From contig NZ_CP050804.1 in the NCBI RefSeq assembly GCF_012563545.1, positions 1,736,001-1,800,000 on the forward strand: a DNA stretch of 64,000 nt. Reading direction: 5' to 3'. This DNA comes from Arcanobacterium buesumense. GTDB lineage: Bacteria > Actinomycetota > Actinomycetes > Actinomycetales > Actinomycetaceae. Made by a program: the position numbers and the translations under genes. Positions within the stretch are counted from its first letter, which is position 1. The number at the start of each line of letters is the position of its first letter. Positions 1 through 64,000 of this stretch are shown here, in pieces. The notes below the pieces were generated by a model. That model had not been told where the DNA came from, did no database searches, and saw nothing but the letters and a program-made list of their open reading frames with translations.

Positions 1-124
1 TTCTTCACAATCTCTACGTTAGATTACTTTGCCGTGCGGAGCACTCTTATTCAGCATTTTTGTTACTTTTGGTTAGTTAGAATCCTCGCATCTTTTGGGT
101 AGTTGCGACTAGAGGTATAGAATC

Positions 125-1258
125 ATGGGCGCTGAACTTGGAGGATATATGCCAGAAATGAACACACCCGGATGGGTTGTACAAGCGTTTGTGCGGAGCG
201 CATACGATGCTGGAGCAACTGCATCCCGAGAGGATATCGAGCATACTGCTTACCAGCTTTTGGAGATATGGTCTGCCCCGGAGCGTACATTCCATAACAC
301 TCGTCATTTGACTGACATGCTCACTCGGGTTGATACTCTTGCGTCCGAGACCCAAAATCCGTGTCTTGTGCGGTTAGCTACCTGGGGACATGGTTTAGTT
401 TTTGATGTTTCGGCTCAAGCTGTTCACGCACGAAATGGCGGGGAAGACGAACGGGCATCTGCCCTGTTAGCTGGCGAGTTTTTCGCTAATATCGGTATTC
501 CGGAAAAGAACGTGGAGCGGATTTCGTCACTTATTGCGCATTTACATAAGCGTCACGATATTCCTGGAGCAGTTAAACGTGCTGACGAAACTGCTCGGTT
601 TGATTCAATCGACGTCGATCGGCTTGCTCTTTACGATGCTCACTTTGGCACTCTTGCAACCGCTCCACAGCACTACAAAACCTATGTTTGCCAGGTGCGC
701 CAAGAGTATGCGCACGTTTCAGATCGAGATTGGTTAATCGCTCGACGAAGCATTGTTGAGCATTTGCTTGCTCGTAAACGTATTTTTTTGACTCCGTTAG
801 CTAGTGAGTGGGAGCATGTTGCTCGCCAAAATTTAACTGCCGAATTTGAGCGTATCGAGGCGAGTTTTCAGTCTATCGGCGTGCAAGATTCGGTAGAACA
901 AAACCCTGCCCCTGCCGGTGCGCGGGATGTTCCTAGCGATGATATGGATCCTGCCGCACAGCTTTTCCAGACGGCAGAGCAGGAGCGGATATTGGGTGAG
1001 CCGGGCGAGGTTGCGGAGGAAAACACCAGCCTACTTGCGGACGACGACGTCGCCGATCTTATCCAACCACATATTCCGGTGGTCAAGCGTTCGTCGCTAG
1101 AAGAACTGGATGAGGCGTTTGCTCCAGGTGCACCCCCTCGGATTCTTGATCATTCGCAAACCGAAGCTGCGCGCCGCGAACAGATAGCACAAGAAACTTT
1201 AGAAAATATTGAGCGTAAGCAAAATGAGGCACGCCAGGAACGTGAAGGGCGCGAGTAA
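125..1258 (+). CDS. HD-superfamily predicted hydrolase (COG4339-like), variant HD motif
   Basis: The N-terminal 250 residues resemble the COG4339 branch of HD-domain metal-dependent phosphohydrolases. FHNTRHL (residues 56-62) matches the family's first His cluster, and LIAHLHKRH, LYDAHFGTLA and QEYAHVSD match later conserved blocks. Where the family has the His-Asp pair, this protein reads WGHGLVFD (89-90 is HG), so a metal-binding Asp is missing and catalysis is uncertain. Residues 260-377 form an acidic, charged tail with no domain I recognise. ATG 125 has AGAGG upstream. In-frame ATG 149 is preceded by GGAGG and is an equally good start, which would shorten the protein by eight residues. 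The gene stands alone and converges on the MFS gene downstream. Substrate unknown. Confidence 0.7.
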   Translation: MGAELGGYMPEMNTPGWVVQAFVRSAYDAGATASREDIEHTAYQLLEIWSAPERTFHNTRHLTDMLTRVDTLASETQNPCLVRLATWGHGLVFDVSAQAVHARNGGEDERASALLAGEFFANIGIPEKNVERISSLIAHLHKRHDIPGAVKRADETARFDSIDVDRLALYDAHFGTLATAPQHYKTYVCQVRQEYAHVSDRDWLIARRSIVEHLLARKRIFLTPLASEWEHVARQNLTAEFERIEASFQSIGVQDSVEQNPAPAGARDVPSDDMDPAAQLFQTAEQERILGEPGEVAEENTSLLADDDVADLIQPHIPVVKRSSLEELDEAFAPGAPPRILDHSQTEAARREQIAQETLENIERKQNEARQEREGRE

Positions 1259-1262
1259 ATAA

Positions 1263-2486
1263 TCACCTGTGGTGACGAGGTAATGAAAACAGCATCACGA
1301 AAGCCGGAAGAACTGTTGCGCTGATGGCACTCAAATATACTGCCACGCCATGGCCAGGTATAAGAAGCCCGGCAAAAAATGTTGAAAGTGCCGAGGCACC
1401 ATAAAAAGACAAAGTTTCTACTGAATCGACCCGAGCTAAATGCCGATCATCTGTCACATACTGGCTCAGTGTTCCACTATAAATAAACAGGCCAACCCAG
1501 CAAAAATCGAGCGCGAATAGCCCGAAACTGAGGAAAAATAGGTTGTGTACAAAAGCAAAGGCCGCCAAGATAATACCGACACCTACAAGGGACAGCGACA
1601 TCACCACTTTGTAACGCCCGATAGGGACGAAGATCTCTAAGGTCAAAGATGCAATGATTCCACCCACGCCTGACGAGGCGAGTATGAACCCTACTAGCCA
1701 CACCGGCAGATCGAGATCAGATTTCAGATGAACAACCACACCATAGATGTAGCCTGCAGTGGTGGCACCTAAAGCAAACTGGACTAACTGCGCTGCGATA
1801 AGGGTTCGACTGTGGGCAATATATGCCATACCTTCGTAAATATCGGGCAAGATCCGGCGAAATATTTCGCTTTTAGTCGAGCTGGTATCAGATAATGTCA
1901 CTGTAGGGCGCGGTGGCAATGCCCGATAAATAATGGCATTCATACCGGACATAACGGCTGGGACAAAAAGCGCTAACGGACCACCGAGTAGCCCCACTAT
2001 TCCGCCAGCAACTGATGGGCCACCAATAGCAGCAACACCTTCAACGGTTTCCACCCGTGAGTGATAGTGAAGAAGCGCATCGCGTCCTAGCAGTTGCGGA
2101 ATATAGCCGGCACTTGCTGCCACCCCAAACTGCGACGCAGCCCCGCGGATCGCACCGATCGCAATAAAAACTACTGGCTGAGCAAAACCCACGTAGAGAA
2201 ATATTCCCAAGATAGCTAGGCAGATCGCTTCAATAGTATAACCACCAATAATAATTGGTCTGCGCGGTAGCCGGTCTGCAATTGCAGCCAATGGCATTGT
2301 CAACACTAATTGAGTGGTTAATGTAGACGCCGCCAACGCGGCAGCTAACGCAATCGATCCAGTGGCATATAAGAAGGCAAGCGGGAGAGCGACTTGCGCT
2401 ACTGCGTCTCCAATAAGGTTAATGAGTGTTGTCGAATATAGCCGGCGATAAACGCCTTTCGCCACACCACTCATCGCATTCTCCAT
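1263..2486 (-). CDS. MFS transporter (drug/efflux type)
   Basis: Major facilitator superfamily membrane protein of about 407 residues with roughly 12 hydrophobic segments. The loop LAAIADRLPRRP between helices 2 and 3 is the MFS motif-A region, GxxaDRxxRR. This architecture is typical of multidrug or macrolide-type exporters, but nothing in the sequence fixes the substrate. The start may be at 2486, or at the internal ATG 2474, which has GGAG six bases upstream. The 3' end lies four bases from the 3' end of the convergent HD-like gene. Confidence 0.85.
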   Translation of the reverse strand: MENAMSGVAKGVYRRLYSTTLINLIGDAVAQVALPLAFLYATGSIALAAALAASTLTTQLVLTMPLAAIADRLPRRPIIIGGYTIEAICLAILGIFLYVGFAQPVVFIAIGAIRGAASQFGVAASAGYIPQLLGRDALLHYHSRVETVEGVAAIGGPSVAGGIVGLLGGPLALFVPAVMSGMNAIIYRALPPRPTVTLSDTSSTKSEIFRRILPDIYEGMAYIAHSRTLIAAQLVQFALGATTAGYIYGVVVHLKSDLDLPVWLVGFILASSGVGGIIASLTLEIFVPIGRYKVVMSLSLVGVGIILAAFAFVHNLFFLSFGLFALDFCWVGLFIYSGTLSQYVTDDRHLARVDSVETLSFYGASALSTFFAGLLIPGHGVAVYLSAISATVLPAFVMLFSLPRHHR

Positions 2487-2636
2487 AACCGCTCAACATT
2501 AACAGCACGCATTCATTAAGGTAGAGACACATCCAGCTAATAGTATACTTTACGTAAAGTTATCTTGCAGAAATGTTCATTTCAATTTATTTCAATTTTA
2601 CCAAAACCACACTAACCATACTATACGGAAGTTAAC

Positions 2637-2945
2637 ATGTTTAATAGAATTATCAGTAGTTTAGCTACCGCTACTCTTGCCCTCTTTCCCGCCGGGTTAC
2701 CGACCGACCTAGCAGGAGGATTGGACGGTCACAACTATTCTGGTTACACGATCTCGGCTTTCGGGCCACGGCCTAATGATTGCCGAGCTTTAACAGGACC
2801 TGATTTCAGTGGCACTATCCCCAATGGGCCCAATTGGACAGGAGTAACAGTTTGTAAACCCTGCGCGAACATCCATGGCGTTTATGTATGTATAAACAAA
2901 GTTGATCCAGGCACGATGCCGCTTGGTCGTAAAGAACTGAGCTAA
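2637..2945 (+). CDS. small secreted cysteine-containing protein, function unknown
   Basis: A 102-residue ORF with a GGAAG ribosome site seven bases before ATG. The N-terminus (basic MFNR followed by a hydrophobic, Ala/Leu-rich stretch to about residue 24) looks like a Sec signal peptide. The rest is polar and Gly/Pro/Asn-rich with four cysteines, in DCRAL, VCKPC and VCINK. I recognise no family. It lies 41 bases upstream of, and is probably co-transcribed with, a CPBP-family membrane protease-like protein. That is a common arrangement for peptide-plus-processing/immunity pairs, but this role is inference only. Confidence 0.55.
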   Translation: MFNRIISSLATATLALFPAGLPTDLAGGLDGHNYSGYTISAFGPRPNDCRALTGPDFSGTIPNGPNWTGVTVCKPCANIHGVYVCINKVDPGTMPLGRKELS

Positions 2946-2986
2946 ACAATAACGTGTTATTTTCACTTGTAGTAGGAGGGGGAGTT

Positions 2987-4495
2987 GTGGTTACTTGTCA
3001 ACGGTTATCGTCTCGTGATGTGTTGTTTGGTTGCGTGGTCTTTAGCGGACTAGCATCTTTTGCACTCATGCATGTCCATGGATTTCAGCAACTAGGATTT
3101 ACCTCAACTGCTGGATTCATCGGTGATGTTTTCAGCTTCACCCAACACCTCCCTCTACCCACGCAATGGACACTGAGCACCACTATAGGAGCGCTCACCG
3201 AAATAATCTGCGCCGCTATCGCATGGCCAATACTTAATCGACCAAGTTTATCGTTCACGCTACGTTTCACCCTTATTGTGGTTCTGACAGCAGTATTTCG
3301 CGGCATATTCTTCCCACCCTACTTCAACGTCTTATCAACCCTTCAATGGGCTGGGGTAGCAATCTTTTCCACCTACTACTACTGGAACTACCGTCAAGCA
3401 TGGCCACTAGCATTAAGCCACGCACTATTTAACGCCATCACATTTAGACCAAACGACGTCTGGGCCGGAACATTCTTAGGAACACTAAAAACCACGGCTA
3501 ACGACATCGTCCTGCCCGTCATCGTATGCTGCGCAATCACATGGCTCATCACGCGAACTCTCAACCACACCACCACAAGCACACCACCAGCACCAACCAT
3601 AACCACAGCACCAAAAACTACGCTCTATGCACTATGCACAACGATGATTCTTGGGGCAGCAACCATAACCGTTGGCGGATTTATTGCCGGTCTCGTGAAA
3701 CTATTTGGACAAAAAACATTTCCAATCTACATCCCCGGCGTCTATATAAATCTAGATGCAAACCTGTCGCTACGAATCTTGAGTGCACTAATCGTCGGCA
3801 GTCTACTCATAACAGCATGGTATACGCTCTCTCGGAATACGTTTCCTTCAGCCCAATCGCTCCCCACTCACCATGGTTCCTGGATAATTTTTGGAATATT
3901 CTTCACTCTGTTTTTCGTGCAAGGAAACGCTTTTTCCACCTATTTCAGATCCTGGGGAGTGGCGGCCGGAACTGACTTTCACCATTGGTTTACCGATCTC
4001 GATAAACATGACATAAATATTCCACTACCCTCTCCTTCAATATGGGTTATTTTCCGTTTCATGCTCAATGGTGGCATGGAAGAACTTGCCTATGCGCTAA
4101 TTTTATTAACCTTAATCTATATTTTCCGTATGCCATCACGCTTATCAATAACAGTAGTACTCATCTTCCGGGTGATCCTACACCTGTACTACGGAACTCT
4201 TGCCGTAGCATTATGGCAGATTCCATTAGGAGTTTTTGCCGGCATATATGTATTACGCCAAGGCCGTATCCTACCGCTGATCATCGCTCACGGACTCTAC
4301 GACGCAATTCTTGCCACCCAAGAATACCTTGTTCATACCGGCGTTTTCGGTCACCTTCGCTACGATGACATTGATCGAATATGGACTCCCGTTACTGGAT
4401 TAGCCGGCATCATCATCCTCACCCTTACCTACGCCTACTACACTCATAAGAGACCCGAAGAAACTACCGAAAGCATCACAATCACACGCATTTAA
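2987..4495 (+). CDS. CPBP-family (CAAX/Abi) intramembrane protease-like protein
   Basis: Polytopic membrane protein of about 502 residues. The C-terminal part carries CPBP family marks in order: NGGMEELAYALIL (the EE motif, with the usual downstream Arg absent at the expected spot), FRVILHLYYG (Arg and His block) and PLIIAHGLYDAI (final His block). The family includes Rce1-like CAAX proteases and bacteriocin self-immunity proteins. The N-terminal half adds about eight more membrane segments and a weak similar repeat (LALSHALFNAI), as if the fold were duplicated with only the second copy keeping the Glu pair. GTG 2987 is chosen because AGGAGGGGGAG ends just upstream; the longer reading frame from 2954 has no ribosome site. 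It lies downstream of the small secreted protein. Confidence 0.7.
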   Translation: MVTCQRLSSRDVLFGCVVFSGLASFALMHVHGFQQLGFTSTAGFIGDVFSFTQHLPLPTQWTLSTTIGALTEIICAAIAWPILNRPSLSFTLRFTLIVVLTAVFRGIFFPPYFNVLSTLQWAGVAIFSTYYYWNYRQAWPLALSHALFNAITFRPNDVWAGTFLGTLKTTANDIVLPVIVCCAITWLITRTLNHTTTSTPPAPTITTAPKTTLYALCTTMILGAATITVGGFIAGLVKLFGQKTFPIYIPGVYINLDANLSLRILSALIVGSLLITAWYTLSRNTFPSAQSLPTHHGSWIIFGIFFTLFFVQGNAFSTYFRSWGVAAGTDFHHWFTDLDKHDINIPLPSPSIWVIFRFMLNGGMEELAYALILLTLIYIFRMPSRLSITVVLIFRVILHLYYGTLAVALWQIPLGVFAGIYVLRQGRILPLIIAHGLYDAILATQEYLVHTGVFGHLRYDDIDRIWTPVTGLAGIIILTLTYAYYTHKRPEETTESITITRI

Positions 4496-4522
4496 CTACC
4501 GTAAGCTCATACCCCGGGCGTG

Positions 4523-4570
4523 TAAAAAGGAACGAATCCCAAGATTTCTCTTGGGATTCGTTCCTTTTTA
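4523..4570. terminator. bidirectional terminator between CPBP gene and groEL
   Basis: A perfect 22-bp inverted repeat (4523-4544 with 4549-4570) with a 4-base loop and A/T tracts on both sides. It sits between two convergent genes and can stop transcription in both directions. Confidence 0.9.
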
Positions 4571-4609
4571 CTTGGCCAATAACTGGCAACAAGAACTAAG
4601 TAGTTACTC

Positions 4610-6349
<1,740 letters not shown>

Positions 6350-6374
6350 CTAACCGAGAGTGATAGTATTGATT

Positions 6375-6401
6375 TTGGCACTCTCAGCCAGAGAGTGCAA
6401 G
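6375..6401 (-). promoter_or_regulatory. CIRCE operator (HrcA site) of groEL
   Basis: TTGGCACTC, nine bases, then GAGTGCAAG. This matches the CIRCE consensus of two 9-bp arms around a 9-bp spacer, with only the outer bases deviating. It lies about 145 bp upstream of the groEL start. A second, shorter inverted repeat (ACTCTC...GAGAGT near 6346-6361) lies between it and the gene. Heat-shock control by HrcA is the established role of this element. Confidence 0.85.
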
Positions 6402-6445
6402 ATGACAGAGTTAACTATGACTGACTTTCATCTAGCAGAGAAAAG

Positions 6446-6483
6446 TTGAGTGGGCTTGACGCAAGTTTGGTCGGCCCACTCAA
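6446..6483 (-). terminator. terminator of the LytR_C gene
   Basis: Inverted repeat TTGAGTGGGC / GCCCACTCAA (6446-6455 and 6474-6483), followed on the minus strand by a CTTTTC tract. It lies immediately downstream of the gene ending at 6502. Confidence 0.75.
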
Positions 6484-6501
6484 AAGAAACAGCATAGATT
6501 A

Positions 6502-7083
6502 TCAGCGCATAACAACCACGATCTGTGAACTCATCGAAATATCAGCGCCATCTTTAACTTCACCGCCACCGATCTTTTGGGCGATGTCTTCAGCCTCGTC
6601 TTTAAACTCCTCAGAGCTGTAATAAACCGTGGTATCTACCGGCACTCCACCACCGGTATAATCCCCACCCGTGACGTCGGAATAGCCCTCGCCTTGAAGT
6701 AGCTCAGCAATCTGATTAGCTAACCCCTGCTCGCCACGTCCATTGAGGACACGCACACTAATGCTCATATCTAACTGTGGCTTCACTGGTTCTACCGCAG
6801 GAGCTTCCGCTGCTGGCTCCGCTGCTGCTGGTTCACCAGACTCTTGAGGCTTTTCCTCTTGTGCCTGCTCTTCAACAGCTGTTTGCGATGCTGACGATTG
6901 TGTATGGGGGCGCGATTCGCCAGCCATCCACAAGCCAATACCCCAACCAAGTAGCGGACCAATAACAAGAACAGCTACCAGCGCAATCAGCCACGGATTA
7001 CCACGCTTTGGTTGCCGGTGTGCGCCTAGCGACTGGCGTTCTTTAGCCAGCCGATCAAATTCGTCTTCTACATATTCATTCAC
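6502..7083 (-). CDS. membrane-anchored LytR_C domain protein
   Basis: A 193-residue protein: short cytoplasmic N-terminus, one transmembrane helix (about 29-53, WLIALVAVLVIGPLLGWGIG), a Glu/Pro/Ala-rich linker (about 60-105) and a C-terminal domain beginning ISVRVLNGRGEQGLANQIAELL. That opening and the later VDTTVYYSSEEFKDEAEDIA are typical of the LytR C-terminal domain found alone or after LytR-CpsA-Psr ligases in actinobacteria. Probable role in the cell envelope; no enzymatic domain is present. It forms a two-gene unit with the DUF3263 gene upstream (46-bp gap). Confidence 0.85.
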   Translation of the reverse strand: MNEYVEDEFDRLAKERQSLGAHRQPKRGNPWLIALVAVLVIGPLLGWGIGLWMAGESRPHTQSSASQTAVEEQAQEEKPQESGEPAAAEPAAEAPAVEPVKPQLDMSISVRVLNGRGEQGLANQIAELLQGEGYSDVTGGDYTGGGVPVDTTVYYSSEEFKDEAEDIAQKIGGGEVKDGADISMSSQIVVVMR

Positions 7084-7129
7084 GAAGTTAAGCCTACCTA
7101 AACTTTCTCACCAATAGCTGCTTGCCACT

Positions 7130-7390
7130 CTATGACACGGTTCGCTCTTGCTGACGGGCATCACGCAACCGCCGTAGCCGATCAACTAGTTGCGGCCGGG
7201 CTCGCCATACCCGTTCATCATCAAGCATATGCGACAACAGAATGTAGTATCGCATTGGCGCGATTCCTAATTCTTGACTAATCGCACGCTCTTTCGTGCG
7301 CGCTATCGTCCACCACGATTCTTCAATCGCCAAAATCTGTTTTTCCATGTCAGTTAGGTCGATTGATTGGGCATCTTTCTGACCACTCAT
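7130..7390 (-). CDS. DUF3263 domain protein
   Basis: Small (86-residue) cytoplasmic protein with the actinobacterial DUF3263 pattern: [16 protein letters not shown], then EKS-like charged residues, [18 protein letters not shown] and a basic [10 protein letters not shown] end. The family is widespread in actinobacteria and looks like a small helix-turn-helix-type DNA binder, but its function is not established. ATG 7390 is preferred to the upstream ATG 7417 because the family begins at this point. It is divergent from ung, with a 47-bp gap that must hold both promoters. Confidence 0.8.
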
Positions 7391-7437
7391 ACTTTCAGTG
7401 TACGCAATCTTGCACACATTGGCCGTATCATAAAGCC

Positions 7438-8109
7438 ATGAGCGATCTAGATAAAGTTATGCACCCAACATGGGCACAAGCCATGGAACCGCTAGCTCCC
7501 CAGATTCACGCGATGGGTGATTTTCTTCGTGAAGAAAACGCACAACGGCGTGGATACCTACCAGCCGGAGCACATGTTTTGCGAGCATTCACCCAGCCAC
7601 TTCCCCAGGTGCGAGTTCTCATCGTCGGTCAAGATCCATACCCCACTCCAGGTCATCCAGTAGGCCTTTCTTTTTCCGTTGACCGGCAGGTACGCCCGCT
7701 ACCACGTTCGTTAGTCAATATTTACCGCGAACTACACGATGACCTTGGCATCGAGCCACCCGATCATGGCGACTTAACATCATGGACACAAAACGGCATT
7801 ATGCTCTTAAATCGAGTTCTAACCGTAACCCCTACCAAACCCGGATCCCACGCTAATCGCGGATGGGAAGAAATCACCGATCATGCCATTCGAGCATTAG
7901 CTCACCGCCAGCAACCGTTAGTAGCAATTCTGTGGGGCAAACAAGCTCAATCCTTAGCACGACTCATGCCCAACACGCCAACAATCACGAGCCCACATCC
8001 TTCCCCACTATCTGCACACCGCGGGTTTTTTGGCTCCCGCCCATTCTCGCGAGCAAATGATCTTCTCCAAGAGCAAGGAGCCGCCCCAGTTGATTGGACA
8101 CTCCGCTAA
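7438..8109 (+). CDS. ung: uracil-DNA glycosylase
   Basis: Family 1 uracil-DNA glycosylase of 223 residues, which removes uracil from DNA in base-excision repair. The catalytic loop [17 protein letters not shown] has the general base Asp66. [21 protein letters not shown] carries the uracil-binding block. AILWGKQAQ and [20 protein letters not shown] carry the catalytic His and the DNA-intercalation loop. ATG 7438 gives the family length; an upstream ATG at 7363 would overlap the divergent gene and add unrelated sequence. Confidence 0.98.
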
Positions 8110-8118
8110 TCCAGCTAT

Positions 8119-9423
8119 CTACTCAATCAACTTATCTAACACTCGATAACGACGCTTTTCCCGATAGGCCGACCCTATTCCGATCGCAACCATCACCCCA
8201 GCAACAGAGCCCAAAAGATATATTTCTGCGCCCGTCTTAGCAAGTTCCACATCCGGCATGTGCTGAGCTGTCACCTGGATATCTTCGGCCGAATTATCTG
8301 ACACATCTGCCGGTAGTGGTTGATGCGGCTCAGCCTCACCAGGTTCAACTATGCACAGTGGCGATTCCTTACCCACAATCTGCCCGGTTTGGGTATCACG
8401 AACCACATTCCCTTGAGCGTCCCGGCACATATCGCCAGCTGAACGCCACCTCAACGCAACATCTTGCGAAGATTTCTGCACTAACTGCTGAACCAACACC
8501 AGTGTTTGACCGTGAGCACTCGGTGAAATAACGGGCGTAACAAGCGATCCGTGATACGCCGAGCTTTCCACATATGCAGTGAGCGTAACCTCACCAGCCG
8601 TATCAGTATCACGAATATCCACATACAGTGGCCTATCAATGGCAACATGTTCCGGATCAATTGCCTCACCAGAATCTGCCACCAAAGAATAACCTTCTGG
8701 GACATCAACCTTCACTGTGGATACTGCCGAATGAAAAGTAATCGGCCCAAGAAGCCCACCAGCAAAGCTCATTTCTTGCGGAGCATCAATACTAACCTCA
8801 GCTCCCAACACATGCTCATCTAGCCCGGTATTCTTCTCCGAAAGCAAATAGTGATATAGAGCCAGTATTGCCTGAGTATCCTCATCACGGTTATGGATGG
8901 CAAAGTCCATAAAATCCGGACTTACTCCATCGGTCAGATGCCAGATAGCCGCTTGGGTTGCATTTATTGCCTGATCGGCGGACAACTGCGATATACCTGC
9001 CTGTTGGGCAACATCTACCAACTCACGTGCCGGATATGAGTGATGCACAATCCAAGCAACTTTTTGCTGTACATCGTGATCAGATTTAAATGCGTTCTCC
9101 CCCATAAACTCATCCCACGAACCCATTCGAATTTGGGCATTCCGATCAGATGGAACAGTGATTTCCAAACAGTAAGCGTGGTAAATATCTTGATCTACCG
9201 TTTGAACTGTGAATAATACGGGCCGAGCGCGCCACGTCTTCGTCGTCCACGAAGGGTGTGCGGAAGCGTCTTCTGCTGGCAGAAAACGCATATCCATCCC
9301 CACATACGCCTCATCCTGTGGCAAAATCTGCGCACCGGACTCCTCTGCATACGCTGGACTTATCCCAGCACCCCACACATGAAGCGCAAGCACGCTACAC
9401 AGCACATATATGAATTTTTCCAT
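8119..9423 (-). CDS. thioester-domain surface protein with LAxTG sorting signal
   Basis: Secreted, cell-wall-anchored protein of 434 residues. A signal peptide (1-27, ending SPAYAEE) is followed by a thioester domain. Cys85 in HAYCLEI and Gln157 in NATQAAIWHL are the two residues that form the internal Cys-Gln thioester used by Gram-positive adhesins to bind host proteins covalently. The middle region (about 210-330) looks like immunoglobulin-like stalk strands. The C-terminus has LAKTG, a hydrophobic helix and basic YREKRRYR, the sorting signal recognised by actinobacterial class E-type sortases. No sortase gene is adjacent. It is convergent with ung, only nine bases apart. Confidence 0.88.
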   Translation of the reverse strand: MEKFIYVLCSVLALHVWGAGISPAYAEESGAQILPQDEAYVGMDMRFLPAEDASAHPSWTTKTWRARPVLFTVQTVDQDIYHAYCLEITVPSDRNAQIRMGSWDEFMGENAFKSDHDVQQKVAWIVHHSYPARELVDVAQQAGISQLSADQAINATQAAIWHLTDGVSPDFMDFAIHNRDEDTQAILALYHYLLSEKNTGLDEHVLGAEVSIDAPQEMSFAGGLLGPITFHSAVSTVKVDVPEGYSLVADSGEAIDPEHVAIDRPLYVDIRDTDTAGEVTLTAYVESSAYHGSLVTPVISPSAHGQTLVLVQQLVQKSSQDVALRWRSAGDMCRDAQGNVVRDTQTGQIVGKESPLCIVEPGEAEPHQPLPADVSDNSAEDIQVTAQHMPDVELAKTGAEIYLLGSVAGVMVAIGIGSAYREKRRYRVLDKLIE

Positions 9424-9496
9424 CAGTCACTTCCAATATCCGATAATTAACTCTGACCTGATCAGAGTATCGAATATCAAAAATCACCAAACTAAA

Positions 9497-9522
9497 CTAT
9501 CCACAATCAAACATTATCCACA
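9497..9522 (+). promoter_or_regulatory. pair of DnaA-box-like sequences
   Basis: CTATCCACA (9497-9505) and the perfect consensus TTATCCACA (9514-9522) lie in the same orientation, 17 bases apart start to start, in the gap between kbl and the thioester adhesin gene. They may titrate DnaA or be chance matches in an A+T-rich gap. Confidence 0.35.
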
Positions 9523-9559
9523 ACGCGATTGAACGTCGTCGATCACATTTGCATCCGCA

Positions 9560-10753
9560 CTACGCCGTAACTGCCTCACGCGCCTTCACAAATGCGCTAA
9601 CTGCCGTCCGCACATCGTCTTGCGAATGAGCAGCCGAAAGCTGTACCCGGATCCGCGCCTGACCCAACGGAACTACCGGATAGGAAAATGCCGTAACATA
9701 AATCCCTAGTTCACTTAGTTTTGCCGCAATATCCCCAGCCAAACGTGCCCCATCTTCACCAGGGAACATCACGGCAATAATCGGATGCGAACCAGGCAAC
9801 AACTCAAATCCAGCACTCGCCATCAATGACCGGAATAACTGCGCATTAGCCGCCACCTGCTCACGCAAATGATCGCCGTCGCGCGCAATATCCAGAGCTT
9901 TAAGCGAACCAGCAACAATCGCCGGAGCCACCGCATTCGAAAACAAATACGGCCGAGCCCGCTGCTTAAGCAACTCAATGAGCTCTACCGGGCCAGCAAT
10001 ATAACCACCAGAAGCACCACCCAGCGCCTTACCCAAAGTACCACTCAAAATATCTACCCGATCAGCAACCCCAAACCGTGACGGCGTACCCGAGCCATGC
10101 TCGCCAACAACACCAGTGGCATGCGAATCATCCACCATTACCATGGCATCGAATTCTTCTGCCAGATCACAAATCTCTGGCAACTTAGCAAAATACCCAT
10201 CCATCGAGAAAACCCCGTCAGTCACAATCAAAATACGACCAACGCCCTGCGCCCGAGCAGCCGCCAGCTGCTCACGCAACTGCCCCATATCCGAATTCTT
10301 ATAGCGGAACCGCTGAGCCTTACTCAACCGAACACCGTCGATAATCGATGCATGATTAAGCTCGTCCGAAACAACCGCATCGTCCTTACTCAACAAAACC
10401 TCGAAAATACCACCATTAGCATCAAACGCCGACGGGAACAGAATCGCATCTTCCATCCCCACATACTCAGCGATCTTACGCTCCAACCGCCGGTGAATAT
10501 CTTGCGTTCCACAAATAAAACGGACAGAAGCAGTACCATAACCATACTCTTCCAACCCCGCCCGAGCAGCAGCAATAATCTCCGGATTATTAGCCAGCCC
10601 TAAATAATTATTGGCACAAAAATTTAACAATTCACCTTGCTGGGTACGAATATGAGCCGACTGCGGAGAAAGAATCTCCCGCTCATTCTTATACAAGCCA
10701 CTAGCTTTAATATCATTAAGCGTCGCCGCTAATTCCTCACGAATACCAAACAT
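9560..10753 (-). CDS. kbl: 2-amino-3-ketobutyrate CoA ligase (glycine C-acetyltransferase)
   Basis: PLP-dependent alpha-oxoamine synthase of 397 residues. It cleaves 2-amino-3-oxobutyrate with CoA to glycine and acetyl-CoA, the second step of threonine catabolism. Visible blocks are the substrate-binding [30 protein letters not shown], the PLP-site [17 protein letters not shown] and the Lys-containing [18 protein letters not shown]. It directly follows tdh: the tdh stop and this start overlap by one base in TGATG, so translation is probably coupled. Confidence 0.97.
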
Positions 10754-11811
10754 CAGTCATTCCATTCCAAAATAATCTTACCTGCATGCCCACCACGCGC
10801 AGTCTCAAAAGCATCTTCCCAATCCTCTGGCGCAAACCGGTGGGTAATAACACTACGAATTTGCTCTCGGAAAGCAACCGAACCAGTCATTAAATAGGTC
10901 GCCCGATACCACGTATCAAACATCGCCCTACCGTACACGCCCTTAATCGTCAACATCCGCGCAATCAACGTATTCCAATCAATCGGATACGGTTGAGCTG
11001 GCAGGCCCAGCAACGCAATATGCGCACCATGCGTACACAGATCAATCATTTGCTCCATCGCCTTCGGAGCTCCCGATATTTCCAAACCTACATCGAAACC
11101 CTCAGCCATACCCAAAGACGCAAAACGATCACGCACATCCTCACGCATCGTATTTACCCCAACGACACCATCAATATTGCTGGCAAGAGCCAAACGCTCA
11201 TCGTTAATATCTGTCAGCACAACATTTCGCGCCCCGGCATGCCGAGCGATAGCCGCACACATAATACCAATCGGTCCAGCTCCGGTAACAAGCACGTCTT
11301 CAGCGGTTAAAGGAAACTGGAAAGCGGTGTGAACTGCATTACCTAGCGGGTCAAATATCGCTCCGAGTTCCGCGTCGATTTGCTCTGGCTGAACCCAAAC
11401 GTTTGCCGCTGGAACGACGACGTAATCGGCAAAAGCACCATCACAATCCACACCGATTGACACTGTTTGGGAACACATGTGCCGCCGCCCAGCACGGCAG
11501 TTACGACACCGCCCACAAACCACATGGCCCTCGACAGACACTCGCTGCCCCACATGGAATTGCCCTTCGCCGTCACCCTCGGGAACATTCGAACCCAATT
11601 CCACAATTTCGCCATAAAATTCATGGCCAATAATTTGTCCCGGCTTCACGTGTGCTGCCGCAAAATCATCCCATGACAAAATATGTAAGTCTGTGCCGCA
11701 TAATCCGGCTCGCATTACTTTAATTTTTACTTCTCCACAGCCGGCAGTAGGCTCGGGAACTTCACGTAATGCGAGTCCTGGCCCTGCTGTTGGCTTCATA
11801 AGTGCGCGCAT
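10753..11811 (-). CDS. tdh: L-threonine 3-dehydrogenase
   Basis: Zinc-dependent medium-chain dehydrogenase of 352 residues that oxidises L-threonine to 2-amino-3-oxobutyrate with NAD+. [14 protein letters not shown] and [13 protein letters not shown] form the catalytic zinc site. [15 protein letters not shown] supplies the four cysteines of the structural zinc. [15 protein letters not shown] is the nucleotide-binding loop. Paired with kbl it makes glycine and acetyl-CoA from threonine. Confidence 0.97.
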
Positions 11812-11905
11812 AGATTTTCCTTGAAACGTTCGCGAAGGGTTCTTTCACTCACTACGATAGCCTGTTATGTTGTCTAATAACACCTTCGGCTCTAGAATCG
11901 CTTAG

Positions 11906-13294
11906 GTGAATCGTCTCCGAAAGATGCGACCCACATATATTGTCATTTGCGCTTTCCTTATGACAATCATGATGGGCACCTTCCTGCTGATGCTCCCGAT
12001 CTCGGTAACCGGGCAGCCTCCCTGGCCATACCCGCTATCAACTCCCCCGCATGAGTATGGCCCACAGTTCAATGGGGGTGCACCATTTTCAGTTGCCTTT
12101 TTTACTGCTACGTCAGCTACCGCAGTTACCGGTCTCATCGTTGTTGATACCGCAACATATTATTCTGACTTTGGCCAAGCTGTGATTGCTATTTTGATGC
12201 AACTCGGTGGCATGGGAACAATGACGATCGTTACTTTGGTAGCAATGGTTATTGCACGACGGTTGAACATGCGTACCCGAGAAGTTGCTACGGCTACGGT
12301 CAGTGGCGTTGGACCAGGTCATGTACGCCGAGTTGTAGTAGGTATTGTCGCATTGACCGCAGTAGTTGAAAGCGTGATTGCGACCATGTTGTTATGCCGA
12401 TTCCTTTTCTTAGGACATCCCTTCGAATCGGCTATTGGTGAAGCGTGGTTCCATTCTATTTCAGCCTTCAACAATGCCGGTTTCTCGCTTTACACCGATT
12501 CATTAATGGGATTCGCAACCGACCCGTGGATTATTTTGCCAATTTCAGCAGGTATCATTATTGGCGGTTTAGGCTATCCGGCACTTTTGGCATTTTACAG
12601 TTCCGGATTGCGTTGGTGGCGCTGGCCGATGACGACTCGTCTTGTTGTTATTGGCACGCTGAGTTTATTGCTATCGAACTGGCTTTTCTTCACGTTAGCT
12701 GAGTGGCAAAATCCGAATACGCTAGGCTCACAGGAGCCAGCAGGAAAAGTTTTGATGGCATTTTTTGCTTCTGTTACACCTCGTACTGCCGGGTTTAATT
12801 CTATCGACGTCGGGTCAATGACAGACATTTCTCGTGTCTTAACTGATTTGCTTATGTTTATTGGTGGTGGTCCTGGTGGCACTGCTGGTGGCGTGAAGAT
12901 TACGACGGCGTTCGTGATCGGTTTCGTTGTGTGGTCTGAGATGCGTGGCGGCCGCGCAGTTAATGTGTTGGGGTTACGTTTACCGCGTTCTGCCCAACGC
13001 CAGGCATTAACGGTAATGTCACTATCGTCGCTTGCAGTGATGACGGGAACAATGTTGTTAATGATTCAAACAACGGCGAATCTGGATCAAGCACTATTTG
13101 AAGCTGTTTCTGCCTTCTCAACCGTCGGATTATCAACTGGTATTACGCCAACTCTGCCGGAATCGAGTCAGTTGGTATTGATTGTCTTAATGATTATTGG
13201 GCGTCTCGGTCCGCTTACCGTTGCTACTGCGTTAGCATTGCGTACAACGCCACTAACATATGAGCTTCCTAAAGATCGGCCGTTAATCGGCTAA
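11906..13294 (+). CDS. TrkH/KtrB-type potassium transporter membrane subunit
   Basis: Potassium uptake channel-like subunit of 462 residues with four repeated membrane-pore-membrane units. The four selectivity-filter loops are visible as TAVTGL, NNAGFS, RTAGFN and STVGLS, each with the conserved Gly. Start is GTG 11906. The regulatory RCK partner follows 16 bp downstream, so the two form one uptake system. Confidence 0.93.
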   Translation: MNRLRKMRPTYIVICAFLMTIMMGTFLLMLPISVTGQPPWPYPLSTPPHEYGPQFNGGAPFSVAFFTATSATAVTGLIVVDTATYYSDFGQAVIAILMQLGGMGTMTIVTLVAMVIARRLNMRTREVATATVSGVGPGHVRRVVVGIVALTAVVESVIATMLLCRFLFLGHPFESAIGEAWFHSISAFNNAGFSLYTDSLMGFATDPWIILPISAGIIIGGLGYPALLAFYSSGLRWWRWPMTTRLVVIGTLSLLLSNWLFFTLAEWQNPNTLGSQEPAGKVLMAFFASVTPRTAGFNSIDVGSMTDISRVLTDLLMFIGGGPGGTAGGVKITTAFVIGFVVWSEMRGGRAVNVLGLRLPRSAQRQALTVMSLSSLAVMTGTMLLMIQTTANLDQALFEAVSAFSTVGLSTGITPTLPESSQLVLIVLMIIGRLGPLTVATALALRTTPLTYELPKDRPLIG

Positions 13295-13310
13295 AGAAAG
13301 GATGTGTGGT

Positions 13311-13979
13311 ATGCGATTGCGCCACTCTGTTCAAAAACATGATGTTGCCGTAGTTGGGTTAGGCCGTTTTGGTTCGGCGTTAGCCTTAGAACTGGTGTAT
13401 GCCGGTTACAGTGTTTTAGGAATCGATAAATCACCGGCAGTTGTCCAAAGCCTCGCTAATAAGCTTCCTCATGTTGTTGCCACTGATCCCACTAATCCCG
13501 ATACCTTAGAAGACCTAGGAATTCCAGATTTTTCTCGAGTTGTGGTAGCAATTGGCAATGATCTTGCTTCATCTATTTTGGTAACGTCAGCACTGCTGAA
13601 AATGAATGGACCAGAAGTGTGGGCTAAAGCCTCAACACCGCAACAGGGTCAGATTCTTGAGCAAATGGGCGTTAACCATATTTTCTATCCAGAAACTGAT
13701 ATGGGCCGGCGGGCGGCACATATTGTGGCGCAATCGTTTAATGATTACGTCGAGTTAGGTTATGGTTATGCTCTTGTCTCAACAACCGTCAATGAGGCCA
13801 TGACTGGGATGCAGCTTTCAGAGCTAGGATTACGCCGTTCTAAGGGCATTTCCATTATTGCGGTTAAAGGACCTAACGATCATTGGGTTAATGCTTATGC
13901 CGAAACAATTTTGGCTCCAGGGGACGAGATTTTGGCAGTCGGACCAACAAAAACGATTGGTTTTATCGTCGCTGACTAA
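13311..13979 (+). CDS. TrkA/KtrA-type RCK regulatory subunit
   Basis: Cytoplasmic gating subunit for the TrkH-type channel upstream. The N-terminal RCK_N domain starts DVAVVGLGRFGSALALEL (nucleotide-binding GxGxxG) with the acidic strand end VLGIDKS. A C-terminal RCK_C domain covers about residues 140-222. ATG 13311 is preferred over in-frame ATG 13302 because AAGAAAGGA lies eight bases before it. Confidence 0.93.
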   Translation: MRLRHSVQKHDVAVVGLGRFGSALALELVYAGYSVLGIDKSPAVVQSLANKLPHVVATDPTNPDTLEDLGIPDFSRVVVAIGNDLASSILVTSALLKMNGPEVWAKASTPQQGQILEQMGVNHIFYPETDMGRRAAHIVAQSFNDYVELGYGYALVSTTVNEAMTGMQLSELGLRRSKGISIIAVKGPNDHWVNAYAETILAPGDEILAVGPTKTIGFIVAD

Positions 13980-13990
13980 AAAGACTTGCA

Positions 13991-14042
13991 CGATAGTGAT
14001 GTTGGCAGGTACTCTCACGAGTACCTGCCAACATCACTATCG
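13991..14042. terminator. hairpin between convergent trkA and the alanine symporter gene
   Basis: A 23-bp perfect stem (13991-14013 with 14020-14042) and a 6-base loop. There is no clear T tract on the plus strand, but position and strength suggest a shared terminator. Confidence 0.7.
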
Positions 14043-14051
14043 CCACATATT

Positions 14052-15494
14052 TTAATGCTCTTGACCAGCTGTTTCTTTTGTCCAAATAGTATCTGGGATA
14101 TTGCCTGGCAGATATGGATTATCTACGGCAACAAATGCACCTTCACCATTGGTTGATTCAAAATCTCGCAAGACGCCAAAAGCCCATGATCCAAGAAGTA
14201 AAATAGCGACAAGATTGATAACGGCCATAAAGAACATGGACGTATCTGCAAGTGTCCACACCAATCCAAGTTTCGCTATAGCACCAACAAAGGTCGCTGC
14301 CACAACAACGAAACGCAGGAAGTAGTTTCCAACTTTTTTGCCTGGGAATAGGTAATCCATATTTACTTCAGCATAGGCATAGTTGCCAATAAGCGTAGAA
14401 AAACAGAAAACTAGCACCAAGACGATCATCACCGGCTGAATCCAGTCACCAAGCGCCGAGGCTGCTGCATTTGTTGTCAGGGTAGCCCCTTCGACTTCTT
14501 GACCAGGTGCGTAAAGCCCTGAGGTGAGGATAATGAATGCGGTTGCAGAACACACCAGCATGGTGTCTGCAAAAACGCCCATCGATTGAATTAATGCTTG
14601 GCGAGCTGGGTGAATTGTGGTAGCAGTTGATGCGGCATTAGGAGCCGAACCCATACCTGCCTCGTTCGAGTACAGCCCTCGTTTAACGCCGTTCATCATC
14701 GCAGCTGTCACTCCACCGGTTGTTCCTGCAAAAGCTTCGTTAAGCCCGAAAGCAGAAGTGAAAATATTGGTGAAGACTGGGATGATGTGGTCGATATTCA
14801 TCACGATCACAGCAAGTGCGATCACAATATAGATCAACGCCATAGCGGGGGCGAGAATTTCAGTCACGCGAGCAACCGATTTGATTCCACCGAGTATAAC
14901 GATGCCAGTCAAAACGGTAACAACTAATCCGGTCAACCACGTAGGCCAACCGTAAGCCTCATTAAGAGAATTGGAAATGGTATTGGATTGAACAAGTTCA
15001 AAAGCGATTCCGTAGGTAAATAAGAGGGCTACCGCAAATACTGCACCCCATCGCCATGATCCAAGACCTTTCCAGATGTAATAGGCCGGCCCACCGCGAT
15101 AGGTTCCGTCTCGCCACGGGACTTTGAATAGCTGGGCTAGAGCTGCTTCAATAAACGCAGTTGCCATTCCGAGAAGGGCAACAACCCACATCCAGAAAAC
15201 TGCGCCGGGTCCGCCAAGAGTGATAGCTACTGCAACACCGGCAATATTACCGGTACCTACACGTGCAGCTAATCCGATAGCAAATGCTTGAAATGATGAG
15301 ATTTGGCCTTTTTTCGCCTCTCGGCTACGGCCAAGTACGGTAAACATTTTTCCAAATAGGCGAAACTGCAGGCCCTTGGATCTTACCGTGAAATAGATTC
15401 CCGCCCCGATGAGAAGCGGTATGAGTATCCACGTATAGATATGGTCATTAAACCCAGAAAGACTCATTTTTAGGCTGTCCATCATACTGTTCAT
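14052..15494 (-). CDS. alanine/glycine:cation symporter (AGCS family)
   Basis: Sodium- or proton-coupled alanine/glycine uptake protein of 480 residues with about 10-11 membrane helices. Family blocks seen are FQAFAIGLAARVGTGNIAGVA, GGPGAVFWMWVVALLGMATAFIEAALAQLFK, RGGPAYYI and NGVKRGLYSNEAGMGSAPNAA. Strong ribosome site AAGGAGG before ATG 15494. The gene is isolated. Confidence 0.95.
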   Translation of the reverse strand: MNSMMDSLKMSLSGFNDHIYTWILIPLLIGAGIYFTVRSKGLQFRLFGKMFTVLGRSREAKKGQISSFQAFAIGLAARVGTGNIAGVAVAITLGGPGAVFWMWVVALLGMATAFIEAALAQLFKVPWRDGTYRGGPAYYIWKGLGSWRWGAVFAVALLFTYGIAFELVQSNTISNSLNEAYGWPTWLTGLVVTVLTGIVILGGIKSVARVTEILAPAMALIYIVIALAVIVMNIDHIIPVFTNIFTSAFGLNEAFAGTTGGVTAAMMNGVKRGLYSNEAGMGSAPNAASTATTIHPARQALIQSMGVFADTMLVCSATAFIILTSGLYAPGQEVEGATLTTNAAASALGDWIQPVMIVLVLVFCFSTLIGNYAYAEVNMDYLFPGKKVGNYFLRFVVVAATFVGAIAKLGLVWTLADTSMFFMAVINLVAILLLGSWAFGVLRDFESTNGEGAFVAVDNPYLPGNIPDTIWTKETAGQEH

Positions 15495-15820
15495 GGAGCA
15501 TCCTCCTTATCTGGTAACAGGAAAGTCACCGAAGGTAACATACTAGCCCCCTTTACCAAATCCATACCATTACTATCCACAATATGAGAAACTTACCCAC
15601 CCCGTCAAATGGCTATCTATCAAGGATTTATCAGAAAAACCAAATATTTTTTAGCGAAAAGAGGTGAGAAAATCACACTCAATATCAGCTGAAATCTAGT
15701 TTCTTGACGCTTTCAAGAATCAGAAAACCCACAAAGCGTAATAAAAAGAAATGACCGGGAGTGGCTTAACACTCCCGGTCACAACTCTAAGGTACTCGAT
15801 ATCTCTCCTACGAGTGTAGT
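15495..15820. other. intergenic region between symporter and surface-protein genes
   Basis: 326 bp without a gene. It holds the upstream region of the symporter and, at 15752-15781, the terminator of the surface-protein gene. I looked for a glycine riboswitch in front of the symporter and do not see one. Confidence 0.6.
15752..15781 (-). terminator. terminator of the repeat surface-protein gene
   Basis: Stem TGACCGGGAGT / ACTCCCGGTCA with an 8-base loop, followed on the minus strand by TTTCTTTTTATTA. Confidence 0.9.
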
Positions 15821-16924
15821 TTATGCATCCCGGCGAGATGCCTTGGTTGCAATAACACCGAAAGCACCTGTTCCTAGCGCAAGCAAGGAAATCATCCACA
15901 TAGAGAATACGCCGGTGCTAGCGAGTACTTTCTTAGGATCTTGCGGCATGTCCTGCTGGTAAGTGCCCGAGTTGTCACTATTTGAATTATTGGTAGTTTC
16001 ATTGCTACCCGAAGTACCGTTTTGTTCTTCATCCTCAGCCGATCCGGCAGTCGAGTCGCCTTCACCATCAGTAGTACCGTCACCGTCAACAGTGCCGTTA
16101 TCTTCACCATCAGTAGTACCGTCACCGTCAACAGTGCCGTTATCTTCACCATCAGTAGTACCGTCACCGTCAACAGTGCCGTTATCTTCACCATCGGTAG
16201 TACCGTCGCCATCGGTAGTTCCAGTATCTTCACCCTCAGTCGCGTCTTCAGGGATAAAAGGATTCTCAACAGCAACATACTGAGGATTCATTTCCAATGA
16301 TTTTAAGCCAATTGCGGCGCCTTCACCTACTCGCGTGGTGTAGACTAGACCGTTTTCAAATTTTGCTGAAGCATCAATTTCAAAGCTTTCAGTAGCCTTA
16401 GTTACTTTAAAAACTGCATCAGAAACCTCAGTGTACGAAGCCGGATCAATGCCGCGGAAAATGAAAGTATGTCCATCAGGTTGTTGTTCTGCTTCAATGC
16501 GTTGAACTGCACCACGCGACATTACAATTTTTGCGCGGGTATCGTCGCCATCAAGTTCAAACCCAGTGCATGGATAAACATCTGCGTGCGGCATCGAAAT
16601 TGTTTCAGTATTTGCTGGCAATGTGTAGGTGACAATGAGGTCACGCACTTCGCCTGTAGCACAGTTGTAGGCACGAACGTCGCGGTTATTTGCAGCTCCA
16701 CCACTAATAAAGAAATCAGTTGGGAGTAGGATATTTCCATTATTGATAGTTACTTCACCGGGAACATTCGGCGTTTCAGCACTCTCAAAAGGCAAAATAT
16801 GTGCGCCGGAATTATAAGGGAAAATAGTTGGCGCAGCATAGGCGACCGCACCGAAAACAGATGCCAGCACAGCACCTGCGACAGCGGCAGTTGCTACACG
16901 CATAGTTTTGGGAAAGTGATTCAT
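15821..16924 (-). CDS. cell-wall-anchored surface protein with DG-rich tandem repeats
   Basis: Secreted protein of 367 residues. Signal peptide (about 1-30, VATAAVAG...VAYAAP), then a globular region of about 190 residues with no family I recognise, then an acidic repeat built from the 14-residue unit GEDNGTVDGDGTTD, then a Ser/Asn-rich stalk and a sorting signal (LASTG, hydrophobic helix, KASRRDA). The LAxTG motif matches class E-type sortases. ATG 16924 is chosen because it gives a normal signal peptide; the frame extends upstream to 16987. The mature N-terminus NSGAHILP resembles that of the thioester protein (ESGAQILP). Confidence 0.75.
   Translation of the reverse strand: MNHFPKTMRVATAAVAGAVLASVFGAVAYAAPTIFPYNSGAHILPFESAETPNVPGEVTINNGNILLPTDFFISGGAANNRDVRAYNCATGEVRDLIVTYTLPANTETISMPHADVYPCTGFELDGDDTRAKIVMSRGAVQRIEAEQQPDGHTFIFRGIDPASYTEVSDAVFKVTKATESFEIDASAKFENGLVYTTRVGEGAAIGLKSLEMNPQYVAVENPFIPEDATEGEDTGTTDGDGTTDGEDNGTVDGDGTTDGEDNGTVDGDGTTDGEDNGTVDGDGTTDGEGDSTAGSAEDEEQNGTSGSNETTNNSNSDNSGTYQQDMPQDPKKVLASTGVFSMWMISLLALGTGAFGVIATKASRRDA
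16062..16229 (-). repeat. 42-bp coding tandem repeat, four units
   Basis: Three near-identical 42-bp units begin at 16062, 16104 and 16146, and a diverged fourth unit starts at 16188. They encode the 14-residue GEDNGTVDGDGTTD repeat of the surface-protein stalk. Such arrays expand and contract by slippage or recombination. Confidence 0.9.
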
Positions 16925-17217
16925 TCGCAGTTCTCTTTTCGTATGATGACTTTTTCTGAGAACACCAAGAATACTAAAAACGATCACTATTCTCTAGCAA
17001 ATTTTATGAGATGTGACACTTTTATTGAGACACTCCCCGGCATATCGGGGACTAAGCAGTCAGCATTAACACAATTTACTGTTTTATCTCACTGCGCGCT
17101 CTAGATGCCAAAACTATCTGTAAAAAGAAACCCTGACAGTTCCGCATTCCCATGTGGAAACACAATTTTCAGGGGATTTAAACTTCAGTGAAATATTGTA
17201 TCTGAATAACCGTTTGA

Positions 17218-17293
17218 TGGAGCCCCCTGTCAGACTCGAACTGACGACCTACGCTTTACAAGAGCGTCGCTCTACCAACTGAGCTAAGGAGGC
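17218..17293 (-). tRNA. tRNA-Thr (UGU)
   Basis: Cloverleaf on the minus strand: acceptor GCCTCCT pairs with AGGGGGC, D-arm AGCTCAGTTGGTAGAGC, anticodon loop CTTGTAA with TGT, T-loop GTTCGAGTC. CCA is encoded. Confidence 0.95.
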
Positions 17294-17337
17294 GTGCGCA
17301 TCAGTCGAGCAACTGGTGCGCATAACAATAATGACAG

Positions 17338-17376
17338 AGATTACCCGGTGATGCCAATTGCACCACCGGGTAATCT
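17338..17376 (-). terminator. terminator of the DsbA-like gene
   Basis: A 13-bp stem (17338-17350 with 17364-17376) just downstream of the stop at 17399. Confidence 0.75.
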
Positions 17377-17398
17377 TCGACACGTTTAGTAAAAAGTG

Positions 17399-18247
17399 TT
17401 ACTTTCCAGCTGCTTTATTCAGGATTTGCGGGACAATCTCATCTGGATTTCCCTCAGTCCACGAATCATCAGCCTGACCATTGACCGTCAACGTTGGTGT
17501 TCCGGTATAACCATTATCGCGGAATACCTCCACCGTCTTTGATACCAGAGCTTGCCATTTTTCATCGGTAATCGACGCTGGCAAATCGTTAACAACATCC
17601 TCAGGAACCCCAACGCTCTTAGCAATATCAGCGATATCGCTTGCTGACGGATTCTGCGGAGCGGATTGTGCATGGATCTTTTCACCATGAGCCATCAGCG
17701 CACCATTAAAAGCCCAGGCTTTGTCTGGAGCATACTGGGCAACATAATAGAAAGCCGTTGCTCCCTTGGTAGAAAACTCAGTGGCTAACGTATTGACCAA
17801 GTAAAGCTTAATCTGCAAGTCTTCTTGATCCAAATGCTCTTTCAGTAGTGGACTAAACTTAGCCTCGAACCGTTCACATCCCGGACACATATAGTCAGAC
17901 CACAAACCAATAACTGGCTTGCCTGATTCACTTGCCGTTGCAACTCCATCATGATCGAAGAGAACACCGCCGTCGTCGGCAATATTATCGGTCTTAACTT
18001 CACGAACACTGCCCGTATATGAGCCAAGATCCCGTTCTTTTCCTTTATCAGTGGTAACAATTTGCCAAATAGCGAACGCAACTAACAGCAATGCCACAAC
18101 AGAAACGGCAATGGTAATAACCTTGCGCTTCTTTGCTTGCTTCGCCTCAAGCTCCTGCAACAGACGAGCCTTTTCCCGAGCCGCCTGCCGGCGTTCTTCT
18201 TTCGTTTGCCGATTGCTCGACATACCTGGAGTATTCTTCGATGCCAT
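17399..18247 (-). CDS. membrane-anchored DsbA-like thiol-disulfide oxidoreductase
   Basis: A 282-residue protein: charged, coiled N-terminus (about 10-42), one membrane helix (43-62), then an extracytoplasmic thioredoxin-fold domain. The active site is YMCPGCERF (Cys121-Pro-Gly-Cys124) and the cis-proline loop is TGTPTLTVNG. Proteins of this class introduce disulfides into exported proteins in actinobacteria. The CPGC dipeptide is unlike the CPHC of classical DsbA, so the redox potential may differ. The gene lies immediately downstream of the Ser/Thr kinase gene on the same strand. Confidence 0.85.
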   Translation of the reverse strand: MASKNTPGMSSNRQTKEERRQAAREKARLLQELEAKQAKKRKVITIAVSVVALLLVAFAIWQIVTTDKGKERDLGSYTGSVREVKTDNIADDGGVLFDHDGVATASESGKPVIGLWSDYMCPGCERFEAKFSPLLKEHLDQEDLQIKLYLVNTLATEFSTKGATAFYYVAQYAPDKAWAFNGALMAHGEKIHAQSAPQNPSASDIADIAKSVGVPEDVVNDLPASITDEKWQALVSKTVEVFRDNGYTGTPTLTVNGQADDSWTEGNPDEIVPQILNKAAGK

Positions 18248-18301
18248 GTACTTGCCTTAAATTCAGTTAAAGTGGACTGCTTTGATAATAAAACGTTTAC
18301 G

Positions 18302-19975
18302 TTAATAATTAAACCTCATAGAGCGCGCTCCATGAACGAAAAGGTCGAATAAATCACCTTGTATCCCACTAATCGGCGCAACCGCCACCACAAAGATCGC
18401 CACACATAACGCTATGAGCGCAATAAGGCACCAGAAAAAATAATAGCCCGACGTCGGCGCAATATTACGAATCGTCACCCGCCACCCAATACGTGCCATC
18501 CGTCCCCAATCGACCTGCCACATCAAGATCAAGCACACACACATCGCCATAGCGAAAAGTATCCGAATATCTATGGCGGCGTCGTGCGCGATAAGACGAT
18601 CTGCGAACCACACACTACCAAAGCCGCCGACTCCGCCAACAACTGCACCAATAACACACATAAAAACAGCATGTATCAACACCAACGGTGTCCGAATAAC
18701 CACCGGGAACATACCTGTCTTTCCACGGCGCTCGCGTGCCTGAGCATGTTCCCACAGCCCACCAATAACAAAAAATACGATAAACGCCACGCCACTGAGC
18801 GCGCTTGCCACAATCACCTGCCATCCAGCAAGTACCGCGAGCGCCAAACTCGCCAACACCCACAACAGACGATAATGATGTAGCACCGGTCGGTGTTCGA
18901 TAAAGCTCTCCCACTCAGCAACCTCATTATCGTCATCAGGCCGGAAACTAGGGTCAGGTGGGAAACTGAGGTCCGGACCGAAAGTAGGGTCAAGCGGGAA
19001 GCTAGAGAACCGCGCAGGCGGTTGCGCGATGAGTGTGCGCGCCACCTCGTCGTCGGCAGAAAAAGAATCGACTGTCACAACACGTGTTGATTCCTCGTCA
19101 CCAACTGGGGTTTCCGAAAAATCTGGGGTCTCATCTATAACCGCAGGAATTTCGACGACGCGGGTCGCTTCTTCAGCTAACGACTCAACAAACTCCTGCG
19201 GTCGGTCCAAGGCACGCAAAAAATCATCAATCGTTAACCGTTGCGAAAGATCTGGTGCCAAGGCAGCCCGCAACACCCGCGCCACATCTGGATCCACGCC
19301 AGTAAAATCTGCCTCGCCTCGCATCACCTGGCGCATTATCGCGACCGGCGAGCCATGAAACAGCGGATGCCCACTAACAGCAAACCCAATCACCGCAACC
19401 AAAGCCCACCAGTCGGCAGCCTCATCTGGATCCTCGCCGGCAATAATACGCGGATCAACATAGCCCGGAGTATGGGCAAGGGAACCTGGCTGGGTTAGTC
19501 GAGTCGAGTCGATAGCTTGCGATATTCCAAAATCAATGAGCACAATGCCCTGCGGTCCAATCATGACATTTGAGGGCTTGATATCCCGATGTAGCACCCC
19601 CACTTGATGTACCGAACGCAATGCGCCAACCAGTTCATGCGCGAGTTCAACAAGGTCCGAGTCAGCAAAAATTCCATGATCGCCAACATCAGCTTCTAAA
19701 GTGGGCCCGTCGATTAATTCGGTGACGATGAAAACGTCGTCGTCGAACTCGACGTCGAGAATCTGAGCAACATGCGGGCTAGAAACCCGTTGCAACATCC
19801 GCACTTCACGAATCAATCGCTGGCGTCCATGCGGATCATCAAGCAACGCCGGGTTCATACGTTTTAATGCTACTCGCTGCCCGGAGGGGCTTTCCGCCTC
19901 ATAGACGGTTGACATGCCACCAAACCCAATCCGCTTGATTAACTTATAGCCAGATAGTTCGCCGCGTTCGCGCAT
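18302..19975 (-). CDS. membrane Ser/Thr protein kinase (PknB-like kinase domain)
   Basis: Eukaryotic-type kinase of about 557 residues. Kinase domain about 1-265: glycine loop GFGGMSTVYEA, ATP lysine in VALKRMN, catalytic HRDIKPSNVM, and DFG in VLIDFGIS. An acidic, Pro-rich linker (about 275-345) leads to four hydrophobic segments (about 355-550). There are no PASTA repeats, so this is not the cell-wall-sensing PknB. ATG 19975 has AAAAGGAGG five bases upstream; the adjacent GTG 19978 is too close to it. The DsbA-like gene follows. Confidence 0.88.
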   Translation of the reverse strand: MRERGELSGYKLIKRIGFGGMSTVYEAESPSGQRVALKRMNPALLDDPHGRQRLIREVRMLQRVSSPHVAQILDVEFDDDVFIVTELIDGPTLEADVGDHGIFADSDLVELAHELVGALRSVHQVGVLHRDIKPSNVMIGPQGIVLIDFGISQAIDSTRLTQPGSLAHTPGYVDPRIIAGEDPDEAADWWALVAVIGFAVSGHPLFHGSPVAIMRQVMRGEADFTGVDPDVARVLRAALAPDLSQRLTIDDFLRALDRPQEFVESLAEEATRVVEIPAVIDETPDFSETPVGDEESTRVVTVDSFSADDEVARTLIAQPPARFSSFPLDPTFGPDLSFPPDPSFRPDDDNEVAEWESFIEHRPVLHHYRLLWVLASLALAVLAGWQVIVASALSGVAFIVFFVIGGLWEHAQARERRGKTGMFPVVIRTPLVLIHAVFMCVIGAVVGGVGGFGSVWFADRLIAHDAAIDIRILFAMAMCVCLILMWQVDWGRMARIGWRVTIRNIAPTSGYYFFWCLIALIALCVAIFVVAVAPISGIQGDLFDLFVHGARSMRFNY

Positions 19976-20197
19976 CACCCCTCCTTTTCCTATTACTTAG
20001 CCTAGCCCAGCTCGACGACGAGGTAACCCACCTGACGAAAGCTCACAAATTCACGTGTGGGATACCTAGAAAAATCACTCAAATTGTGCAACAATAATAC
20101 CAGCTTCGCACCGAGGCGAAGCCTGTGTCAGAGTCGACACTCAGACACCTTTCACAACGGATCGTCCGGCACGTACCTGCCGGTGAAGGGATTGGTA

Positions 20198-21325
20198 ATG
20201 GCTACCGTTACTTTCCAAAACGCTACCCGCGTATATCCAGGCGCTGATAAGCCTGCAGTCGATAAACTCAACCTTGAAATTGCCGACGGTGAGTTCCTCG
20301 TTCTCGTTGGACCTTCAGGTTGTGGTAAGTCCACCTCGTTGCGTATGCTCGCTGGTCTTGAAGATGTCAATGCTGGTCGCATCCTCATTGGTGATCGTGA
20401 CGTCACCGATGTTTCGCCAAAAGATCGTGACATCGCTATGGTTTTCCAGAACTATGCGCTCTACCCACACATGACCGTGGCTGACAATATGGGATTCGCT
20501 CTCAAAATTGCTGGTGTTGACAAAGCTGAAATCCGTAAGCGGGTTGAAGAAGCCGCCAAGATTTTGGACTTGACCGAGTATCTTGAGCGTAAGCCGAAGG
20601 CACTCTCCGGTGGCCAGCGTCAGCGCGTTGCTATGGGACGTGCAATTGTTCGTAAACCACAAGTCTTCTTGATGGACGAACCACTTTCTAATTTGGATGC
20701 CAAGCTTCGTGTTCAAACCCGTACACAGATCGCTTCGCTACAGCGTGAACTCGGCGTAACCACCGTTTACGTTACTCACGATCAGACCGAAGCATTGACC
20801 ATGGGCGATCGCATTGCGGTTCTCAAGGACGGTCTACTGCAACAGGTTGCTTCACCATCTGACATGTTTGCCCGCCCAGCTAACGCATTCGTTGCCGGCT
20901 TCATCGGCTCCCCTGCCATGAACCTTGGTAACTGGCGTGTTGAGGGAACTCAGGCCATCTTTGGAGATGCCCGCTTGGATCTTCCAGCACATGTAGTGAG
21001 CGCACTTACAGCTGAAGACAACGGTGAGATCACCATTGGTTTGCGTCCCGAAGCATTCGATGTTTTGCCACAGGCAGACGCTCATTCCATTCCATTGAAG
21101 GTGACATTTGTTGAAGGTCTAGGTTCGGATGCCTACGTTTACGGCACAATCGTAGGAGCCAAGAGCGAATCACAGCGCTTTGGCTCTGGCGATAATTCCG
21201 ATACGATGGTTGTCCGCATTCCACCAGAGAATGTCCCAAGCCCGAACGATGTTATCTACTTACGCCCACGCGCTGATCATGTCCACTATTTCTCGGCTGC
21301 CACTGGCAACCGAATTGGTGACTGA
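20198..21325 (+). CDS. sugar ABC transporter ATP-binding protein (UgpC/MsmK family)
   Basis: ATPase of 375 residues that energises carbohydrate ABC importers. Walker A GPSGCGKST, Q-loop MVFQNYALYPHMTV, signature LSGGQRQRVAMGR, Walker B VFLMDEPLSNLDAKLR, the H-loop in VTHDQTEALTMGD, and a C-terminal TOBE-like domain. It is not next to permease or binding-protein genes, which suggests a shared MsmK-type ATPase serving several sugar transporters. ATG 20198 starts the family sequence; the frame extends to 20057 without similarity. Confidence 0.93.
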   Translation: MATVTFQNATRVYPGADKPAVDKLNLEIADGEFLVLVGPSGCGKSTSLRMLAGLEDVNAGRILIGDRDVTDVSPKDRDIAMVFQNYALYPHMTVADNMGFALKIAGVDKAEIRKRVEEAAKILDLTEYLERKPKALSGGQRQRVAMGRAIVRKPQVFLMDEPLSNLDAKLRVQTRTQIASLQRELGVTTVYVTHDQTEALTMGDRIAVLKDGLLQQVASPSDMFARPANAFVAGFIGSPAMNLGNWRVEGTQAIFGDARLDLPAHVVSALTAEDNGEITIGLRPEAFDVLPQADAHSIPLKVTFVEGLGSDAYVYGTIVGAKSESQRFGSGDNSDTMVVRIPPENVPSPNDVIYLRPRADHVHYFSAATGNRIGD

Positions 21326-21341
21326 TCAATCTCGTGACTAA

Positions 21342-21381
21342 AGTGTGAGAGGGTGCGAATTAGTTCGCACCCTCTCACACT
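21342..21381 (+). terminator. hairpin after the ABC ATPase gene
   Basis: A perfect 18-bp stem (21342-21359 with 21364-21381) with a 4-base loop, 17 bases after the stop codon. No T tract. Confidence 0.7.
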
Positions 21382-21420
21382 CACTATCGACGATATTGCA
21401 CTTACCAAGGAACGTATCTC

Positions 21421-22671
21421 ATGTTTAAAACTCTGCAGATCACTTCAGCTACGGTCAGTCCTGCGCTTTTGGACTTACCGTGGAATATTCCTTTGGAGGA
21501 CTGGCCAGACGATATCGTCACTAAACTACCCCGTGGTATTTCTCGCCACATCGTCCGCTTTGTCAAATTAGAGAATCAGATTATTGCAATCAAGGAAATC
21601 GGCGAAACGGTTGCATATAAGGAGTACGAGACCCTACGGAATTTAGAACGACTAGATGCTCCTTGTGTTGAGCCTTTTGCAGTTATTTCTGGGCGAACTT
21701 CTGATAACGGTGAACCACTCAACGCCGTGCTAGTCACTAAACATCTTCCTTTTTCTCTGCCTTACCGCGCACTGTTTGGCCAACAAGCAATGCGTTCGGA
21801 AACTGTTGATCGACTCATCGACGCGCTGACTGTTTTAATGGTCCGGCTGCATTTATTAGGTTTTTTCTGGGGCGATGTGTCACTATCCAATACTTTATTC
21901 CGCCGTGACGCTGGCGAGTTTGCTGCCTACTTGGTGGATGCAGAAACTGGCGAGATAGAAGATAACCTTTCAGCTCGCAAACGTGCTTATGACATTGATG
22001 TTGCACGTACCAACATCATCGGCGAACTCATGGATCTTCAAGCCGGTGGTGTGTTAGACGAAGACTTTAACACAATTGCTGTGGGCGACCGTTTTGAACG
22101 GCGTTACCGCGAATTATGGAATGAGTTAACCAGTGCAGAATCTTTCGCCCTAGCCGATCGGTGGCGAGTTGATGCACGTATCCGCCGGCTCAACGAACTT
22201 GGTTTTGAGGTAGGCGAACTGGAAATGAGTACTGATATTGACGGTACCCGCCTGTCAATTCAGCCAAAGGTTGTTGATGCTGGCCATTATTCTCGTAAGA
22301 TCATGCGATTAACGGGAATGGATGTTGAAGAAGCACAAGCACGCCGAATTATGAATGATATAGATAGCTATCGTGCCGTGAATGGGCAATGGGATATGCC
22401 AGATTCTATCGTGGCCCATGATTGGATGGCTAATGTGTATGAGCCTGCTGTGAACGCTATTCCATACAACCTGCGTGGCAAACTTCAACCGGCACAGCTA
22501 TTCCATGAAATTCTCGAACACCGCTGGTACATTGCCGAACAAGCTGGTCATGATATTGCGTTACACGATGCTGTTCAATCCTACATACACAATATCTTGC
22601 CGCTACACCGCGAAGAAGCTACTATGCTAGAGCGTGAAGCTCCGCATGAACCAGTGGATTATTATTCCTGA
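21421..22671 (+). CDS. DUF4032 protein with kinase-like fold
   Basis: A 416-residue cytoplasmic protein of an actinobacterial family (DUF4032 preceded by a lipopolysaccharide-kinase-like region). The block GFFWGDVSLSNTLFRRDAGEFAAYLVDAETGE resembles a kinase catalytic loop (Gly-Asp...Asn) followed by a DFG-like VDAE. The C-terminal part about 225-385 (RIRRLNELGFEVGELEM to FHEILEHRWYIAE) is DUF4032. Substrate unknown. Ribosome site AAGGA before ATG. Confidence 0.8.
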   Translation: MFKTLQITSATVSPALLDLPWNIPLEDWPDDIVTKLPRGISRHIVRFVKLENQIIAIKEIGETVAYKEYETLRNLERLDAPCVEPFAVISGRTSDNGEPLNAVLVTKHLPFSLPYRALFGQQAMRSETVDRLIDALTVLMVRLHLLGFFWGDVSLSNTLFRRDAGEFAAYLVDAETGEIEDNLSARKRAYDIDVARTNIIGELMDLQAGGVLDEDFNTIAVGDRFERRYRELWNELTSAESFALADRWRVDARIRRLNELGFEVGELEMSTDIDGTRLSIQPKVVDAGHYSRKIMRLTGMDVEEAQARRIMNDIDSYRAVNGQWDMPDSIVAHDWMANVYEPAVNAIPYNLRGKLQPAQLFHEILEHRWYIAEQAGHDIALHDAVQSYIHNILPLHREEATMLEREAPHEPVDYYS

Positions 22672-22700
22672 TCCGCCCCATTGCGCTTCGCCCCATTGCG

Positions 22701-23315
22701 CTACGACGGCGTGTGGATTCGCTGGCGGCCTTCTAGCGCACGCGATATTGTCACTTCGTCGGCGTATTCCAGATCACCACCGACTGGCAGACCAGAAGCT
22801 AAGCGAGAAACGACAACGCCCATATGTGCAAGATTGATCGCCAAATATGTTGCTGTTGCTTCACCTTCAACATTAGGATCCATTGCCAGAATAACTTCTT
22901 TAACAGTGCCGTCTTGAAGTCGCGCATATAGTTCACGAATTCGTAGATTTTCTGGACCGACACCGCCGATGGGATCAATAGCGCCACCTAACACGTGGTA
23001 TTTTCCACGGTACTCACGTGAACGTTCAATAGCAACGATATCTTTTGCTTCCTCAACAACGCATATCGTGCTATCTACCCGACGCATATCAGAACAGATT
23101 CGACACAGATCCCCTTCAGCAATATTTCCGCACACGGTACAGAACTGTACTTTTGCTTTGACGGCTTGTAGTGCGGAGATGAGTTCGGTGACGTCCTCAT
23201 CGCTTGCTTCCAAAAGATAAAAAGCGATGCGTTGGGCGCTTTTTGGTCCTACTCCAGGAAGGCGACCTAATTCGTCAATCAGTGCCTGAACTGCACCATC
23301 GTAGACTCCAGCCAC
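22701..23315 (-). CDS. recR: recombination mediator protein RecR
   Basis: A 204-residue protein acting with RecF/RecO to load RecA at gaps. An N-terminal helix-hairpin-helix ([14 protein letters not shown]), a four-Cys zinc finger ([18 protein letters not shown]) and a Toprim domain ([31 protein letters not shown]) are all visible. GTG start 23315 overlaps the dnaX stop by one base (TAGTG), so the two genes are translationally coupled. Confidence 0.97.
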
Positions 23316-25690
23316 TATTCACCTCCCTGACGATCAGGTATTTCTTCAATAACTTGTGCATTAAACGTATCGAGAAGAACTTTTAATCCCACTAACGAAG
23401 ACTCGCTAATATCGGGATCGTCTTCAGAAACTTCTTCCCATTCCGGGGAAGGCTCTGTTGGTTCTTCAGCCCGGATAGGTGGGTGGACTTCCCACACTGG
23501 CCGTTTTTCATCATTTGGCGTATTGGACGACGTGGGTTGAGTTCTCGGTTTTTCCGTTACCGGCACTGGCGCTGGCGGGGTCATTGATATGGCCGACGAC
23601 GACGTATCCTCACCCGGATATTCGAGTGGCGGAATAGCTGGCATTGGTTCAGCAAAAAATGGTACCTCACCGATCGGTTCCACCCGTGGCGCGTTGCGTT
23701 CGACAGTTGCGGGAGAAGCGCTAGAAGCTGGCAGTTCAGCCACCTGTATATGATCGTTGCCTTTTAGCTTAGCTGTACCATCAACCAGGGCACCTAAAAC
23801 TCCAGCCGGATCTGCATCATCTTGGCGTTCAACTAAGGACGTGGGAGTATCGATAGGGTTTTCTTCTTCGTATTCTACTTCTGCTACTGGCTCATAAGGC
23901 ACAACAGCATCTTCTTCAGGAAGTGCCTCTGGGCTTGGTTGAACATGTGGCATATCGCCCACTGGTTGGGCCGTATTCTCTGGAACAACTGGCGTAGTTG
24001 TATCTAGAGCGGCCTTATCTTTTGGGGATGATGCCTCATCTTCGGCAATAGCAGTTACCGCAAGATCGATGTGAAGAATGTCCTTAATCACATCGGCTAC
24101 ATGAGTACCGGAAGCACGTTGATTAAAACGCAAAGCTACCGCTGGCATTGCGAAAGCAATCCGCAAGGTGTTGTCAGTAACATCGTATGGCCGGGCACCT
24201 GCTTTGAGCTGGTTGCGCACCAAGGCGCCAAGGTGAGGGTGTGCCACAATCTCATCCCATGACTGGCGGACTTTATCAAAGATAGCCTGAGCTGGCCCGG
24301 CCGCAGCAACTCGCGCTTGTGCCGCAGCCGAATCTGGCAAACGTTCTGGACGTGCCGGTGGCACCTCGGGAACTACATCCTTGTGCGGTGGATCAGCATG
24401 CGTAGCTGGAGCCACTACTGGGGCAGGTTGCGGCTGTACTGCAGGAACCGCTGGAATATCCTGCCGGGCAGCAATAGCCTCTTGTGCCGATGGCTTCTTC
24501 CACTTTTTAAGTTCTTGTGGTGGTGTTGATACCTGTCCGCCTTCCACAACGCTTGCTCCGGAGGCAGTATCTGCGATGCCTACTTTTTCTGCCTGTGCAA
24601 CTACAAGACGGGCACACAATAGTTCAAGCTGTAACCGTGGCGCAGTAGCCCCCACCATCATATTGAGAGCATCGTTAGTTATATCTGCACAACGTGAAGC
24701 CCGAGCAGCACCTAACCGAGTAGCCTGATCGGCCATGCGCTGATATTGATCATCAGGAACTGACACGAAAACATCCCTAGCGCTCTGCCCCGTCAACGCA
24801 ATAATGACCACATCACGTAGCCGTTGCAGTAAATCTTCCACAAATCGACGTGGATCATGGCCAGATTTCACAACTGAGTCAACCACACCAAATAACTGCA
24901 CACCATCGCGTTCAGACACTGCACTAACCGCATCATCAAGCAGATGAGCAGAGGTGTAACCCAATAAGGCAACCGCTCGATCATAATCTAAAGTGTGCGA
25001 ATCAGAACCACCAATGATTTGATCCAACACCGAAAGAGTGTCTCGCACCGAACCCGTACCAGCCCGAATCACTAAGGACAAAACTTCCTTAGAGGCAACC
25101 ACTCCTTCTTGCGCACAAATACGAGCTAGATATTTCTCTAGTTCTAAAGGAGGCACAAGCCTAAACGGATAATGATGCGTACGCGAACGAATCGTGCCGA
25201 TAACTTTCTCCGGCTCCGTCGTCGCAAAAATAAACTTCACATGCGCCGGCGGTTCTTCAACCAACTTCAATAGCGCATTAAAGCCTTGGTTTGAAACCAT
25301 ATGCGCTTCGTCAATAATGAAGATCTTAAATCGATCCCGTACCGGAGCGAAACTCGCCTGTTCGCGAAGCTCACGCGCATCATCTACACCACCATGCGAT
25401 GCCGCGTCCATTTCCACTACATCTAGTGATCCAGCACCATCACGCGCAAGATCCCGGCACGAATCGCACTGCCCACACGGAGTATCGGTTGGATAGTTCA
25501 CACAATTAAGGCAACGCGCAAGAATACGAGCCGACGTCGTTTTCCCACACCCGCGCGGACCAGAAAATAAATACGCATGGGTAGTACGCCCCGCGGCCAA
25601 CGCTGCTCTTAACGGCGCGACGACGTGGTCTTGCCCAATAACTTCTTGGAAGGACTGAGGCCGATAACGGCGATACATGGCTACACTCAC
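23315..25690 (-). CDS. dnaX: DNA polymerase III subunit gamma/tau
   Basis: Clamp-loader ATPase and tau subunit of about 791 residues. Walker [14 protein letters not shown], zinc-binding [19 protein letters not shown], Walker [10 protein letters not shown], sensor-1 [12 protein letters not shown] and arginine finger FALLRSRT-like [10 protein letters not shown] lie in the first 220 residues. The remainder is a long Pro/Glu/Asp-rich tail. GTG 25690 (giving [11 protein letters not shown], the family start) is chosen. ATG 25678 is possible, and the frame runs open to 25765 through a DnaA-box pair. I see no A-rich slippery site like that of E. coli. Confidence 0.93.
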
Positions 25691-25742
25691 AAACACCATC
25701 TTACTCGACCGCTCCCACACCTGACTCATCAGATGCACATAC

Positions 25743-25766
25743 TGTGGATAATGCCGATTATCCACC
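25743..25766 (-). promoter_or_regulatory. inverted pair of DnaA boxes upstream of dnaX
   Basis: TGTGGATAA (25743-25751) and TTATCCACC (25758-25766) are inverted around six bases. They lie 53-76 bp upstream of the dnaX start. One box is perfect and the other differs in the last base. Possible DnaA control of dnaX; not proven. Confidence 0.45.
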
Positions 25767-25833
25767 AGCTAGTTAACCAAGATTACCCGACCAACCGCGA
25801 CAAAAAATACGCACAATATAGCACAATATAAAG

Positions 25834-25920
25834 GACTCCCCACGCACCCGCCAGAGCCCGGCCTCCTTGCTGCATTCCTGCCCTGGGGAATTAACCGAAG
25901 ATGACGCCACGTGAGGAGTC
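25834..25920 (-). ncRNA. ffs: signal recognition particle RNA, small bacterial type
   Basis: The minus strand contains the conserved SRP core CCCCAGGGCAGGAATGCAGC followed by AAGGAGGCCGGGCTCTGG. The ends pair (GACTCCTCACG with CGTGGGGAGTC). It binds Ffh for membrane targeting. Location next to dnaX is usual in actinobacteria. A 10-bp tandem duplication (GCACAATATA twice, 25811-25830) adjoins its 3' end. Confidence 0.9.
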
Positions 25921-26044
25921 GACTTACAGTGTACGCGAATTTTCTCAACGATGCGAATTATTGCCTAGGTAACACGCCACCGATTCGCACCCAGGCTCTG
26001 TTTTCGTATACCATTAACAGGTACATCATTAACGATGCTACCCA

Positions 26045-26132
26045 GGAGGATTCGCCTAGTGGCCTATGGCGCACGCTTGGAAAGCGTGTTGGGTGCAAGC
26101 CCTCGGGGGTTCGAATCCCCCATCCTCCGCCA
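26045..26132 (+). tRNA. tRNA-Ser (GGA)
   Basis: Class II tRNA of 88 bases with a long variable arm: acceptor GGAGGAT with ATCCTCC, anticodon loop CTTGGAAA (GGA), variable arm TTGGGTGCAAGCCCTC, T-loop GTTCGAATC and encoded CCA. Confidence 0.96.
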
Positions 26133-26133
26133 G

Positions 26134-26171
26134 TTACCCCGGACTATTTCACGAGTCCGGGGTAATGTTTT
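26134..26171 (+). terminator. terminator of tRNA-Ser
   Basis: TTACCCCGGACT / AGTCCGGGGTAA (12-bp stem) followed by TGTTTTT, starting right after the tRNA. Confidence 0.92.
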
Positions 26172-26197
26172 TCATGACCTATTTTCGCCGTCGAAAA

Positions 26198-27502
26198 CTA
26201 GCGCAAGCCCTCGTCCGTCGGCCCAAATTTATTGTTCAAATAACGCTCTCGCGGCCCATGGATATCAACAAACGGCCACCGCCGGCGCGAATGCAACTGC
26301 ACATCCCACGACGTCTTCGCCCACACAAAAATAATCAAAGCCACCAAGATCGAGCCAATACCACCAACTGCAATCGACCAGCGTGGCCCCCAAACCTCCC
26401 CGATCCAACCCACAACTGGCGAACCAATCGGGGTAATGCCAAGATTAACCGCGAAATAAATAGCCAATACTCGGCCACGCAATTCCGATGGCGTACTTAT
26501 CTGCACAAGCGTATTAACCGAGATCAAAAACGTGAGCATCGTAAACCCGGTAGGAATCATTAACAATGCAAAAATCGTGTAGGTCGGAGCTAGCGAAGCG
26601 GCAATTGCCACCACGCCAAAAGCCACCGCGTACAATAACAACTTTGAAAATCGAGGAGCTTTGCGACGTGCCGAGAGTAACGCACCACTTAACGAACCAA
26701 TAGCGAGCATCGAACCAAGGAAACCATACGATCCAGCACCCATGCCATAAACATCAGTTGCCATCAAAGCCTGAGTAACCTGGAAATTCAGCCCCAAGCC
26801 AGAAACCACCGCAATCATCACCAATATCGCCAAAATATCTGATCGGGTACGCACATAAGCAAACCCCTCCCGAAGCATTCCCTTACGGCGCGCAACACGT
26901 TCATGAGCAAAGAAATGCTGCGGTTTCATGATAGTTAATGCGATAACGGGGACGGAAAACAGCGCAAAATTTAGAATAAAAACCCAGCCCGGCCCAACAA
27001 GTTCAATCAAGAGTCCAGCCAATGCCGGACCAATTAACCGAGCGATATTGAACGACGTCGAATTTAAACTAATCGCATTAGGTAACGACGAGGCCGGCAC
27101 CAGTTCGGACAAAAAAGTATTTCGAACCGCCGACGATAACGCATCAGCCGTCCCAGCAAGAATAGCCGCAATATAAACATGGTAAAGCTGTGCCGATCCA
27201 GTAACTAACAAAACGCCAAGAACTAAACCGATAATGGCAACTGTTATTTGCGTTATTTGAATCAATCGACGACGATTAGCCCAGTCAGCAAGCACCCCAC
27301 CAAACGGCCCAAGCAACATTTGGGGAAGGAACTGAAAAGCAGTCACTAGCCCAACAGCAATCGCAGAATTCTCTGTTAAAACAGTCAGAACTACCCAGAT
27401 TTGGCAAACGCGCTGCATCCATACAGCTGTTGCTGAAACAAGATTAGAAATAAACCACAAACGATAATTTGGATAAGACAAAGAGTGGAAAGTTTTAGAC
27501 AT
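26198..27502 (-). CDS. MFS transporter, MFS_3/enterobactin-exporter-like
   Basis: Membrane protein of 434 residues with about 12 helices. Its start MSKTFHSLSYPNYRLWFISNLV and the motif-A-like GGVLADWANRRRLI are typical of the EntS/macrolide-exporter type. Substrate not predictable. ATG 27502 fits the family; an upstream ATG at 27517 adds five residues. It is divergent from the LytR_C gene at 27657. Confidence 0.88.
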   Translation of the reverse strand: MSKTFHSLSYPNYRLWFISNLVSATAVWMQRVCQIWVVLTVLTENSAIAVGLVTAFQFLPQMLLGPFGGVLADWANRRRLIQITQITVAIIGLVLGVLLVTGSAQLYHVYIAAILAGTADALSSAVRNTFLSELVPASSLPNAISLNSTSFNIARLIGPALAGLLIELVGPGWVFILNFALFSVPVIALTIMKPQHFFAHERVARRKGMLREGFAYVRTRSDILAILVMIAVVSGLGLNFQVTQALMATDVYGMGAGSYGFLGSMLAIGSLSGALLSARRKAPRFSKLLLYAVAFGVVAIAASLAPTYTIFALLMIPTGFTMLTFLISVNTLVQISTPSELRGRVLAIYFAVNLGITPIGSPVVGWIGEVWGPRWSIAVGGIGSILVALIIFVWAKTSWDVQLHSRRRWPFVDIHGPRERYLNNKFGPTDEGLR

Positions 27503-27656
27503 GTATCGACCTCGCACTTATATTCTAGCCGACTTTCTTGCCTTCTTTTTAACCTCGAGCCAGTACTCGGCGAACAGCATAAAAAATCACTCAATTCGCC
27601 ATATTTTGCCCGCAAAGTTCGCCCAAAAGACTTGTTGTGCGCTAAATTATATTAAT

Positions 27657-28229
27657 GTGAGCACCCCATATGATCCGCGCGCGGAATATCGCAAGCGCAT
27701 TCAACAGCGTCAGACCGTTATCTTCGGTTCAATTTCAGCCGTCATGGCATTCTTATTCGTTTTCGGCTCGCTTATTTGGGTGGGTATTATCCCAGCACCA
27801 TTCGATCGGGAATTTTCCAAGAAAGCTGAACCGGTCCATATCGTGCCATGCCCACCCAACGACATTCAAGCACGGGATCTGACCACCATCACCGCACGCG
27901 TCTACAACTCCACCTCTGTTAGCGGACAAGCCGGCGCAGTCGGCCAAGATCTTACCACTCTCGGAGTGACCGTGGCTGAAACATCTAACTGGCGCGGTGC
28001 TCCATTGCCAGAAGCTACCCGAATCATTACCGGTAAGAATAATATTGACGCAGCCTACACCTTGCGCGCTTACTTCCCTGGTTCTACCATTCACTTCGAT
28101 GAAACAAATACCTCCGATTTACTCGACATTGTCATCGGTAAAAAGTTCAATGGCACAAATATCGGCCCCAGCGAAGAAGATCTCACTTCCGCACTGGAGC
28201 CGATAAAGGACTGTACGTCTATTAACTAG
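27657..28229 (+). CDS. second membrane-anchored LytR_C domain protein
   Basis: A 190-residue protein: basic N-terminus (DPRAEYRKRIQQRQ), one membrane helix (about 17-42) and an extracytoplasmic domain beginning ITARVYNSTSVSGQAGAVGQDL and containing GKNNIDAAYTLRAYFPGSTIHF, the LytR C-terminal pattern. It is a second copy of the type seen at 6502-7083, with a shorter linker. GTG 27657 is the inferred start; the upstream extension to 27501 overlaps the divergent MFS start and has no similarity. Its 3' end overlaps the convergent permease gene by four bases. Confidence 0.8.
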   Translation: MSTPYDPRAEYRKRIQQRQTVIFGSISAVMAFLFVFGSLIWVGIIPAPFDREFSKKAEPVHIVPCPPNDIQARDLTTITARVYNSTSVSGQAGAVGQDLTTLGVTVAETSNWRGAPLPEATRIITGKNNIDAAYTLRAYFPGSTIHFDETNTSDLLDIVIGKKFNGTNIGPSEEDLTSALEPIKDCTSIN

Positions 28230-29599
28230 CGGTTGTCATGCTCCCGAATAAGAGCACCTTCTTCGAGTTCAGCACCTGCCGGCGCTGACGCTGGAGTAGC
28301 TGGCTCGATTGTTGTCCCGCGCCACCGCGATATCGTACGCATCACGTGGTAAATAATGATTGCACCGAACGAACCGAGCGCAATCCCGGAAAACTCTAGC
28401 TCACCTACGAAAAGTGTGTAATTCGCGATCGCCATAACCATTGCTACCGCGGCAGTATTGAGATTAACTGGATCTGAAAAATCGACTTTATTTTGTACCC
28501 AGATTCGGATGCCTAGCATACCGATCATGCCGTAAAGAACCGTTGCTGCACCACCCAAAACACCTGGCGGAATAGTCGCAATTGCAGCACCAAACTTTGG
28601 CAACATTGACAAACACAGTGCCATTCCAGCTGCCACGATATATGCCACGGTTGAATAGATTCGGGTAGCAGCCATCACTCCAATATTTTCGGCGTACGTC
28701 GTCGTCGCCGAACCGCCACCAGAACCAGCAATCATTGTTGCCACGCCATCAGCAAACAACGCACGCCCAGTATAGGTATCAAGATTTTCACCAGTCATCG
28801 CGGACACTGATTTCACGTGACCAACATTTTCAGCAACAAGCACCAAAACGACAGGGATAAATAACGCGAATAATGTCAGATCGAAAGCCGGCGCACGAAA
28901 ATGTGGCAGACCAACAACATTTGCCGCCTGCACCGCACTAAAGTCCACTTCGCCACGAATAATCGCTGTCACATAGCCAACAATAACGCCGATTAGAATG
29001 GATAGCCGACCCATAATTCCCTTGAATAACACTGTCGAAAGTAAGATCGCCATAATAGTGACAACCGCCGTCACTGGAGCTGCCTGAACGTTATTCCATG
29101 CAGCCGGAGCAAGGTTAAAACCAATAAGCGAAACAATCGCACCAGTAACTACCGGCGGCATTAGCACATCAATCCAGCGAGTTCCCGCGAAATGCGCACA
29201 AATGCCGATCAAGGCTAACAAACCACCAGTCATAATAATGCCTCCTTGAGCTAAGGAGGCTAAATGATCATCGAGTGGCTGTCCGCCATTGGCAACATAA
29301 CCTGTTACCGCACCTATCGGAGCTAAGAAAGCGAAGGACGAACCTAGATAAGAAGGAATACGTCCGGCAGTGATAAGGATAAAAAGAATGGTTCCGACGC
29401 CGGTGAAAAACAATGTTGTTGCCGGATCGAAACCAGTAATGAGTGGAACAAGGAACGTTGCTCCAAACATAGCCACCATATGTTGGGCACCAACCCCAAA
29501 TGTGATAGGCCATGAAAGGCGTTCGCCTGGTGGAACAATTTCTCCGGGGGCGATCTTAGTACCGTCCCCGTGTAACTCCCACGTAAATAGCTTCGACAT
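28226..29599 (-). CDS. uracil/xanthine permease (NCS2/NAT family)
   Basis: Nucleobase:cation symporter of 457 residues with about 12-14 helices. The N-terminal LSWPITFGVGAQHMVAMFGATFLVPLITG, the TM8 acidic LVLVAENVGHVKSVSAMTG and the TM10 TTTYAENIGVMAATRIYS are the family blocks; the Glu residues in VAENVG and YAENIG suggest the uracil (UraA) branch. Isolated gene. Confidence 0.9.
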   Translation of the reverse strand: MSKLFTWELHGDGTKIAPGEIVPPGERLSWPITFGVGAQHMVAMFGATFLVPLITGFDPATTLFFTGVGTILFILITAGRIPSYLGSSFAFLAPIGAVTGYVANGGQPLDDHLASLAQGGIIMTGGLLALIGICAHFAGTRWIDVLMPPVVTGAIVSLIGFNLAPAAWNNVQAAPVTAVVTIMAILLSTVLFKGIMGRLSILIGVIVGYVTAIIRGEVDFSAVQAANVVGLPHFRAPAFDLTLFALFIPVVLVLVAENVGHVKSVSAMTGENLDTYTGRALFADGVATMIAGSGGGSATTTYAENIGVMAATRIYSTVAYIVAAGMALCLSMLPKFGAAIATIPPGVLGGAATVLYGMIGMLGIRIWVQNKVDFSDPVNLNTAAVAMVMAIANYTLFVGELEFSGIALGSFGAIIIYHVMRTISRWRGTTIEPATPASAPAGAELEEGALIREHDNR

Positions 29600-29698
29600 A
29601 TGCGTCTCCTCGCGAAATTCTTTTACACAAACGTCCAGAACTATACGGAGGAGACGACAACAATAGCAAGCTCCCTAGATGTGATGTAGCATATACCG

Positions 29699-30220
29699 TC
29701 AGCTAAGATCAGTATCCACGCGATACATAACGTCAAAATGTTCCACAATAATATTTGCTGTTTGGCTGAATTCAAGGCCTAAAGCACTAGCATCAGATGT
29801 AAAAACACGAGTATGCTCAGCAATCCACTGCTCTAGCGAACCCTCACCTTCCGCTTTTGCTATCTCATCATTGATCTCATTAAATGGGACAACCTCTACT
29901 TTTCGATTCCGCAATAATGCAACTGGACGGGCCTCACCATCCAATAAAATTGCTAAATCGCCAGTACGCGGATAGGCCTCATTAGTCGCATCGTAGGCTG
30001 GTGCATAACTTGTTGTCACTGTCTTATTCCCGGAGACAACAAGGTTGGCAAGCTCGCTAGCAAGCTCCCGAGTTCCGTCACCAAAGGCAAACGCTGGGGG
30101 TTCGACTGCGATGGTATCCGTCATCCCCATCACCCCTGGCACCTCAGCGAGTTTTGACCGAGTTTTAGCCCGCGTCCAAAAGGCGGTTAATTCTTCTTCT
30201 CGCGGTTGTGGAACAAACAT
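29699..30220 (-). CDS. ASCH domain protein
   Basis: A 173-residue cytoplasmic protein with an ASCH (RNA-binding, PUA-like) domain: LANLVVSGNKTVTTS, then PRTGDLAILLDGEARPVALLRNRKVEVVPFNEI. ASCH proteins are thought to bind RNA or hydrolyse modified nucleosides; no exact role can be given. It follows the rlmB-linked unknown gene by 18 bp on the same strand, so it probably belongs to the cysS-rlmB operon. Confidence 0.8.
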   Translation of the reverse strand: MFVPQPREEELTAFWTRAKTRSKLAEVPGVMGMTDTIAVEPPAFAFGDGTRELASELANLVVSGNKTVTTSYAPAYDATNEAYPRTGDLAILLDGEARPVALLRNRKVEVVPFNEINDEIAKAEGEGSLEQWIAEHTRVFTSDASALGLEFSQTANIIVEHFDVMYRVDTDLS

Positions 30221-30238
30221 GTTTCTCCTTTGTTGCCC

Positions 30239-31531
30239 TCAGGCTTGCCAGTTACGGATATTACGCCAAGTTTCAATGTCCTTTTGCTTCCGATCAACGA
30301 TACTGCGCATGTACGTCGTCGTTCCGATCCGAGTAAAAGCGCTCAATAAAACACCGGTACCAACCACAAAAAGCGTCTTTCCGCCAGCCCCTTGCCGATG
30401 ACGATGGAGTGCGGTCGCTAATAATGCGCCAGCTAAGGTAGCTTGGGCAGCCGATCCAATAGCAACCAGCCATGGCCGATCAATATAAATTTTATTAACC
30501 GCCCGCATCATCGAAGGCTCAAGCACGCCTTCGCCAGCAAACTCCCATGCCAACATATCTTCAAAAGACCAGTCATCGGGTGAAACCAACTTTGTTGCCG
30601 GAATCGCTGACAATGCCCCTTTACCTGCTAAAACGTCAGCTATTTCTGACGGTAACCCCAAGGTGCGGATGAGAGTCCGCACTGCTGCTTGTGGTTCAAC
30701 AAGTAACGCATGGCGCATTTCGGCAAAAGTAACATTCACCAAATCTGCAATTGCTAAACGGGCAATGGCACCTGCTCCTAGCTCATCGCACACAAATTCA
30801 TGAGCAACAGATCCCTCGGCAATCCAACCAAACACCGGCATTTCCCCTGCCCAGTCCCATACTAAGCGAGTGTTATCCCGGCGAACCATTAAGACGGGGT
30901 TGGGTTGATTAGCCACATTAGGCGCCAAAGCCATCACATAATTTGGCCGAGGAAAAACTTTTCGGTAGCTTCCCAATGACTCCTCCGAAACCAAAACGCG
31001 CATATTGCCAAGCTTAGATACAACAATTGGAGCTTGTTGCGTATTTGCCATCGAAGGAACTTCTGCCATAGACATATCCGTCATCAGCATCATTGGACCA
31101 GCCGAAAAATCGGGTATTTGTGCCCCACTAATCCCTTGATCAAAATCTTCTTCCCCAGTTACCGGAAGCGGCTGGGCTAGATCGACATCGTCGTCGACAT
31201 CATCGTCAATATCAACTGCACCAATATCGAGAGGACCGTGAACCACCTCACCGTCAAGTTCAACAGCAACTTTACGTAACTTATCTTGCATCTCAACCAA
31301 AAGATCACTGACTGTCAGCCCACGAATCACCGTTCCAGCATCATCAAGCATGGCAACGCGTCGCCGTCGACCACTGATAGCTACCTCAAACTCATACCCG
31401 TGCGCGACATGGCGCCCACGCCCCAAAATCTGTTGCGAAGCGAAAAATTCCGCCACTTTTTCTGGCGTAGTCAAATCAGGATCTAAGATGTCGATATACC
31501 CTTGAACGGATCTCCACGATGTCATGATCAT
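30239..31531 (-). CDS. unknown actinobacterial membrane-associated protein
   Basis: A 430-residue protein I do not recognise. The first half is soluble and acidic (Asp run DVDDDVDLA near residue 112-123, which may be a flexible linker). The middle contains a repeated beta-rich region (NPVLMVRRDNTRLVWDWAGEMPVFGWIAEG). The last 80 residues hold two hydrophobic segments. The ATG at 31531 overlaps the rlmB stop in ATGA, so translation is coupled to rlmB; a second ATG at 31525 is possible. Co-expression with rRNA methylation and cysteinyl-tRNA synthesis may be conserved gene order rather than function. Confidence 0.6.
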   Translation of the reverse strand: MIMTSWRSVQGYIDILDPDLTTPEKVAEFFASQQILGRGRHVAHGYEFEVAISGRRRRVAMLDDAGTVIRGLTVSDLLVEMQDKLRKVAVELDGEVVHGPLDIGAVDIDDDVDDDVDLAQPLPVTGEEDFDQGISGAQIPDFSAGPMMLMTDMSMAEVPSMANTQQAPIVVSKLGNMRVLVSEESLGSYRKVFPRPNYVMALAPNVANQPNPVLMVRRDNTRLVWDWAGEMPVFGWIAEGSVAHEFVCDELGAGAIARLAIADLVNVTFAEMRHALLVEPQAAVRTLIRTLGLPSEIADVLAGKGALSAIPATKLVSPDDWSFEDMLAWEFAGEGVLEPSMMRAVNKIYIDRPWLVAIGSAAQATLAGALLATALHRHRQGAGGKTLFVVGTGVLLSAFTRIGTTTYMRSIVDRKQKDIETWRNIRNWQA

Positions 31532-32511
31532 GCCTTCTTCTGATGGAAATTTCTACGGTTAACATCAAATTGATATAACGCAATACCTGTTGCTACTGCA
31601 GCATTTAATGACTCCATATCGGACGCGATAGGAATTGCCGCAATAGCATCACAGGTGTCTCGAACTAGACGCGATAGGCCGTTACCTTCCGATCCTGTCA
31701 CTATCACAACTGGCACATCAGCCATATCTAACGTGTCAATTGTGGCACTGGCTTCGCCTGCTAAACCAATAACGAAGTAGCCTTCTGACTTGAGTTCTTC
31801 CAAAGCTCGCACCAGATTGGTCTCGCGGGCCACTGGGACGCGAGCAGCAGCTCCAGCCGACACTTTCCAAACCGTTGCGTTCACCCCGGCACTACGACGT
31901 TCTGGAATTAGCACTCCATCTGCCCGAAATGCTGATGCCGAACGCATCGCAGCACCAAGATTGTGCGGATCAGTAACCGAGTCCAAAGCAACAATAAGTC
32001 CCGGTTCAAGATGGTCACGCCCCCGCGCCACCAGTTCTTCTAAATCAACATACTCATAAGGCGGAATTTCCACCGCAATACCTTGGTGGACTTGACCGTC
32101 AGTCATCGTATCTAATTCTTGACGAGTAACCTCAATAAGTTCTGCATTCGATTCAGTTGCTGCCCGCAATACAGTTGCCACTCGATCGTCATTGACAAGT
32201 GAGCCAACAACAAATACCCGGCTAAATGGAATACCTGAAGCCACGATCTCAACAACCGGATTACGGCCTCCTACCAGTTCATATCCTTCAGGAGTATGCA
32301 AGTGGCCACGCAATTTTGGTCCGGCAGCCTTTAACGCTGCCGCTTCGCGGGCGACTTTTTTCTTATACGCCGGATGATAGGTACGTTCTTCAGCTTTTGG
32401 AGTTGGACCCTTACCTTCTAACCCACGACGACGTTGGCCACCTGACCCTACCTTGGTTCCCTTTTTTCGACCTTTTCGCACTGCGCCGGGACGCCCAAAA
32501 TGACCTGCCAT
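31528..32511 (-). CDS. rlmB: 23S rRNA 2'-O-methyltransferase RlmB (SpoU/TrmH family)
   Basis: A 327-residue knotted SPOUT methyltransferase that methylates a guanosine ribose in 23S rRNA. A basic, Gly-rich N-terminal tail precedes an RNA-binding domain starting YELVGGRNPVVEIV, then motif 1 LDSVTDPHNLGAAMRSASAF, motif 2 IVTGSEGNGLSRLVR and motif 3 IPIASDMESLNAAVATGIALYQ. It overlaps cysS (TAATG) and the downstream unknown gene (ATGA). The rRNA it modifies lies 13 kb away in this window. Confidence 0.95.
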   Translation of the reverse strand: MAGHFGRPGAVRKGRKKGTKVGSGGQRRRGLEGKGPTPKAEERTYHPAYKKKVAREAAALKAAGPKLRGHLHTPEGYELVGGRNPVVEIVASGIPFSRVFVVGSLVNDDRVATVLRAATESNAELIEVTRQELDTMTDGQVHQGIAVEIPPYEYVDLEELVARGRDHLEPGLIVALDSVTDPHNLGAAMRSASAFRADGVLIPERRSAGVNATVWKVSAGAAARVPVARETNLVRALEELKSEGYFVIGLAGEASATIDTLDMADVPVVIVTGSEGNGLSRLVRDTCDAIAAIPIASDMESLNAAVATGIALYQFDVNRRNFHQKKA

Positions 32512-33938
32512 TACTTTTCTCCGATCTTCCAGCGCGCACCCGCTGCTGAATCTTCTACAAGAATTCCTGCTTCTTGTAACGAATCACGCAAAGAATCTGC
32601 ACGTTGCCAATCTTTTTCTGCCCGTGCCTGAGCACGCTGAGCCAAAATTGTATGCACAAGGGCATCGAGTGCATCATGATAATGCGCACCAGCCGAATTC
32701 TCTTCACGCCACGGCGTGGCGCATGGATCTAGTCCAAGAACGTCGAGCATAGCACGAACTAAAAGCTGTTCCCGGCGTACACTCTCATCTTCTTCAATAG
32801 CTAACGCATTATTACCAGCGGTAACGTGTTCATGGATAACCGCGAGCGCAGCCGAAACATTAAGATCATCATCCATCGCATCAACGAAATCTTCTGGAAA
32901 ATCTGCTAATTCCAGACCAGCAATTTCTGCCATGGGAACTTCGCCAACTTCATCAATCGCACGCTGAACAAAACCCGAGAGTCTATCCCAGATAGCACTC
33001 GCTTCTGCTAACGTTCGTTCCGAATAAGCAACTGTTGATCGATAATGCACCGTCCCCAACGCCAACCGGACAACAACCGCCGGATGCTCTCGCAGAATAT
33101 TGGCTACGATCAAGGAATTTCCTAACGATTTACTCATTTTTTCCCCGTCGATCGTCACCCAAGCATTATGCATCCAGTACTGGGCGAAACCGTACCCGGC
33201 GCCATGTGACTGTGCCTGCTCATTTTCATGATGCGGAAAACGTAAATCAATACCGCCCGCGTGAATATCAAAAGATTCCCCAAGATATTTACCAGCCATA
33301 GCAGAACATTCGAGATGCCAGCCAGGTCGCCCACGCCCCCATGGCGTCTCCCACGAGGCAGTAGCCGGTTCACCAGGTTTAGCTGCTTTCCACAACGCAA
33401 AGTCACGCGGGTTACGTTTGTCAGCTGCAGATTCGTCGTCGTCAGAAAAATCGTCAAGAGTTTGGCGCGTCAACGAACCATAATCTGGCAACGAAGCCAC
33501 ATCAAAGTACACATTTCCAGGATCGCCCACATAGGCGTGACCCCGATTGATCAACCGCTCAATAAAGGCAATCATTTCTGGAATATGCCCAGTGGCGCGG
33601 GGCTCATAGGTAGGCCGTAGCACTCCTAATGCGTCATAAGCAGCACTAAACTCGTTTTCATAAATATAGGCATGCGCCCAAAATTCCCGGCCCTCTTGAG
33701 CTGACTTAGCCAAAATTTTATCGTCAATATCAGTAACGTTACGAACCATCGTCGTCTCATAACCGCAACGACGCAACCAACGCACCAACACATCAAAAGC
33801 TAGTGCCGAGCGCATATGTCCAATATGCGGTGAGCCCTGTACCGTTGCACCACACAAATAAATACTTGCTTTACCTGGAGTCAAAGAAGTGAACTCGCGC
33901 ATCGAACGCGTTGCTGAATCATATATATGTAGTGCCAT
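32511..33938 (-). CDS. cysS: cysteinyl-tRNA synthetase
   Basis: Class I synthetase of 475 residues. [23 protein letters not shown] includes the HIGH motif and the zinc Cys, [11 protein letters not shown] and [15 protein letters not shown] supply further zinc and active-site residues, and KMSKSLGNS is the KMSKS loop. The long form and N-terminus exclude the mycothiol ligase MshC. ATG 33938 is the start. In many actinobacteria it follows ispF directly; here an MFS gene on the other strand separates them. Confidence 0.97.
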
Positions 33939-34119
33939 GGTGATAATTTTACACGGAAATACCCCAACCGCGGGCACGCACACTTACCCTGGTAAAAACA
34001 TATTTTTACCTAATTAAACATGACTCTAATTGTCACATTGTCAGGACAAATGTTGCGTATCACAGTTTATCTCACGCAAACTACCTCACTTGATCAGTAA
34101 ATAACGATAGATTACAGAT

Positions 34120-35550
34120 ATGAAACTAGAAACAACGTCGCTTCCAAGCAACGATGCTTTCCCGTATTCACCGGAAGACTCATCGCTTGAAACAGCGCCA
34201 AAGAAAACGAACCTCTTTACGAAAAAAATTATTTACTGGGGTTTGTGGGATTGGGGATCGGCGGCCTTTAACGCCATCGTCACTACCTTTATTTTTGCTT
34301 TCTACATTTCCAACCCTGATCTGTTTGGCGATCACGCCAACACGTATTTAGGTTGGGCACTTGGTATTGCTGGTGTCATTATTGCGCTTATCGCACCCGC
34401 GTTAGGGCAGGCAGTAGATCGCTCTGGCAAACGCGCCACTGTACTTTCAGTAACAACTCTTGGCACCGCTACAATTATCGGGCTGCTTTTCTTCGTCAAG
34501 CCAGGCGAAGACTATTTGTTACTTGGTCTGGTTTTAGTTGGAATCGGAAATATTTTATTTGAGACAGGCGGCGTGGTTTACAACTCGCTCCTTTCTGATC
34601 TTGCCCCCAAGGAACACTATGGGCGTATTTCTGGATTCGGTTGGGGATTAGGCTATCTGGGCGGTATTGTCTTATTGCTGATTCTCTTCATCGGCTTCAT
34701 CAACCCCGAGGTTGGTTGGTTTGGTGTCACTAGTAGCAACGGACTTAATGTTCGCGTTTCAATGTTGGTTGCCGCTGCTTGGCTTGCTGGGTTCTCTTTA
34801 CCGCTCATTTTCACACTAAAAAATAAAGAACGTGCAACTGAATCAACTGTTGATGGATTCTTTAATGCTTACCGGGAACTCTTTAAGTCAATTCGTCAGT
34901 TGTGGCGCAATGATCGTATTATTTTGTGGTTCTTAATCTCGTCTGCTATTTACCGTGATGGTTTAGCCGGAGTCTTTTCTTTTGGCGCGATCATTGCTGG
35001 TGTCGCTTTTGGTTTTTCGAATTCAGAAGTGATTTTGTTTGGTATTGCCGCTAACGTTGTTGCCGGCATTTTTACCATCGGTTTTGGTTGGCTTGATGAT
35101 CGTATTGGGGCTGCGAAGGTTATTATTTTCTCCGTAGCTTCGATGGTTTTACTCGGTCTTGGCGTCTTTATTTTCCACGATGGGCTACTGGGCTATTCTG
35201 GTCACGAAATCTATTGGATTTTCGGTTTGGCCTTATGCGTATTCGTTGGGCCGACGCAGTCTGCGTCACGTACGTACTTGGCTCGGCTTGCCCCTGCAGG
35301 TGAAGAAGCTGAGATTTTTGGCCTTTATGCGACGACGGGGCGTGCTGCTTCGCCATTAGCTCCGTTCTTGTATGCAACAGCTATTTCTGCTGGTGCTTGG
35401 CTACTAGACATTTCTCGACACGACGCGGCCTACTTCGGCATTCTCGGCGTTGTTTTCGTCTTGTTCTGTGGCTTGGTCTCTTTTATTCCGGTTGCCCGGC
35501 ACGCTAAACGACTACGCAAAGCAGCTAAAGCATCCAAGACGTCCCGTTAA
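34120..35550 (+). CDS. MFS transporter, UMF1/Atg22-like
   Basis: Membrane protein of 476 residues with about 12 helices. LWDWGSAAFNAIVTTFIFAFYIS at the N-terminus and the glycine-rich GRISGFGWGLGYLGGIVLLLILF are characteristic of the UMF1 (Atg22-like) branch, whose bacterial substrates are not settled. It is inserted between ispF and cysS in opposite orientation. Confidence 0.9.
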   Translation: MKLETTSLPSNDAFPYSPEDSSLETAPKKTNLFTKKIIYWGLWDWGSAAFNAIVTTFIFAFYISNPDLFGDHANTYLGWALGIAGVIIALIAPALGQAVDRSGKRATVLSVTTLGTATIIGLLFFVKPGEDYLLLGLVLVGIGNILFETGGVVYNSLLSDLAPKEHYGRISGFGWGLGYLGGIVLLLILFIGFINPEVGWFGVTSSNGLNVRVSMLVAAAWLAGFSLPLIFTLKNKERATESTVDGFFNAYRELFKSIRQLWRNDRIILWFLISSAIYRDGLAGVFSFGAIIAGVAFGFSNSEVILFGIAANVVAGIFTIGFGWLDDRIGAAKVIIFSVASMVLLGLGVFIFHDGLLGYSGHEIYWIFGLALCVFVGPTQSASRTYLARLAPAGEEAEIFGLYATTGRAASPLAPFLYATAISAGAWLLDISRHDAAYFGILGVVFVLFCGLVSFIPVARHAKRLRKAAKASKTSR

Positions 35551-35571
35551 TAATAACTATTTTTACTCAAT

Positions 35572-35606
35572 ATGGTGGCGGCCTCAGTGGTCGCCACCAT
35601 TGTTTT
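35572..35606 (+). terminator. terminator between the UMF1-type MFS gene and ispF
   Basis: ATGGTGGCG / CGCCACCAT stem (35572-35580 and 35592-35600) followed by TGTTTTA. Confidence 0.85.
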
Positions 35607-35618
35607 AGTGGCGATTTT

Positions 35619-36101
35619 TTAGTTGCGAATCAATAATGCAGTTGCGATGGCGGCTAGGCCTTCTTTGCGGCCGATAAAACCTAAGTGGTCTGTTGTGGAG
35701 GCAGCTACGGATACTGGTGCGCCGACGACACCGGACATTGCTGCTTCGGCTTCTGCCTTCCGTGGCGCAAAGCGTGGTTTTTGTCCAAGGAGTTGAACGC
35801 TAATATTGTTAATCTCCCAGCCTTCTTGGTGCACTAACCGCACGCTTTCCCCTAGTAGGGCGCTGCCACTAGCGCCTGCCCATTCGGGTCGATCTACGCC
35901 AAAAACAGTACCTAGCTCCCCGATACCGGAAGCAATAAGGAGTGCATCGGCTGCCGCGTGGGCAATAACGTCAGCATCTGAATGGCCTTCTAGACCTTGT
36001 TCATCGGGCCATTCGAGGCAGGCAAGGAAAAGTTTTCGGTGAGGTTGGGTTGAAAAAGCGTGGGCATCGACGGCAGTTGCCACGCGCATCATCTGTGTCA
36101 T
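35619..36101 (-). CDS. ispF: 2-C-methyl-D-erythritol 2,4-cyclodiphosphate synthase
   Basis: A 160-residue enzyme of the MEP isoprenoid pathway. [18 protein letters not shown] and the later [17 protein letters not shown] are the metal- and CDP-binding signatures. The N-terminus [13 protein letters not shown] has the family Asp-x-His. The start overlaps the ispD stop by four bases (ATGA), so the two steps are co-translated. Confidence 0.96.
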
Positions 36102-36805
36102 AGTTCCTCACTGGGTGCGTTATGTAGTGTGCGATATATATGTTCTGCCAAAGTTAGGTCTAGCGGAGTTGTTATTTTCATGGCGTTAATTGAGCCGTCG
36201 ACGACGACGACGTCAATTCCCATACGTTCGATGAGGGCTGCATCATCAGGGGCGGCACTTTGCTCGCTTTGGCTGAGTTTAGCGCCGTCCGCGTGGGCCT
36301 GACGCAATAGTTCGGTAGAAAAGCCTTGAGGTGTTTGCACTGCCCGTAACTGGCTGCGTTGCAAGGTAGATTCCACAATGTTTGTTTCGGTAACAGATTT
36401 GATTGTGTCAATGACTGGTAACACTGGAATTACTGCTTGCGCACCTCGTTCGACTGCCGCCATCACCCGAGATATTATCTCCACTGGCGTCAGTGCTCGC
36501 GCTGCATCGTGGACAAGAACTGAACTGTGCGTCACTGACTTAAGAGCACGTGCTACAGAATCTTGACGTGTCTGACCCCCAGTAACTATCCGTGCCGGTA
36601 ACTGGTAATGATCAAAGATCTCCTGGAATTGATCTTCATAACCACTGGGGGTAGTCACTACACATTCGTTTACCCCGGCCTTTATCATCGTTTGGGTAGC
36701 GTGAACAATGAGTGGAATACCACCTAATGTAACAAGGGCTTTTGGATAGTTTGCTCCTAAGCGCGAACCTGATCCTGCTCCGGCAATGATTGCGCTCCAG
36801 CTCAT
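36098..36805 (-). CDS. ispD: 2-C-methyl-D-erythritol 4-phosphate cytidylyltransferase
   Basis: A 235-residue MEP-pathway nucleotidyltransferase. Nucleotide loop [48 protein letters not shown] and [16 protein letters not shown] are all present. It lies downstream of carD in the usual actinobacterial order carD-ispD-ispF. Confidence 0.96.
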
Positions 36806-36829
36806 AGCGTCTCTTTCCTGCGATAAAGA

Positions 36830-36866
36830 AAATAAGGGCCATACCTAGTTGGTAGGACCCTTATTT
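36830..36866 (-). terminator. hairpin between carD and ispD
   Basis: AAATAAGGGTCCTACCAA with a matching right arm ending CCCTTATTTT lies in the 70-bp gap. It may attenuate rather than fully stop transcription into ispDF. Confidence 0.7.
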
Positions 36867-36874
36867 AAACGTTT

Positions 36875-37420
36875 TTACTCAGCCGATTGAGCTGATTGTG
36901 GTGTTGGGGCCGACTCGCCACTGTCTGGAGTGAGCGTAAATTCCCCTAAAATCTCATTGAGAAGTTCGGCTGCCTCTTCATCACTAATACCGCGACCAAG
37001 AGCAACTTCAGATCCGAGAATGGCGTGAGCTTGTGCCAGCATCCGCTTTTCGCCAGCGGATAGGCCACGGTCACTGTTACGCCGGGTTAGATCACGAACA
37101 ACTTCAGCTACTTTATTCACATCACCAGATGTAAGTTTTTCACCATTAGCCTTATACCGCCGTGACCAATTTGATGGTTCTTCAACGTTTTCTTCCCGCA
37201 ATACTGCAAAAACTTCTTCAAGCTGTTCATCATTGGACACATCACGTAACCCAACTTGTTCAATTGAATCAGCTGGAACCTGAATAACCATATCGCCCTG
37301 AATGATACGCAGTGTAAGATAAAGACGCTTTTCGCCACGCATTATCTTTTCTGAAATATCTTCAATGTACGCAGCCCCATGATGGGGGTAAACAACCGTT
37401 TCTCCGACTTTGAAGCTCAT
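36875..37420 (-). CDS. carD: CarD-family RNA polymerase-binding transcription regulator
   Basis: A 181-residue protein. The N-terminal RNA-polymerase interaction domain [22 protein letters not shown] and the C-terminal helical DNA-binding part ([17 protein letters not shown] onwards) match CarD, which stabilises open promoter complexes at rRNA and other promoters. ATG 37420 is the family start. The C-terminal 20 residues are a Pro/Ser tail. Confidence 0.95.
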
Positions 37421-37529
37421 GTGGTAGTCTCTCTTATCTCCGCGAACAAGGAATGTTCTTATTCTATCAAAGTTGGACGCTGTCAAGGCATGCGCCTACG
37501 CTAAGGGCGTGAATATGTTCGTTCATGCC

Positions 37530-37582
37530 CCTCATATATGTCAGGGGCACATCCTGCAGATGCGCCCCTGACATATATGAGG
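37530..37582. terminator. large hairpin between carD and gpmA
   Basis: A perfect 19-bp stem (37530-37548 with 37564-37582) and a 15-base loop, positioned just after gpmA. No strong T tract. Confidence 0.7.
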
Positions 37583-37593
37583 TATCGCTACAA

Positions 37594-38334
37594 TTACTTA
37601 CCCTGGTTAGCAACTGCTTCGATAGCTGCCTTTGCAGCTTCTGGATCGAGGTAGGTGCCACCCTTAGTGATTGGCTTGAGAGTTTCCTCATCCAATTCGT
37701 AGTACAACGGAATAGCTGTTGGGATGTTAAGGCCTGAAATTTCTTCATCAGAAATGCCATCGAGGTGCTTAACAATTGCCCGCAAAGAATTACCATGAGC
37801 AGCAATCATTACGGTCTTGCCAGCTTTAAGTTCTGGAACAATCTCGCCTTCCCAGTATGGGAGAAGACGCTCAAGAACATCCTTCAAGCACTCAGTTGCT
37901 GGAATTGGCTCGCCGGCGTAGCGTGGATCTGAATCTTGGGAGAACTCAGAACCAGCTTCAATTGCTGGCGGTGGAACATCGTAAGAACGGCGCCACTGCA
38001 TGAACAGTTCTTCACCGTATTCGTCACGAATTTCCTTCTTGTTCTTCCCTTGGAGCGCACCGTAATGACGCTCGTTGAGGCGCCAGTTACGCTTAACTGG
38101 AATCCAGTGGCGATCGGATGCATCGAGAGAAAGGTTAGCAGTCATAATTGCCCGGCGAAGTAGCGAAGTGAAAAGCAAATCTGGCAAAACATTAGCATCC
38201 TTGAGGAGCTTGCCTGCACGCTTTGCTTCTTCAGTACCCTTTTCCGAAAGTGGCACATCTACCCATCCGGTAAAAAGGTTCTTTGCGTTCCATTCACTTT
38301 CGCCGTGACGGACGAGAACGAGTTTGTATGTCAT
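37594..38334 (-). CDS. gpmA: 2,3-bisphosphoglycerate-dependent phosphoglycerate mutase
   Basis: Glycolytic enzyme of 246 residues. [30 protein letters not shown] holds the phospho-His, [14 protein letters not shown] the second His block and [16 protein letters not shown] the third. Isolated transcription unit flanked by hairpins. Confidence 0.97.
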
Positions 38335-38450
38335 GTGTGTTCAACTTCCATGGTCGGTAACACTTAAGAGTGATGCGCTCAAGCGCACTACTTAATAGTT
38401 TACGTCTTTTCATGTGTTTAGGGTAGGTCGGAAGCCTTAAAGTTCCTGAT

Positions 38451-38899
38451 ATGTCATTTTTGAACGACATTTATCCGATAGACTACTATCATGAATGCAA
38501 TTTTAATATTCTTTGGCTATTTTTCGGCGGATTTGGGATGTTTTTAGGATACATCTTCGCCGGACTTATTGGCATAGTCTTTATCGTTACCATCCCCATG
38601 TCCATAGCCGCCTTCCGAATAGCCGGTTTTATTTTATGCCCTTTGGACGCAGTGTTGTTCGCAAACCAAATGCCGGCCTTGGTTCCCAACTAATGAATAT
38701 CGTTTGGTTTTTTATCGCCGGTATCTGGCTAGCGATCGGCCATATATTAAGCGCATGTCTACTAGCCATAACAATTATCGGCTTACCGCTAGCAGTTGCA
38801 CACCTCAAACTTATCCCCGTATGTTGTGCGCCGTACGGAAAAATAGTTGTGCCTAATTCGCTCGCCACCCCAGAAACAGTTGTCGTTTACATTAAATAA
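38451..38899 (+). pseudogene. yccF-like membrane protein gene, frameshifted
   Basis: Two YccF domains (DUF307) can be read, but not in one frame. The first copy, ILWLFFGGFGMFLGYIFAG to AAFRIAGFILCP, is in one frame. Its natural continuation, MPFGRSVVRKPNAGLGSQLMNIVWFF, is in the -1 frame from about 38640, and the second copy IVWFFIAGIWLAIGH follows. The shift lies at a T-rich run (38628-38645). The 5' end is also doubtful: ATG 38491 gives a normal start but is in yet another frame. Two small indels, or sequencing errors, best explain this. No good ribosome site is seen. Confidence 0.7.
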
Positions 38900-38921
38900 T
38901 CTCCACCACCTCCTTGCAAAC

Positions 38922-38941
38922 ACATACCCCCGGGGGTATGT
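38922..38941 (+). promoter_or_regulatory. CsoR/CstR-type operator
   Basis: The perfect 20-bp palindrome ACATACCCCCGGGGGTATGT matches the G/C-tract operators of the CsoR repressor family. It lies 50 bp upstream of the first gene of an operon that ends in a CsoR-family repressor, so autoregulation is likely. Confidence 0.85.
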
Positions 38942-38991
38942 TTGTAGGTAATGGTCGGTCACCATGACCACCCAATTCGCAAGGAGAACCC

Positions 38992-39162
38992 ATGTGCTAT
39001 CCCGTAACATGCAAAAATTGTGGCAAAACAACCTGGGGCGGATGTGGCCAACACATCGCATCTGTTAAAGCCAAAGTCCCCGCTAGCCAATGGTGCACCT
39101 GCACCGAAGAGCAAAAGGCAGAAGCTAAAAAAGGCGGCTTCTTCCGCTCATTATTCAGCTAA
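38992..39162 (+). CDS. small Cys-rich (CxxC) protein of the persulfide operon
   Basis: A 56-residue ORF (start MCYPVTCKNCGKTTWGGCGQ) with a strong AAGGAGAA ribosome site. Six cysteines including CKNC and CTC suggest a small metal- or thiol-active protein. The first 25 residues resemble a small conserved bacterial protein found beside rhodanese and CsoR-family genes, whose function I do not know. It is the first gene of the operon. Confidence 0.8.
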   Translation: MCYPVTCKNCGKTTWGGCGQHIASVKAKVPASQWCTCTEEQKAEAKKGGFFRSLFS

Positions 39163-39189
39163 AGACCAGTACCGCTCACAGGAGAAATC

Positions 39190-40812
39190 ATGACCACAAC
39201 CGTTATCGTTGGCGGCGTTGCCGGCGGCATGTCAACCGCTACCCGCTTACGTCGCAACGACGAAAAAATGACCATCATCGTCGTCGAATCATCTAACTAC
39301 GTATCTTTCGCAAACTGCGGCCTGCCCTACTTCATCGGCGGCGAAATCACCGAACGATCCGACCTACTTCTCCAAACGCCACAATCTCTCAAAGACAGAT
39401 TCAATCTCGACGTGCGCACCGGCTCCACCGCCACCGCCATCAACCGACAAGCAAAAACTGTCACAGTCAACGGGCCCGAAGGAAACTACGACATAGCCTA
39501 CGACTACCTCGTTCTTTCACCCGGCGCCCAACCCACAATGCCACCCATCCCCGGCATCGAACACGCACTCACACTACGCACAGTTGAAGACACCGATCAT
39601 ATTATCGATCACATCCAAGCAACTCAGGCACGCAGCGCAGTCATCATTGGTGGCGGATTTATTGGCCTTGAACTAGCGGAAAACCTTACTAAACGTCAGC
39701 TACACACCACAGTTATTGAACGCGAATCCCAAATCATGACGCCGCTCGACGACGAAATGGCTGCCATCGTCGCCACTCACCTTGAAAAGAACGGCGTCAC
39801 CCTGCTGACCAATTCAACAGTCGAAGCAATCGGCGAAAACTACGTCATGGCTGGAGATACCAGAATCGAAGCCGACGTCGTCATTGCCGCACTCGGTGTA
39901 CAACCAGCCTCAAAATTAGCACGCGACGCCGGATTAGCGATCAATGAGCGAGGCGGAATACGCGTCGATCACCAGCAGCGCACCAGTGATCACACAATTT
40001 TCGCCCTCGGGGACGCTGCCGAAAAAACTGATGCTATCAACGGTGACAACATCATGGTTCCACTAGCACAAACAGCCAACCGACACGGCCGATTAGTTGC
40101 CGATATTATCGCAGGACGAAACGTTAGCGCCATGCCGGTACTCGCAACTGCTATTATCGGCGTATTCGGATTAGCGGCAGCTACAACCGGATGGAATGAA
40201 CGCCGAGCCCGCGCAGCAGGTAAAAATATTCGGGTCATCCACACCCATCCCGTCCATCATGCCGGCTACTATCCGGGCGCCACACCGCTCCATCTTAAAC
40301 TCATCATCGATGCAGATAATGATGCTATTTTAGGTGCTCAAGCAGTTGGAACTAACGGCGTCGATAAACGAATTGACGTAATTGCCACCGCAATACGCGC
40401 TGGGCTAGGCGCTAGTGACCTTGCCGATCTCGAACTTGCGTATGCCCCACAATTCGGCTCCGCAAAAGATCCCATTAACATGCTCGGTTTTATTGCCGAC
40501 AACGCCAAACAAGGCGAGAAAACAATCCAATGGCACGAACTAGATCAAGCACTAGCCAACGGATGGACTCTGGTTGACGTTCGTAGCCCAGCAGAGTTTA
40601 GCCGCGGAAGCATTCCTGGTGCTATCAACATTCCAGTTGACGACATCCGTGACCGAATCGCAGAACTAGCAGACAAAAAAGTTCTCGTCCACTGCCAAGT
40701 CGGCCTGCGTGGCCATATTGCTTACACCCTGTTAGACAACTATGGAATCACCACCGCCAACCTCGACGGCGGATATGTTACCTGGACACACGGACAGGAT
40801 GCTCGCCGGTAA
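39190..40812 (+). CDS. CoA-disulfide/persulfide reductase fused to rhodanese domain
   Basis: FAD/NAD(P)H-dependent disulfide reductase of 540 residues with a C-terminal rhodanese domain (CoADR-RHD/Npsr type), which reduces CoA or glutathione-type persulfides and polysulfides. FAD loop VGGVAGGMSTATRLRR, redox Cys43 in SFANCGLPYFIGG (single active cysteine as in CoA-disulfide reductase), NAD(P) loop VIIGGGFIGLELAENL and ALGDAAE. The rhodanese part starts about residue 460 (VDVRSPAEFSRGSIPGAINIP), with active Cys502 in HCQVGLRGH. In an operon with the small CxxC protein and the CsoR/CstR-type repressor. Confidence 0.93.
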   Translation: MTTTVIVGGVAGGMSTATRLRRNDEKMTIIVVESSNYVSFANCGLPYFIGGEITERSDLLLQTPQSLKDRFNLDVRTGSTATAINRQAKTVTVNGPEGNYDIAYDYLVLSPGAQPTMPPIPGIEHALTLRTVEDTDHIIDHIQATQARSAVIIGGGFIGLELAENLTKRQLHTTVIERESQIMTPLDDEMAAIVATHLEKNGVTLLTNSTVEAIGENYVMAGDTRIEADVVIAALGVQPASKLARDAGLAINERGGIRVDHQQRTSDHTIFALGDAAEKTDAINGDNIMVPLAQTANRHGRLVADIIAGRNVSAMPVLATAIIGVFGLAAATTGWNERRARAAGKNIRVIHTHPVHHAGYYPGATPLHLKLIIDADNDAILGAQAVGTNGVDKRIDVIATAIRAGLGASDLADLELAYAPQFGSAKDPINMLGFIADNAKQGEKTIQWHELDQALANGWTLVDVRSPAEFSRGSIPGAINIPVDDIRDRIAELADKKVLVHCQVGLRGHIAYTLLDNYGITTANLDGGYVTWTHGQDARR

Positions 40813-40843
40813 AAGTGCACAACATACCATGCAAGGATTAATC

Positions 40844-41098
40844 ATGAAACTACCAGCAACCGATGTTAAACCGGCCATCACACGGCTTAAACGCGCCCGC
40901 GGACAACTTGACGCAGTTATCGCAGCTCTCGAAAACGAAGAAGATTGCCACGATATTATTCCGCAGTTAGCAGCGGTAGCAAAAGCCGTTGACCGGGCTG
41001 GATACCTCGTTATTGCTACCGGCATGAAAAATTGTTATGCGCATGGACGAGATGTAGATGAAGAACATCTGGAAAAAATGTTCTTATCATTCGCTTAA
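40844..41098 (+). CDS. CsoR-family repressor, CstR-like
   Basis: An 84-residue helical repressor with the DUF156 pattern ITRLKRARGQLDAVIAALE. Cys35 and Cys64 occupy the two thiol positions, but residue 60, four before the second Cys, is Gly instead of the His that binds copper in CsoR. This fits the persulfide-sensing CstR type, as does the neighbouring persulfide reductase. It should bind the palindrome at 38922-38941. ATG 40844 has AAGGA upstream. Confidence 0.88.
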   Translation: MKLPATDVKPAITRLKRARGQLDAVIAALENEEDCHDIIPQLAAVAKAVDRAGYLVIATGMKNCYAHGRDVDEEHLEKMFLSFA

Positions 41099-41120
41099 GG
41101 TTCTCAGAGACCGGTAACAC

Positions 41121-41153
41121 TGTGGGCGGGGGCGAAAATCGACTCCGCCCACA
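41121..41153. terminator. terminator between cstR-like gene and NCS1 permease gene
   Basis: TGTGGGCGG / CCGCCCACA stem in the 68-bp gap between convergent genes. Confidence 0.8.
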
Positions 41154-41166
41154 AACATCAATCTCG

Positions 41167-42684
41167 CTATCGCCGTTTTTCTTGTCGTGCAACTTTGCGG
41201 CGGCGCAATAGATATCCTCCAGCAAAAGAGAGCACCAAAGCACACAAGACACCGAGATTCGCCCATGCCCAATCGCCATCTCTACCACCTAGACCAAGTG
41301 GTCCAAGCAAGTATCCCTGCCAATTATTCCATGCTGCTTCCTCTGCAAAGTTATTGATCACCAAGCCCCAGCCGATGCCAGATGCCACACCCATCACGAC
41401 TAACGATGCCCAGTCCCACGCACCATAGATACCTCGTGGATCAAAAAGTGCCTGCTCATCGTATTCACGCTGACGCAGTGCAATATCTGCCATCATCAGC
41501 CCGGCCCAAGATGCAATAGGTACTCCTAAAGTAATCAAGAACGATTGGAAAGGACCTAAGAAGTCTTGAGCAAAAAAGACAACCCAAATAGTGCCAGTCG
41601 TCAAAATAATACCGTCAATACCTGCCGCCGCTGGACGCGATACTTTCACTCCCAAGCTCAACAGTGTCAACCCCGAAGAGTAAATACCCAAAACAGCACC
41701 CGAGACTAAACCCAAAACTGCTGTCACTAAGAATGGCAACAATACCCACGTTGGCAAAATAGTTGCCAACGTACCAATCGGATCTGCCGCAATACCGTCA
41801 ACCAATTCTGGATTTGATCCAACTATGAGCAATCCGGTAGCGATCAACAAAATAGGTGAGATAGCACCGCCGGCAGTATTCCACGCAACGATCTTTCCAG
41901 CCGACGCCTGACGTGACTGATACCGTGACCAATCTGCCGCGATATTAATCCAACCTAACCCAAAACCAGTCATCACCATCACAAGTGCCCCGATAACTGC
42001 TGTCAAAGACCCGGCAGGGCGCTGCATAATAATTGAGAAATCAATATGGCGAACTGTCAAAAGAATATACACGATCGTCAATGTTCCCGTTATCCACGTC
42101 AATATGGACTGAACTTTCATAATGATGTGATATCCGGCAACTGACGCCGAAACGATCATAGCTGCGATAATAAGACACGCGACAATCTTCGTCGTCGTCC
42201 CGCCACTCCATCCCATCTGGGTGAAAACTGTCGCGGTAGCTAACGTTGCCATAATCGCTAAGAATGTCTCCCAGCCGATGGACATTAGCCAGGAAAAAAT
42301 CCCGGGGATCTTTTGGCCGTACACACCAAATGCCGCTCGCGACAAAATCATTGTGGGTGCCGAACCACGTTTACCAGCGATCGCAATAATTCCACATAAT
42401 GCGAACGAGATCGTCACTCCAATGACGACGACGATAAGCGCTTGGAAAAAGGAAACACCGAATCCGTAGACGAACGAGGCGTACGAAATACCGAATACTG
42501 ATACGTTTGCCGCAAACCACGGCCAGAAAAGATCACTTGGCTGAGCTGTCCGTTCCGCTTCAGTAATAATGTCAATACCGTTATTTTCGATAAGCGATGT
42601 GCGCTCGTCACTGGAAAGTTGATGGTTATTCGCCGACGCTACCGTCGTCGAAACAGGTTTTGTGTTATTAACGTCATGTTCCAT
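41167..42684 (-). CDS. NCS1-family cytosine/purine-type permease
   Basis: Nucleobase:cation symporter-1 protein of about 505 residues with 12 helices. After a polar N-terminus, FWPWFAANVSVFGISYASFVYGFGVSFFQA and SRAAFGVYGQKIPGIFSW are typical NCS1 blocks, and ADWSRYQSRQASAGKIVAWNTAGGA is the mid-region signature. CodB-like cytosine or purine substrate is likely. Start uncertain: ATG 42684 or in-frame ATG 42732. Divergent from the NCS2 fusion gene across about 160 bp. Confidence 0.88.
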   Translation of the reverse strand: MEHDVNNTKPVSTTVASANNHQLSSDERTSLIENNGIDIITEAERTAQPSDLFWPWFAANVSVFGISYASFVYGFGVSFFQALIVVVIGVTISFALCGIIAIAGKRGSAPTMILSRAAFGVYGQKIPGIFSWLMSIGWETFLAIMATLATATVFTQMGWSGGTTTKIVACLIIAAMIVSASVAGYHIIMKVQSILTWITGTLTIVYILLTVRHIDFSIIMQRPAGSLTAVIGALVMVMTGFGLGWINIAADWSRYQSRQASAGKIVAWNTAGGAISPILLIATGLLIVGSNPELVDGIAADPIGTLATILPTWVLLPFLVTAVLGLVSGAVLGIYSSGLTLLSLGVKVSRPAAAGIDGIILTTGTIWVVFFAQDFLGPFQSFLITLGVPIASWAGLMMADIALRQREYDEQALFDPRGIYGAWDWASLVVMGVASGIGWGLVINNFAEEAAWNNWQGYLLGPLGLGGRDGDWAWANLGVLCALVLSFAGGYLLRRRKVARQEKRR

Positions 42685-42843
42685 GAGACAAGTATGCCTG
42701 ACATGATCATTTTTATTCAGACTTTTGCTCATTTCGTCAATTTTTTCTCGGTTTTTCATGGGAGCTTCGCACTGCATACCGTACGCTAAAACATCTTCCA
42801 AAAAATGGACATAGCTATTCCACATACTAGACAAGAGGAGTGA

Positions 42844-44760
42844 TTGGTTATTTCACCTACTACGATTATCGTTGTGAGTCATATAAATTCTGTGAACGCC
42901 GTCCCTAAGGCGCCAAAACTTGCCCTCTTATCCCTCCAACATTTGCTTGCTTTTTATGCGGGTGCTGTTATCGTACCGTTGCTCATCGCTTCATCTTTAA
43001 ATCTCGATTCAGCAACAACCATCCACCTCATCAACGCCGATCTTTTCACTTGTGGCATTGCTACTCTTATCCAAAGTGTGGGTGTTACTCGTAAAGTTGG
43101 TGTTCGGTTGCCTATTATTCAAGGCGTAACAACAACTGCAGTCGCACCGATTATTGCCATCGGTTTGACAGCAACAAACGGCACCGGCGGACTTGCTTCG
43201 CTGCCAGTCATCTACGGATCAATTATTGTTGCTGGTTTATTTACATTTTTCGCGGCACCTTATTTCGCTAAACTTTTGCGCTTTTTCCCTCATCATGTCA
43301 CGGGCACTGTTCTTTTGGTTATGGGTACTTCCCTGCTGTCAGTTTCAGCCAATGATTTTGTCAATTATGCCGACGGCGTTCCCGCTGTTCAAGACGTGGC
43401 CTACGGGTTTGGGACTCTCTTTACGATCGTCTTAGCACAACGTTTTTTTCGCGGATTTTTAGGCACAATTTCAGTTCTTATCGGGCTTGTTGGCGGCACA
43501 ACTATTGCGCTCTTACTCAACCACGTGCCGGTGGAAAAGATTGACGCTATTAGTCACGCTCCCGCCCTGGGCGTCACCACACCGTTTTATTTCGGTTGGC
43601 CGGTATTTTCACTCACCGCTATCATTTCGATGCTTATCGTGATGCTCATTACGATGGTTGAAACAACAGGTGACGTTTTTGCTACTGGAGAGATTGTCGG
43701 CAAGCGTATTACATCTGCCGACGTAGCTGCCGCGATTCGCGCTGATGGTGTTTCTACCACCCTTGGTGGCGTACTGAATTCTTTCCCATACACAATGTTT
43801 GCGCAAAACGTTGGTTTGGTTCGTATGACGGGCATTAAGTCACGCTGGGTTGCGGCCGGTGCTGGCGTCTTGATGATATTTGTTGGACTGTTACCGAAAG
43901 TGGGGGCGATCGTAGCTGCTATCCCTTCACCCGTATTAGGCGGAGCGTCGTTAGCCCTATTCGCTAATGTTGCATGGGTTGGACTACAAACTATCGCAAA
44001 AGCAGATTTATCAGATTTCCGTATCGCGGCTATTGTCACGACAGCTTTGGGGTTGGCTATGCTCGTTACCTTCCGCCCAGAAGTTGCCGCTATTTTCCCA
44101 AGCTGGGCTCAAGTGTTCTTCTCTTCGGGAATGTCAATCGGCTCAATTACCGCAATTTTATTAAATTTGCTGTTTTTCCACATGCCACATTCAAGGACCC
44201 GCCTTACTGCTGACGTGGCTGCTGGAGTTTCGTTGGCAGAAGTTAATTCAATGTCCAAAGAGCAGTTTGTCACCACATTCCGTAGCTTGTTCAACACCCA
44301 AACGTGGCCTCTAGAAACAGCTTGGGAAGCTCGACCATTTGCTTCTCTCGACGAGGTTCGTAACGCTATTTTGGTAGCTATTGTTCAAGCAGATGACGAT
44401 AAGCGTAGCGAACTAATTGCTGACTATCCTGACATGTATGAGCTGGTAACTGCAGACAGTGTTGATGGTATTTCCCGCGATATTGGCTCCCTGGCATTGG
44501 GTAGTGCCACCGAAGATCAGTTAGAGCTCTTGCATGTTCTGACTGAGAAATATCAGGCGAAGTTTGGCACACCGTACGTTGCCTACCTTCATCCACATGA
44601 CACCATCGAAAACATTTTGCAAGATGCGCGGCAGCGTTTGAGTAATTCTCCTGAAGTTGAACATCTGATGACACTAACTGAAGTTGTCGATATTGCAGCT
44701 GATCGCTTAAACATACTCGTGCGTGGAGCCTCAACTCGGGCACATGAATTTCAAAACTAA
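42844..44760 (+). CDS. NCS2 urate/xanthine-type permease fused to an OHCU-decarboxylase-like domain
   Basis: A 638-residue fusion. Residues 1-460 are an NCS2/NAT permease: LALLSLQHLLAFYAGAVIVPLLIA, VGVRLPIIQGVTTT, MVETTGDVFATGE and the NAT motif AQNVGLVRMTGIKSR. Residues 466-638 match the OHCU decarboxylase family of uric acid breakdown (MSKEQFVTTF, ARPFASLDEVRNAILVAI, EKYQAKFGTPYV). The catalytic His of the family HPDL is Tyr528 (YPDM), and the StsEQ Glu is Arg545 (SRD), so catalysis is unlikely. A urate or xanthine substrate is inferred from the fusion. Start TTG 42844 lies three bases after GAGGAG; the true start may be a little downstream. Confidence 0.82.
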   Translation: MVISPTTIIVVSHINSVNAVPKAPKLALLSLQHLLAFYAGAVIVPLLIASSLNLDSATTIHLINADLFTCGIATLIQSVGVTRKVGVRLPIIQGVTTTAVAPIIAIGLTATNGTGGLASLPVIYGSIIVAGLFTFFAAPYFAKLLRFFPHHVTGTVLLVMGTSLLSVSANDFVNYADGVPAVQDVAYGFGTLFTIVLAQRFFRGFLGTISVLIGLVGGTTIALLLNHVPVEKIDAISHAPALGVTTPFYFGWPVFSLTAIISMLIVMLITMVETTGDVFATGEIVGKRITSADVAAAIRADGVSTTLGGVLNSFPYTMFAQNVGLVRMTGIKSRWVAAGAGVLMIFVGLLPKVGAIVAAIPSPVLGGASLALFANVAWVGLQTIAKADLSDFRIAAIVTTALGLAMLVTFRPEVAAIFPSWAQVFFSSGMSIGSITAILLNLLFFHMPHSRTRLTADVAAGVSLAEVNSMSKEQFVTTFRSLFNTQTWPLETAWEARPFASLDEVRNAILVAIVQADDDKRSELIADYPDMYELVTADSVDGISRDIGSLALGSATEDQLELLHVLTEKYQAKFGTPYVAYLHPHDTIENILQDARQRLSNSPEVEHLMTLTEVVDIAADRLNILVRGASTRAHEFQN

Positions 44761-44796
44761 CTAAAGCGGTTATCAAACAAGACCTTACCGAAATCA

Positions 44797-44832
44797 AAAT
44801 GCCCCGTAGTGATTGATCACCACGGGGCATTT
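44797..44832 (+). terminator. terminator of the NCS2 fusion gene
   Basis: AAATGCCCCGT / ACGGGGCATTT stem with a 14-base loop, 36 bases after the stop codon. Confidence 0.88.
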
Positions 44833-45137
44833 AACGTAATAACTAAAGCACCAGATAAGCCTGACAACAATGTCAATATGAATAGATCGAACTGTAAATA
44901 GTGTGAATGGCGGGCATATAAAAATACCAAAGTTAACGTACTCTTACCCGAAATCCATTGGAAGAATGATGGTAAGAAACTAACTATCAGTACAAATACT
45001 GATCTAAAACATCAGCAGCAATAGCTGTAGAAAAATCCATGCACAAAAGAGTTCAAAGGCTATCGCGCCGCAGTGGGTATGTGTGTGGGGAGGGTGTTGA
45101 CTTATCGTCAACACCCTCCCCTTATATCACGTTAAGT
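44833..45137. other. gap between NCS2 gene and rRNA operon
   Basis: About 300 bp, A+T-rich, with no ORF that I can support. Its last part holds the rRNA operon terminator (45087-45121). Confidence 0.6.
45087..45121 (-). terminator. rRNA operon terminator
   Basis: A 15-bp stem GGGGAGGGTGTTGAC / GTCAACACCCTCCCC with a 5-base loop, 16 bases beyond the 5S 3' end. Confidence 0.92.
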
Positions 45138-45254
45138 GACGGCGGTGTCCTACTCTCCCACACCCCCTCGAGTGCAGTACCATCGGCGTTGGTAGGCTTA
45201 GCTTCCGGGTTCGGAATGGTAACCGGGCGTTTCCCTACCACTATGACCACCGTC
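45138..45254 (-). rRNA. rrf: 5S rRNA
   Basis: About 117 bases. The minus strand starts GACGGTGGTCATAGTGG and contains CCCGGTTACCATTCCGAAC and GGGAGAGTAGGACACCGCC, the universal 5S core. Ends approximate. Confidence 0.95.
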
Positions 45255-45377
45255 AAAATGGTTGACATAACACACACGCACTACAACGTGTGGGAGTCAA
45301 GAATCGTATAGTAGACGCGAGCAGCATTACCATCAACATGTTCCATAATAAAACACTGACGATAAGGAAACTTTTTT

Positions 45378-50236
<4,859 letters not shown>

Positions 50237-50653
50237 AAAACCAAACACCCAACAAAAAGGCATCCAATCAATACACGTTCGAAAAGCCCAAAAACAGACT
50301 CAACAAAACAGACAAACCAAAACTAGCTCATCCAAAATAAAAAAGAAAACAAACCACACCAGCCACCAAAAAAGCAACCAGCACAATCCGCTTCCCAAAC
50401 AAAAAATCATTGTAAAAAGCTGACACACTATTGAGATATCAAACAACACACCCACACCCACACAACACACCACAACAGGCACATCACACAAGAGGGAAAA
50501 ACCAGCGAAAACAACCAGACCAGAAAACCAGACCAGCGCCTCGCAACAGATAAAAACTATACCCACCCACCAACCAACCGTCAAACCAAAACAACGTAAC
50601 ACCCATCACACCAGCCACTACATCGTCGTCATCCCGCATAATCACGCGAAAAA
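50237..50653 (-). other. rRNA operon leader/promoter region
   Basis: About 420 bp upstream of 16S. It is very A/C-rich on the plus strand and must hold the rRNA promoters and leader. I can point to a TACAAT hexamer (minus strand, near 50411) but no convincing -35. No gene. Confidence 0.5.
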
Positions 50654-50693
50654 CCCCAGTTTTCCCAGACTGCATTAGTCCAGAAAACTGGGG
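50654..50693 (-). terminator. terminator of the molybdo-oxidoreductase operon
   Basis: CCCCAGTTTTC / GAAAACTGGGG (50654-50664 and 50683-50693) followed on the minus strand by GTTTTTCGCG, just after the last gene of the five-gene operon. Confidence 0.9.
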
Positions 50694-50720
50694 CCTTTCA
50701 TCACATGCGAGTAGCAACAA

Positions 50721-51017
50721 CTACTGAGCGGTAGCTTCTTTCATAGCCTTACGGTCACGTGCGATCCTCATAATCTTCCACGCACCATAAATTCCGATCA
50801 ACGCCCACACAGCCTCAGTAATAAACAGTCCAGCATTGAACGGGGAAATCGCCGTATAGGTGAAACATAGTGCGCCAAGAATATTTGCGAACTGATAACT
50901 ATACGATTCCGAATTCACCCAACCCAGGTTCAGCGCCCCGAACCCTAAAATAAAGAAAACTGAACCAATAATCGACACAACCTCAAGAGCTGGCATAACA
51001 TCTGGCATAAGAATCAT
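50721..51017 (-). CDS. CBU_0592-type small membrane protein (copy 2)
   Basis: A 98-residue protein with three hydrophobic segments and the pattern YQFANILGALCFTYTAISPFNAGLFITEAVWALIGIYGAWKI, typical of the small CBU_0592-type membrane family. It is a paralogue of the preceding gene, from tandem duplication. Function unknown. Last gene of the operon, 25 bp after its paralogue. Confidence 0.7.
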   Translation of the reverse strand: MILMPDVMPALEVVSIIGSVFFILGFGALNLGWVNSESYSYQFANILGALCFTYTAISPFNAGLFITEAVWALIGIYGAWKIMRIARDRKAMKEATAQ

Positions 51018-51042
51018 TCACTTTCTACAATAACCAACGGGA

Positions 51043-51324
51043 TTAACCGTTAGAGTGGGTTGAGGTAGGTTTGTTGGCTTCTTTTCGTCGAGCCCGATAA
51101 ATCTTCACGACGCCATAAACACCAATGAGAGTCCACAGCACCTCGGTAACAAACACCCCCGGATTAAACGGGTCAATAACCGTGTACGTTAACGCAGCCG
51201 CGCCTATCACGTTCATCCACTGATAGGCATAATGATCTGGGGTAAGCTTGCCAGCATTCAAAAGTCCAAACGCTGCAAGAAGCGCAATCGGCGCAATCAA
51301 GCCAATTTCTGTTGATAATGGCAT
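51043..51324 (-). CDS. CBU_0592-type small membrane protein (copy 1)
   Basis: A 93-residue paralogue of the downstream protein (YQWMNVIGAAALTYTVIDPFNPGVFVTEVLWTLIGVYGVVKIY). Three membrane segments and a basic C-terminus. Strong AAGGAGAAA ribosome site. Function unknown; tightly linked (16 bp) to the gene upstream. Confidence 0.7.
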   Translation of the reverse strand: MPLSTEIGLIAPIALLAAFGLLNAGKLTPDHYAYQWMNVIGAAALTYTVIDPFNPGVFVTEVLWTLIGVYGVVKIYRARRKEANKPTSTHSNG

Positions 51325-51340
51325 TATTTCTCCTTAAAAG

Positions 51341-52051
51341 CTATGAATTATGTTGACGGTAAGGACGTTTTTCCGGAGTTTGGAGCTGACGCAAAGTAGG
51401 TAATTTAAGCTCAACTAGCGTCTCTTCTAATCGCATAGCTTTTTCTTCAAACGCCACCAACCGGGAAATCTGATCTTCTTTCAGCCGATCTTTTTGCTGA
51501 AAATACTTCAATCGGGGATAACGCCCAGCTAGCAACGTCCCAAAGTCGACAGCCAAATCGAACTGGCCCTCACACTGGGATGTCTTGTTATCTTGCGCAA
51601 ACTGCTCAATATCGCAGAGCACATCTTCAAGCTGAGTCAGATCCATATCAACGCCTGGCACCGAACCATCAGCTTGCTGATAAGAATCAATACCCGTCCT
51701 CGTCGGACCAGTTACGCTATCGCGCCACCGTTGCATCCGCAACGTCTCATTAGCCAAAACCGGCTCATTGACTGGCAATCGCGGAGCCTCGGCAATCGAC
51801 AAAAGCTGACCGCGACTCATCCGAATAAACGTATGATGCTTCTCAAACCCCGGTTTCGTACACCGCAATCCAACCGCAAACGCTTCCAGATCTTCAGATT
51901 TGAAATTCCAACCAATATATCGAGCAAGTGGAAGAACATCGTAATCCTGCGGCGTCGTACCCGGAATCGCAAAATTCACTTCACGAATATAGTCCCGAAC
52001 AATCTGCTGTTGCTGCTCGTTAAGCACGATGTCTTTATAAAGTGGATACAT
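51341..52051 (-). CDS. unknown soluble protein in the molybdo-oxidoreductase operon
   Basis: A 236-residue protein with no signal peptide or membrane helix. I recognise no domain. Notable are GWNFKSEDLEAFAVGLRCTKPGF near residue 48-70 and a coiled, charged C-terminus (LKEDQISRLVAFEEKAMRLEETLVELK). AAGGAAAG ribosome site before ATG 52051. Position between the catalytic gene and two membrane proteins suggests an accessory or maturation role, which is inference. Confidence 0.65.
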   Translation of the reverse strand: MYPLYKDIVLNEQQQQIVRDYIREVNFAIPGTTPQDYDVLPLARYIGWNFKSEDLEAFAVGLRCTKPGFEKHHTFIRMSRGQLLSIAEAPRLPVNEPVLANETLRMQRWRDSVTGPTRTGIDSYQQADGSVPGVDMDLTQLEDVLCDIEQFAQDNKTSQCEGQFDLAVDFGTLLAGRYPRLKYFQQKDRLKEDQISRLVAFEEKAMRLEETLVELKLPTLRQLQTPEKRPYRQHNS

Positions 52052-52064
52052 AGTATTTCTTTCC

Positions 52065-53567
52065 TTAGATCATCTGCATACGGTCGTAATTGTCGAAGTC
52101 TTCAAACCAGCCGCCTCGACCCTTGCCGATAACGTCATAACGGTTAACAACTTCGATTCGTTCAACCCACTTAGCAGAGCGGAACCCTGTCGAAATTTCT
52201 TGACGAACACGCAGTGGCGCACCATTCTTAATCGGAATTTCCTCACGATTAAGATTCGTTGCCACCAACGTTTGCGGCTGAGTTGCTTCCATCATTGGGC
52301 ACGATTCGTAGTACCAACCTTCTGGATATAGCTCATCATCGCGGCCCATATTTTGGAAACATTGGAAGACGACGTCGGTCGCGCCCGGCAGTGGTTTAAC
52401 CAAATCCAAAATGACATGCAATGGGACGCCGCCCCACGTGCCAATCGAAGAAAACCCTTGGACGCAATTATGCATGGTCGTCTGCTCATAGCCATCAGCG
52501 ATTTCTCGAAGCTCAGCAAGCGAAAGCGTCATCGGACGTTCCACGAAACCACCGATTTCCAGATAATAATCCTCATAATCATGAGCAATCATCGCCACGT
52601 ATTCATCATTTTCCGGCGGGCAACCACTAGCCCGGAAATGCTCCGTAACATTATTCGGATCATGATCTTGACGCGACTTCAACTTCATCAACTGACGGGT
52701 CAACGGACGAACCACAACGTTGTGTAACTTTTCTACCGTCCGTGGACGTTCCAGTGAACCCTTCGTCGCCCACACATGCAACATCACCACAAAAGCCAAA
52801 CCGATGGTGAAAATAACCCCGGCAGCCAACGGCGAATCCGTGTGCCCAAAGACCATCTTCGAAACTTCGTGACCATAGCCATGAATGAACACCATGCCAA
52901 CGTGACCAACGATGAATCCGAGGTAGGCAACAAGACCCCAAAAATGCAAAGTCCGGATAACCTGACGTCCACCCAACGCGCGAGTGATCTTTGGCCAATG
53001 CGCATTAACCGCAGGCGACTGGAACATTCCAGTGAAAATCATAAACGGAGGCAGAATAAAAATCGCCGTCGCATACGCAAGCTGCTGAGCTGCATTGAAT
53101 GGATAACCCGCCATCGGCTCAGGCGAAACAAACGCTAGATACGAAAGCATATCTTGACCAGCGTCGAGCAAGAAGTAAGGAGTCGGCGGAATATAACGCA
53201 ACCATTGACCGGTTGCGAACAACAAAACATAGTAAATGGCGAAACAAGACACGTATCCCATAACCACCATGAAATGCCAATACCGCCCCAAGCCTAGAAG
53301 CCCGTAACCAGGCAAAGACACAATGGGAGAATAGTTTTCATACTCACTGCCGACTGCGTAATACTTATGCTTCGGCTTTGATTTAACCGTGAACTCAGCC
53401 CATTGAGCACCTGGCTTATTATGAACGCTTCGATGAAGGCGCGGATACGTCCCTAAAATTTCGATACCGGATCGGATAAAGAACGTAACAAAAATAATGT
53501 TGAGGAAGTGCTCTGCGCGGAGCCACCACGGAAAATCAAACATAATCTGGGTCTGCATAGCTAACAT
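52065..53567 (-). CDS. cytochrome b fused to sulfite-oxidase-type molybdopterin oxidoreductase
   Basis: A 500-residue fusion. Residues about 1-290 contain four or five membrane helices with His residues (RAEHFLN, RYWHFMVVM, RTLHFWGLVAYLGFIVGHVGMVFIHGYGHE) typical of di-haem cytochrome b. Residues about 335-500 are the oxidoreductase molybdopterin-binding domain, DYYLEIGGFVERPMTLSLAELREI. The Cys in MHNCVQGFSSIGTWGGVPL is the likely molybdenum ligand. This combines in one chain what MsrP and MsrQ do in two. No Tat signal is needed if the domain is anchored by the cytochrome part. Substrate unknown. Only two bases separate it from the gene upstream. Confidence 0.85.
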   Translation of the reverse strand: MLAMQTQIMFDFPWWLRAEHFLNIIFVTFFIRSGIEILGTYPRLHRSVHNKPGAQWAEFTVKSKPKHKYYAVGSEYENYSPIVSLPGYGLLGLGRYWHFMVVMGYVSCFAIYYVLLFATGQWLRYIPPTPYFLLDAGQDMLSYLAFVSPEPMAGYPFNAAQQLAYATAIFILPPFMIFTGMFQSPAVNAHWPKITRALGGRQVIRTLHFWGLVAYLGFIVGHVGMVFIHGYGHEVSKMVFGHTDSPLAAGVIFTIGLAFVVMLHVWATKGSLERPRTVEKLHNVVVRPLTRQLMKLKSRQDHDPNNVTEHFRASGCPPENDEYVAMIAHDYEDYYLEIGGFVERPMTLSLAELREIADGYEQTTMHNCVQGFSSIGTWGGVPLHVILDLVKPLPGATDVVFQCFQNMGRDDELYPEGWYYESCPMMEATQPQTLVATNLNREEIPIKNGAPLRVRQEISTGFRSAKWVERIEVVNRYDVIGKGRGGWFEDFDNYDRMQMI

Positions 53568-53569
53568 TT

Positions 53570-54106
53570 TTAATCAGTGAATCCTTGAGTTTTAGGCCAT
53601 ACAACAAGGATTCCGAAATTAACCGCCCAGTTAAGAACGAAGTATCCAAGCGAAGCGAAGATCATTAAATTCCATGATGCCGCCAGAGGAATCGAAGCAC
53701 CGTTCCACACAAACGGCGCACTACCGCTAACGATTCCACCAATGTAGGTCACGCAAGCAGCAAAAGAAATTAAACTGCCATAATCCCAAATCGGCAGTCG
53801 GGTTGTTAGTGCTACTAGAACAAAAACCATAGCTAGCCCGGTAACAATCCATAACGGAATCATGCCGTGTGGGAAAGGCTCATGACCAGACACTGCTACG
53901 TATGCAGCGGCACCACCAGTTGTTGCAATAACAGCAATAAGAAGTGCTTTGGTTAAACGCGGAAGATTGAAGCGAAAATAGCGAAAGAAATTCGCACGCT
54001 TACGACCAGGTTTAATGTGATGATAGACGTCTTCGGTAGCATTTGGTGTGCCTACCGCATAAGGGACCTTATTATTTTCGTCCCCACCCTCAGAAATAAT
54101 ATTCAT
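53570..54106 (-). CDS. four-helix membrane protein heading the molybdo-oxidoreductase operon
   Basis: A 178-residue protein: polar N-terminus with HHIKPGRKRANFFRYFRFN, then four membrane helices (LLIAVIATTGGAAAYVAV, WIVTGLAMVFVLVALTT, LISFAACVTYIGGIV, LMIFASLGYFVLNWAVNFG). I do not recognise the family. ATG 54106 has AAAGGAAC upstream; the upstream ATG 54121 is rejected for that reason. First gene of five closely spaced genes. Confidence 0.7.
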   Translation of the reverse strand: MNIISEGGDENNKVPYAVGTPNATEDVYHHIKPGRKRANFFRYFRFNLPRLTKALLIAVIATTGGAAAYVAVSGHEPFPHGMIPLWIVTGLAMVFVLVALTTRLPIWDYGSLISFAACVTYIGGIVSGSAPFVWNGASIPLAASWNLMIFASLGYFVLNWAVNFGILVVWPKTQGFTD

Positions 54107-54205
54107 GTGTTCCTTTCGCATCGTCGAGCAGATCGTATTCTTTTTAATCTTTCGGATGCTCTTGGCACATTCAGAATAAGTTAAATCAATAGTAACAAAA
54201 ATAAG

Positions 54206-54224
54206 TTAGGTTACCTTAAATAAA
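54206..54224 (-). promoter_or_regulatory. candidate DtxR/IdeR-type iron box
   Basis: TTAGGTTACCTTAAATAAA agrees with 13 of 19 positions of the DtxR/IdeR consensus, with a perfect left half TTAGGTTA. It lies 100 bp upstream of the operon start, in the promoter region. Moderate match only. Confidence 0.4.
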
Positions 54225-54378
54225 TCTGTTGCTACCATCTTTCCTTACGTCCAACCTAACAGAAATAGCCCCAGGAAATGCCTAAAATTCAAAATATCTA
54301 TCAATGCAATGACAAGTAAGACGACGAGCACTAGCTTTTCATAAAAAATCAGAGCGCAAACTTAGCAGATAAAAGAAA

Positions 54379-54414
54379 CCCCCTGTTTTCAACTTTCGTT
54401 GATATAACAGGGGG
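54379..54414. terminator. hairpin next to the tRNA remnant
   Basis: CCCCCTGTT (54379-54387) pairs with AACAGGGGG (54406-54414); the inner TTCAAC...GTTGA adds a second stem. On the minus strand it follows the tRNA 3' end, as a tRNA terminator would. Confidence 0.7.
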
Positions 54415-54421
54415 GAACTAG

Positions 54422-54464
54422 TGGAGCCGCCTGTGGGAATCGAACCCACGACCTTCTCATTACT
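54422..54464 (-). repeat. 3'-half tRNA-Thr(CGU)-type fragment: attachment-site scar
   Basis: The minus strand reads GTAATGAGAAGGTCGTGG, then the T-loop GTTCGATTC and acceptor AGGCGGCTCCA. This is exactly the 3' half of an actinobacterial tRNA-Thr from the middle of the anticodon to CCA. Upstream of the anticodon the sequence is unrelated to a tRNA. This is the signature of an att site left by integration into a tRNA gene, with the element to the right. Confidence 0.85.
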
Positions 54465-54534
54465 ATGTTTTCTTAGATATAGCGATTCTTTTTACCTATA
54501 TATATTCTCTGAGTTCAATTTTTTTGACTTTATT

Positions 54535-54579
54535 GCCAGCATATACGGCAACGCCAGCTAAGCCGGCACTGCCGTCACC
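54535..54579 (+). repeat. 9-bp GCCAGC-type repeat array 1
   Basis: An isolated GCCAGC at 54535, then 9-bp-phased units at 54544, 54553 (GCCAGCTAA), 54562 (GCCGGCACT) and 54571 (GCCGTCACC). It shares the 16-mer GCCAGCTAAGCCGGCA with array 2. It lies between the att scar and the recombinase gene. Confidence 0.8.
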
Positions 54580-54623
54580 GTGTCTTAATAGCAGGTTGTT
54601 CATTAGTTCTGATGAAGTAAATC

Positions 54624-55453
54624 ATGAACAATACAACAACACAAACAATCCTCAGTGATTGGACTTTAGCCATGCGAGCACAAGCCCTTTCACCTCTAAC
54701 CATTCATGAGCGCATTCGCGTTTCTAACTGCTTATGCGAATACGTTGACGCAACGCCAGTAACGATAACTACTGATCAGATTATCGAGTGGGTTTCACTT
54801 CTGCCGTCAGCAGTAACTAAATGGACGTACTTTACCCATATCAAGGCTTTATTTACTTGGTTAGAAATAACTAGAAGGCGTACCGATAATCCATTGCTTG
54901 GGTTAAAAGCCCCAGACGACCTAAGTACTACCCACGACCAATCTCACTCGAAGTCATTGAGCACGTTCTCAATCAGCGACTTTATCGTAAAACTCGCTGC
55001 ATGATTCTCCTGGCATTTAATTGTGGGTTACGAGTGGGAGAAATATGTAAAGTACGTGGCCAAGACTATGACCGGCAAGCCGGGCTATTAACCGTCGAGG
55101 GGAAAGGCGGAAAACGCAATACCATCCCCGTCAATTCCGGCCTTCAACCATTCTTCAACACCATGCCAGCTCACGGCTGGTGGTTTCCATGCCGCGATGG
55201 AGGGCATGTACGGTCACGATCAGTTGGAGATACTATCGTGCGCACCTTTCGACGCTACAACATTCACATGGTTTCACATCAGCTACGCCACGCATTTGCA
55301 ACAGAACTTCTTGCAGCCGATGTTGATCTACGAATCGTCCAACTGCTGATGCGTCATGAATCCATTCAAACCACTGCTCTTTATACGCGAGTGGCTAGAA
55401 CTCAGCAATTAGAAGGAACTAATAAGCTTCCCGTTTTCTTAGGAAAGGATTAA
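54624..55453 (+). pseudogene. tyrosine recombinase (integrase/Xer-like), frameshifted
   Basis: Two overlapping frames make one recombinase of about 276 residues. The N-terminal SAM-like domain (LSPLTIHERIRVSNCLCEYV) runs in one frame to NPLLGLKAP. From there the -1 frame continues with RRPKYYPRPISLEVIEHVLN and the catalytic domain: Arg in CGLRVGEI, Lys in GKGGKRN, HQLRHAFATE, His in LLMRHESI and Tyr in TTALYTRV. The shift falls at about 54903-54914 (AAAAGCCCC), consistent with loss of one base in a homopolymer; programmed -1 shifting cannot be excluded. All catalytic residues remain. The stop is two bases before parA, so it shares an operon with the partition genes. Confidence 0.85.
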
Positions 55454-55455
55454 CT

Positions 55456-56232
55456 ATGATTATTGCCGTTTGTAATCAAAAAGGCGGGGTAGGAAAAACT
55501 ACCATCTCAACCAATCTTGCACACCACCTTTCACGACAAGGATCAGTTCTGGTTATTGATGCCGATCCACAAGGCAACTCAACAACATCACTTGGAGTTG
55601 AAGTAACTCGTGAATCATTCACTCTGAATGACGTTATGGCCGCAATAGCTTCTGGCAATAGCCCAAGCGTCATCCATCAAGCGATCACACACGCACAATC
55701 AGACTGGGGTGACGTCGATGTGCTACCTGCAGATCGCTTACTCGCTTCACGTAACGACGACGGCTCTTTAGGAAGGGAAAGCAGACTACGCACCGCACTT
55801 ACAGCAGTAATTGACGACTATGAGCATATCGTTATCGATTGTCCTCCATCGCTTGGAGTTTTAACGACAAACGCCCTCGTTGCAGCCGATACAGCATTAA
55901 TTGTCACCACAGCACGAGAAACAAGCGTCGATGGCGTAGCAGAAATGGTGTCAACTATCGCAACTGTGCGTTCCTACTACAATTCACGACTAACTCTATC
56001 TGCCATATTCCTCAACGCCTTCCGGCCCGAACGAATTGATAGCGATAACTGGCGTAGACACCTACGCGATTACTACGAACCGTATCTACTCGAAAAGTTT
56101 TTACCAGAGCGTGAATATATCAACCGCGCAGCATCGTCACATTCACCTATACCAGCTGGTGTCGATGATCGTGCAGATCAAGCACTAACAGAGCTTGCCA
56201 GCATATTTACCATTGCCAGCAATGCCAGCTAA
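55456..56232 (+). CDS. ParA-family partition ATPase
   Basis: A 258-residue Walker-type ATPase. The deviant Walker A KGGVGKTTISTNLA, VIDADPQGNSTTSLG (A') and HIVIDCPPSLGVLTTNAL (Walker B) are clear. There is no N-terminal DNA-binding domain, as in short type Ib or chromosome-like ParA. It segregates plasmids or excised elements with a small DNA-binding partner. AAGGATTAACT ribosome site. The last codons (IASNAS) are built from the GCCAGC repeats of array 2. Confidence 0.95.
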   Translation: MIIAVCNQKGGVGKTTISTNLAHHLSRQGSVLVIDADPQGNSTTSLGVEVTRESFTLNDVMAAIASGNSPSVIHQAITHAQSDWGDVDVLPADRLLASRNDDGSLGRESRLRTALTAVIDDYEHIVIDCPPSLGVLTTNALVAADTALIVTTARETSVDGVAEMVSTIATVRSYYNSRLTLSAIFLNAFRPERIDSDNWRRHLRDYYEPYLLEKFLPEREYINRAASSHSPIPAGVDDRADQALTELASIFTIASNAS

Positions 56233-56241
56233 GCCGGCAAT
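56197..56241 (+). repeat. 9-bp GCCAGC-type repeat array 2
   Basis: GCCAGC at 56197, then perfect 9-bp phasing at 56215, 56224 and 56233 (GCCAGCAAT, GCCAGCTAA, GCCGGCAAT). It overlaps the end of parA and its stop codon. Confidence 0.85.
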
Positions 56242-56261
56242 GACAAATAAGGGAAAATACT

Positions 56262-56603
56262 ATGAAAACGCCTAACTTAGAAACTTTGAATTCCTTGCAA
56301 AAAGCACCTGTCAACGATCCAATAGTAGCGGGCGCACCTATGGCTGGCACCGCTGGCAATGCCAGCCACGCCAGCAAAGCCAGCAATGCTGGCACAAAAT
56401 TTACAATCAGACTCAAACAATCTGATATGGGAATAATACGTGCAGCGTATCTACACGACCTTTCTTCAGGAATTTTCCAAGGATCGCTCTCTGCTTGGGC
56501 GACACATGCACTACTTGGCAAGGCAAATGCCGTCGAGAAGCAGCAAGGAGCACCTCTTCGTGAAGTAAATACAGGAGTTATTCCACGCGGTCGATTAAAT
56601 TAG
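56262..56603 (+). CDS. small ribbon-helix-helix-like partner of ParA
   Basis: A 113-residue protein. Residues 47-90 (TKFTIRLKQSDMGIIRAAYLHDL...SLSAWATHALLG) look like a beta strand followed by two helices, the ribbon-helix-helix fold of small ParB/ParG-type centromere binders. Residues 28-45 are an Ala/Ser/Gly/Asn repeat (AGT, AGN, ASH, ASK) encoded by the 9-bp array 3. I infer it is the DNA-binding partner of ParA. It lies 29 bp downstream of parA with array 2 in the gap. Confidence 0.65.
   Translation: MKTPNLETLNSLQKAPVNDPIVAGAPMAGTAGNASHASKASNAGTKFTIRLKQSDMGIIRAAYLHDLSSGIFQGSLSAWATHALLGKANAVEKQQGAPLREVNTGVIPRGRLN
56343..56396 (+). repeat. 9-bp GCCAGC/GCTGGC repeat array 3, inside the parB-like gene
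   Basis: Six uninterrupted 9-bp units: two GCTGGC, three GCCAGC and a final GCTGGC, in both orientations, in phase with the codons. Same core as arrays 1 and 2. Confidence 0.85.
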
Positions 56604-56618
56604 AATCCTGAATCATTG

Positions 56619-56650
56619 AATAAGGCACTGTATTCTTACAGTGCCTTATT
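56619..56650. terminator. bidirectional terminator after the partition operon
   Basis: A perfect 14-bp stem AATAAGGCACTGTA / TACAGTGCCTTATT with a 4-base loop, followed by GTTTTCC. It also serves the convergent membrane gene ending at 56646. Confidence 0.92.
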
Positions 56651-56879
56651 GTTTTCCGGAATTCTCTTCTAACTCATCAGGTAAGACTATAGAACGATAG
56701 CGCACATGAATAGCCAGGAGCCATAAACACAAGCCGGCTAGAGCTAGTTCGAGCAAACACATGATATCGATGGTTGGGTGATTGAATGCGAGCCATAGAG
56801 ACGCAAAAAATCCGCCAACAGAAATAATAACAACGAATAGCCAACTTGCTAGGGAAGACATCTTTGATGTCTTCATCAT
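56646..56879 (-). CDS. small two-helix membrane protein
   Basis: A 77-residue protein with two membrane helices (SWLFVVIISVGGFFASLWLAF and MCLLELALAGLCLWLLAIHV) and a polar C-terminus. Start ATG 56879 or 56876 after AAGGGCGG; the frame extends to 56978 without support. Not recognised; an accessory gene of the element. Confidence 0.55.
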   Translation of the reverse strand: MMKTSKMSSLASWLFVVIISVGGFFASLWLAFNHPTIDIMCLLELALAGLCLWLLAIHVRYRSIVLPDELEENSGKQ

Positions 56880-57415
56880 TATCACCGCCCTTACTTCTTT
56901 TATTCTATCACTCCACTTCATTCCATTGGATTGGATGGAATGATTTCGAGTAACACGAGAAATATGTAATAAATTCATATTTATTGTGCATCGCTCTACC
57001 GTGGCGCACTGGAGCGACGCACGGTAGAACTTCTATTTTTCCTTGATTTCCCAATAAAAAGTGTATTTTTGACCGTGAGGCACCTGTTGCCGCACGGTAT
57101 TTTCACACATAATCTTAGCGACACCCAAAGTAGTTGAAGAGTAATGCGCTAGCACTACATGAAATGCTCAATTTTAGTAAGTGGCTATTTATAGGGATTT
57201 TAAGGTTTCATTTCACCGTGCGGCAGCTGTTGCCTCACGGTGAAATAGGGTGTTTACTTTTAGCGACACCTAGCAATAATCAACAAGAAATTATCATGAC
57301 ATGGAGGGTCGTCAAGGTTTTATCTGTGGATAACTTTCTTTGTGCGTCTTTTTATGTGGGAGACTTCTCGTATCATTGAACTGAAGTCTCCAATACGCCT
57401 AAAGGATGCGAAGTC
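56880..57415. other. 535-bp gene-free segment, candidate replication or resolution region
   Basis: It holds the three palindromes, the duplicated box and a perfect DnaA box (TGTGGATAA, 57325-57333) in an A+T-rich context, directly downstream of the partition cassette. No ORF that I can support. Origin, resolution site or regulatory region are all possible. Confidence 0.5.
56995..57270. repeat. three palindromes and a duplicated TTAGCGACACC box
   Basis: Palindrome 1 at 56995-57028 (arms TCTACCGTG), palindrome 2 at 57072-57098 and palindrome 3 at 57211-57245. Palindromes 2 and 3 share ACCGTG, GGCA, then TGCC and CACGGT with A/C swaps between arms. TTAGCGACACC follows palindrome 2 at 57115 and palindrome 3 at 57260, at nearly the same distance, so a module of about 145 bp is duplicated. 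Confidence 0.8.
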
Positions 57416-57805
57416 ATGGCCTTGATCTTGCTTGTCGTTTCCTTACAAATCATGTTCTTCATTTTCTTGTTGCGCTATATCGTCTTTGTCGAAGGGGTAT
57501 TGGTTGGTTTTGTTGCGGCTGTATATATGTCGCACGATTTAGGATTTCACCCAGCGTATGGAGTAACGGCAGCGATTATTATCGCGATTGCGAACCTAGT
57601 CTTGCAGTCAACCAAAGTTGGGTTTGCTTTATTGGCAACCACTTTCTCACTCATGTACGCCAATTTCGTTTATGAAAAACTTGTTGAGCACTACACTCCT
57701 GGCGACACTACATGGGGATGGTTCGGAGCGATCGTATGTTTCACAGTCAGCATGGCGCTACATGGGGCCACATTCATTAACCGACGCGAAACGCTAAACA
57801 CATAA
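57416..57805 (+). CDS. four-helix membrane protein, unknown
   Basis: A 129-residue protein with about four membrane helices covering most of its length and a short polar loop, EKLVEHYTPGDTTWG. AAAGGA ribosome site nine bases before ATG. No family recognised. Element accessory gene. Confidence 0.65.
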   Translation: MALILLVVSLQIMFFIFLLRYIVFVEGVLVGFVAAVYMSHDLGFHPAYGVTAAIIIAIANLVLQSTKVGFALLATTFSLMYANFVYEKLVEHYTPGDTTWGWFGAIVCFTVSMALHGATFINRRETLNT

Positions 57806-58174
57806 CAGCGAATTCTGTATCATTAAGAAATGCCGAATAGTCACTTTTGGGATTTTTAGCTTCCAAAATATCGAAATATTAGTGCCCCACTAAATCACAT
57901 ATCATGCCAATTCTTCGGCAGGCATACCAACTTTTCCGTCGACCCCCTTCTTCAACACAGTAAGAGCGAGACAATTTTGCAACATGTCAAAGATGCATGA
58001 AGGACACTAAACAGGTTCAATCGCACATTCATACATATGTGCGATTGAACACATATTTTGGATCAAGTATTATTATTGTGACTACATAGCCAAATCCGCT
58101 ATTTAGTTTTTGCTCCCTCAGCAGAATCATTATTACAACAGTATGTATACGACCAAAATACGCTAGGAGATTCG
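57806..58174. other. regulatory gap before the secreted-protein gene
   Basis: About 370 bp, no gene. It contains a 14-bp inverted repeat and an overlapping promoter (listed separately). The rest shows nothing I can name. Confidence 0.6.
58015..58073 (+). promoter_or_regulatory. promoter TTGAAC-17-TATTAT with operator-like inverted repeat
   Basis: -35 TTGAAC at 58045-58050, 17-base spacer, -10 TATTAT at 58068-58073. The -35 lies inside the right arm of a 14-bp inverted repeat (58015-58028 with 58037-58050). A protein bound there would block the promoter. It points at the secreted-protein gene, about 100 bp downstream. Confidence 0.6.
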
Positions 58175-58678
58175 ATGAACAAAATGAAAATTGTCTTGAC
58201 CGGATTAACAAGTGTCGCTTTCATGTTCGGCAGTGTGGGGATAGCCAATGCCCAGCCGCGTGAGACACCATCGTCTGCTGTCATCACAGTGGAAACTACA
58301 CAGGAGCTCGAGAACACAGCTGTCGCGCTAGAACGCCTTCTCAATTATTATGATTCTATTCCTGATAGCGTCCTCGCCCAAGGCGATCAAGCACTGCGAG
58401 CCTGGCAAGCCACTCATCCGGTTCCGATGATGCGCGCATCATTTTGGGGATGCCTAGGCGCAATTGGATAGCTAATTGGAAGCAATGCGGTCGGCGTGGC
58501 GAAGATCGTAAAGATCAAAAGATACATGAACGCACTAGGCGGAGTTAAGGAGGCTGTGCGTCTTATGTGGGGCGCAAGCTTTAAATACGAGAAGCTATTG
58601 GCAGCAGGCGGCGCTCTCGGAGGATTGGTATCAGAGATCGCTGGAATTACGGATGTGAAAGAGAAATGCCTATCTTGA
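58175..58678 (+). pseudogene. secreted bacteriocin-like protein, interrupted by in-frame TAG
   Basis: Strong ribosome site TAGGAG. Signal peptide (1-27, ending GIANAQPRE), then a polar helical region, then a Gly/Ala-rich part GCLGAIG ending at TAG (58469-58471). The same frame continues without other stops as LIGSNAVGVAKIVKIKRYMNALGG to DVKEKCLS at TGA 58678. Together they would make a 167-residue exported protein with two Cys bracketing an amphipathic Gly-rich core, as in some secreted antimicrobial peptides. I do not know a named family. The TAG is either a mutation (from CAG or TGG) or is read through. Confidence 0.6.
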
Positions 58679-58854
58679 TGAAGATTATCATTACAACACA
58701 ATTTATCGCAGCCTTGAGTGGAACAATACTGGCGATCTTAACGATATTTTCCGATATGGATCTCATGGATGGAGCAATAGGAGCACTAGGACTATATTTC
58801 ACTCTCGAATGTTGCAGAATGCTACTAAAACACAGAACAGAGAAACGTGATTAA
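58678..58854 (+). CDS. small two-helix membrane protein, possible immunity protein
   Basis: A 58-residue protein (MKIIITTQFIAALSGTILAI...) with two membrane helices and a basic tail, LLKHRTEKRD. Its ATG overlaps the stop of the secreted-protein frame (TGATG), so it would be translationally coupled to it. Small basic two-helix proteins are typical immunity partners of bacteriocins; that role is inference. Confidence 0.6.
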   Translation: MKIIITTQFIAALSGTILAILTIFSDMDLMDGAIGALGLYFTLECCRMLLKHRTEKRD

Positions 58855-58869
58855 CCTCGCGAAAAACCA

Positions 58870-58916
58870 AAAGTTAGGGAGAAATGTCTAAACACGTCAT
58901 TTCTCCCTAACTTTTT
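58870..58916 (+). terminator. terminator of the secreted-protein operon
   Basis: A perfect 17-bp stem (58870-58886 with 58898-58914) followed by a T tract. Confidence 0.95.
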
Positions 58917-59464
58917 ACTCGCCTCGTATACTTGACAGGATTGCTGATCATACAGATAGAGACAAAAATGTAGCTCCGGGAAAGAGCTAAAGCCCCCCTA
59001 CTCCGTGTAGCATAGATCATCAAATTCGAAAAATGATCAAGTTTGCCACTTATACTTTCACACTTTTGGCGCAAACGTCCTGCTTTGCTAAGTGAGTGCT
59101 CTATAAATAAAACCGACAAGCACATTTCCCATCTTCTGGATCATGAGTATGCCGGAAATTGCGACTTAGAATCAGAGCAACCACATGGTTGACCCTTCAT
59201 TTTGAGTGCCGGAGGCACACTAGGTTTACTAGATGTTTTTGTTCGTCCTGACTCTTCCATTGTAGCGCCGCGTCCTTTCATACAAGTCGCGTAGCGACCT
59301 AGCCTGCGTGTTCTTTGCCCTGGTCTAGCCCACACCCGCAGGCTATGGGCTAGACCACCGCAGAATACACAGTCCAGCCACGGAGGATTGTATTTCAGTC
59401 CTTGATCGGCGCTGTCATTTCAGTGTCAGGACGACACAAAACAACGCTCACAAAGGAGACGCTG
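58917..59464. other. gap with inverted repeat, no supported gene
   Basis: About 550 bp. GGTCTAGCCCA and TGGGCTAGACC form an 11-bp inverted repeat near 59319-59354. A minus-strand ORF (59141-59335) ending in a Cys-containing 39-residue stretch is possible but has a poorly placed ribosome site and was not called. Confidence 0.5.
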
Positions 59465-59959
59465 ATGACAGTTCAACAAGAAACTAACGTTGTAGAAACC
59501 GCGATTGACGCAATGGATATCTGGTTCGCTTTTCTTAACCGAGTTAAAGATGGTTTTGAGAGTGATTGCATGAGCTTTGATGAGTTCATCGAGTGCGCGC
59601 AAGGGCAGGAAAATGTTCTACGCGAAACGGTTGATAAAGTAATTGTTCGGGACTCGATAATCATCTTCGTAATCGATGAAGATTTTCGTCAGCATTGGGG
59701 ACAGTTCCCTGAAATTGATTTCATTCGGCTATCAAAGCGACCAGATTGGGCTTTGGCACGACGGGTGATTTGCTGTTTGGGTTTCATGGGTAAAAATCCT
59801 CACGCAATGGCCACATCGGCAATGCTGAATTGGTGGGTTGGTGACAACGATGAAGCAAATCGACTCGCTAATGAAGCCTTAGAAATTGATGGCTCTCTTC
59901 GATTGGCAGTGTTGATGATGAACATTCTAATGTTTGACATTGTTCCACCGTGGAAGTAA
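59465..59959 (+). CDS. DUF4192-like protein
   Basis: A 164-residue protein. The C-terminal half (ARRVICCLGFMGKNPHAMATSAMLNWWVGDNDEANRLANEALEIDGSLRLAVLM) matches the end of DUF4192 proteins, which occur in actinobacterial genomes and mobile elements. The usual N-terminal part is missing or diverged, so this is a short form. AAAGGAGAC ribosome site before ATG 59465. Confidence 0.6.
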   Translation: MTVQQETNVVETAIDAMDIWFAFLNRVKDGFESDCMSFDEFIECAQGQENVLRETVDKVIVRDSIIIFVIDEDFRQHWGQFPEIDFIRLSKRPDWALARRVICCLGFMGKNPHAMATSAMLNWWVGDNDEANRLANEALEIDGSLRLAVLMMNILMFDIVPPWK

Positions 59960-59962
59960 ATC

Positions 59963-60005
59963 AATGAGGGTGTGGGAGTACTATTAGTGCTCCCACACCC
60001 TCATT
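59963..60005 (+). terminator. terminator of the DUF4192-like gene
   Basis: A 16-bp stem AATGAGGGTGTGGGAG / CTCCCACACCCTCATT three bases after the stop codon. Confidence 0.92.
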
Positions 60006-60016
60006 TCGCGTATAAT

Positions 60017-60119
60017 AGGAATTGAGTCCTTTACGGGATTCGTGTTCTAAGCGCTGATTTTGAAGCGTTTGGATTGGAGAAAAGCGGGAGGCGCGCCGTA
60101 GGCGCGCCTCCCGTCTTTT
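60017..60119 (+). ncRNA. candidate small RNA of the element
   Basis: A consensus -10 TATAAT at 60011-60016 is followed by about 70 bases without an ORF and then a strong intrinsic terminator (GGGAGGCGCGCC, GTA, GGCGCGCCTCCC, then GTCTTTTC). A -35 is not obvious. A transcript of about 100 bases is plausible, possibly a copy-number or conjugation regulator. Confidence 0.4.
60085..60119 (+). terminator. terminator of the candidate small RNA
   Basis: A 13-bp G+C-rich stem (60085-60097 with 60101-60113), 3-base loop, then TCTTTTCATTT. Confidence 0.9.
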
Positions 60120-60166
60120 CATTTATGCATGAGGATTTTTAGGTCGGTGCCACTCCATTCCATTTA

Positions 60167-60481
60167 TTACCAGTTGTTAAAATGTTCTGGATGCGTTTCT
60201 TGGTGTTCCTCTGATTCTAAAGTTGGTTTAGGCGGGGTGGATTGACGGAAGATTTTTTGAGCGGTGCCAGATAAATCTAAAGCGCGTTCAACTTCGCGTG
60301 GTTTAACTCCAAGCGCTTCAAGTTTTTGCCGTGCTATAGCAACACGGTCATAGATTTTTTCGACGTCGTTGAGCGCTTCTTCGATAGCCAAGAGCGCTTG
60401 TGTTTTTTCTTCTATCTGAGTTAGCTCATCCGCGAAAAAATTACGTGCGGCGGAACTGACACTGGGTTTCGATGCGGCCAT
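60167..60481 (-). CDS. small coiled protein, unknown
   Basis: A 104-residue, highly charged protein. Residues about 20-65 (ELTQIEEKTQALLAIEEALNDVEKIYDRVAIARQKLEAL) look like a coiled coil, followed by GVKPREVERALDLSG. No domain recognised. Convergent with the candidate small RNA and divergent from mobC. Confidence 0.6.
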   Translation of the reverse strand: MAASKPSVSSAARNFFADELTQIEEKTQALLAIEEALNDVEKIYDRVAIARQKLEALGVKPREVERALDLSGTAQKIFRQSTPPKPTLESEEHQETHPEHFNNW

Positions 60482-60732
60482 GAGGATGTCTTTCTTTCGA
60501 TATAAAAATTATCCTCGTAGCGATTCTCCACCGCCTAGTTTAGAGGATTTTATTTTCCTTGTAAAAGGAAAAGATTCAGCGCGCAGCGCCCATTCTTTCA
60601 GTGATACAACTACACCCGAACGTATAGGACGTTAGTCGTGGTAGTACGGGTAGCAAGCAACGCAAATGTATATACACATTTGCCACTGACGTGTTAAAAT
60701 GGATGTACCATCCAAACCTTTTAGGAGGAGTC
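60482..60732. other. intergenic region upstream of mobC, candidate oriT
   Basis: About 250 bp with clustered inverted repeats: TTTTCCTT/AAAAGGAAAA (near 60552), GCAAATGT/ACATTTGC (60662-60683) and TGGATG/CATCCA (near 60701). The origin of transfer commonly lies directly upstream of mobC-relaxase operons. The nick site cannot be fixed from sequence alone. Confidence 0.45.
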
Positions 60733-61119
60733 GTGGAATCAAGTTCCACGCCTAATCGATCTCGTAAACGAGCTCGGATAGTGTACTTTTCCGAAGAAGA
60801 ATTGAATCAAATAGCGTAGCGTATGCGTTCCCAAGGGCTTACAAATTTCTCCAAGTTTGCCCGCCAAACTCTCACAAGTGGAGTCATTGTCACGAGCACT
60901 AAGAGTGCTGGAGCTGAAAGAATCAGTCGTGAAATTGCTGCTATTGGCAATAATATAAATCAGATTGCGCGCAAGGCGAATACTGAAAATGTTGCCACCT
61001 ATGAACAGGTTTTAGTAGCTATTGACCTGCTGGATGAGGTTCGCAAGTTAGTTCAATCCGAACTTGGGAGCGCGCGTGGCCGTGGTGAAAATCCATCCGA
61101 TAAGTCAAACTCTGCATAA
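60733..61119 (+). pseudogene. mobC: MobC-type mobilization protein, interrupted by in-frame TAG
   Basis: AGGAGGAGTC precedes GTG 60733, which begins VESSSTPNRSRKRARIVYFSEEEL. After 28 codons the frame meets TAG (60817-60819), then continues RMRSQGLTNFSKFARQTLTSGV and ends GNNINQIARKANTENVATYEQVL, the typical MobC accessory protein (a relaxosome ribbon-helix-helix protein). The intact protein would be 128 residues. CAG to TAG at that codon is the simplest cause. ATG 60823 after the stop lacks a ribosome site, so a truncated product is doubtful. Confidence 0.8.
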
Positions 61120-62443
61120 GGCGATTGCGTATATTACGCAAGACGCTAAGACGAACTCTGGCATTTTATGTTCGTCTAATTGTGCTGTTGTGCCATCGGA
61201 TGCTGACAATATTACGGCTGTCATGCGCTCGGCTTTAGCTGATGCTGAGGTAAAACGCGGGGTCGGCAGACCAGGTTCAGTTCTAGCTTTTCATGTGATT
61301 CAATCCTTCAAACCAGGTGAAGTTGATGCAAATACCGCCCATGAGATTGGCTGGAAATTTGCTCAAAAAATCACTGGCGGAGAACACGATCTAGTCGTTG
61401 CTACACACGTTGATCGAGGGCATATACATAATCATATTATTTTCTGCTCGGCAAATAGAGTGACGGGAAAACGGTATCGGAACCCTAATTCTAACCTGAA
61501 AAAGATTCGTAAAATCTCCGATGAGTTAGTGAAAGAGTATGGATTATCGGTCATTGAACCGGAGGGACGCGGGCAAAAGCTGTCGTCAATCTACGCAGAT
61601 GCTTATGCTCAGCACGGCAAAGAGTTTTTACGATTTGCCATTGACGATGCTGTTCAAAACTCTCATTCGTGGCAAGCAATGGTCGATACGTTAGCCGAGT
61701 CGGGAGTTACGGTATCCATGCGCGGGGCGCATATCCTGTTTGATTGTGAACAGGTTGGCCGAGCCGTTCGTGGAAAAACACTGGGTGAAAACTATACCGA
61801 ACATGCTCTTCACTCGCGTCTTGGACGCGAAGCAATGAGTGAGTTTATTGTGGCTAAAAGTCTCGTTACTCGTGTCGATGATAAGCGTTGGCAGGTACGA
61901 ATTCCAGGTAAGAAGCCCGCCCAATACTTCGTAGTTTCAGACCAACGAATAATTGATCATGGTCGTCAAATGCGACTCTATCTACCTGCTAGTGGTTCAC
62001 TGACCATTCTTAACCATCGAGGGCAGATAGCCCATCCACTTAATGTTGAAGATCTATACCAGTCATTTACACGGCCAACACCTATCATGTCTCAACATCC
62101 TCATGTGCGTGTTGAACGTGGTACGAGTGCTGCGCAAAAACGTTACTTTTCATATCTCGATTCGAAGATCGAATCGATTAAGGATGACGCAGCTACTACG
62201 TCATTACTTGCCGAGATACTACGCGATACTCAACCAGAAGATATTCCGTTAGCAATAGAAAGCAAGCTAAGCCAGGCACACCGCAGGCTGAATCTGTTTA
62301 TTGCACAACGTCAGAAACTTATTGATAAAGGACAAACTGTGGAAGGGATAGATCAGAAAATCTCGGCAATACAAGAGCAACAACGTGCACTTCTTACCTT
62401 ACGAAAGCAACTAGAAAAAAGAAACAAAGAAAGGAATAGATAA
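61076..62443 (+). CDS. relaxase/mobilization nuclease (MobA/VirD2-like, MOB_P type)
   Basis: A 455-residue DNA relaxase that nicks the transfer origin and pilots the strand. The N-terminus VVKIHPISQTLHKAIAYITQDAKT carries the active-Tyr region. VATHVDRGHIHNHIIFCSANRVTGKRY carries the HxH metal-binding motif III. The C-terminal third is coiled and charged. GTG 61076 with GGGAG five bases upstream is the best start; it overlaps mobC by 44 bases. Confidence 0.92.
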   Translation: MAVVKIHPISQTLHKAIAYITQDAKTNSGILCSSNCAVVPSDADNITAVMRSALADAEVKRGVGRPGSVLAFHVIQSFKPGEVDANTAHEIGWKFAQKITGGEHDLVVATHVDRGHIHNHIIFCSANRVTGKRYRNPNSNLKKIRKISDELVKEYGLSVIEPEGRGQKLSSIYADAYAQHGKEFLRFAIDDAVQNSHSWQAMVDTLAESGVTVSMRGAHILFDCEQVGRAVRGKTLGENYTEHALHSRLGREAMSEFIVAKSLVTRVDDKRWQVRIPGKKPAQYFVVSDQRIIDHGRQMRLYLPASGSLTILNHRGQIAHPLNVEDLYQSFTRPTPIMSQHPHVRVERGTSAAQKRYFSYLDSKIESIKDDAATTSLLAEILRDTQPEDIPLAIESKLSQAHRRLNLFIAQRQKLIDKGQTVEGIDQKISAIQEQQRALLTLRKQLEKRNKERNR

Positions 62444-62991
62444 TGGCATTACTCGAAGCTAGCGAAGCTGTGGCAACAGGCCAACAGTTTGTCTCTATGA
62501 CTGTACGAGCAGTAACAAAAGGTATTGGCTTAACGTATTCAACAGCTAGACCGCTAACGAAAGGAACTCTCCTAGCTAGCGTCAAGTCTGCACAGCTGGC
62601 TGTAAAGGGAGTCAAAGCTGGCACACATAAAATCGGTGATGGCTCAACTAAGTTCAAAGCACTTGTTGGCCAAGGCGATTTACACCCGATAGAGGTATCA
62701 AGCGAACTCGTTAAAGACTTCAAGAAAGATTTAAAAAAGCGTGGGGTCGATTTCGCGGTAGAAAAAGGTGCAGACGGAAAGACTTACATCCACTTTATCG
62801 GTAAAGATGCCGACACGATTAAGCACGCATTATCTCAGGCACGCACACGACTAGAAGGCGGTATTGAGCAGACAAAGCGGCCGCAGACACGATCCGATCT
62901 CGCCAACCATATTCAGGCTAAGGCGCAAGAAAAGAAACTCACGCCTCCTACCACAATTCCAAAGCAGACGTTGAAAGCACCTAAACGATGA
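62443..62991 (+). CDS. PcfB/DUF3801-like conjugation protein
   Basis: A 182-residue protein. The central part (LVKDFKKDLKKRGVDFAVEKGADGKTYIHFIGKDADTIKHALSQA) matches the DUF3801/PcfB pattern of proteins next to relaxases in Gram-positive conjugative elements. A low-complexity basic tail follows. ATG overlaps the relaxase stop in TAATG. Confidence 0.65.
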   Translation: MALLEASEAVATGQQFVSMTVRAVTKGIGLTYSTARPLTKGTLLASVKSAQLAVKGVKAGTHKIGDGSTKFKALVGQGDLHPIEVSSELVKDFKKDLKKRGVDFAVEKGADGKTYIHFIGKDADTIKHALSQARTRLEGGIEQTKRPQTRSDLANHIQAKAQEKKLTPPTTIPKQTLKAPKR

Positions 62992-63872
62992 ACCAGACAG
63001 TAGTAGACGTCAGGAGAGTGCTTAGCGTAATAGCTAGGTATGAAGATAGTATCAGGCGGCCACAGGAACAACGTTGGACATTGGTAACAGGTCAACCCCG
63101 ATGGCGTAGCAATAATAATCATCTTGATCCCCTTAACCCTGTTCAGGGAATCAAACCCTTGGATTTTGATAGTTACTATAAATATGCAGTACGTTGCTTT
63201 GAATACTTAAAATTCGGTAGCAACGTAGATCAGGCTATCCGTGGTACATACCCTTTTTATGAAGCTTTATACGTCTGTCAAACACCGACTATTCTAGAAC
63301 TGCTTGGCTGGCAACAGAATTCATTCTTTCATACGCAAAAACACTTACGTAAGGAAATTGCTCCAGTATCACGCAATGGCCACGCACTACCTGTTGAAAC
63401 TATTAAACAAATACCGGAATTGTTGGAACAACCTGTTGCAGTATTTGACAGCCTCACACGACATGATTCATCAGTAGTTTTATTAGATGCAAACGATCCA
63501 GCAGGGAATCCTCTCAATGTTGCTCTTCAACCAAACGGTAATGCACAGCATGGGGGGCGACAAAGTACGGGAGGTATCGTTCTAAGTGTTTACGGCCGCC
63601 AAGCGATCGACCGTTTTCTTCAACGCAACGCTGAGAATCAGACAGTCAAATATGTTGATAAAGAGAAAATAAAAAAGCTCATACCGTCAGCCGAGCTACA
63701 ATTGCGCGGAACGTATATGAGCTTTGTTAATTCGAGTGTACAGCACAGTCAAACAGATTCGCAACCCCAAACCAGGGAAGATCTAACGGCACGAATCTCT
63801 GGCCATATCTCAGATCATCCCAGTCCATCCCCAGCATCTCCATCAATATCTCCAGAAAGACCTAAACTATGA
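62988..63872 (+). CDS. MuF_C-like polyvalent protein of the conjugative element
   Basis: A 294-residue protein. Residues about 135-235 (ETIKQIPELLEQPVAVFDSLTRHDSSVVLLDANDPAGNPLNVALQ, then GIVLSVYGRQAIDRFLQRN and VKYVDKEKIKKLI) resemble the MuF C-terminal domain found in polyvalent proteins of phages and conjugative elements. The N-terminal third is unknown. It has a Ser/Pro-rich tail. It overlaps both neighbours by four bases (ATGA). Confidence 0.6.
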   Translation: MNQTVVDVRRVLSVIARYEDSIRRPQEQRWTLVTGQPRWRSNNNHLDPLNPVQGIKPLDFDSYYKYAVRCFEYLKFGSNVDQAIRGTYPFYEALYVCQTPTILELLGWQQNSFFHTQKHLRKEIAPVSRNGHALPVETIKQIPELLEQPVAVFDSLTRHDSSVVLLDANDPAGNPLNVALQPNGNAQHGGRQSTGGIVLSVYGRQAIDRFLQRNAENQTVKYVDKEKIKKLIPSAELQLRGTYMSFVNSSVQHSQTDSQPQTREDLTARISGHISDHPSPSPASPSISPERPKL

Positions 63873-64000
63873 ACAGAATAATGATCTGCGCACCTATCAG
63901 TGGAGCCATAACACAAACTCCTGACGGCGCACGCTTCAGTGTGCGAGTAGAGGATTTGCGAGTAATAGTTGAAGCCCCTGGCGAAGTCGGATCGTTCTTG
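63869..64000 (+). CDS. partial gene at window edge, conjugation operon
   Basis: Starts ATG 63869, overlapping the previous stop, and runs off the window after 44 codons (MNRIMICAPISGAITQTP...). Too short to identify; a conjugation protein is expected from position. Confidence 0.5.
   Translation, partial: MNRIMICAPISGAITQTPDGARFSVRVEDLRVIVEAPGEVGSFL

Follow-up and report, generated by a model that had tools for sequence, protein, structure and literature searches.

The ParB protein of the type Ib partition system of the Leifsonia plasmid pCXC100 reportedly binds nine 9-nt direct repeats, a result attributed to Huang et al. in 2011, and the repeats of the delta-omega system of pSM19035 are 7 bp long. 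In pCXC100 the centromere consists of direct repeats only, at one site upstream of the operon, and in delta-omega of pSM19035 an RHH protein serves as both repressor and centromere binder, with three separate arrays of short repeats, direct and inverted, that overlap the promoters of the genes it controls (PMC5016525). Among integrative and conjugative elements (ICEs), SXT/R391 carries srpMRC, an active partition system expressed from the int promoter (PMC4489591), and in the pSK41-type RepA_N origin a DNA-binding protein has its sites within its own gene, in the stretch that encodes a linker (PMC5703833).

Here we describe an operon of three genes, encoding a tyrosine recombinase (int), ParA and a small RHH protein, in a 64-kb window, the whole stretch of DNA that was analysed. 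We consider it likely that this operon, the integrase operon of an ICE, holds a type Ib-like partition module whose ParB is of the pCXC100 kind. As judged from the sequence, arrays of 9-bp repeats in and around these genes are probably the centromere of the element. The features of the locus are collected in Table 1.

Table 1. Features of the int-parA-RHH operon and of its element, in window coordinates unless marked as genome positions.
Feature	Position	Strand	Description
attL	54423..54463	.	41 bp, identical to the tRNA-Thr(CGT) 3' end at the element's other end (genome 1811414-1811454)
Left 9.6 kb of the 21,032-bp ICE	54423..64000	.	att direct repeat, T4SS, coupling protein and relaxase genes
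Array 1	54535..54579	.	9-bp GCCAGC units in the non-coding int leader; candidate operator/parS
int, tyrosine recombinase	54624..55453	+	PF00589, E 1e-24; two frames, 54624-55004 and 55001-55453
parA	55456..56232	+	258 aa; PF13614, E 7e-43; PDB ParA/Soj matches
Array 2	56197..56241	.	Over the last parA codons and stop; upstream of the RHH gene
parB-like RHH gene	56262..56603	+	113 aa; RHH domain (about residues 46-96) preceded by an N-terminal peptide and a disordered linker
Array 3	56343..56396	.	Six units, mixed orientation, inside the RHH linker codons (Ala-Gly / Ala-Ser)
Inverted repeat	56619..56650	+	Perfect, 14 bp, with T-rich DNA after it; probable operon end
MobC-like mobilisation protein of the ICE	60823..61119	+	PF05713, E 4.5e-9
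ICE relaxase	61064..62443	+	PF03432, E 2.9e-33

The operon and its element

The int-parA-RHH operon lies at the left end of an ICE inserted in tRNA-Thr(CGT), a 21,032-bp stretch that runs past the window to genome position 1811454. This element has an att direct repeat, an integrase, a relaxase, a coupling protein and T4SS genes, and its empty site was found elsewhere: in three sister genomes (G109, G096 and G135) the flanks are joined around an intact tRNA-Thr gene. A genome search and a tRNA scan showed that the tRNA-Thr(CGT) gene at the right end is intact, with the second 41-bp att copy as its 3' end, and a related element is present in two other genomes, G024 and G078. Besides the coupling protein, the further genes of the ICE encode SLT-CHAP, a VirB4-like ATPase, PrgI and DUF3801 proteins, and there is a weak TrbL/VirB6 match. 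The ICE protein encoded at 62988-63869, adjoining the relaxase, has a C-terminal MuF domain (PF18819) and is possibly polymorphic toxin-like cargo. Downstream of the RHH gene are two 31-nt inverted copies (57068-57098 and 57215-57245), 87% complementary and 116 nt apart, the second of which is also self-folding; an oriT, an origin of replication and a regulatory site are possible roles for this pair.

Since the recombinase matches PF00589 and its gene lies 160 bp from attL, it is most simply read as the integrase of the ICE. The initial annotation had suggested a role in dimer resolution, which our analysis did not support, as the position beside attL in a tRNA gene favours an ICE integrase over a dimer resolvase and the gene is frameshifted here. 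The split results from a 1-base deletion in a C run (54910-54913), which has four Cs versus five in both sister elements (L053 and L054), where int is one intact ORF of 276 aa. The deletion may be real decay or a homopolymer sequencing error; because int is frameshifted, this copy of the ICE may not excise.

ParA is a deviant Walker ATPase in which the KGGVGKTT motif starts at residue 9 with nothing ahead of it, so the protein is without an N-terminal DNA-binding domain. Two features of type Ib systems are found here, a small deviant Walker ParA and an RHH protein encoded directly downstream of parA. The gaps between the genes are 2 bp (int-parA) and 29 bp (parA-RHH), and co-transcription of all three, as had been proposed, is likely when judged by this spacing.

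Homologues of the RHH protein were found in 47 of the 213 family genomes. In an alignment of 22 members, the N-terminal peptide (K-A-x3-D-P-I) is conserved, as is a domain that begins K-x-T-x-R, and the linker between the two varies in length. When the family profile was compared with the PDB, the sole match was 3no7 (E 1.2e-10), labelled 'putative plasmid related protein'; this entry is pCXC100 ParB, which binds the centromere of that plasmid. Of the 22 members, 4 were matched by PF18064 (centromere-binding protein ParB, C-terminal). The window's protein alone matched no Pfam family and gave nothing useful from NCBIfam, 3no7 being reached by the family profile only; in tblastn searches of plasmids it had no match, and the 3no7 segment had five weak ones, pCXC100 itself not among them. 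In the AlphaFold model the two RHH helices (residues 53-69 and 76-95) are predicted with high confidence, the linker with very low confidence. Foldseek searches with this monomer model returned weak matches, to ParD RHH antitoxins and without 3no7 among them, a weakness expected of an obligate dimer with a disordered half. By its family profile, the RHH protein is assigned to the pCXC100 ParB family.

Distribution of the 9-bp arrays

The window was scanned for GCCAGC/GCTGGC units, five in a row at 9-bp spacing, in which 24 or more of the 30 positions had to match. Exactly three places were found (54535-54576, 56197-56238 and 56334-56402), and on shuffled sequence the same scan found none in 60 shuffles. 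The scan and the shuffles thus bear out the three arrays of the initial annotation as the only such places in the 64-kb window, and the arrays lie where it had put them, before the recombinase gene, across the parA stop and within the RHH ORF. They share a 9-bp repeat period and occur at three sites in both orientations, two of them over coding DNA. Across the whole 1.94-Mb genome, a three-unit pattern with one mismatch allowed was found at nine places, six of which are in the int-parA-RHH cassette; the same pattern taken backwards, as a control, was found at none. Elsewhere in the window, at 16060-16240, there is a 42-bp tandem repeat of 4.3 copies with 92% matches.

A survey of relatives covered 44 family cassette entries with 159 kb of cassette DNA, at an array threshold of 25, which the window's array 1, passing at 24, does not reach. 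The cassettes held 51 arrays versus 0 expected from shuffles, and the 485 kb of DNA surrounding them held 18. Of the 51, the RHH gene contains 19, with 12 more upstream of int, eight upstream of parA, seven in parA, two in int, two downstream of the RHH gene and one at another place. The gene trio and the arrays are thus conserved in related elements across the Actinomycetaceae, and this conservation supports the earlier suggestion of a parS- or operator-like set written into coding DNA beside parA and the RHH gene.

Arrays are also found in genes far from the cassettes. Two possibly Rep-like genes contain arrays of at least 11 GCYRGC units (L143:2692-2796 and L144:2896-3117); these arrays, of genomes G105 and G089, are about 30 kb from the par cassette and encode long AGT/AGM runs, so that centromere-like repeats occur in further genes of these elements. 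In G016, an array lies inside a 587-aa ORF (L146:1695-1772), about 30 kb from the RHH gene of that genome. A match in G121 was discarded as belonging to an unrelated PAK-repeat protein. Outside the family, upstream 9-bp arrays are present at some CB_ParB-like loci (L092 and L097), and none of 19 such loci had a significant linker array in a unit-free test of low power, one that also missed L080, the same gene as L117, whose array is clear by the GCYRGC score.

These positions bear on the possibility that the arrays are operators only, in which case the RHH protein would repress its own int-parA operon, and the level of expression, and hence excision, would be set by the arrays, with no centromere role. 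An array stands ahead of int here and in many related loci, and RHH centromere-binding proteins are known to be repressors as well (PMC5016525). However, ParA is always the neighbour, and arrays inside or downstream of genes, or in genes tens of kb away, are ill-placed as operators of this operon. We consider a purely regulatory role unlikely.

Linker DNA and the RHH strand

The arrays in RHH genes were compared with synonymous recodings of these genes. For 17 of the 44 entries no more than 1.2% of trials reached the observed array score, and for 20 of them fewer than 5% did; these p-values are too small because related loci share ancestry and are not independent. The arrays of these low-p entries are all in one frame, reading Ala-Ser or Ala-Gly. 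Within linkers, Ala before Ser is encoded by GCC in 55 cases and GCT in 5, and Ala before Gly by GCC in 14 and GCT in 68 (odds ratio 53), compared with an odds ratio of 2.9 for Ala codons in the int and parA genes of the same loci, which served as a control. Such a pattern is expected if selection acts on GCCAGC and its complement. As the codon for Ala depends on the next residue, which the peptide does not demand, the linker DNA, and not only the peptide, is under constraint.

Some linkers are near-perfect tandem repeats (L043 and L066) and there are collagen-like profile matches, which would fit a low-complexity AGX/ASX linker selected as protein and grown by slippage, its DNA having no role. 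Against this, arrays occur in non-coding DNA too, and forward and inverted units alternate within one array. That synonymous recoding destroys the arrays, and that the choice of Ala codon depends on the following residue, led us to reject the protein-only repeat as highly improbable.

The array unit was found to vary with the residue at the Arg50 position of the RHH strand. GCYRGC arrays are present in 27 of 34 entries with Arg at this position versus one of nine with another residue (p 3e-4, again too small given the shared ancestry), and L062, L069, L115 and L119 are Arg-type loci without a clear array. With Gln at this position (Actinotignum urinale, L064), the unit is TACCGG/TACCAG, found in the linker and ahead of both int and parA. 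Trp (L123 and L129) goes with ACTAGC/GCTAGT in the linker and downstream, Ser (L133) with TTGCCGGTC upstream of parA, and Thr (L130) with a CCAG-based unit. This variation of the unit with the RHH strand residue links the arrays to the RHH protein, not the integrase.

The location of array 1 between attL and int could suggest instead that the tyrosine recombinase uses the arrays as arm-type or accessory sites in excision and integration. In addition to the variation of the unit with the RHH strand, this reading has against it that arrays exist far from att and that linker arrays are also present where int lies downstream of the linker (L067, L117 and L120), and we regard it as very unlikely.

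Proposed function and comparison with known systems

From these comparisons we infer that the partition module that we favour would bind DNA, repress its operon and partition the excised element as follows. RHH ParB dimers would occupy neighbouring units of the 9-bp arrays and recognise GCCAGC on whichever strand it lies, with contact made through the two-stranded sheet, by Thr48 and Arg50 in the window's protein. The ParB-loaded arrays would constitute the centromere (parS) of the ICE, and the leader array would also repress int-parA-parB. The conserved N-terminal peptide of ParB would reach ParA and stimulate its ATPase, and the excised circular ICE would be distributed at cell division. The centromere would be written into the linker, where the unit, in whichever orientation, is read in one frame as Ala-Ser or Ala-Gly; the linker could take centromere DNA because only flexibility is needed between the N-terminal peptide and the RHH domain.

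It is a real, if tentative, possibility that the linker segment of the parB gene makes up most of the ICE centromere, with more arrays across other genes of the element. ParB would then bind its own coding sequence, and the unit and the RHH strand would evolve together. Each array expansion would alter the centromere and the length of the linker at once, in 3-residue steps, and binding would repress int, tying excision to segregation. If true, the same bases would serve as centromere and as coding sequence of the protein that recognises them. A recognition code for a little-studied ParB family could be derived from the dozens of RHH strands that occur in nature together with their DNA units, and our data suggest that the arrays are a mark of a wide range of elements in the Actinomycetaceae and keep them stable.

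The initial annotation knew of no described system of this kind. The kind itself proved to be known, as the RHH protein is assigned to the family of pCXC100 ParB, a type Ib system with 9-nt repeats, whereas a centromere laid out in coding DNA is, as far as we found, undescribed: in the literature searched, which included few subscription journals, no account was found of such arrays within the gene of an RHH ParB. With the type Ib system of the Leifsonia plasmid pCXC100, our locus shares a homologous RHH protein, a ParA without an N-terminal DNA-binding domain and a 9-nt repeat period. It differs from pCXC100 in having several arrays of mixed orientation, one in RHH coding DNA and one over the parA stop, and in that the module sits in an ICE with int in its operon. 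Delta-omega of pSM19035 likewise has an RHH protein and separate arrays in both orientations, binding and repression being predicted for the locus described here. Its repeats, however, are in non-coding DNA, and the RHH family profile gave no sequence match to the delta-omega RHH protein.

There is precedent in SXT/R391 srpMRC for a partition system in an ICE that is linked to int, although that system is of type II, with an actin-like ATPase, and its proteins are unrelated; with the locus described here, the small set of ICEs known for active partition would gain one of type I. The pSK41-type RepA_N origins are a precedent for the sites of a DNA-binding protein lying in its own linker-coding DNA, although they are replication origins rather than centromeres, and both proteins and repeats are unrelated. 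Compared with these systems, the module is of a known kind, type Ib with a ParB of the pCXC100 family, and what differs is the centromere layout, with several mixed-orientation arrays in coding DNA, above all in the linker of the binder itself.
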